Below are positions 1 through 37,417 of a DNA stretch of 37,417 bases, one piece after another; the first letter of the stretch is position 1, and every line of letters starts with the position of its first letter. A program made the position numbers and the translations under genes. Origin of the DNA: an uncultured Prevotella sp. (GTDB lineage: Bacteria > Bacteroidota > Bacteroidia > Bacteroidales > Bacteroidaceae); contig CAMHEA010000003.1 in the NCBI GenBank assembly GCA_946184025.1, positions 1-37,417 on the forward strand, written 5' to 3'. The notes beneath the pieces were generated by a model. The model had not been told where the DNA came from. It did not search any database and saw only the letters and a program-made list of their open reading frames with translations.

Positions 1-48
1 GATAAGGGAGTATTTCAACTGATATATGTGCAATGAGGAAGAAGATAA

Positions 49-165
49 AATCTGCAAGATCTGCATGACCTAAAGAAAAAATTCGTTGAATCCGTTTAAT
101 TCGTAGTTTAGTAGTTTAGTTGTTTCGCTTAGAATGTAAATCCGTAGTTCGGAGAAGGAAGAATT
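49..165. repeat. partial copy of the same intergenic repeat family
   Basis: AAATCTGCAAGATCTGCATGACCTAAAG...ATTCGTTGAATCCGTTTAATTCGTAGTTT and AATCCGTAGTTCGGAGAAGGAAG shared with copy A. Confidence 0.7.
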
Positions 166-330
166 TCGCTGTTGGGATGAACAATTCTTGCAAAAAAGTT
201 GTTTTGGTTAAAGGTCTTGGTTTGCTTGGGCATGGCGGAAAAGTTTCCTATCTTTGCAGTCCATGAAAGACCTGGACATAGCATGGAATGACAAGATTGG
301 TTTTAACTTTTATTTTCTGGAGGAACAAGA

Positions 331-765
331 ATGATGGATTACACAAGAGACGGGGAGACACTGGCTCCCAAGGAGAAGATGGGTATGGGCGACGAACGGC
401 TCCGCGCCCGCGACATGGCGGTGGAAATGTTCCGGCAGTTGCTGTCGCACTCGCCGGAGGATGGCATTGTGTGGCAGTCTACGGCACGCGACTTGGTGGA
501 ATTGACGCATGAGGTGTGGCTCACCGGATTGATCATGGACAATCGGGGACGGCAGATGACGTTCAAGGCGATGGTGCACCACATATTTAATATATTACAC
601 GCGCGCGAGCCGGCATCGCCGACGGGCGTGGTGAACGTGCTGCGCAACCGTAAATGTATGAAGACGCTGCCGGTGCTGGAACGCTATGCGAACCTGCTGC
701 GTGTCCGTCGGGGGATGAATCCAATGCTGGCGGACTTGCGGGGATGGCCGGAAAAGCCCTGCTGA
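331..765 (+). CDS. hypothetical protein (144 aa), first gene of the M15/HU/small-peptide cluster
   Basis: ORF with ATG after a TATCTTTG-like -7 box (249-256); family not recognised. Confidence 0.55.
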   Translation: MMDYTRDGETLAPKEKMGMGDERLRARDMAVEMFRQLLSHSPEDGIVWQSTARDLVELTHEVWLTGLIMDNRGRQMTFKAMVHHIFNILHAREPASPTGVVNVLRNRKCMKTLPVLERYANLLRVRRGMNPMLADLRGWPEKPC

Positions 766-807
766 AGCCCGATACGACAAAGCATACGCCAAAGCATAGC
801 ATGATTA

Positions 808-839
808 TTTGCTTTTGGAGGAAAAGGGTTGTACCTTTG
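808..839 (+). promoter_or_regulatory. Bacteroidetes-type promoter TTTG-N20-TACCTTTG
   Basis: TTTG 808-811, TACCTTTG 832-839, 20-nt spacer, upstream of the 924 CDS. Confidence 0.65.
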
Positions 840-923
840 CAACAGCAAAACGAAAGAAATCGGAAGGGAACGAAAGGAAACGGACGATGACTTCTGAACT
901 GAATTAACCACTAAAAAGAATCA

Positions 924-1421
924 ATGTCAATGAAGACAAATGGAAAGCTGGCGGTAGGAGGAGCTATGGCCTCCTCCACTGCCACCCCTGCCACAGGGCA
1001 GGAGGAAAGGATGCTGACGGCTCACTTCTCGTTGGAGGAGCTGACGCGGTCGGGAACGGCCATCAGGCTGGGCATCGACAACCAGCCGCCGGAGAAGGCG
1101 GTGGTGCGGATGCAGGCTTTGTGTGAGCATGTGCTGGAGCCTTTGCGGCAACGCTACGGACGCATCATCGTGACGAGTGGCTACCGGTCGGAAGCACTGA
1201 ACAAGGCTGTGGGTGGCGTGGCTACGTCGCAGCATCGGCTGGGTGAGGCGGCAGACATCTATGTGGCGAGTCGTGAGAAAGCCCGGAAGTATGCCATGTT
1301 TATCCTGGCACACACGGACTTTGACCAGCTCATCATGGAGCCGCGGGGCGGCAAGGTGGTCAGGTGGCTGCACGTCAGCTATACGCTGCGCCGCAGAAAC
1401 AGGCATCAGACATTATCATAG
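924..1421 (+). CDS. M15-family peptidase (peptidoglycan D,D/L,D-peptidase-like)
   Basis: FSLEELTRSGTA...VTSGYRSEALNKAVGG..TSQHRLGEAADI motif typical of the Peptidase_M15_3 family. Confidence 0.85.
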   Translation: MSMKTNGKLAVGGAMASSTATPATGQEERMLTAHFSLEELTRSGTAIRLGIDNQPPEKAVVRMQALCEHVLEPLRQRYGRIIVTSGYRSEALNKAVGGVATSQHRLGEAADIYVASREKARKYAMFILAHTDFDQLIMEPRGGKVVRWLHVSYTLRRRNRHQTLS

Positions 1422-1483
1422 GCATGCATGCAACGCTATAAAAATCATTGTTTAACCATTAAAAAAAAGAAAGGAAAAGTATT

Positions 1484-1942
1484 ATGGCAGTACGTTACAA
1501 ACTGTACAAGAGCAACCGAAAGAATTCTCCGATGAACGGAATGGTGTATGCGCGGGCAGCTGTGCAGAACACGGTGACCCTGAACGAGCTGGCGAATCGC
1601 ATCCAGCAGAATTGCACGGCTAAGAAGTCGGACGTGAAGGCTGTGCTCGACGAGCTGGTGGAGGTGATGACCACCGAACTCCAGAACGGCAACCGCGTGA
1701 AGCTGGATGGCTTCGGATCGTTCAAGATCAACATCGCATCGAGTCCGGCAACATCGTTCAATACCTTCAACGTGGCCAAGAACATCAAAGGCTTGCGCGT
1801 GATTTTCCAGCCGGAGGTGCACACCAGCAAGGCTACGGGTCGTCAGAAGACGTTCCTCAGCGGCTGTGCCGTGAAGGAGCTGGACCCTTACCTCGTGGAG
1901 AAGAACGACGGTGAGGGCGAAGAGACTGGTGGCGAAGGATAG
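1484..1942 (+). CDS. HU-family DNA-binding protein (Bacteroidetes HU-like)
   Basis: MAVRYKLYKSNRKNS...NGNRVKLDGFGSFKINIASSPA, HU/IHF-like arrangement with long C-terminal tail. Confidence 0.88.
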   Translation: MAVRYKLYKSNRKNSPMNGMVYARAAVQNTVTLNELANRIQQNCTAKKSDVKAVLDELVEVMTTELQNGNRVKLDGFGSFKINIASSPATSFNTFNVAKNIKGLRVIFQPEVHTSKATGRQKTFLSGCAVKELDPYLVEKNDGEGEETGGEG

Positions 1943-2076
1943 TCTGCATGGCATGAGGAGCTCCGGCTCCTCTGCCTTTGTCTTCCTTGGTCTATAAGTA
2001 TGAATGTCTGAAGTTTCTTAACTACACAAATCTTGAGAACATCCGAAACTTAAATGAATGTAAAAAGGAAAAGAAT

Positions 2077-2169
2077 ATGAAGAAGGAATATTGGAAACTG
2101 ATTTTGCAGGTAATCATCAGCGTGCTGACAGCACTGGGAACCACGGTCGGAATAACGAGCTGTGGGTAA
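2077..2169 (+). CDS. smalltalk-type 30-aa protein (MKKEYWKLILQVIISVLTALGTTVGITSCG)
   Basis: In-frame ATG at 2077 inside the 63-aa track ORF; matches my memory of the Bacteroidetes 'smalltalk protein' family found next to HU genes. Confidence 0.75.
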   Translation: MKKEYWKLILQVIISVLTALGTTVGITSCG

Positions 2170-2214
2170 GGGGGCGTGTGTAGGGACGTGATTCGTCGCG
2201 TCCCTCGTCTGTTT

Positions 2215-2274
2215 AATCTGCAAGATCTGCGTGACCTGTTATTTTTTCAGCAGGTTTCGCAGATCTTGCAGATT
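2215..2274. terminator. long hairpin between convergent genes, probable bidirectional terminator
   Basis: AATCTGCAAGATCTGCG tg ACCTG ... CAGGT tt CGCAGATCTTGCAGATT followed by TTTT. Confidence 0.7.
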
Positions 2275-2309
2275 TTTCCTTTCGTTATTTATTAGCAACC
2301 GTCTGTGCC

Positions 2310-3587
2310 TTACTTCTTGCGGATAACGTTGGTTGTTCCTGTGTGCTGGGTGGTAGACTGAGAGGAGGTTGCCGACCGTGCCACTTTCGTCGTGTTGCTG
2401 ATTGTGCGGTTACTATTGCTTGGTGTGGCTGTGGTTGTTGCAGGACGGCTACTGTTGGCGGCTCCGTTGCGCACGGGTGTCGTCGTTGTGGTCGCAGGCC
2501 GTGTAATGGTGGTCGCCGGGCGTGTGGCTCTTGTCTCTGTTCTTGTGGTGGTCGCCGGGCGTGCTGTTTCTGGGCGCGTGGCATTTGTCGCAGGCCGTGT
2601 GACTGTCACCGGCTTGGTGATGGTCGTAGCGGGTCTGGTGGTCTGCGTCTGGGTGGGCTGTTCCTGCCTACTGATTTGCCCGGTAGGACGTATCGTTGAA
2701 GGTCTGGCGGTTCCTGTTGCCTTCGGGTTGCCTGTTATTCTCGAGTTTCCGTTGCCCAGCGTATTTCCGTTGCCGTTCACGTTGGTGGTGTTGTTGGTCG
2801 TATTCGTCGTGTTGTTGATGACCGTCGTATTATTATTGTTGATGATGGTCGTCGTGTTATTGCTGTTGTTGCCGGTGTTCCGGTTGTTCGACTGGTTGCC
2901 ACTGTTCACGTTTCCCTGGTTGCCGCTGTTCTGTGCGCCGTTTCTTCCGCCGCCGAAGGTGGTGCCGTTCGAGTGGTGTACGGTGCCGGTGGAGTGCCAG
3001 TTGGGCGTTGGCGGCTCACCATAGCGGTTGCCGAAGCGTCCGTTGTAGTAGTTGCCAGTGTTGTGTCCGCCGCGATAGGTGTCATAGATGGACGGCCGTG
3101 AATAATAGTAGTAGTTGTGATTGGTATAGTGCGTATAGATGCTATAGGTGTACGCATTGTCGTACCAGCTCACAGGACGGTAGAAATAGTCGAGGTCTAT
3201 GAAACGGTTGTACTGCCGTGCATCCAAGACATAGAAAAGGTCATGGTTGCGCTGTGACCACGCCGCGCTGAAGAGGTTGTCGTAGTGGTCTACGGAGAGC
3301 AGGTAGTCGAGGTTGATTTCATAGACGGCGGCATACTGCTGGGGGGTGAGTCCGAGCTCGTAGGCCATCTTGTCGGAGAGGAACAGAGCCTGGCGGCGTG
3401 CCTCTTCGTAGGCGATGCGATAGCGGTTATAGTTAGCATCATAGCCGGTCTGGTAGCCGTCGCTGACGACTACGGTGGTCGTGGAGGGACCCGGGTCCGT
3501 CATGGCGTCGAGCATGACTCCGCATGAGGTCATCATCATGGCCATCATGGCGGCGGCTGTTGTGTGGATGTAGTTGATCGTCTTCAT
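2310..3587 (-). CDS. putative lipoprotein with low-complexity Asn/Thr-rich and RPATT-repeat C-terminal half
   Basis: Start chosen at MKTINYIHTTAAAMMAMMMTSCG (lipobox-like TSC); NNTT tracts and repeated TRPATT segments. Confidence 0.7.
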   Translation of the reverse strand: MKTINYIHTTAAAMMAMMMTSCGVMLDAMTDPGPSTTTVVVSDGYQTGYDANYNRYRIAYEEARRQALFLSDKMAYELGLTPQQYAAVYEINLDYLLSVDHYDNLFSAAWSQRNHDLFYVLDARQYNRFIDLDYFYRPVSWYDNAYTYSIYTHYTNHNYYYYSRPSIYDTYRGGHNTGNYYNGRFGNRYGEPPTPNWHSTGTVHHSNGTTFGGGRNGAQNSGNQGNVNSGNQSNNRNTGNNSNNTTTIINNNNTTVINNTTNTTNNTTNVNGNGNTLGNGNSRITGNPKATGTARPSTIRPTGQISRQEQPTQTQTTRPATTITKPVTVTRPATNATRPETARPATTTRTETRATRPATTITRPATTTTTPVRNGAANSSRPATTTATPSNSNRTISNTTKVARSATSSQSTTQHTGTTNVIRKK

Positions 3588-3696
3588 AATCGTAAGGGTT
3601 TTATTCTGCTGCAAATGTATGTATAATCTTCTAAAGCGCATGCGGGGAACACCTAATCTTTTCGGGGGATTTCCCTATCATCGCATCTCTTGGTGG

Positions 3697-3728
3697 CAAA
3701 GTTACGATTTAGCGAGGACAAAACCAAA
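3697..3728 (-). promoter_or_regulatory. promoter TTTG-N20-TAACTTTG at the end of an intergenic repeat
   Basis: CAAAGTTA at 3697-3704 and CAAA at 3725-3728 on + strand; faces the 2310-3587 lipoprotein gene. Confidence 0.6.
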
Positions 3729-4015
3729 GGAAAGCTTGCTTTTCTTTTCTTTGTCGAGCGTCAGTAACTTCTGCAAAGTTCTCTCACAGATAGCACAGAT
3801 CTACTCAGATTTTAACAGCTGCAATGGTAAATGCCTCTGCAAAATCTGTGAAATCTGCATGACCTAAAGGAGAAATTCGTTGAATCCGTTTAATTCGTAG
3901 TTTGGTTATGCAGATTTCGCAGATCTACTCAGATTTTAATTACTCCAATGATAAATACATCTGTATGAATCTGTGTTATCTGTGAGAGGAAAAATTCTTT
4001 TAATCCGTAGTATGG
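3697..4015 (-). repeat. intergenic repeat copy A; 3697-3921 matches the reverse complement of 7912-8219
   Basis: Shared strings: TTACGATTTAGCGAGGACAAAACCAAAGGAAAG, GTCGAGCGTCAGTAACTTCTG, CTGCATGACCTAAAGGAGAAATTCGTTGAATCCGTTTAATTCGTAGTTTGGTTATGCAGATTTCGCAGAT. Confidence 0.85.
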
Positions 4016-4047
4016 AGAAAGAAGTGTTCGCAGTCATGCTTCAACGG

Positions 4048-4079
4048 CAAACGGGACGCAGCTGGCTGCATCCCGTTTG
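4048..4079. terminator. hairpin CAAACGGGAcGCAG-CTGG-CTGCaTCCCGTTTG
   Basis: Long near-perfect dyad directly downstream of the 4104-4274 small ORF; no clear U-tract. Confidence 0.55.
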
Positions 4080-4103
4080 TACATGTTATGTTATGTCTGG
4101 TTC

Positions 4104-4274
4104 TTAATCGTCCCAAACACTCTTTTGCTTCGGCAGTTCGTCACCAAAGGCGTTCTCTTTTCCGAGGATTTCGCTACCGTCGACAGTGCCGCCAGGGTTC
4201 GACCATTGTTCCATCAGCTCTTCCTCATGCATGTTCAAGGCCTTGACGGCCGGAGTCATATATGTTTTCTTCAT
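4104..4274 (-). CDS. 56-aa small protein MKKTYMTPAVKALNMHEEELMEQWSNPGGTVDGSEILGKENAFGDELPKQKSVWDD
   Basis: Manual translation of the minus strand; ATG at 4274, TAA at 4104-4106; below the ORF-track cutoff; MKKTY..P N-terminus typical of Prevotella/Bacteroides small proteins; hairpin follows the stop. Confidence 0.6.
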   Translation of the reverse strand: MKKTYMTPAVKALNMHEEELMEQWSNPGGTVDGSEILGKENAFGDELPKQKSVWDD

Positions 4275-4289
4275 TTCTTCGTTCCTTTC

Positions 4290-6176
4290 TTATTTAATGA
4301 ATTTCTTACCGTTCTGGATCACGATGCCGCGATAGTCGCGACCAACACGCTGACCAGCGAGGTTATACATCGGTGCACGGCCGTCGATTACCTGTGTATT
4401 CACACTTTCAATGGCTGTGGTCTCGGCAGGAGTCTCCTCGTTGTAGAGCAGGAAGGCGGCAACAGCAGCCTCGTTGTACTCCGAGATGTCGTTGTTGATG
4501 ATGTAGGCCTTGTTGCCTTTGGTGATGCTGGTGCCTTCGGTTACCTGCATGAAGCCAACCTTGGCGTCTGTGGCGCGTACGCCCAGTGCCCATACAGAGG
4601 GAGCACCCGCTACGACGCTACCGTCTTGGATGGCTGACGTAGCCAGAAGGATGTTGTCGGCAGGAGCCGTAGCCTCATCGGCATAGACTGGAACCTTATA
4701 TTCGCCAATCTCTGCACCCTTGAAGAGCAGACCTGTATTGGCAGGAACGGGTTCGCTGATTTCTTCGATAATGGTGTAGTCCTTTGTCAACTCGGTCACC
4801 TTGTAGGCTGTCAACCCTTCCGGCAGCTGGCTCAGGTCAAGTGCCTTCTCGCCGTTGCTGTAGGTGGCATACATATGGCGGTTGATGATAACGGATACTT
4901 CGTCGGCTTCCTTTTCAGTGAGATAAGTAACGGTCATCGTGTTGATGCGAGAAGCACCGTTACCAAAGGTGAACATTACGTTGGGTACACCTGCTGTATT
5001 AGACGGAGTCCATTCTTTTCCGCTAAAGGAACCTTCAACATTACTTGACGGAGCAGCCCATGTCGATGCTTCAAACTCTATTTTTATAATCTTAGTCTTG
5101 TCGTTTAAGGCTCCCACCGTCAAGGTATTTCCTTTGTAGATTCGCAGCGTTCCTTTCGTCGTATTTCCAGAAGCGTTTGTTGTTGTCGGATACCATGCAG
5201 CCTTAGAAGGATCATTCAAAACCGGAGTAACGCTGATCGGACTTTCTACAGCAGCGGAAGATATACCAGTTGTAGCGTTACCAGAGTTTGCTGTCCAACC
5301 ATATTTACTAGCTGTTCCTGTAAAATCAAACTGAGCCGTTCCTTCTTCTGTTTCACCACCAGGAGTGGGTTCTTCCTCTTCTTTAATGGTATAGACAGCT
5401 TCCACCTCGTCACTGTAATCATTGCCGACGAATGATTCTGCATGGATGGAAACCTTTCCGTCTTTCACCATACCTTCTGTAATGGTAATGGTTACCGTTT
5501 GGGCATATTCAAAACCAAAAGCTTCGGTCTGTCCGTCTACGCTAATTCCATCCGTGGAGTAGATGATGCCAGCATTATCACCCGTCGCTGTCGTGTTAAT
5601 GGTGATTTGATCGCCCACTTTCACTTCTGCTCCACTTTCAGGATTGAACGTGGGAACGGGGATAGTCACGACAGGAGGTGTTTCGCCGCTTGCCTCATAA
5701 ACAATGTCAATGCTGGTGAAGCAGAGTTGTCCTGCTTTAGTATCTCCGTCAGAACCATAGTCCGCTTTATCCCCAACAGTAAGAACAACAGAAGTGGCAG
5801 AACCTGTCCACGTTACCGCTTCGTCTCCTGTTGTCTGAGCAGCAACGGTACCGTTATCAGCAGTGATAGGAGCTAAACGTTTTTTACCTTGAGCTGAAAG
5901 ATTAAAGACGATGCTCTTAATCGTTGCAGAGGTTGAACTGATAGAAATACTTCCTTTTGCATAGATGCGATAATCTTCTGCACCAGTATTGTAGGTCGGG
6001 GCTGTACTTCCACTATTTTTTTCAGTAGTAATGGTAAAAGGATCAGTCTCGGTTGCGACAAGAATATTAGCTGCACTAATACTCTTCTGGACATCCTCCG
6101 CCCACGTTGTACTGACGACTGCGCATAGCAGCATCAGCATCATTAATCGTAATTGTTTCATCATCGTTAATTTCAA
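4290..6176 (-). CDS. secreted protein with chitobiase C-terminal-like domain (PxFxPxSGAEVKVGDQITI..IYSTDG)
   Basis: N-terminal signal peptide; VPTFNPESGAEVKVGDQITINTTATGDNAGIIYSTDG; C-terminal YNLAGQRVGRDYRGIVIQNGKKFIK; start may be a downstream Met. Confidence 0.75.
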   Translation of the reverse strand: MKLTMMKQLRLMMLMLLCAVVSTTWAEDVQKSISAANILVATETDPFTITTEKNSGSTAPTYNTGAEDYRIYAKGSISISSTSATIKSIVFNLSAQGKKRLAPITADNGTVAAQTTGDEAVTWTGSATSVVLTVGDKADYGSDGDTKAGQLCFTSIDIVYEASGETPPVVTIPVPTFNPESGAEVKVGDQITINTTATGDNAGIIYSTDGISVDGQTEAFGFEYAQTVTITITEGMVKDGKVSIHAESFVGNDYSDEVEAVYTIKEEEEPTPGGETEEGTAQFDFTGTASKYGWTANSGNATTGISSAAVESPISVTPVLNDPSKAAWYPTTTNASGNTTKGTLRIYKGNTLTVGALNDKTKIIKIEFEASTWAAPSSNVEGSFSGKEWTPSNTAGVPNVMFTFGNGASRINTMTVTYLTEKEADEVSVIINRHMYATYSNGEKALDLSQLPEGLTAYKVTELTKDYTIIEEISEPVPANTGLLFKGAEIGEYKVPVYADEATAPADNILLATSAIQDGSVVAGAPSVWALGVRATDAKVGFMQVTEGTSITKGNKAYIINNDISEYNEAAVAAFLLYNEETPAETTAIESVNTQVIDGRAPMYNLAGQRVGRDYRGIVIQNGKKFIK

Positions 6177-6611
6177 TGTTTTACGTTATTATTAAGTGTT
6201 TGTTTGGTTGCAAAGATACGAATAAAGATTGAAACGGCAAAGGAATTGTTGTTTTTTATTTGGGCGTTGGATTTTTCACAGTCGGATTCTTGTTGGCCGT
6301 TCCTTATTTTTTCTTCCCTTTCGCCACTCAGACCGCTCAGTCGAATTTGTAATGTAATCCTTATTTCTTAGCATTCTCTTGAACTGGGACATCCCGTAAT
6401 TTGGTTGTTTAGTTGTTTCGTGTAATTTGGGAAATTCGTAGTTTGGTTGTTTTGGTGTTTGATCATGGAATGAAAAAAGTTGGTTTTTCCTTCTCGTTTC
6501 TCTCGTTTTTGAGTAACTTTGGCTTTGTCGAAGTTACGGTCACTCGGTTATGGAATATAAAAAAGTGTTTTTTCCTTTCCATTCCTCTCGTTTTTGCGTA
6601 ACTTTGTGACC

Positions 6612-7862
6612 ATGAATGAAGCAACACGATTGTTTGTAGAGCGTCATCGTGAGGAGGATGTGCGTCGGCTGGCTTTGCAGGGTGGTGGCAACGGTGTGGA
6701 CTTGCGGATAGCTCTGCAACAGATTCAAGGCTGGCAGACGGCACGCACAAAGCTGCCTACATGGGCGGCTGTGGCAGGAGTATGGTATCCTCCGCACCTG
6801 TCGATGGAGCAGTGTTCGAGTGAACTCACGGCCCGCTATAAGGCGGCGTTGGTCTTGGAGGTAGCTCAGACGATGGCACCGGGTGTCGATGGCGGTGCTG
6901 GTGTGGTGGATCTGACGGGTGGTTTCGGCGTAGATTTCTTTTTTATGGCTTCAGCCTGGGCTACCGCAGCCGTCTCTCGCTCGCGTACCTATTTTATATA
7001 TGTAGAGCGAAGTGAGGAACTTTGTAGGCTGGCCGCGCATGATTTTGAGCTATTAAACCTTCGGAGTGAAGTAAAAAATGCCGATTCCATCGAGTTTTTA
7101 AAGTCTTTGGAGCATGCTTCGGTCTTGTTTTTAGATCCGGCGCGCCGTGACGGCCATGGTGGTAAGGTGGTGTTGCTGGAGGACTGTACGCCAGATGTGG
7201 TCGCGTTGTGCGACGAACTGTTGGCAAAGACAGACTGCTTGATGCTGAAGCTGTCGCCGATGCTGGACTGGCACCGGGCCGTGGAGCAACTGTCACGTCC
7301 CGGCTGGGGCATGACGGTGCATGTGGTGTCGGTGAAGAACGAGTGCAAGGAGTTGCTGCTGGTAGTGAGAAAGGGTGGTTCGGAGATGGTTTCGGTGGTG
7401 TGTGCCAACTGGACGGGCAACGACTGGGAACGGCTGGCGTATGCAGACGATGAGAATCGGCCGGTGACGGTGTGGCCGCCGGCGGCGGATGAGACCGTGC
7501 TGAAGGGGTGTTGGCTGTTGGAGCCGAATGCGTCGGTGATGAAAGCTGGCTGCTTCGGGGTGTTGTGCCATCGTTTCGGGGTGTCGGCATTGGGTCAGAA
7601 CTCGCATCTTTTTATTGCTGATGACAGGGTGGAAGGCTTCCCCGGTCGGCAGTTGCGCATCGAAGGGGTGTCGGGTATGAACAAACGGGAACTGAAGGGA
7701 CTGCTACGGGGTGTGGAACGTGCCAATGTTTGTGTGCGAAACTTTCCCTTGACGGCTGAGGCTCTTCGCCGCAGGCTTGGTGTGAAGGATGGCGGAAGGG
7801 ATTTTCTCTATGGTACGACTCTTGGTGACGGCCGGCATGTTGTGTTGCGTGGGACTTCCTGA
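6612..7862 (+). CDS. class I SAM-dependent methyltransferase / THUMP-like domain protein
   Basis: DLTGGFGVDFFFMA (SAM motif I-like), VLFLDPARRDGHGGKV; start set at MNEATRLFVE (6612). Confidence 0.75.
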   Translation: MNEATRLFVERHREEDVRRLALQGGGNGVDLRIALQQIQGWQTARTKLPTWAAVAGVWYPPHLSMEQCSSELTARYKAALVLEVAQTMAPGVDGGAGVVDLTGGFGVDFFFMASAWATAAVSRSRTYFIYVERSEELCRLAAHDFELLNLRSEVKNADSIEFLKSLEHASVLFLDPARRDGHGGKVVLLEDCTPDVVALCDELLAKTDCLMLKLSPMLDWHRAVEQLSRPGWGMTVHVVSVKNECKELLLVVRKGGSEMVSVVCANWTGNDWERLAYADDENRPVTVWPPAADETVLKGCWLLEPNASVMKAGCFGVLCHRFGVSALGQNSHLFIADDRVEGFPGRQLRIEGVSGMNKRELKGLLRGVERANVCVRNFPLTAEALRRRLGVKDGGRDFLYGTTLGDGRHVVLRGTS

Positions 7863-7911
7863 TCACGTCTTTTCAATGAGCAGCGAGGAGAACGGCTGGA
7901 TTTTGTACTCC

Positions 7912-8219
7912 ACATCTGCGAAATCTGCATAACCAAACTACGAATTAAACGGATTCAACGAATTTCTCCTTTAGGTCATGCAGATTTCACAGATTTTGCA
8001 GATGTCTTTATCATTGCAACTGTTAAAATCTGAGTAGATCTGTGTTATCTGTGAGAGAACCTTGCAGAAGTTACTGACGCTCGACAAAACAAAGAAAAGC
8101 AGACTTTCCTTTGGTTTTGTCCTCGCTAAATCGTAACTTTACAGAAGTTACTGACGCTCGACAGAACAAAGAAAAGCAAGCTTTCCTTTGGTTTTGTCCT
8201 CGCTAAATCGTAACTTTGC
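7912..8219 (+). repeat. intergenic repeat copy B (inverted relative to copy A) with internal 77-bp tandem duplication
   Basis: Reverse complement of 3697-3921; 8065-8141 and 8142-8218 nearly identical. Confidence 0.85.
8187..8218 (+). promoter_or_regulatory. promoter TTTG-N20-TAACTTTG at repeat end
   Basis: TTTG 8187-8190, TAACTTTG 8211-8218, upstream of the 8251 CDS. Confidence 0.6.
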
Positions 8220-8250
8220 AGGGTTGAAACAGCATATAAACAAGACGAAG

Positions 8251-9402
8251 ATGGCTATGATTGAAATCAGGAAAGTCGAGACGAAGAAGGACCTGAAGCG
8301 GTTCATTGACTTTCATTATGATCTTTATAAAGGTAATGCGTATGATGCGCCGACCCTTTTTCTGGACGATATGAACACGCTGAGCAAGGATAAGAATGCA
8401 GCGTTTGACTTCTGTGAGGCTGAGTATTATCTGGCCTACAAGGACGGAAAACTGGCGGGGCGTGTGGCGGCTATTATCAATAACCGGGCCAACGAACGGT
8501 GGAACCGTAAGTCGGTGCGCTTCGGATGGATTGACTTTGTGGACGACCTGGAGGTGAGCACGGCGTTGCTGAAAGCCGTGGAAGACTATGGCCGGAGCAA
8601 AGGCATGACGGAGGTGGTGGGGCCGTTGGGCTTCACTGACTTTGATCCGGAAGGCATGCTCACTTGGGGCTTTGACCAGCTGGGTACGATGGCTACCATC
8701 TATAACTATCCTTACTATCCGGAACACATGGAGCGGATGGGCGGCTTTGTGAAGGACAATGATTATGTGGAGTTCAAGCTGTTTGTTCCGAAGGAAATGC
8801 CGGAGAAATATCAGAAGATAGCGGAGATGGTGGAGAAACGCTACAATCTGCATGCGCGTACATTGACCCGTCATGAGGTGTTCAAGGAGGGCAAAGGCTA
8901 TGAGGTGTTCCATCTGATTAACGATACGTTCAAGGATTTGTATGGCTTCTCTGAACTTACAAACCGCCAGATTGACCAGTATCTGAACATGTGGATGCCG
9001 TTGGCCGACATGAACCTGATTGTGGTGGTGGAAGACTGGACGACTCCTGAACATCAGATGATCGGCGTGGGCATCACCATTCCGTCGCTGTCGAAGGCGG
9101 TGCAGAAATGCCGGCGTGGCCGACTGTTGCCGTTCGGTTGGTGGTACCTGATGAAATCGCTGCTCTTCCACCAGACGAAATATGTGGATCTGATGATGAT
9201 CGGCATCCTGCCGGAATATCGGAAGAAAGGTGCCAATGCATTGTTGTTTGCCCATCTGATTCCTTGGTACCAGAAGTATGGCTTCGAATGGGGTGAGACG
9301 CAGGTGGAGATGGAAACCAACGACAAGGTGCAAAGCCAATGGCAGTATCTGGAAACAGAACTGCACAAGCGTCGTCGGTGCTATGTCAAGACGTTGGAGT
9401 AA
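8251..9402 (+). CDS. GNAT-like N-acyltransferase family protein (paralog 1)
   Basis: MIGILPEYRKKGANALLF resembles a GNAT acyl-CoA loop; homologous along its length to the next CDS; start set at MAMIEIRKVE. Confidence 0.65.
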   Translation: MAMIEIRKVETKKDLKRFIDFHYDLYKGNAYDAPTLFLDDMNTLSKDKNAAFDFCEAEYYLAYKDGKLAGRVAAIINNRANERWNRKSVRFGWIDFVDDLEVSTALLKAVEDYGRSKGMTEVVGPLGFTDFDPEGMLTWGFDQLGTMATIYNYPYYPEHMERMGGFVKDNDYVEFKLFVPKEMPEKYQKIAEMVEKRYNLHARTLTRHEVFKEGKGYEVFHLINDTFKDLYGFSELTNRQIDQYLNMWMPLADMNLIVVVEDWTTPEHQMIGVGITIPSLSKAVQKCRRGRLLPFGWWYLMKSLLFHQTKYVDLMMIGILPEYRKKGANALLFAHLIPWYQKYGFEWGETQVEMETNDKVQSQWQYLETELHKRRRCYVKTLE

Positions 9403-9442
9403 TTGGAGTAATTGGACATATAAGGGAACTATATTCTAATCT

Positions 9443-10591
9443 ATGAAGAGACAGATTGAGATTAAAAAAGTTACAGATAAGAACGGATTGAAGGCATTCA
9501 TGCAGTTTCGCTACGACCTCTACAGGAACGACGCGAATGATGTCCCGTATCTGCGATTTGACGAATGGCGGACACTACGGGCTGACAAGAATGCGTCTTT
9601 TGAGGATTGCGATGCTGACTTTTTCCTGGCCTATCGTGACGGACGCGTCGTGGGACGCGTGGCGGCTATCATCAACCGCAAAGCCAACGAACGATGGGAC
9701 AACTGGGTGGTGCGTTTTGGATGGTTCGACTTCATCGACGACCTCGATGTTTCGACAGCACTGATGGATACCGTAGCCGAATGGGGACGCGAACGGGGTA
9801 TGACACAACTGGCCGGGCCGATGGGCTTTGCCGATACCGACCGTGAAGGCATGCTCGTAGAGGGTTTCGACAGCTATACTACCGCCTACGCCAGCTATAA
9901 CTATCCGTATTATCCGAAACACATTGAGCAAATGGGCGGCTTCAGAAAGGACAACGACTATGTGCAGACGATGGTGAAGGTGCCTGAGAAGGTGCCTGAG
10001 AAATTTGCCCGGATTGCCGAGATGGTGGAACGTCGGCATAATCTTCATGTGCACAAACTCACCCGGAAGGAACTGCTCAAGTATGGCTACGGACGCGAAG
10101 TGTTCAGTATGCTCAACAGCACCTACGGCGACTTGTATGGCTTTGCCAAGCTGAATGAGCACAAGATAGACCAGCTGGTGGAGCAGTATATCAAGATTGC
10201 CGACTTGAATCTGGTCAGTATCATCGTTGACGGTAACCGTAACAACAAAATGGTAGGTTTCGGCATCACCTTTCCGTCGCTCTCCGATGCACAGCGCAAG
10301 GCTCACAACGGGCACCTGCTGCCAACTGCATGGTATCATCTGCTGAAAGCCATCTATTGGAAACGTGCCGAAACCGTTGACATGCTGCTCATCGGTGTGC
10401 TTCCGGAATATCGCTCGAAGGGTGCCAATGCCATCATCTTCAAAGATTTGGTGGAACAATACATCCGCTATGGATTCAAATGGGCACAGGCTATGCCACA
10501 GATGGAAACCAATACCCATATCCTGAGTAACTGGCAGTATTTTGATGCGCATGTGAACCGACGGTTGCGGTGCTTCATCAAGGATTTGTAG
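9443..10591 (+). CDS. GNAT-like N-acyltransferase family protein (paralog 2)
   Basis: [19 protein letters not shown]; shared YNYPYYPxHxExMGGFxKDNDYV with paralog 1. Confidence 0.65.
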
Positions 10592-10646
10592 GCAAAAGAA
10601 ACAAGCAACGAAACAACAAGAAAAAAGGAACGAGAAAGGAAGATAT

Positions 10647-12626
10647 ATGGCAGAAAACGACGATTTCATCGAAAAAAAAGCTCCTGTTCAGGGCAAATAT
10701 GACGACGAGAATATCCGGACACTGACGGGTATTCAACACATCCGTCTGCGTCCGGGAATGTATATCGGTCGCCTGGGTGACGGCTCACTGCCCGAAGATG
10801 GTATTTATGTACTGCTCAAGGAGGTTATTGACAACTCTATCGATGAGTTCAAGATGAATGCCGGCAAGCGTATTGAGGTGGACATTGACGAGAATCTTCG
10901 GGTCTCGGTACGCGACTATGGACGTGGCATTCCCCAAGGAAAACTGGTCGAAGCCGTTTCCGTGCTCAATACAGGAGGCAAGTACGACTCCAAAGCATTC
11001 AAGAAAAGCATCGGTCTCAACGGTGTCGGCGTGAAAGCCGTTAATGCCCTGAGTGCTCGTTTTGAGGTGAAATCATATCGGGAGGGCAAGGTGCGTAGCC
11101 TGACCTTTGAACGAGGAGAACTCAAGAGCGACACGACGGAAGCCACCGACGACGAAAACGGTACCTATATTTTCTTCCAGCCTGACGGGGACGAGAAACT
11201 GTTCAAGAACTACCAGTTCCAGAACGACATTGTGGAAACGATGCTCCGCAACTATACCTATCTGAACCAAGGGCTCATCATCATGTACAACGGACGGCGT
11301 ATCGCCAGCCGTAACGGTCTGCAAGACCTTCTGACGGACAACATGACCACCGACGGTCTCTATCCGATTGTACACATGAAGGGCGACGACATCGAGATTG
11401 CCTTTACCCACACCAACCAATATGGTGAGGAATACCATTCCTTTGTCAACGGACAACATACCACGCAGGGCGGCACCCACCAGAGTGCCTTTAAGGAGCA
11501 TATAGCCCGCACCATCAAGGAGTATTTCGGCAAATATGAATATGGCGACATCCGAAACGGTATCGTTGCTGCCATCGCCATCAATGTGGAAGAACCGGTC
11601 TTTGAAAGTCAGACGAAAATTAAGCTCGGTTCCACGCAGATGGCACCCGACGGAGAAAGTATCAACAAGTATGTAGGCGATTTCATCAAGCAGCAGGTGG
11701 ACAACTACCTGCATATCCACAATGAAGTGGCTGAAGCCATAGAGGCAAAAGTCAAGGAGAGCGAACGTGAACGTAAGGCGATGGCAGGTGTAACTAAGCT
11801 CGCACGCGAACGTGCCAAGAAGGCAAACTTGCATAACCGCAAGCTGCGCGACTGCCGAATCCACTACTGCGACGTGAAGAATGACCGGAAGGAAGAGTCC
11901 AGTATCTTCATCACTGAGGGCGATTCTGCCAGCGGCAGTATCACCAAGAGCCGCGACGTGAACACACAAGCCGTATTCTCTCTGCGCGGAAAACCCCTCA
12001 ACTCGTTCGGACTTACCAAGAAAGTAGTCTATGAAAATGAAGAGTTCAACCTGCTGCAAGCGGCACTCGACATTGAAGACGGTCTTGAGACACTCCGTTA
12101 CAACAAGGTCATCGTTGCTACTGATGCTGATGTCGACGGCATGCACATCCGGTTGCTCATCATCACCTTCTTCCTCCAGTTCTTCCCTGAGCTCATCAAG
12201 AAAGGACACGTCTACGTCTTGCAGACACCACTCTTCAGAGTGCGCAACCGCCGTACCAAGATCAAGAACAAAAAAATCATTGCCGAAGCTGATGCACGGC
12301 GTAGTGAAAGAGAGAAAAAGACCGATTTCATTACGCACTACTGCTACAGCGAGGAAGAACGTCTGCGTGCCATCAAAGAACTGGGACCAGATCCGGAGAT
12401 AACCCGCTTCAAGGGACTTGGAGAAATTTCGCCTGAGGAGTTCGTTCACTTTATCGGTCCGGACATGCGACTCGAACAGGTGACCCTCCACAAGAACGAT
12501 CAGGTGCAGAAATTGCTCGAATATTATATGGGCAAGAACACCATGGAGCGGCAGAACTTCATCATTGACAACCTCGTTATCGAAGAAGACAACTTCAACG
12601 AAGGCGAGGAAGACGACAACCAGTAA
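10647..12626 (+). CDS. parE: DNA topoisomerase IV subunit B (GyrB/ParE family)
   Basis: [70 protein letters not shown]. Confidence 0.88.
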
Positions 12627-12648
12627 GCAACCTGTAAATTACCAAAGG

Positions 12649-13059
12649 ATGATAACCTACAATACCGACGGCGTGAAGATGCCGAAAATAAGAAAGCGTG
12701 AGACCACGGCGTGGATTAAAGCCGTGGCGGCCACCTACGGACGACGTGTAGGAGAGGTGGGATATATGTTTGTTGATGACGAGAAAATCCTTGAAGTCAA
12801 CAACGAATACCTCGGACACGACTACTATACGGACATTATTACCTTCGACTATGACGAAGGAGACATCATCAATGGAGACTTGGTTATCTCCCTTGACACC
12901 GTGCGTACAAATGCGGAGAAGTTTGGAAAGGACTACGATGAAGAACTCCACCGCGTCATCATACACGGAATCCTGCACCTTTGTGGCATCAATGACAAAG
13001 GACCAGGAGAAAGAGAACTGATGGAAGCAGCAGAAAACAAGGCGTTATCAATGCGATAA
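12649..13059 (+). CDS. ybeY: rRNA maturation RNase YbeY
   Basis: Zn-binding HRVIIHGILHLCGINDKG; start MITYNTDGVK at 12649. Confidence 0.9.
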   Translation: MITYNTDGVKMPKIRKRETTAWIKAVAATYGRRVGEVGYMFVDDEKILEVNNEYLGHDYYTDIITFDYDEGDIINGDLVISLDTVRTNAEKFGKDYDEELHRVIIHGILHLCGINDKGPGERELMEAAENKALSMR

Positions 13060-13075
13060 CGCCTTGTCTTCTTTT
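13039..13075 (+). terminator. intrinsic terminator overlapping the ybeY stop codon
   Basis: AAGGCGTTATC-AATGC-GATAACGCCTT followed by GTCTTCTTTT. Confidence 0.85.
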
Positions 13076-13151
13076 AATTTGTTTTTAAGTAGGTGTCTAT
13101 TTAAATGTATATAAAAAAGTTTCTGGACATATAATAAAAATCTTTTTTTTC

Positions 13152-13183
13152 TTTGTCGACATAAAAAAATTTTCATATCATTG
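13152..13183 (+). promoter_or_regulatory. candidate promoter TTTG-N20-TATCATTG
   Basis: TTTG 13152-13155, TATCATTG 13176-13183 (one mismatch to TAnnTTTG), 20-nt spacer. Confidence 0.5.
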
Positions 13184-13243
13184 CCACGATGTTAGCCTTT
13201 TGTTGGGCGGGCATCATATTTTTGAGGGATTAAGAGAGACGGT

Positions 13244-13387
13244 ATGTCTATTCTTGTAGCTGGGAATCTGGAAAATTTCAATGCAACACAAGATGGCATA
13301 GTGGGATTCTCCGCGCGTAAGCGTGGGCTGACATCACTATATCTTTGTTGCACAGGTAATTTCCAGAACCTCCAGTTAGAGATGTAG
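13244..13387 (+). CDS. putative 47-aa leader ORF MSILVAGNLENFNATQDGIVGFSARKRGLTSLYLCCTGNFQNLQLEM
   Basis: Manual translation; ATG 13244, TAG 13385-13387; not in the ORF track; coding status uncertain. Confidence 0.35.
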   Translation: MSILVAGNLENFNATQDGIVGFSARKRGLTSLYLCCTGNFQNLQLEM

Positions 13388-13467
13388 AACATATCAGTTC
13401 CACGTCTTTTTCGTTTATAAACATTGGTGTGCTGAGGGACTGAACACCGCGAATAGAAAAAAAGGAA

Positions 13468-13767
13468 ATGAAGAAATCAGCAAAATCAATTTTTCCGGCT
13501 GAATCCATCCGTGGTGACAGCCGACGCAGAGTCTATCTCTGCCCCTGCACGGAGTTGTTGCCTGTGGAGTGTACTCTCATGTGGTTTGTTGGGTCATTGA
13601 AAGAACGGAGTAACTATGGCCAAGGAAATGACCCTTTTGAACAGATTGAGTTTGTGGATGATGATGTGCAAGAGCGTTCTGACTACGAATGGGGTGGCAA
13701 TCCCTTTGGTTCCACAGCAAGCAGTCGCAGCTATCGTGCTGGTGGAAATCCTTTCAGCGACATTTAA
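13468..13767 (+). CDS. small protein (99 aa) with three degenerate R-S-x-Y-x-x-G-N-x-F repeats
   Basis: ERSNYGQGNDPF / ERSDYEWGGNPF / SRSYRAGGNPF; co-directional with the 13841 lipoprotein gene. Confidence 0.5.
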   Translation: MKKSAKSIFPAESIRGDSRRRVYLCPCTELLPVECTLMWFVGSLKERSNYGQGNDPFEQIEFVDDDVQERSDYEWGGNPFGSTASSRSYRAGGNPFSDI

Positions 13768-13840
13768 ACAATCTGAAACTGTGACTATAACCTTAGGCAA
13801 ATAAAAGAAAAAAAGAGTAACATCCTTAAAAAACAAGACA

Positions 13841-15451
13841 ATGAACAGAATTAGAAATTTTTCCCAGTGGCTGTCAACTTCGACGGCAATAATGCTGTTA
13901 GCACTTGTCGCATCGTGTAGCAGCAGTGACAATGACACAGAAGGAATCTGGGCGGAGCCTGTTGCACAATCCGCACCCCTACACTTCGTGGCACGATTGG
14001 AGCCCATGAGCAGTGATATTAACAATGCTAAAGCCATCAACCTCGGCGAAGATATCTGCGAGGATGCCGTGGAACCCGGCGCAAAGTACGGTGCTCCACG
14101 CCACATCATCGTTGCTCCTGATGAGGATGCCACGGAAATCGAAGCGAAATGGGCTGAAGGTGAGAAAGTGGGCCTCATCTATACGGTTGGTAATACAAAG
14201 TATCTGAGCGAAGCCAGAGTCGAGAGTGTCGCGGATAATGGTGAAGCCAGAATCGAAGGTTTTCTTGAATATGCCCCCACAGACAATACGCCAGTCAAGA
14301 TCGTCTACCCATACGCTGCTGCTGATAAGGATGAGGAGAGCGGTGTCAAGGCTGGCTATCTGAAGGATGGTCAGGATGGAACCATCGCTACAATCTCCAG
14401 CACGTTCGACGTGGCTACTGCCGACGGCTACCTTGACATTAACGGAACAGATGCCACTTTGAAGCAGAAGGTTGCACTCGAAAACCAGTATGCCATCCTA
14501 CGGCTGCGCTTCATCACTGCGGGTAGTTCTCCAATAAGCAATATCCACCGTCTCTATGTAAGCAACGAGTCTACTGACGAAGACATTATCATCGTCCATG
14601 GCAGCAACCTTGAAACCATCTATGTGGTCATGGAGCCGGTGAGCACTCAAACAACTCTTCGCTTTACCATCATTAGCGACGAGGCTACATATAGCAATAC
14701 CGCCTCGCTGCAAAGTCTCGAAGCAAGCAAATACTATAAATCCTCGTTGGGACTGAATATCACAGGTGCCGGTGCTGTCGACCTCGGCCTGCCCAGCGGC
14801 AGGTTATGGGCAACCTGCAATGTCGGTGCAGAAAAGGAAAACTATGCTCCTGAGGCTTATGGTGACTTCTTCGCCTGGGGCGAGACGACGGGGTATAGTA
14901 GTGCTAATAATCCTCCAACAGATGGTCGTTCTTTCTGCTGGGATGAATACACAAAATTCGGCACCCACAGCGATGCAGCTCCCGACTATGGTTTTATAAA
15001 GTACAACACAACCACTCCTACTCCCATACTCGAAGCCGCGAACGATGATGCCGCCTTCGTCAACTGGGGCAGAAGGTGGCGCATGCCGACGAAAACTGAG
15101 TTTGATGAGTTGCTCACGGCATATCCTGAAGTCGCAGATCCCGTTTCCGGCAAGTACAGAGCATGGCTTAACAACTACAATAGCACGGGTGTAGCTGGTC
15201 TTGCCTTCTACGATGCCTCAAACAACGTCTTGCTTTTCTTGCCCGCTGCGGGCTTACGTTACTTAAATAGTCTGAGTAATCAGACGACAGGAGGTCGCTA
15301 CTGGTCGAGTTCACTCTACCAGGATGATGTCCAGATTGCTTGGTACTTGAGTTTCAATAGGGATCCGAACTATTCCATTATGAGTAACAACGGCGGCCGT
15401 TTGTATGGTCGCTCTGTTCGCCCCATTGTCGCCGATAAGAGTACAATTTAA
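13841..15451 (+). CDS. fimbrillin-like lipoprotein with C-terminal FISUMP (Fib_succ_major-like) domain
   Basis: Signal/lipobox LLALVASCSSSD; VDLGLPSGRLWATCNVGAE...FAWGETTG...WRMPTKTEFDEL...RYWSSS...GRSVRPI. Confidence 0.85.
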   Translation: MNRIRNFSQWLSTSTAIMLLALVASCSSSDNDTEGIWAEPVAQSAPLHFVARLEPMSSDINNAKAINLGEDICEDAVEPGAKYGAPRHIIVAPDEDATEIEAKWAEGEKVGLIYTVGNTKYLSEARVESVADNGEARIEGFLEYAPTDNTPVKIVYPYAAADKDEESGVKAGYLKDGQDGTIATISSTFDVATADGYLDINGTDATLKQKVALENQYAILRLRFITAGSSPISNIHRLYVSNESTDEDIIIVHGSNLETIYVVMEPVSTQTTLRFTIISDEATYSNTASLQSLEASKYYKSSLGLNITGAGAVDLGLPSGRLWATCNVGAEKENYAPEAYGDFFAWGETTGYSSANNPPTDGRSFCWDEYTKFGTHSDAAPDYGFIKYNTTTPTPILEAANDDAAFVNWGRRWRMPTKTEFDELLTAYPEVADPVSGKYRAWLNNYNSTGVAGLAFYDASNNVLLFLPAAGLRYLNSLSNQTTGGRYWSSSLYQDDVQIAWYLSFNRDPNYSIMSNNGGRLYGRSVRPIVADKSTI

Positions 15452-15494
15452 GAGAATTGTAATATTTTAATACTTAATCTTTTATAGTTTGAAG

Positions 15495-15527
15495 CTGCCG
15501 CTGTTGTGATGACAGCGGCAGTTTTTT
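15495..15527 (+). terminator. intrinsic terminator
   Basis: CTGCCGCTGT-tgtgatg-ACAGCGGCAG-TTTTTT. Confidence 0.9.
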
Positions 15528-15641
15528 GAATATTCTCATGGTGAAAGGTACTTGGCAATGCTCGGATCCCCCAAAAAATTGTCTAAAAGATATGGATACG
15601 ATGTAGGGTGTATATTGCACTGGCTTTATTCCAGAAAAAGA

Positions 15642-17255
15642 TTACTCCCGCAAGGCTTTCTGCTTATCGGATATTAGTTCTTTGCTTTCCAGCAGGCTGA
15701 CGGCTTTCTTGACAATGTCGCTCTGCTCGTTCCATACCTTGAAGTATTCGTTCATGCCCCAAAGGTCGCGCACGATGAGTGCCTTGAGTTGGTGGGTGAG
15801 ATAGGGAAGGGTGCGCAGGCGTTCCTCATCGTCCTTGGGACGTACGTCTTGTTTGTCGCCTTCGGCCATGATGTCGTCGAGGAGCGAGGTCGGAACGGTG
15901 AAGGTGGCGTTGAAATCGTCGAAGGTCTTATACCGTTTCTTGAGTTCCTTGCGGTGCCGGTCTATGTATTTCAGGCTCTGGTTGATAACGATGTTCTTGA
16001 CCATAAGCTGTCGATGGAACTTGGTATATTTCAAGGTGTCGAGCGGAACAAACTCGTCAGGCATGATGCCTCCGCCTCCGTAGACGGTACGATGCAGCCG
16101 GAGGGTTTCGAAACGGAGGGAATCCGCAAAGTGGATACTGTCGCGGTTGGTCAGTTCCCCGCGTTTAAGCCGGTTCTCGATGTCTTTCTGATAGTCGGCC
16201 TTCTCGCCTTTCTTGTAAGGCTTTTGTATACAGCGGCCACTGGGCGTGTAGTAGTGGGCGATGGTGAGGCGTATCATGGAGCCGTCCGGGAGGTCAAGGG
16301 GGCGTTGCACGAGCCCTTTTCCGAAAGAGCGGCGACCGACGACGGTACCGCGGTCATGGTCTTGGAAAGCTCCGGTTATGATTTCTGCGGCCGAGGCGGA
16401 ATACTCGTCGATGAGCACGGTGACGGGGAGCGAGCGCAGTTTGCCACGTCCATGGGCGCGGTATTCGTTGTGTCTCACCTTGCGTCCTTCGGTATAGACA
16501 ATCATGTCGCCATCTTCAAGAAATTCGTTCATCACGCGCACGGCACTCTCCAGATAGCCGCCACCGTTGTCCTGAAGGTCCAGGATGAGGTGTTCCATGC
16601 CTTGTGCGCGAAGGGAGTCAACGGCTCCCATGAACTCGTCGTAGGTTTTGGCACCGAAACTCTCAATACGGATGTAGCCGATGCGTGGCCGAATCATGTA
16701 GGATGCGTTGATGGAGTGGACGGGTATCTTGTCGCGCTTAACCATGAACGTGAGCGGTTCTGTCACGCCGCGGCGCACAATGCCGAGCTTCACCATGGTA
16801 CCCTTCTTTCCACGCAGGCGTTTCATAATTTCAGTGCGGGCCATCTTCACGCCGGCAATGAGCGTGTCGTTGACCATGACGATGCGGTCGCCGGCTTGGA
16901 TGCCCACTTTCTCTGACGGGCCGTTCACGGTAGGCTGTACTACGAGCAACGTGTCTTCGACCATGTTGAATTGTACGCCGATACCTTCAAAGTCGCCTTG
17001 CAGCGGTTCGTTCATGGCCTTGGTCTCCTTGGCATCGGTATAGTTGGAGTGGGGATCAAGCTTCTCGAGCATGCCACGGATGGCATCTTCCACCAGTCGC
17101 TCTTCGTCGACGGAGTCCACATAGAGGTTGTTGATGGCCACCTCGGCCATCTGTAGCTTTCTCAGCGGGCTGTTGCCCCCGAGGTTAAGATGTATCTGTG
17201 CCATGCCCTGCATGGTGATGAGCAGGCAGAGGGCTGTAAGGGTCTTTCTTTTCAT
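15642..17255 (-). CDS. S41-family C-terminal processing peptidase (PDZ-containing)
   Basis: PDZ-like GIGVQFNMVEDTLLVVQPTVNGPSEKVGIQAGDRIV; catalytic EYSASAAEIITGAFQDHDRGTVVGRRSFGKGLVQ. Confidence 0.92.
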   Translation of the reverse strand: MKRKTLTALCLLITMQGMAQIHLNLGGNSPLRKLQMAEVAINNLYVDSVDEERLVEDAIRGMLEKLDPHSNYTDAKETKAMNEPLQGDFEGIGVQFNMVEDTLLVVQPTVNGPSEKVGIQAGDRIVMVNDTLIAGVKMARTEIMKRLRGKKGTMVKLGIVRRGVTEPLTFMVKRDKIPVHSINASYMIRPRIGYIRIESFGAKTYDEFMGAVDSLRAQGMEHLILDLQDNGGGYLESAVRVMNEFLEDGDMIVYTEGRKVRHNEYRAHGRGKLRSLPVTVLIDEYSASAAEIITGAFQDHDRGTVVGRRSFGKGLVQRPLDLPDGSMIRLTIAHYYTPSGRCIQKPYKKGEKADYQKDIENRLKRGELTNRDSIHFADSLRFETLRLHRTVYGGGGIMPDEFVPLDTLKYTKFHRQLMVKNIVINQSLKYIDRHRKELKKRYKTFDDFNATFTVPTSLLDDIMAEGDKQDVRPKDDEERLRTLPYLTHQLKALIVRDLWGMNEYFKVWNEQSDIVKKAVSLLESKELISDKQKALRE

Positions 17256-17710
17256 TGCTTGTCGGATTGGGGAAGGAAGATGCTGACATCGCGTCCAAAG
17301 TGGCGAAGTTCTCTTACTAAACTGGAGGAAACGGCCGACAAATGCGGTTCTGCCAACAGCAGCAGGGTTTCCACTCCACTCAGTTGGCGGTTGATGTCGG
17401 CTTGTTCGCGTTCGTATTCAAAGTCTTTCACCGTCCTTACACCTTTTATGATATATCGGGCACCTTCGGCCTGGGCAAAGTCCACGGCCAGGCCATGGAA
17501 AACCTTTACCTCCACGCGGGGTTCTTTGGCGTAGAGGTGTCGGATGGCAGCAACGCGTTCGTCGGCTGCCGTCATGTCTGGTTTGTGCACGTTGTCGCCT
17601 ACCACGCCAATAACAATCCTGTCAAAGAGCGGCAGTGCGCGTCTGACAATGCTGTCGTGCCCGATGGTAAAGGGATCGAAAGTCCCCACGAAGATACCTG
17701 TTCTTTCCAT
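17252..17710 (-). CDS. coaD: pantetheine-phosphate adenylyltransferase
   Basis: GIFVGTFDPFTIGHDSIVRRA, IIKGVRTVKDFEYE, SAVSSSLVREL; 4-nt overlap with the S41 gene. Confidence 0.93.
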   Translation of the reverse strand: MERTGIFVGTFDPFTIGHDSIVRRALPLFDRIVIGVVGDNVHKPDMTAADERVAAIRHLYAKEPRVEVKVFHGLAVDFAQAEGARYIIKGVRTVKDFEYEREQADINRQLSGVETLLLLAEPHLSAVSSSLVRELRHFGRDVSIFLPQSDKQ

Positions 17711-17724
17711 ATTCTATTTTTTTA

Positions 17725-18729
17725 TTAAAGGGAAGAAGAATACGCCAATCCTTTCATATAATCCTCCATATAATTCCAATCAGGTTTTTCATTTGAATCT
17801 ATAGGAAGTTTTATCAGTGAAGCTGGCATCCGTTTAGGTCTCCATTTTCTTCCATAGGCCCAGCGAAATTGCTCTTTTTCAATCAGTGTTGCAAGAAAGA
17901 GAGCAATATATTTCGTCATGGGACGATCTTTAAGGTAGAGAGGGTTTACATCATGGGAGCATGTGAACGCTTTTTCTTGGTAAAATGCATATCCAATAGA
18001 ACCATTATTGGAGACTGTCAGACAATTTCCTTTAAAAATCTTTTGTTCAAGATCCTGATTAGGCTCTTGCCCTGTCTTACTTGCTCTTTCGATGTCTTGT
18101 AAGGCATAGAAACCTGTGATTCCATTATTCGTGTCAGTCGCCCCAATAAAAGGAATTTCATGGCCGCTGGAAAAATCTGGTTTCTTATTATAGAATCCTT
18201 TTCTTATATCAAAAACTTCATCATAACGGAACCATTTCCATTTATGACAATCGGTTAAAATATGATGTGTTCCTATACGATCAGAAGAGGGCTTTATCAT
18301 ATTCTTTGAATAGACCCAATCTGGAATGTCTTCTTTTTCAGGTATCAAAATGTCATCAAAAGTGCTATTCGCTTCTCTTGAATGAGAGTGGTAACGGAAC
18401 CGATTGTGTTGAAAAACAGCACAATAGAAGAGTTTTTCTTGTAGAGACATCGGATTCTTGGGGCATAAGACTTTAATGTTTTGTGCTGTGTAGAATGGGG
18501 CTGGTTGAACAAAGGATGCTAATAAATAAGAACCTCCCATTGTTACAGTAATGAGGCCAGCAGGGAATGGTTCTGTATCTCTGTATCTTTGCACTTTTGC
18601 CATAAATCCATTATTCGTGGAGCCTCTGCTGATAAAATTGATACCAGTTTCATCTGTTGACATTTCCATCTTGGAAAAGTCAAACTGATTTCCATATCGA
18701 ATATGAAATAAGTCTTTTACCGGTTTCAT
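17725..18729 (-). CDS. DNA specificity (S) subunit, BcgI-B-like
   Basis: 334 aa with two TRD-like halves: WVYSKNMIKPS...KWKWFRYDEVFDIRKGFYN, GNCLTVSNNGSIGYAFYQ, RWAYGRKWRPKRMPASLIKLPI. Confidence 0.8.
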   Translation of the reverse strand: MKPVKDLFHIRYGNQFDFSKMEMSTDETGINFISRGSTNNGFMAKVQRYRDTEPFPAGLITVTMGGSYLLASFVQPAPFYTAQNIKVLCPKNPMSLQEKLFYCAVFQHNRFRYHSHSREANSTFDDILIPEKEDIPDWVYSKNMIKPSSDRIGTHHILTDCHKWKWFRYDEVFDIRKGFYNKKPDFSSGHEIPFIGATDTNNGITGFYALQDIERASKTGQEPNQDLEQKIFKGNCLTVSNNGSIGYAFYQEKAFTCSHDVNPLYLKDRPMTKYIALFLATLIEKEQFRWAYGRKWRPKRMPASLIKLPIDSNEKPDWNYMEDYMKGLAYSSSL

Positions 18730-18747
18730 CTTTTCTTCCTTTCCATG

Positions 18748-20589
18748 CTATTCTTCTATACCGCTAAGTAACTTGAATGCTGCATATTCTTTGATTTTCT
18801 TTAAAAAATCCGTTTCACTTAGAGTCGAATAGTCCGTTTCCATATATGCTTCAGCACACCATTCGTCTTCTGCCGTGACTTCATGCCTGACAGAGAGCCC
18901 CTCAATTTCATCCTCCGCTTGATAAGCAGACACCCATTTCTTATGAATGGTGTTTTTAAAAAGACCATGTGCATCAATTCTTCCTTGGTGCTTTCGCTTT
19001 TCAAAGCCATCATCTTTAAAATATCCGAACCATGTCTTTCTTCCTTTGTTTGGCTTGTTGGCCTCCCATACCATGATGCATGTTACTACCCCTACAGGAT
19101 AGAAAAGATCATCAGGCATTGACAAGACGGCCTTTAAGTGATGTTTTTCTAATAAGTCTTGTTTTACGACATGTAATTCTTTCTCATCTTTGATGGCGCA
19201 GCTCATCTGTACAATGGCGACAACGCGTCCATTTTGTGGTGCAACAACTTCTAACGCGTGTTGTATAAAGCGCATTTGTTCTGCAGTGCCTACATCGTAT
19301 GGAGGATTAAGGAAAGATACCGTTGGCTTATGATTATGCAAAACCTCTTCCTTGGTTTGGAAACAGTCTCCGCAATAAATATTGCTTTTGCCGTCACCTC
19401 TCAGCATCATGTTGGAACAAGCATAGGTATACATGCTCGGTCTCATTTCAACCCCTATTAGTTGTTGGGTACGAATACTTTTGAATCTTTCTGAATTATG
19501 TCCTGCTTTCCTGAACATTCTTTTCATACCAGCAACTAAAAACCCCGCAGTTCCACAACAAGGGTCATAGAGGACATCATATTCATTTAGTCCTGCTAAA
19601 TCGCAAAAGAGGTCTGTTATATGAAAGGGAGTAAGCACTAATCCTTGCTTTTGTTCACTACCTGCATATCGGATGAATTCCGTGTAGAATCGTCCTAAAA
19701 CGTCGTATCCGGAATGCTCCATGGTTGTTAACGGATAGACATTTTTATGTAGATAGTCAATCATTTCTTTTAGAACTTCTAATGTGGAAAATTCCTTTTT
19801 ATTCTTTTTGTTCTTTATCCGTGTTTGAGTAAATAGCGGGTCATTTTGAATCTTTCGCAGTTCTCCTAACATGGCATCCTTATTTCGGACACTATTGGTT
19901 GTTAGTGTCACCTCTATGGCTGCCATCATTTGCTGGCTTAAAAGCTTAATGGTTGGAGATACCTTATAACTGAGTCTGAATCCTTCGTCAATTAGCGAAA
20001 GCAGGATTGCACTGACCATGGTATTGCGCATGGTCTCGGAAATGGAATAATTGTTGTATTCCTCGTTCAATTCAATTGCCTTTTTGACAATGTCTATATT
20101 CCTTAAATTTTCTGCAAATTGTTCATTTTGGAATAAATGCAGATAAGCATTAATCGAAAGTAATTTCTGATCTGCCAATTCTGTTGGAGATGATATACCT
20201 TTTTTCCATAAAAAGTGAGAAACTCGCAACTCTTCAATACGTTCACCACTGACAGCAATAGCTAAAACATCAAAATCTGAGCATAGGGTTTTTGCATAGT
20301 GGAGAATACCGTCAACAGCAAAGTCTTTTGGATTATCTCTGTTAGGACTTTCATGTTGAACAGGTAAGGCTTTACATTCAATGATTATCAAATATCGGCT
20401 GTCTGTCGGGAATGTGATGATGAAGTCTGGAGCTCCCTTCCCCTTTTTCCCCGTTTTAGAAGCTCCGTTTAAGAGCAAAGAGATTTTCCGTGTGGATGTT
20501 CTTTGCTCTTCTTGCTTGATAGATTTGTAGAGGGCGTCATTTCTAAAATGCTCTCTTACTAAAGCTTCTGTCAGTCTTTCATTTGCCAT
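18748..20589 (-). CDS. fused restriction nuclease / N6-adenine methyltransferase, BcgI-A-like
   Basis: N-terminal PD-(D/E)xK-like APDFIITFPTDSRYLIIIECKA; methylase motifs YDPCCGTAGFLVAGM and NPPYDVG; start set at MANERLTEALV (20589). Confidence 0.82.
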   Translation of the reverse strand: MANERLTEALVREHFRNDALYKSIKQEEQRTSTRKISLLLNGASKTGKKGKGAPDFIITFPTDSRYLIIIECKALPVQHESPNRDNPKDFAVDGILHYAKTLCSDFDVLAIAVSGERIEELRVSHFLWKKGISSPTELADQKLLSINAYLHLFQNEQFAENLRNIDIVKKAIELNEEYNNYSISETMRNTMVSAILLSLIDEGFRLSYKVSPTIKLLSQQMMAAIEVTLTTNSVRNKDAMLGELRKIQNDPLFTQTRIKNKKNKKEFSTLEVLKEMIDYLHKNVYPLTTMEHSGYDVLGRFYTEFIRYAGSEQKQGLVLTPFHITDLFCDLAGLNEYDVLYDPCCGTAGFLVAGMKRMFRKAGHNSERFKSIRTQQLIGVEMRPSMYTYACSNMMLRGDGKSNIYCGDCFQTKEEVLHNHKPTVSFLNPPYDVGTAEQMRFIQHALEVVAPQNGRVVAIVQMSCAIKDEKELHVVKQDLLEKHHLKAVLSMPDDLFYPVGVVTCIMVWEANKPNKGRKTWFGYFKDDGFEKRKHQGRIDAHGLFKNTIHKKWVSAYQAEDEIEGLSVRHEVTAEDEWCAEAYMETDYSTLSETDFLKKIKEYAAFKLLSGIEE

Positions 20590-20656
20590 GTTTGATATCT
20601 TTTTTGCAAAAATAAGAAAAAAGCGGGATATTCTGAAAAGTCCGAAGGAAAGTTTT

Positions 20657-21691
20657 TTATCCGAAGATGTCGGGCTCCATGATGTTGCCGCCATAGGGAT
20701 TGCGCCCCAAGTGGTCGTAGGCGAGTTTGGTGGCCATGCGTCCACGGGAGGTTCGTTTGATGAATCCCTCCATGATGAGGAACGGTTCGTAGACCTCCTC
20801 CACGGTTCCGCTGTCTTCACCGATGGCAGTGGCGATGGTACTCACACCCACTGGCCCACCCCGGAACTTGTCGATGATGGTCAGGAGAATCTTGTTGTCA
20901 ATCTCGTCGAGCCCGTAGCGGTCTATGTTGAGGCTCTGCAGTGCGATGCGTGCAATGTCGAGGTCAATGCGGCCGCTTCCCTTCACTTGTGCAAAGTCGC
21001 GGACACGCCGCAACAGGGCGTTGGCGATACGCGGCGTACCGCGTGAACGACGCGAAATCTCGTTGGCCGCGTCGTCGTCGATGGGTACCCGTAAGATGGA
21101 GGCAGACCGCCGGATGATGCGTGCCAGTGTCTCCGGGTCGTAGTATTCCAGATGCAGGTTGATGCCGAAGCGTGCCCGCAGGGGAGCCGTGAGCAGACCG
21201 CTGCGCGTGGTGGCTCCCACCAGCGTGAACGGGTTCAGGTCTATCTGTATGGAGCGTGCCGACGGACCTTTGTCAATCATAATGTCAATGCGATAGTCTT
21301 CCATGGCGGAGTACAGGTATTCCTCCACGACAGGCGAGAGACGGTGTATCTCGTCGATGAATAACACGTCGTTGGGTTCCAGCGAGGTCAGGATTCCGGC
21401 CAGGTCGCCCGGTTTGTCAAGCACCGGACCGCTGGTGATCTTGAATCCCACGCCCAGTTCTGAGGCGATGATGTTCGAGAGCGTCGTCTTTCCCAGTCCT
21501 GGCGGGCCATGGAGAAGCGTGTGGTCGAGCGGTTCTCCGCGATATTTGGCGGCTTCTACGAATACTTCGAGGTTCTCCACCACCTTCTGCTGTCCGCTGA
21601 AGTCGGAGAACCGAAGCGGACGGAGGGCGTTTTCGAAGTCTTTCTCGGCATTCGAGAGCCGTTCCTGTCTGATGTCGAAGTCGTCTTGCAT
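20657..21691 (-). CDS. ruvB: Holliday junction branch-migration helicase RuvB
   Basis: [62 protein letters not shown]; start [12 protein letters not shown]. Confidence 0.95.
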
Positions 21692-21881
21692 CTTTTCTTG
21701 TTCTTTTGCTGTGCCTTGTCGCAGGAACATCAAGAGTGTTGCGTTCCCTGCGAGCCTTTTCTTACAAGTTGCAAATATAAGCATTTATTCTGGATTGCTG
21801 GTAAAAATATGCATCAAAAAGTCGGCTCTTTCAGAAGAAATGCCTATATTTGCAACAAATAACGAGATACGAGAATCGACT

Positions 21882-24374
21882 ATGAAACTGAAAACCTTGA
21901 CACTACTGTTGCTTTGTACCACTGCAGCGTGGGCGCAAAGACAAGAAATCAATCTGAAAGACTGGAAGTTTTCTCACGACGGAAAAAGCTGGGAACAGGT
22001 ACAGATTCCGCACGACTGGGCTATTGCCGGTCCCTTTGACAAAAAGTGGGACTTGCAACGGGTGGCCATTGAGCAGAATGGCGAGACCGAAGCCACCGAG
22101 AAGAGTGGCCGTTCGGGTGCCTTGCCGTGGATAGGCGAAGGCTTCTACGAGACCGATGTGGTGGTTCCCGGTGGCTTCAGCCATGCCGAACTGGTGTTCG
22201 ACGGAGCCATGTCGGAGCCGGAGGTGACGGTCAACGGGCATGTGGCCGGCGGCTGGAAGTATGGCTACAACGCCTTTCGGGTGGATGTGTCGCCTTGGCT
22301 GAAGAAGAGCCCGATGCGCATCCGCGTACACTTGAAGAACGTGGAGGAGAGTTCGCGTTGGTATCCGGGTGCAGGTCTCTACCGTCCGGTAAAGCTGGTG
22401 CTCGCAGGAGCCAACAAGCACAAGGCACGCCTTGACGAATGGGGCACCTTTGTGCGGACGACGCAACTTGGCGAAGGCCGTGCCGAGCTGGAGATGGATG
22501 CCAAGGTCGACGGGTTCAAGGCCGGTCGCAACGTGAAGGTGCTCTTCAACCTGCTCGACAGTGACGGAAATCCCATCAAATACACCACGGCAGCCATTGC
22601 CGCCGACGGCACCAGCCATGCCAAGCTCACCCTCTCGGCTCCCAAAGACGTGGAGCGCATCCATGCCTGGACACCGGAGACTCCCTATCTGTATCAGGTG
22701 GAAGTCATGCTCTATGAAGAGAATGCAGGCAGTGAAGGCTCCCTGCATCATGTGACGATTTTCGACAAGGTTTCCCTGTGCACGGGATTGCGTCTGGTCA
22801 GTGTCTCTGCCGACCGCGGTTTCGTGCTCAACGGCCAGTCGCGCAAACTTCAGGGCGTATGTCTCCATCACGACCTGGGACCCTTGGGGGCTGCCGTCAA
22901 CAAGAGTGCGCTCATCCGCCAGATACGCATTCTCAAGGAGATGGGGTGCGATGCCATCCGTACGGCTCACAACATGCCGTCGACCTGGCAGATGGAAGTG
23001 TGCGACTCGATGGGCATGATGGTTATGGCTGAGAGTTTCGACATGTGGATTTATCCTAAGTGCAAGAACGGCTACGTACGCTTCTTCAGCGAGTGGGCCG
23101 ACAAGGACATCACCAACCTCGTGCTCAACCACCGCAACCATCCTTCCATTGTCATGTGGAGCATTGGCAATGAGATTCCGGAGCAGTGGAGCGAGGAGGG
23201 TGTTCAGATTGCCGCCCACTTGCAGGAACTCATTCACCGCCTTGATCCCACACGTCCGGTGACACAGGGCATGGACCGCCCCGACGATGCCTTGAAGTCC
23301 GGATTTGCACAAGTCATGGACGTGCCGGGATTCAACTACCGCGTACATAAGTACGACAGCAACATCCGCCAGTTGCCCAAGGGATTCCTCTTGGGTTCCG
23401 AGACGGCTTCCACGGTCAGCTCCCGAGGGGTCTACAAGTTCCCGGCCGTAGTCACCAACCAAGGAGTCTATCCCGACGGACAGTGTTCCAGCTACGATGT
23501 TGAGTATTGTTCGTGGAGCAATCTGCCTGACGACGATTTCCTGATGCAGGACGACCGTCCTTGGACCATTGGACAGTTTGTCTGGACTGGCTTTGACTAT
23601 CTCGGCGAACCGTCTCCCTATGACGAGTACTGGCCTTCGCGCAGCAGCTATTTCGGCATCTGCGACCTTGCCGGACTGCCCAAGGACCGTTACTACCTCT
23701 ATCGTTCGCAGTGGAACAAGAACAGCCACACCCTTCACATCCTGCCCCACTGGACATGGCCGGGGCGGGAAGGAGAGGTCACCCCAGTCTATGTCTATAC
23801 CGACTATCCCGAAGCGGAGCTCTTTGTCAACGGAAAGAGTCAGGGCAGGCGGTGGAAACACCCGTCGGCCAACGTCATTATATGCAACCCTGATGCCAAA
23901 GGCAGCAACGAGGAACTCCTCGACCGCTACCGCCTGCGTTGGAATGATGTGACGTATGAGCCTGGGGAAATCAGGGTCGTGGCCTACAACGCCGACGGCA
24001 CACAGGCGGCTGAGAAAACCGTGCGCACCGCCGGCAGTCCGGCCCATCTCAATCTTCAGCCCGACAAGCGAGCCTTGCAGGCCAACGGCGACGACCTTGT
24101 GTTCGTAACCATCGACATGCAGGATGCCGGCGGCACCCTTTGCCCTGACTGCGACGATGAACTGACCTTTGAAGTGTCGGGAGCGGGCTCCTTCCGCGGT
24201 GTATGCAACGGCGATGCCACGTCGCTTGAGCCTTTCACCCAGCCGCAGATGCGCCTCTTCCATGGACGGCTCGTCGTTGTCCTGCAAGCCGGCAAGCAGC
24301 CAGGCACGCTTCTGCTGACCGTGAGAGATGCCCAACGCCAGCTGGAAGAGCGACTCGACATCAGTGTGCGATAA
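21882..24374 (+). CDS. glycoside hydrolase family 2 protein (beta-galactosidase-like), secreted
   Basis: Signal peptide MKLKTLTLLLLCTTAAWAQ; GH2 sandwich IPHDWAIAGPF; acid/base region VMWSIGNEIPEQW; the 21303 ORF start is over-extended. Confidence 0.9.
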   Translation: MKLKTLTLLLLCTTAAWAQRQEINLKDWKFSHDGKSWEQVQIPHDWAIAGPFDKKWDLQRVAIEQNGETEATEKSGRSGALPWIGEGFYETDVVVPGGFSHAELVFDGAMSEPEVTVNGHVAGGWKYGYNAFRVDVSPWLKKSPMRIRVHLKNVEESSRWYPGAGLYRPVKLVLAGANKHKARLDEWGTFVRTTQLGEGRAELEMDAKVDGFKAGRNVKVLFNLLDSDGNPIKYTTAAIAADGTSHAKLTLSAPKDVERIHAWTPETPYLYQVEVMLYEENAGSEGSLHHVTIFDKVSLCTGLRLVSVSADRGFVLNGQSRKLQGVCLHHDLGPLGAAVNKSALIRQIRILKEMGCDAIRTAHNMPSTWQMEVCDSMGMMVMAESFDMWIYPKCKNGYVRFFSEWADKDITNLVLNHRNHPSIVMWSIGNEIPEQWSEEGVQIAAHLQELIHRLDPTRPVTQGMDRPDDALKSGFAQVMDVPGFNYRVHKYDSNIRQLPKGFLLGSETASTVSSRGVYKFPAVVTNQGVYPDGQCSSYDVEYCSWSNLPDDDFLMQDDRPWTIGQFVWTGFDYLGEPSPYDEYWPSRSSYFGICDLAGLPKDRYYLYRSQWNKNSHTLHILPHWTWPGREGEVTPVYVYTDYPEAELFVNGKSQGRRWKHPSANVIICNPDAKGSNEELLDRYRLRWNDVTYEPGEIRVVAYNADGTQAAEKTVRTAGSPAHLNLQPDKRALQANGDDLVFVTIDMQDAGGTLCPDCDDELTFEVSGAGSFRGVCNGDATSLEPFTQPQMRLFHGRLVVVLQAGKQPGTLLLTVRDAQRQLEERLDISVR

Positions 24375-24474
24375 GGAAGAAGGCCTTTAGGACAAGGTGG
24401 CGGGATGATGCCGTGAATTGAGTAGGTGCGTCGTATCGGTTATAGACAGAAGTCGGTGAAAGTTCGGATCAAAA

Positions 24475-24513
24475 GTAAAACAGGGTATATTGCATGGTAA
24501 TATACCCTGCTTT
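24475..24513. terminator. hairpin 1 of twin: (T)AAAaCAGGGTATATT-gcatggt-AATATACCCTGcTTT
   Basis: Direct reading of inverted repeat, convergent intergenic. Confidence 0.8.
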
Positions 24514-24519
24514 ATCGTA

Positions 24520-24558
24520 TAAAAGAGCCTATATTACTTTTCAATATAGGCTCTTTTA
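24520..24558. terminator. hairpin 2 of twin: TAAAAGAGCCTATATT-acttttc-AATATAGGCTCTTTTA
   Basis: Perfect 16-bp inverted repeat. Confidence 0.85.
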
Positions 24559-24697
24559 CTTTTTCAGGAATCTATGGACGCGCGTCTTCAATCCCAATTT
24601 GGTTTGTGAGTTGCCTGCTTTTCGAGGAAGCGTGCTTCCTGATAGGGAGTGAACCTGCATGTCCGACCACAGGCAATAGGGAAAAATCTGCCCACTC

Positions 24698-25600
24698 TCA
24701 GCAACATGCGTCGTGGCAGTGGCTGCCTTCCAGCTCCGTTTCCAGCGTGGCATGGGCGATGCCTAAGTCTTTGAGCCGATGCTTCAGGTCGTGCTTCACC
24801 TCCTCGAAATGGTCGGGATGATTCACGACGATGTGCGCCGTGAGGGCGTTGTCGGTCGTACTGATGGCCCAGACGTGTATATGGTGTACGTCGCTGACGT
24901 GAGGATGGTTCTTCAGCGTCGCTTCCACATGGTCCAGGGTGAGGCCTTCGGGCATGCCGTCGAGCGACAGGCGCAGGCTGTCGGAGAGCAGGTTCCAGGT
25001 GGAGACGAGGATGACGGCGGCGATGAGGAGGCTCACCACGGGGTCTATGACGGTCCAGCCGGTCAGTGCAATGACGATGCCGGAGATGACAACGCCGACG
25101 GAAACGAGGGTGTCGGCGGCCATGTGGAGGAAGGCTCCGCGCACGTTCAGGTCGTTTTTCTGTCCCTTCATCAGCAGCAGGGCGGTGGCTCCGTTGATGA
25201 GGATGCCTACACCTGCCGTCCAGGAGATGGCGACTCCGTTGAGTGGTGAGGGCTCGCGGAACTTGTGGATGCTTTCGATGATGATGGCTCCGACGGCCAC
25301 CAGCAGGATGATGGCGTTGAGGAGCGAGATGAGTACGGTGGATTTCTTATAGCCGTAGGTGTAGTGGGCGTTGGGATGTACCTTGGCCAGTTGGAAGGCG
25401 ACCAGTACCAGCACGAGCGAGAATACGTCGCTGAGGTTGTGGCCGGCATCGGAGAGCAGCGACAGCGACCCTTCGAGGAGTCCGATGGTTGCCTCCACGC
25501 CTACGAACAGGAGGTTCAGCGTGATGGAAAGGATGAAGATGCCGTTGAGCGAGGTCATCTTCGGGGTGTGATGGTGGTGATGATGGTGTTCGTGTGCCAT
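24698..25600 (-). CDS. cation diffusion facilitator (CDF) family transporter
   Basis: His-rich N-terminus MAHEHHHHHHH, GLLEGSLSLLSDAGHNLSDVFSL, HVWAISTTDNALTAHIVV. Confidence 0.93.
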   Translation of the reverse strand: MAHEHHHHHHHTPKMTSLNGIFILSITLNLLFVGVEATIGLLEGSLSLLSDAGHNLSDVFSLVLVLVAFQLAKVHPNAHYTYGYKKSTVLISLLNAIILLVAVGAIIIESIHKFREPSPLNGVAISWTAGVGILINGATALLLMKGQKNDLNVRGAFLHMAADTLVSVGVVISGIVIALTGWTVIDPVVSLLIAAVILVSTWNLLSDSLRLSLDGMPEGLTLDHVEATLKNHPHVSDVHHIHVWAISTTDNALTAHIVVNHPDHFEEVKHDLKHRLKDLGIAHATLETELEGSHCHDACC

Positions 25601-25646
25601 AATGTTATCTTTTTCTGTTGTTTCTGGGTGCAAAGGTAGGAAAAAG

Positions 25647-25706
25647 AACATGCAACCGGATTGCAAAAGCCGTTTCCATGGACTTTTTGCAATTCGGTTG
25701 CATGTT
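25647..25706. promoter_or_regulatory. 22-bp inverted repeat, each arm carrying a TGCAA-N5-TTGCA dyad; candidate metalloregulator operator and/or terminator
   Basis: AACATGCAACCGGATTGCAAAA (25647-25668) / TTTTGCAATTCGGTTGCATGTT (25685-25706), one mismatch; adjacent TACCTTTG -7 box toward the CDF gene. Confidence 0.6.
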
Positions 25707-25732
25707 TGTCGGAGGGGTGTCGGGGACGCGTG

Positions 25733-26152
25733 TCAGCGTTTTCTGCAATCGGGACAGATGCCCTTGAGGATGTAATTGGCACCGTAGACATGGTATCCAT
25801 CGGGTAGCGGCACCTCAGGCACAGGGATTCCGTCAAGGCAGAAGGTGCGTTGGCACTGTTCGCAGTAGAAGTGCACATGTTGGTCGTCGTCTACGTCGGC
25901 GTGGTGGCTGTGGCAGAGTTCGTACCTCACGGTGTAGCTGCTGTCTTCCAGCACATGTACGAGGTGGTGCTCGCGGAAGAGGGAGAGTGCACGGGAGATG
26001 CCTGATTTGTCAACAGTCTGTATTTTTTGCTCCAGTTCGGTCAGGGCGAGTGGCCGACGGGCAGCAGCCAAGGCTTTGACCACGACGATTCGGTTGGCCG
26101 TGGGTCTGATGTCGTGCTGTTCCAGCAGGGCTACGCAATCTTGTTCGTTCAT
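25733..26152 (-). CDS. Fur-family transcriptional regulator (Fur/Zur-like)
   Basis: RPTANRIVVVKALAA, HHADVDDDQHVHFYCEQCQRTFCLD, CPDC Zn ligands. Confidence 0.9.
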   Translation of the reverse strand: MNEQDCVALLEQHDIRPTANRIVVVKALAAARRPLALTELEQKIQTVDKSGISRALSLFREHHLVHVLEDSSYTVRYELCHSHHADVDDDQHVHFYCEQCQRTFCLDGIPVPEVPLPDGYHVYGANYILKGICPDCRKR

Positions 26153-26219
26153 GATTTCAGGGGTGGTGCTTTATGGATGGAGGTGGAGATGCTCAGAAGT
26201 GGACAGTTGGTGGCGGATG

Positions 26220-27215
26220 TCATGCCTTCAGCCGTTCCCTGCACTGTTCGAGGATGGCGGTCAGTTCGTCTACAGTCTCGGCACGGAGCATGGCGATGCG
26301 CGTCTGGCGGAAGTCAGGGATGCCTTTGAATACGGGCGTTGAGGCCAGATGGCGACGTGTGTGGATGATGCCGCGACGCTCGTCGATGCGCTCTACATTG
26401 ATGCGCAGCAGTTCTTCGAGCACGTCTATCTTCTCGTCAAGGGTCAGCGAGGGGGCATACTGGGGTTGTCCGGCATCGTCGCAGGCCACGGGCTGCAGTT
26501 CCCTGAAGATCCACGGGGCTCCGAAGGTGGCGCGTCCCACCATCACGGCATCCACGCCATAGTCGTTGAAAGCCCGCTGCACGTCGTCGGGTGTCTTGAT
26601 GTCACCGTTGCCGATGACGGGGATGTGGATGCGCGGATTGCGTTTCACCTCGCCGATGAGTGTCCAGTCGGCTTCACCGGTGTACATCTGCGAGCGGGTA
26701 CGCCCGTGGATGGTCAATGCCTGAATGCCACAGTCTTGCAACTGTTCGGCCAAGGTGGTGATGATGAGGTTGTTGCAGTCCCAGCCCAGGCGCGTCTTCA
26801 CGGTCACGGGCGTATGGACGGCCTTCACCACTTCGTTGGTTATCTGTAGCATCAGCGGCAGGTTGCGCAGCATACCGGCTCCGGCACCCTTGCCGGCAAC
26901 CTTCTTCACCGGACAGCCGAAGTTCAGGTCGATCACGTCAGGGCCGGCTTGCTCCACGATGCGAGCCGCTTCGACCATCGCGTCGAGGTCGCGTCCGTAG
27001 ATTTGTATGCCCACAGGCCGCTCGTCGTCGCTGATTGTCAGCTTGTCGACGGTGCTTTTTACATCGCGTACCAAGGCTTCGGCCGACACGAACTCCGTGT
27101 AGACCATGGCTGCGCCGAAGCGTTTGCACAGCCGTCGGAACCCGATGTCGGTCACGTCTTCCATCGGTGCGAGGAACAAGGGATGCTCGCCAAAGTCTGT
27201 CTTTCCTATTTTCAT
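26220..27215 (-). CDS. tRNA-dihydrouridine synthase (DusB-like)
   Basis: LAPMEDVTDIGFRRLCKRFGA, DLNFGCPVKKVAGKGAGAGML, TIHGRTRSQMYTGEADW, GNGDI; start MKIGKTDFG at 27215. Confidence 0.93.
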   Translation of the reverse strand: MKIGKTDFGEHPLFLAPMEDVTDIGFRRLCKRFGAAMVYTEFVSAEALVRDVKSTVDKLTISDDERPVGIQIYGRDLDAMVEAARIVEQAGPDVIDLNFGCPVKKVAGKGAGAGMLRNLPLMLQITNEVVKAVHTPVTVKTRLGWDCNNLIITTLAEQLQDCGIQALTIHGRTRSQMYTGEADWTLIGEVKRNPRIHIPVIGNGDIKTPDDVQRAFNDYGVDAVMVGRATFGAPWIFRELQPVACDDAGQPQYAPSLTLDEKIDVLEELLRINVERIDERRGIIHTRRHLASTPVFKGIPDFRQTRIAMLRAETVDELTAILEQCRERLKA

Positions 27216-27317
27216 CGGTGCAAAAGTAGTGCTTTTCTGCGTTTCTGCAAAGGATTTGCGAGGCGAAAGCAACCTGAAACGCTGAAAAATCATCTTTTCC
27301 TCACCTTTCGGCTGGGG

Positions 27318-28445
27318 TCATTCCAGCAGATGGTATGCGCCTCCGGCCAACGTCTTGACGATGCCTTTCATCTCCATCTCAAAGAGCAGGGCCGTGAGAC
27401 GGGCGATGGGGAGTCCTGACTGGGCGGAAAGCATGTTGACCTGAAGGTCGTTGTGCTTGTGCAGGACATCGGCTATAGTCTGTTCGTCGGCCGAAAGGGT
27501 GGGGAAGAGGTTGCGCTCGATGCCTTTCTGACGAGCATCGGACAGGCGGAGGTCGTCGTCCCATCCCATGGCGGTGACGAAATCGCCGGCCGAAGTGATG
27601 AGGGCGGCCTCATTGTTGCGTATCAGTTGGTTGCAGCCTTCCGACTGTGGCCAGTTCACCGCACCTGGAAAGGCGAACACCTCACGGTCGTAGCTGCGCG
27701 AGATGCCTGCGGTGATAAGGCTTCCGCCCTTGATACCCGATTCAACGACGATGCAGGCATCGCTCATGCCGGCCACGATGCGGTTACGCTGTACAAAATT
27801 GCGCTTGTCGGGGCGTGTCTGCGTCATGAATTCCGTAAGCAATCCGCCCTGCGAAACCATCTTGCCGGCGGTTTCGCGGTGCATCGACGGATAGAGGGAG
27901 TCCTGTCCGTGAGCCAGCACGGCAACCGTGTCGAAGCCGTGGGCGAGTGCCTGCCGGTGAGCGGTGATGTCGATGCCATAGGCCAGTCCGCTGATAATGA
28001 GTACGTCGGGACACAGTCTTTGCAGGTCGGAGCAGAAGCGTCGGACAAGGTCTTGGCCGTAGGTGGTGCACTGGCGGGTTCCCACCATGCACACGGCGTG
28101 GCGCGGATTGAGGTCGGCACAGCCTCGGTAATAGACCACAAGCGGCGCATCGTCGCACTGTAACAGCCGTTGCGGATAGCGTGGGTTGCTCATGCAGAGG
28201 GTTTCTATGCCGTGGGCGGCATTATATTTCAGTTCCTCTTCTGCGCGTTTCATGGCCTCTTCCGTGTCTTTCAAAGTCGATACGAGCAAGGGCGAGGCTT
28301 CGGGCATCACGTCGCGGATGTCGTTCCGATGTTCCATAACGGCCGTGGCAGAGCCCAGTCGGCGATAGAGTTGCAGCAGGTTGGCCAGGTTGATGCCGCT
28401 GACACGCGTCAGTGCAACTGCGTAGAAGGTTTCTAAAGTATCCAT
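27318..28445 (-). CDS. dprA: DNA-processing protein DprA
   Basis: VGTRQCTTYGQDLVRRF, SGLAYGIDITAHRQAL, FVQRNRIVAGMSDACIVVESGIKGGSLITAG. Confidence 0.93.
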   Translation of the reverse strand: MDTLETFYAVALTRVSGINLANLLQLYRRLGSATAVMEHRNDIRDVMPEASPLLVSTLKDTEEAMKRAEEELKYNAAHGIETLCMSNPRYPQRLLQCDDAPLVVYYRGCADLNPRHAVCMVGTRQCTTYGQDLVRRFCSDLQRLCPDVLIISGLAYGIDITAHRQALAHGFDTVAVLAHGQDSLYPSMHRETAGKMVSQGGLLTEFMTQTRPDKRNFVQRNRIVAGMSDACIVVESGIKGGSLITAGISRSYDREVFAFPGAVNWPQSEGCNQLIRNNEAALITSAGDFVTAMGWDDDLRLSDARQKGIERNLFPTLSADEQTIADVLHKHNDLQVNMLSAQSGLPIARLTALLFEMEMKGIVKTLAGGAYHLLE

Positions 28446-28471
28446 GAATTCCTGTTTTTACGATATGTGTG

Positions 28472-28888
28472 CTACGCTTCGGACTGCCGGAGGTATTTCT
28501 GAAAGGCCTGGTTGTAGTCCGGGCTGTCGGCGAGACGGCCGTTGACGAGGCATACCAGCTCCACGTCGGCGTGGAAAGCCAGCCGTTCGTCGTCGGCGCG
28601 ATACAAGTCCTGATGAAAGATGAAGCGGATGCCCTTCTTTTCGAGCCACAGCCGAGAGAGAAATTCGTCGTCACACCGCAGCGGAGTCTTGTAGAGCAGG
28701 TTCATGCGGGCCACGACGGCATCCGTTCCTTGCTCGTGCAGACGGGCAAACGACACGCCGAGGCTGCGCAGGAAGAGGTGCCGCGTGTGCTCGATGTAGT
28801 GCAGGTAGTTGGCATTGTTCACGATTCCTTCGATGTCGCACTCATAGTCGCGCACCTCCATTTTTGTTTCAAAGATATATTGATCCAT
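28472..28888 (-). CDS. acyl-CoA thioesterase (4HBT hotdog family)
   Basis: VRDYECDIEGIVNNANYLHYIEHTRHLFL; start MDQYIFETKMEV at 28888. Confidence 0.88.
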   Translation of the reverse strand: MDQYIFETKMEVRDYECDIEGIVNNANYLHYIEHTRHLFLRSLGVSFARLHEQGTDAVVARMNLLYKTPLRCDDEFLSRLWLEKKGIRFIFHQDLYRADDERLAFHADVELVCLVNGRLADSPDYNQAFQKYLRQSEA

Positions 28889-28893
28889 AGTTT

Positions 28894-30261
28894 CTATGAT
28901 GATGGTTCTTCTTCGGCCAGCAGGGCGATGGCAGGTGGAATGCCGCCGTTGCCCCGTTGTTTCTTGAACGACGATGCCAGATACTCGTAACCGATGCGGC
29001 AGCGCAGGCAGTCTTTGCGTTCGCAGTAGTTGCGTTTGAGCTGTACGAGTGCCTGCGAGTCTCCGGCGGTCTTCACTTGGAGTCCCGCGCCCCGCCATTC
29101 CCTGACGATGCTGTTGTCTTCGGCTTTCAGTTGTTCCAGAAAGTCAAAGGCACGGTCGCACAACCGTTCGTCCCCTTTGTAGCGGCCGTAGGCGAAGAGC
29201 ATGGGCACGAAGGTGTTGATCATCAGCAAGTGGAGCGAGGCGGCCGACAGGTGTTTCTCGCTGTGCCTGCTCGGAGAGCCGAAGGCATAGTGATCCTGCC
29301 AGTAAGGAGTAGCCTTCGTATGCAGGATGTGCTGTGCCTGTTCCACGGTTGTGCAGTCGATGAGTGCCGAGAGACTGGCTTGGCGGTTGAAGTAGAGGTT
29401 GGCCAGTTGGGCAATGCGGATGTGGGGGAAGTTCTGCGGACGCAGGCGGAGGAAGCGCCACTGGCTGGCATCCATGGGCTGGAGCTTGAACTTATTGGCC
29501 AGAAAGCGGTATTCGGCTTGCAGACGTGTCAGGTAGCCCTCGGCCACGGCGGCATCGCGGTGTTGCCGGGCCACGGCTGTCGGTTCCAGCAGGCCGGCCT
29601 GGCCCAGGAAGAAGGCTTCTATCTGAAAAAGGTCGTCGCGGTGGTGGTCGACGGCATGCAGGGGAATACTGCGTGCCCACGTCTCGAAGGCTTCGCCGTT
29701 GATGCCGAAGCCGTAGTTGCGTGCCAGTGTCACGAAGTAGGCCGCCTCCCAGTCGCCGTTGCAGGCTCTCACGCGGCTGTTGATGGCCTCCGTCTTTTGT
29801 TCCAGCCGTTCTGTCTGCAAGGCATTCATCCATGCGTGGAGCATCAGCGAAGACAGATGGGGGACAATCTGATAGCAAGGCGGATAGTTGTCCACCGCCA
29901 GCAACTCACGGTAGTGCTTCGAAACGGTCTCGGGCACCGCCAGCAGCATTTGCGGCAGTTGCTTGCCGCTTTCAGTCACCACCTCGCTGTCGTCCGTTCC
30001 TGTCACATGCAGAATCACATTGTTGTAGGCTGCGTCTCGGTGGTGACCATGCTGATACCAGTCGCTCGACCGCTCATGGATTTCCACGTTGCCAATCCAT
30101 AGCGTTCCGCCGATGCGGAGCTTCGCGTTGAAGAAGTCGGGGCCGGCATGGTGGTTGTGCAGACCCGTGTCGATGACCTCTACGGGTTCGCCCGCCGTCG
30201 TCTGAAGCTGGCTCAGCGGAAACAGCTTGTGTTTCCATACATAGTGGAGCAGTTGTTCCAT
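28894..30261 (-). CDS. DUF2851-family protein
   Basis: MEQLLHYVWKHKLFPLSQLQTTAGEPVEVIDTGLHNHHAGPDFFNAKLRIGGTLWIGNVEIHERSSDWYQHGHHRD. Confidence 0.85.
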   Translation of the reverse strand: MEQLLHYVWKHKLFPLSQLQTTAGEPVEVIDTGLHNHHAGPDFFNAKLRIGGTLWIGNVEIHERSSDWYQHGHHRDAAYNNVILHVTGTDDSEVVTESGKQLPQMLLAVPETVSKHYRELLAVDNYPPCYQIVPHLSSLMLHAWMNALQTERLEQKTEAINSRVRACNGDWEAAYFVTLARNYGFGINGEAFETWARSIPLHAVDHHRDDLFQIEAFFLGQAGLLEPTAVARQHRDAAVAEGYLTRLQAEYRFLANKFKLQPMDASQWRFLRLRPQNFPHIRIAQLANLYFNRQASLSALIDCTTVEQAQHILHTKATPYWQDHYAFGSPSRHSEKHLSAASLHLLMINTFVPMLFAYGRYKGDERLCDRAFDFLEQLKAEDNSIVREWRGAGLQVKTAGDSQALVQLKRNYCERKDCLRCRIGYEYLASSFKKQRGNGGIPPAIALLAEEEPSS

Positions 30262-30454
30262 GGCATTCGTCCTCTCTCTGTTGTTCTGCTATATATTATA
30301 TATAAGGTACAAAGGTACGCATTCACGGCGACAATGCAAAGAGAATGGCCGTTTTTTCGTAGGAAAAATGTGCTGGAAAACCCTGTTTAGAGCCGTTTGT
30401 AGGCTGCTTGTTAACCTGTTGAGGCTCAGTGATTTACGAAGCGCGTTTCGGTCG

Positions 30455-30481
30455 TGAGAATTTTTAATTTAAAAATTCTCA
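30455..30481. repeat. 27-nt near-perfect palindrome TGAGAATTTTTAA-T-TTAAAAATTCTCA
   Basis: 13-bp arms, 1-nt centre. Confidence 0.8.
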
Positions 30482-30618
30482 AAAAATAAATTATTAATTC
30501 TCAAAAAATAAATTAAAAATTGTCGCGACTGTGGCACTTTCGGAGAACGGCCGTGGTACTTTCGTTTGCTGAGTGTGGCATTTTTGGCGAACGGGTAAGG
30601 CAGTTTGGCGGTGTATTT
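30474..30618. repeat. 22-bp-period degenerate tandem array upstream of dapB
   Basis: AATTCTCAAAAAATAAATTA at 30474 and 30496, AATTGTC at 30518, then GTGGCACTTTCG / GTGGTACTTTCG / GTGGCATTTTTG / AAGGCAGTTTGG at 30531, 30553, 30575, 30597. Confidence 0.7.
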
Positions 30619-30710
30619 TTTGGATAGTTTCACATTATTATATATATGTTTCGTGTGCCGTTCGTTGTTTTTTTCGTACCTTTGCCCCCGCATATAAAAA
30701 GAAATCGCAC

Positions 30711-31466
30711 ATGAAAATAGCATTAATCGGCTACGGCAAGATGGGAAAGATGATTGAACAGATTGCCATTGAGCGTGGCCACGACATCGTCAGCATCATA
30801 GACATCGACAACCAGGGCGACTTCGACAGTGAAGCCTTTGCCTCTGCCGATGTGGCCATTGAGTTTACCAACCCCACGGCGGCCTATGGCAACTACCTGA
30901 AGGCCTTTGCCAAGAACGTGAAGGTGGTCAGCGGCTCTACGGGGTGGATGAAGGAACACGGCGACGAGGTGCGCCGCCTCTGCAACGAAGGTGGGCAGAC
31001 ACTTTTCTGGGCTTCCAACTTCTCCATCGGTGTGGCCATCTTCTCTGCCGTCAACCGCTATCTGGCCAAGATCATGAACCAGTTTCCGCAGTACGACGTA
31101 CGTATGGAAGAGGTTCACCACATCCATAAGCTCGACCATCCGAGCGGCACCGGCATCACCTTGGCCGAAGAAATCGTCAGCGAACTGGACCGCAAGCGTG
31201 AGTGGTGTGTGGGCAGCCTGACCCAGCCGGACGGCACCGTGGTCACGGAGAACCAACCCGCCGACAACCAGCTGGCCATCGACAGCGTGCGTCGGGGCGA
31301 AGTGCCGGGCATCCACAGCATCACCTACAACTCGGAAGCCGACCAGATCACGATTACCCACGATGCACACTCGCGTCAGGGGTTTGCGCTCGGAGCTGTC
31401 CTGGCCGCCGAATACACTGCAGCCCACCAAGGTCTGCTTACGATTTCCGACATGTTTAACTTTTAG
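30711..31466 (+). CDS. dapB: 4-hydroxy-tetrahydrodipicolinate reductase
   Basis: MKIALIGYGKMGKMIEQIA, VVSGSTGWM, EVHHIHKLDHPSGTGITLAEEI. Confidence 0.93.
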   Translation: MKIALIGYGKMGKMIEQIAIERGHDIVSIIDIDNQGDFDSEAFASADVAIEFTNPTAAYGNYLKAFAKNVKVVSGSTGWMKEHGDEVRRLCNEGGQTLFWASNFSIGVAIFSAVNRYLAKIMNQFPQYDVRMEEVHHIHKLDHPSGTGITLAEEIVSELDRKREWCVGSLTQPDGTVVTENQPADNQLAIDSVRRGEVPGIHSITYNSEADQITITHDAHSRQGFALGAVLAAEYTAAHQGLLTISDMFNF

Positions 31467-31480
31467 AGACTATCCCTGCA

Positions 31481-33013
31481 ATGATAGACAAGGAAAAAGC
31501 AAAACTCAATCCGAAGCGGCAGTGGGCTAAATTCATCATCGTCACGCTGCTCTTCCTGGCTTTCCTCTTCTGGGTAAAAAGCTGGTGGGGAATCATCGTA
31601 GTGCCTTTCATCTACGATGCCTATATCAGTAAGAAAATCAAATGGCAATGGTGGAAGGATGCCGAGGCTCCCGTCCGTTTTGCCATGTCGTGGATTGATG
31701 CCATCGTCTTTGCCCTCGTGGCAGTCTATTTCATCAACCTGTTCTTCTTCCAGAACTACGTTATTCCTTCCAGCTCGCTGGAGAAGTCGCTGCTAACGGG
31801 CGACTACCTCTTCGTGTCGAAGGTCAGCTACGGTCCGCGCATACCGCAGACACCCCTCACCGTGCCCCTGACACAGCACACCATGCCCCTGTTCAACTGC
31901 AAGTCATACATCGAATGGCCGCAGTGGGACTATCGCCGCGTCAAGGGACTGGGACAGGTGGAGCTCAACGATATCGTCGTGTTCAACTATCCGGCCGGAG
32001 ATTCCATCGTGACCGACCTTCGCTATCAGGCGCAGGACTATTACCGGCAGGTCTACGAGACAGGAGAAGCCCTGCTGATGCAGCAGAATCCCAACATCCG
32101 TCTGGCCGATATGTCCACGGAGGAGCAACGTGCCTTCTTCGCACAGGCCTATCAGACGGGTCGCAACTACATCGTGAAAAATCAGGCGGAGTTCGGAGTC
32201 ATCGACTCCAGGCCCGTCGATCGCCGCGAAAACTATGTGAAACGCTGTGTGGGACTGCCCGGACAGACCTTGCAGATCAAGGAAAAAATCGTCTATCTGG
32301 ACGGAAAGGCCAACAAGGAACCCGATAACGTGCAGTACACCTACTTCGTCAAGCTCAACAATATCAGCGTCTCCGAGTTCTTCGGAGCCCGCTACGACGA
32401 CCTCCGCAAGGAACTGGGCATCAGCGAGGAGGACATTTCGAGCCTGTCGCGCCTCCACGGCTACGATCTGGAGCAAGGCTATGTGCTCAACAACCAAGTC
32501 TTGCAGCAGTATGACGGTTACCTGCCGCTCACCAAGGCCGCTGCCAAGGAGCTGAAAGCCCGTGGCGTGGTCAAGGCATTGCGTCCCGTCACCGACCGCG
32601 ACCTCTACGGCGGCTCCATCTACCCGTTGAACGGCTTCACGGGATGGACGCGCGACAACTACGGACCCGTATGGATTCCCAAGAAAGGCCAGAGCATCAA
32701 GCTGACGTTGGAGAACCTTCCTGTCTATGAGCGTTGCATCAGCGTCTACGAAGGCAACAAGCTTGAGGTGAAAGGCGGAAAGATCTACATCAACGGTGCA
32801 CCAGCCAGCCAATACACCTTCAAGATGGACTACTACTGGATGCAGGGCGACAACCGCCACAACTCCGCCGACTCGCGCTATTGGGGATTCGTTCCTGAAG
32901 ACCATATCGTGGGCAAGCCCTTGTTCATCTGGTGGTCGTCCGATCCCGACCGCCGCGGCCTTAAAGGCATTCGTTGGAGCCGCCTGTTCCATTGGGTCGA
33001 CAACATTAAGTAA
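31481..33013 (+). CDS. lepB: signal peptidase I (large Bacteroidetes type)
   Basis: IPSSSLEKSLLTGDYLFVSKVSYG, ENYVKRCVGLPGQTLQI, MQGDNRHNSADSRYWGFVPEDHIVGK. Confidence 0.93.
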   Translation: MIDKEKAKLNPKRQWAKFIIVTLLFLAFLFWVKSWWGIIVVPFIYDAYISKKIKWQWWKDAEAPVRFAMSWIDAIVFALVAVYFINLFFFQNYVIPSSSLEKSLLTGDYLFVSKVSYGPRIPQTPLTVPLTQHTMPLFNCKSYIEWPQWDYRRVKGLGQVELNDIVVFNYPAGDSIVTDLRYQAQDYYRQVYETGEALLMQQNPNIRLADMSTEEQRAFFAQAYQTGRNYIVKNQAEFGVIDSRPVDRRENYVKRCVGLPGQTLQIKEKIVYLDGKANKEPDNVQYTYFVKLNNISVSEFFGARYDDLRKELGISEEDISSLSRLHGYDLEQGYVLNNQVLQQYDGYLPLTKAAAKELKARGVVKALRPVTDRDLYGGSIYPLNGFTGWTRDNYGPVWIPKKGQSIKLTLENLPVYERCISVYEGNKLEVKGGKIYINGAPASQYTFKMDYYWMQGDNRHNSADSRYWGFVPEDHIVGKPLFIWWSSDPDRRGLKGIRWSRLFHWVDNIK

Positions 33014-33022
33014 GGTAGGAAG

Positions 33023-33664
33023 ATGGGTGATTGCCTCCTTTCCACCACCTATTTCGGACCGGTGCAGTGGTATCAGAAGCTGTATCGGTCCGAAACCGCC
33101 TGGCTGGAGCAGCACGAAACCTTTCAGAAGCAGACCTACCGGAACCGCTGCGTCATAGCGACGACCAACGGTCTGCAGACGCTCTCCATCCCCGTGGAGC
33201 ACGAAAAGGAGCCACTAAGTCCCCCGTCCTCCATCCCCCGACCTTCGACCATCCGTTCCCTGCGCATCTCCAACCATGGGAAGTGGCGTGCCGAACACTG
33301 GAATGCCTTGCAGAGTGCCTACGGAGACAGCCCGTTTTTTGACTATTATGTCGACGACTTGCGTCCGTTCTTCGAGAATCGGTGGGAGTTTCTCTTCGAT
33401 TTCAATTTGGCCATCACCCGTAAGATGTGCGAACTGCTCGACATCCAGCCGCACATCCGACTCACGGAGACCTATCGGACGGCCTCGGAGATAGCCAGCG
33501 GCGACTACCGTGAGGCCATTCGGCCGAAGAAACCCGTTGCTGACGCAGACTTCCAGCCCAAGGCTTACTATCAGGTCTACCAACAGTGTTATGGATTTCA
33601 GCCCAACCTGAGCATCCTCGACCTGTTGTTCAACATGGGCAACGAAGCCATCTTCTACCTCTAA
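33023..33664 (+). CDS. WbqC-like family protein
   Basis: LLSTTYFGPVQWYQKLYRSETAWLEQHETFQKQTYRNRCVI...SILDLLFNMGNEAI. Confidence 0.85.
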   Translation: MGDCLLSTTYFGPVQWYQKLYRSETAWLEQHETFQKQTYRNRCVIATTNGLQTLSIPVEHEKEPLSPPSSIPRPSTIRSLRISNHGKWRAEHWNALQSAYGDSPFFDYYVDDLRPFFENRWEFLFDFNLAITRKMCELLDIQPHIRLTETYRTASEIASGDYREAIRPKKPVADADFQPKAYYQVYQQCYGFQPNLSILDLLFNMGNEAIFYL

Positions 33665-33751
33665 ACGCCTGTGTCGCCATGGAAAGGCGATTCCCTTTCG
33701 GTAAAAAAGACTAGTATTCATGATTTTTTATAAACGCAAACAAGATTCAGT

Positions 33752-34303
33752 ATGAAAAGAAATGGTATGAAAACGATGGTCCTCCTCTTGGCAGGAACCA
33801 TCCTCACGAGCTCCTGTGTTGGCTCGTTCGGTTTGTTCAACAAACTCGCCCAGTGGAATAAGACAGCCACTGACTCGAAGTTTCTCAATGAGTTGATCTT
33901 CCTGGTACTCTCACCCGCCTATGCCGTGTGTGGCGTGGCCGACTTCTTTGTGCTTAATTCCATTGAATTCTGGACGGGTGACAACCCCGTAGCCAACAAC
34001 GTTGGAAAGACGAAAACGGTGAAGGGAAGCGACGGACTCGACTATGCCGTGAAGACCTTGCAGGACGGTTACGAGATGACCAATCCCGACGGACAGCGTT
34101 TCTATTTCCTCTATGACAAGGAAACGAACTCCTGGTCCATGATGACGGAAGGTCTGGAAAAGAAACTCTTCAAGTTCAATGAAGACGGAACCATCCAGGC
34201 TTATCTCGACAATGACCATGAGATGACCGTCACACAGGATGCTGCCGGCCTCTTCCAGGTGCGTCAGGCCACGTCCATGGGTACTTACTGGGCCATGCGG
34301 TAG
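33752..34303 (+). CDS. DUF3332-family lipoprotein
   Basis: LTSSCVGSFGLFNKLAQWNKTATDSKFLNELIFLVLSPAYAVCGVADFFVLNSIEFWTGDNPV. Confidence 0.85.
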   Translation: MKRNGMKTMVLLLAGTILTSSCVGSFGLFNKLAQWNKTATDSKFLNELIFLVLSPAYAVCGVADFFVLNSIEFWTGDNPVANNVGKTKTVKGSDGLDYAVKTLQDGYEMTNPDGQRFYFLYDKETNSWSMMTEGLEKKLFKFNEDGTIQAYLDNDHEMTVTQDAAGLFQVRQATSMGTYWAMR

Positions 34304-34404
34304 AATACATTACGGCTCTATGGGGCTTCTCCGGCCCTTCCTCAGTGGCCCTTTCTCTTTGCCACGGAGGTACTTTGGAAAAGTAATAAAGCCTTTCTTC
34401 CTAT

Positions 34405-34467
34405 GCAATATACCCTCTTTTACTTGGTAATATGCCCTATGTTGCCAGGTAAAAGAGGGTATATTGC
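34405..34467. terminator. 19-bp perfect inverted repeat between convergent genes
   Basis: GCAATATACCCTCTTTTAC ... GTAAAAGAGGGTATATTGC; right arm differs by 1/19 from 24475-24493. Confidence 0.8.
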
Positions 34468-34657
34468 TTTTGGGGTAAGGCCGGAAAGAGCGGTGAAAGC
34501 GGTTCTTTCCTCATGGAAAACCTCATGGGTGATGTGTGCTTTCTTGTTTCTTGGCAATGGATTACGGCTTAAATGCTATCTTTGTAGATAAGAAAGGAAC
34601 ACAAAGCAAACCCAAACCACAAGAAATGAAAAAGGAGATTGTTTTAACGGCATTGCT

Positions 34658-35923
34658 TTATTCGTAGATGAGTGTGGTCATGTGGTCGGCTGGAAACAGC
34701 TCGGCGGCCACGGCTTGGAGCTGTTCTGCCGTGACGTTGTCAATTTGCCGGTAGAGCTGTTCCACGTCTTTTTCCTTGCCGTCGTGTAGGAATGCTTTTC
34801 CGAAATCAATGGCAAAGTTCTCCCGTTGGTCTGTAGCTACGCCAATCTGACCCTTGATCTGCTGTTTGGCAATCTTTAGTTTTCTCGATGAAATGGGCGA
34901 TTTTATCAGCTTGTCGAGCTCTTTTCGTACCAGTCGCAGGCATTTCTTCACGTCGGTGCGGTCGCATCCGAAGTAGACCGACCAGATGCCGGTGTCGGAA
35001 TAGGCCACCATCGTACTCTCAACGGTATATACCAGTCCGTGCTTCTCACGCAGGCTGAGGCTGAGCAGGGCGTTCAGTCCCGGTCCGCCGAGCATGTTGT
35101 TGAGCAAGTAGAGGGCTGTCCGGTTAGGGTGGTGCATGTCGTAGGCACGACATCCCAGCATGACGTGTGCCTGGTGGGTGCCTTTGTCAATCATGATGGT
35201 GTGTGGCTCGTCGGTAGCAACCTGTTCTTCTGCGTGATCAACTTGTATCGGCAGCCTGTCGGTGGGGCTTTTTCCCGTGGTGTCTTCCGTCGGAACAGTG
35301 ACGTTCCGATGGTGTTTCTTCAGTGCTTGTACCACCTTTTTGAAGTCCACATCGCCGTAGACGAAGAACACGGCATGGTCCGGTCTGTAGTGTCTGCGGG
35401 CAAAACGTCTGGCATCCTCGGCTTGGAAGCACCTCACATGGGCGGCCGTGCCCAGGATGTTGTGCCCCAACGGGTGCCGGCGGAACAGCCTGTTTTCGAA
35501 ATCGTCGTATATCAGTTCGGCCGGTGAGTCGTTGTAGCTTTCTATTTCTTCTACGATGACTTCTTTTTCTTTCTCTACCTCAGCTTCGGGGTAGGTGGAG
35601 TGGAACACGATGTCGGTCAGTAGGTCTGCGGCGCGACTGAAGTGGTCGCGGAGCAGGGCTGCATAGTATACCGTATGTTCCTTGGTGGTGAAGGCATTGA
35701 GTTCGCCGCCTACGTTTTCCAAGGCGTTGATAATCTGTATGGAGTTTCTTCGGCTTGTCCCCTTGAACGTGGTGTGTTCAACAAAGTGGGCCAGTCCCTC
35801 TTCGCCGCATTCCTCATGGCGCGTGCCGGCGGCCAGTTGATAGCCGCAGTAGACGACCTGCGCGTCTGACGGGAGGTGGATGATGCGCAGTCCGTTGTCG
35901 AGTGTTGTCGTGTTATATTTCAT
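34658..35923 (-). CDS. M16-family zinc metalloprotease
   Basis: GLAHFVEHTTFKGT (HxxEH), EKEVIVEEIESYNDSP. Confidence 0.92.
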   Translation of the reverse strand: MKYNTTTLDNGLRIIHLPSDAQVVYCGYQLAAGTRHEECGEEGLAHFVEHTTFKGTSRRNSIQIINALENVGGELNAFTTKEHTVYYAALLRDHFSRAADLLTDIVFHSTYPEAEVEKEKEVIVEEIESYNDSPAELIYDDFENRLFRRHPLGHNILGTAAHVRCFQAEDARRFARRHYRPDHAVFFVYGDVDFKKVVQALKKHHRNVTVPTEDTTGKSPTDRLPIQVDHAEEQVATDEPHTIMIDKGTHQAHVMLGCRAYDMHHPNRTALYLLNNMLGGPGLNALLSLSLREKHGLVYTVESTMVAYSDTGIWSVYFGCDRTDVKKCLRLVRKELDKLIKSPISSRKLKIAKQQIKGQIGVATDQRENFAIDFGKAFLHDGKEKDVEQLYRQIDNVTAEQLQAVAAELFPADHMTTLIYE

Positions 35924-36112
35924 TTGTGGTGCAAAGATAGTAAAAACCCCAAATCCTGCACCCTAAACGTCGGACTTTTTGCAAACTTCAGCCTTGGAAA
36001 CAGCGATGAGTAGGGAAATGATTCATGTGGCAACTGAAAAAGACAACGAAAGAAACGAAGGTGATGAATCTTTTCTTTCAAGGTCGTTCCTCTTCGGAAA
36101 AGCTTAAATAAA

Positions 36113-36144
36113 TTTGGCTTTTCACGCGCTTAATCGTATCTTTG
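36113..36144 (+). promoter_or_regulatory. promoter TTTG-N20-TATCTTTG
   Basis: TTTG 36113-36116, TATCTTTG 36137-36144. Confidence 0.65.
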
Positions 36145-36162
36145 CATCGTAAAAAGGAAAGT

Positions 36163-37137
36163 ATGAGAAAAGTAATCGGCATCGGTGAAACGGTGCTTGA
36201 CATCCTCTTCAGAAACGGACAGCCTGTCAGCGCACTGCCGGGAGGCTCCACCTACAATGCCGTGATTTCCATGGCGCGTGCCGGTCTGCCCGTTACGTTC
36301 ATCGGTGAGGTGGGGCACGACCGAGTGGGTGACGAAATCGTGGGCTTTCTGGAGAAGAACGGAGTCGACACCCGTAGTGTCTGCCGCTTTCAGAATACGA
36401 AGTCGCCCATTTCTCTGGCGTTCCTCAACGAGCAGAATGATGCGGAGTATGTGTTCTATAAGGATCATCCGCACGACCGTCTCGACTTGATTATCCCAGA
36501 CATCGGAGCCGATGACATCGTACTTTTTGGTTCCTACTATGCTGTCAATCCAGTGATCCGTATGCAGGTGAAGGCACTCCTTGATGCGGCTCGGTCTTGC
36601 GGAGCCATCATCTATTATGATGTGAACTTCCGGGCGGCGCATGCCCATGAGGCCAAGAAGCTCGTTCCCTGTTTCAGGGAGAATCTGGAGTATGCCGACC
36701 TTGTCCGCGGCAGCCATGAAGACTTCGCCGTGCTCTTTCAAAAGGAAGGGGCTGATGCCGTCTACGACGCGGAAATCTCTTCCTTCTGCCGCCATTTCAT
36801 CTATACGCAAGGCTCCCGTGCGGTGGAGGTGCGTGGTGCTGGTGGCTTTGCCAAGAGCTATCCTGTCGCAGAACAGGCAACGGTGAGTACCGTCGGAGCC
36901 GGCGACAACTTCAATGCCGGATTCATCTATGGGCTGATGAAGTATGGTGTCACCCGTTCCGACCTTGTCCGCGGACTCAGCGAAAACCAGTGGGATGCGC
37001 TTGTAGGCTGTGCCTGCCGTTTCTCCGCCGAATGTTGCAAAGACATCTATAACTATGTGTCGGAATCGTTCGGCCACAGCTTGCGGCAGGACGGTGCCCA
37101 TTTTGGGAAAGATTCCGATGGAATGGGTGAAAAATGA
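36163..37137 (+). CDS. PfkB-family carbohydrate kinase
   Basis: GIGETVLDILF, GGSTYNAVISMARAG, VSTVGAGDNFNAGFIYGLM. Confidence 0.9.
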   Translation: MRKVIGIGETVLDILFRNGQPVSALPGGSTYNAVISMARAGLPVTFIGEVGHDRVGDEIVGFLEKNGVDTRSVCRFQNTKSPISLAFLNEQNDAEYVFYKDHPHDRLDLIIPDIGADDIVLFGSYYAVNPVIRMQVKALLDAARSCGAIIYYDVNFRAAHAHEAKKLVPCFRENLEYADLVRGSHEDFAVLFQKEGADAVYDAEISSFCRHFIYTQGSRAVEVRGAGGFAKSYPVAEQATVSTVGAGDNFNAGFIYGLMKYGVTRSDLVRGLSENQWDALVGCACRFSAECCKDIYNYVSESFGHSLRQDGAHFGKDSDGMGEK

Positions 37138-37161
37138 ATCAATACACATAAAAAGAAAGAT

Positions 37162-37417
37162 ATGAAGACAATCACAGACAACATCTACTATGTGGGTGTG
37201 AACGACCGCAACAAAAACCTCTTTGAGGGCTTGTGGCCTTTGCCCGATGGCGTTTCTTACAACGCCTATCTCATCGATGACGAGCATGTGACCCTCATCG
37301 ACACCGTGGAGGTGGACTTCTTCACGCAGTTTATTGAAAACATCCGTGAGGTCATCGGCTCAAAGCCTATCGAATATCTCGTCATCAACCACATGGAACC
37401 CGACCACAGCGGCTCCA
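37162..37417 (+). CDS. FprA-family flavodiiron protein, 5' part (cut by window end)
   Basis: Manual translation MKTITDNIYYVGVNDRNKNLFEGLWPLPDGVSYNAYLIDDEHVTLIDTVE...INHMEPDHSGS (HxExDH metal site). Confidence 0.88.
   Translation, partial: MKTITDNIYYVGVNDRNKNLFEGLWPLPDGVSYNAYLIDDEHVTLIDTVEVDFFTQFIENIREVIGSKPIEYLVINHMEPDHSGS

Follow-up and report, generated by a model that had tools for sequence, protein, structure and literature searches.

A 22-bp-unit array beside dapB in Prevotella is one copy of a dispersed intergenic repeat and an instance of a family-wide 22-bp step

Introduction

REP/BIME elements are palindromic intergenic repeats that are moved by RAYT transposases and reach ~100 or more copies. 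The iterons of plasmid origins are direct repeats, 22 bp long in some plasmids, that recur every two helical turns and serve as cooperative binding sites for one protein. To our knowledge, the dispersed intergenic repeat families of bacteria are each defined by sequence.

The array examined here lies beside dapB in a 37,417-nucleotide stretch of DNA from an uncultured Prevotella sp. (the window). Like REP/BIME elements, it belongs to a set of intergenic, palindromic repeats with ~100 or more copies; however, no Y1 transposase was detected in the draft genome, and what is held in common here is a 22-bp step rather than the sequence of a palindrome. Its direct repeats at two-helical-turn spacing resemble iterons, but iterons are confined to one origin, next to a rep gene, whereas the arrays described below are chromosome-wide and have many unit sequences.

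The closest published relatives are PINSR and BrickBuilt, neither of which is described as having a 22-bp comb. PINSR, found in Prevotella (PMC4755523), is present in ~180 intergenic, noncoding copies per genome in a few related species only, and no transposase has been identified for it; the element reported here is similar in its Prevotella host, many intergenic noncoding copies, narrow species range, and lack of an identified transposase. The two are set apart by description: PINSR is presented as a repeat of 188 bp that lacks terminal inverted repeats, and no 22-bp periodicity is reported for it (PMC4755523). BrickBuilt, a MITE of Porphyromonas gingivalis (Klein et al., PMC4596501), has 19 copies, a 23-bp unit, and a separate leader and tail, ends in repeats like those of the IS5 family, and shows some target duplications. 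It is likewise a dispersed intergenic element of Bacteroidales and contains a tandem array with a step of about two turns of the helix, but it has GAGACCTTTGCA-like ends (PMC4596501) and no family-wide period, in contrast to the 22-bp unit and the GTCGYGAGAATTTTTAATTTA ends found here.

Results and Discussion

Anatomy of the array in the dapB gap

The gap between the divergently oriented dapB and DUF2851 genes is intergenic, spans 449 bp, and holds the 22-bp array (Table 1). The initial annotation described seven units at 22-bp steps in this gap, and every coordinate given for them agrees with the window sequence. The units at 30474 to 30575 stand, with steps of exactly 22 bp in both sets, whereas the fourth right-hand unit, at 30597, is weak. 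The 27-nt palindrome at which the array was said to begin indeed consists of two 13-nt arms, both perfect, and the −7-like box lies ~60 bp beyond the array end, as claimed. The period also withstands comparison with shuffled sequence: two to three lag-22 windows were observed in the noncoding DNA of the window (that is, DNA without long open frames), compared with none in five within-block shuffles.

More 22-bp-phased units are present to the left of the array as originally described, reaching back to ~30400. The left flank contains 22-bp units that share their phase with the right-hand units, and between the flanks, the core carries GAG/CTC-like triplets at exact 22-bp spacing, separated by 19-bp blocks of A/T only. 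Across copies, these core blocks (30459 to 30521 in the window) vary by switches of AA/TT doublets (AAAAAA, AATTAA, AATTTT) and not by single changes.

Table 1. Positions of genes and repeat features in the window
Feature	Position	Strand	Basis or description
DUF2851 gene	28894-30261	-	
dapB	30711-31466	+	DapB_N/DapB_C
Left flank, imperfect palindrome TTGAG-G-CTCAG	30400-30448	+	Center 30424; alignment of 28 copies; profile and arm test, 71 copies
Left-end inverted repeat GTCGTGAGAATTTTTAATTTA	30451-30471	+	Pair of 21 nt, 90% complementary
Palindrome, 27 nt	30455-30481		Two 13-nt arms
AT-rich core, 69 bp	30456-30524	+	Three 22-bp units; ends form the inverted repeat
Core triplets, GAG/CTC-like	30456, 30478, 30500, 30522		Exact 22-bp spacing
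22-bp array, TRF on window	30465-30521		Score 93
Units AATTCTCAAAAAATAAATTA	30474, 30496		Exact 22-bp step
Unit AATTGTC	30518		Exact 22-bp step
Right-end inverted repeat TAAATTAAAAATTGTCGCGAC	30509-30529	+	Partner of 30451-30471; 21 nt, 90% complementary
Right array, 22-bp direct repeats of GTGGCACTTTCGGAGAACGGCC type	30525-30618	+	Divergence grows along array
Units GTGGCACTTTCG / GTGGTACTTTCG / GTGGCATTTTTG	30531 / 30553 / 30575		Exact 22-bp steps
−7-like box TACCTTTG	30677-30684		
Second 22-bp array, unrelated sequence	24476-24563		Lag-22 scan; TAAAACAGGGTATATTGCATGG / TAATATACCCTGCTTTATCGTA unit pairs, opposite orientation
Third 22-bp array, AATATACCCTCTTTTACTTGGT type	34341-34472		Lag-22 scan; beside diverged GTGGCCCTTTC / GAGGTACTTTGG units
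Tandem repeat, 77 bp	8058-8221		TRF; 2.1 copies, 93% matches

A dispersed, species-specific element

The array beside dapB belongs to a noncoding intergenic repeat that is species specific, present in many copies, and built of 22-bp units. In the window's own genome, a 20-base unit of the array occurs 131 times with two or fewer mismatches (reversed control, 0) and the right flank occurs 62 times; clustering of the matches listed for both yields at least 98 loci in the 2.0-Mb draft. BLASTN of the region against the same genome returned 19 scored loci with identities of 83 to 100%. A broader core pattern matches 280 times in this genome and not once in 397 other genomes of the genus, and the core has no match in viral contigs. 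At least 25 contig ends of the draft fall within ~90 bp of an element copy (for example, in contigs C57, C60, C61, C90, C105, and C109), as would be expected of a repeat that breaks assemblies; such arrays help to explain why assemblies are fragmented, with many draft contigs ending inside repeats.

The copies compared below are a sample from among the matches listed. When oriented by their flanks, they share one plan: an imperfect palindrome (center CTGAG-S-CTCAG), the AT core, and then right-hand direct repeats of the GACTGWGGCWCWYTYGGAGAAC type. The core is 69 bp long in 66 of the 74 copies, 70 bp in 4, and 47 bp, that is, one unit shorter, in the other 4, and its inner units vary in orientation independently of the flanks. 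A recurring TACGAATTTCCCAGATTACACGAA-like motif adjoins some copies (the right flanks of L021, L035, and L040).

High copy number, restriction to one species, and intergenic location are also the attributes of a selfish MITE-like or REP-like element mobilized by a transposase in trans, in which the 22-bp repeats would be mere internal structure. The ends of the core, paired in all loci examined as a 21-nt inverted repeat with 90% complementarity, fit this description, and MITEs with internal minisatellites do exist (BrickBuilt, PMC4596501). Nevertheless, we regard this explanation as unlikely. The borders are not sharp: to the left and to the right, similarity declines gradually across phased units, and what adjoins the core ends in all copies is conserved array sequence, which differs between the two sides, and not short target duplications. 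Furthermore, in the stretches sampled from the 68%-complete genome, each end was seen only close to its partner, and neither a solo end nor a longer, autonomous version was encountered, and a search of this genome for the Y1/RAYT transposase (PF01797) found none, whereas control matches were obtained in 5 of 14 genomes. Nor would mobility of one element account for a 22-bp step that is common to unrelated repeats. A Y1/RAYT-mobilized or simple IS-derived MITE, in particular, is disfavored by the occurrence of the ends solely as near neighbors in these stretches and by the lack of a Y1 match in the draft genome.

Gene context of the copies and the dapB gap in relatives

The initial annotation, by placing the array upstream of dapB, implied a link to that gene, and an array cooperatively bound by a transcription factor ~60 bp before a −7-like box would be compatible with dapB-specific regulation. 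The genomic context speaks against such a link. By simple ORF calls, the copies lie in 12 divergent, 29 tandem, and 14 convergent gaps, and relative to tandem genes, 13 have the same and 16 the opposite orientation; thus, they adjoin all kinds of genes in every orientation, with no bias of gene context, orientation, or strand among these copies and no enrichment for convergent genes. The comparison upstream of dapB in relatives, proposed at the outset, gave the same answer: the divergent DUF2851/dapB pair is present in 33 relatives, and for 30 of these the gap measures only 82 to 274 bp and contains no 22-bp array. In the remaining three, the gap extends over 668 to 998 bp; two of these gaps hold 22-bp arrays of different sequence, and the third includes masked N and shows no clear array once N is left out. 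From this comparison, the array emerges as an optional addition to the gap. Although the repeat itself is genuine, it is no dapB element: dapB regulation was rejected as a candidate on synteny and on the surroundings of the copies, and we consider a dapB-specific role extremely improbable. The array appears instead to have arrived in a normally short gap and to stand outside the regulation of dapB. Such arrays should, with due caution, not be read as gene-specific regulatory sites.

The same contexts bear on the idea that the palindromes act as hairpins, in a structured RNA, a bidirectional terminator, or a cruciform. Both the palindrome and the core ends are self-complementary, and the RNA fold is somewhat better than that of shuffled sequences (z = −2.8). 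However, across 71 copies, pairing between the arms of the left palindrome does not surpass that of permuted arms at nearly all positions, and the few central pairs that do surpass it do so by a few per cent; neither the enrichment for convergent genes nor the strand bias that would go with hairpins is present, and no relevant Rfam match was obtained. The hairpin explanation is accordingly very unlikely, and we rejected the candidates of a paired hairpin and of a structured RNA on the grounds that the arms lack covariation and Rfam offers no match.

The 22-bp register is held while sequence drifts

In the left flank, 34% of positions are off the consensus, yet the register with the core is exact in 68 of 71 copies. 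Among the same 71 copies, right-hand units are recognizable at +22 (41 copies), +44 (13 copies), and +66 (5 copies) and at no other offset, and left units of the same type sit at five and six times 22 bp from the first right-hand unit. Together, the left and right offsets indicate that one 22-bp register is held across the region while the sequence drifts.

Neutral decay is ordinarily expected to bring indels, in a ratio to substitutions that is taken here as a general figure. The proposal that the array is a decayed repeat element is only half right: it is a repeat element, found at no fewer than 98 loci, but plain neutral decay does not fit a 22-bp step that remains exact as the sequence diverges.

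A second high-copy family behaves in the same way. This other repeat of 22-bp units (AAAAGACGCCCTTTTGGCTTGC type) has at least 40 scored copies in each of three members of the genus (G162, G364, and G140; L215:18060-18200), with 95 to 198 first-look candidates per genome and none in the window's genome. In 121 aligned copies, ~1,800 differences were counted and a net indel was found in only 3, a number that may be too low because BLAST can end an alignment before opening a gap, although most matches share end points. In both high-copy families, then, spacing by whole helical turns is constant despite sequence divergence, as expected of an array that binds protein cooperatively.

A 22-bp comb across the genus and the family

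The relative with the closest DapB carries a 22-bp array upstream of dapB that is unrelated in sequence. For this reason, self-match in noncoding DNA was measured at every lag across the genus and beyond, in regions picked by fixed coordinates. For the genus, 35 regions with 75.8 kb of noncoding DNA yielded 43 arrays at lag 22, 34 at lag 44, and 11 at lag 66, whereas other lags averaged 0.7; 80 dapB loci gave 19, 8, and 3 arrays at these lags (0.39 at others). The comb extends to other genera of the family, with 10, 9, and 3 arrays in 20 regions and 0 to 1 at other lags. Conversely, no comb is seen in 33 regions from other Bacteroidales families (1, 1, and 2 arrays versus 0.68 elsewhere), and a stretch of E. 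coli with 3.3 kb of noncoding DNA has no arrays at lags 22, 44, and 66. Independently, TRF, which allows indels, finds no period more often than 22 among the arrays of the genus (36 of 153) or among those of the other genera of the family (26 of 78), versus 4 of 101 in other families.

The unit sequences are unrelated between arrays, both within one genome and across species. As a consequence, the suggested search for the unit at 22-bp spacing (CTTTTRC-N15-CTTTTRC) proved a poor probe for the family as a whole, the unit sequences of different species being too different. The dyad symmetry of the unit consensus exceeds that of shuffled units (13.3 versus 11.3 matched positions). The array beside dapB is thus an instance of a family-wide trait, namely, exact 22-bp intergenic steps in a lineage-specific, often dyad-symmetric sequence. 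What is common to the species is a length, 22 bp, that is held exactly while the sequence turns over. The hosts include some of the most abundant bacteria of the gut and rumen.

A possible protein-binding phase or mutational ruler

Near-identical, presumably young arrays also concentrate at 22 bp and its multiples. Because such arrays already carry the 22-bp unit, the main rival to selection on the spacing is a mutational ruler, by which an enzyme or repair process of the family would make exact 22-bp tandem duplications in any sequence, leaving functionless arrays that are tolerated between genes. The occurrence of period 22 in unrelated sequences points the same way, as does the position of the 22-bp arrays in tandem gaps, which is toward the 3′ side, seemingly away from promoters (medians of 104 bp to the upstream stop and 244 bp to the downstream start). 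A ruler of this kind would leave unexplained the exact step in diverged copies, the excess of dyad symmetry, and the dispersal of multiunit blocks to ~100 or more sites. As a full account it appears rather doubtful, although it could contribute, given the 22-bp unit of the young arrays.

The reading that we favor, and to which we assign an even chance, is that the 22-bp helical phase is under selection and that the arrays form dyad sites on one helix face for an oligomerizing DNA-binding protein, the copy beside dapB being nonregulatory. The constrained property would be a spacing of two turns of the DNA helix, neither the sequence nor a base-paired fold. Dyad sites on one face could be presented to an oligomerizing protein, such as one of the nucleoid or an architectural one, with HU-family paralogues as a first guess, and the putative dyad-recognizing binder would probably have an architectural role, not a gene-regulatory one. 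Spread may proceed by the copying of whole blocks from one intergenic site to others, and length may change by whole 22-bp units. Cooperative binding on one DNA face, as the initial annotation had it, is consistent both with the locked phase and with the surplus dyad symmetry of such arrays; no protein was identified. Against a protein-binding reading, unit sequences vary within a genome and between species, for which one sequence-specific protein would not account.

The shared length itself points to a protein or enzyme that acts chromosome-wide. A wider proposal, put forward tentatively and with less confidence than the phase selection above, is that Bacteroidaceae carry a sequence-independent 22-bp ruler, a protein or enzyme that creates and/or maintains exact two-turn intergenic arrays, with each lineage having a high-copy family of its own; this might represent a form of chromosome organization not described in bacteria before. 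The open-access literature searched contained nothing relevant on 22-bp repeats in Bacteroides or Prevotella or on 22-bp periodicity, and as far as this literature shows, either a protein-binding phase or a mutational ruler would be new.

Other repeats in the window

The second and third 22-bp arrays of the window (Table 1) have other unit sequences, in part as oppositely oriented unit pairs. Pattern matches occur in the third array at 34345 and 34367, 22 bp apart. The strongest TRF hit of the window is the 77-bp tandem repeat.
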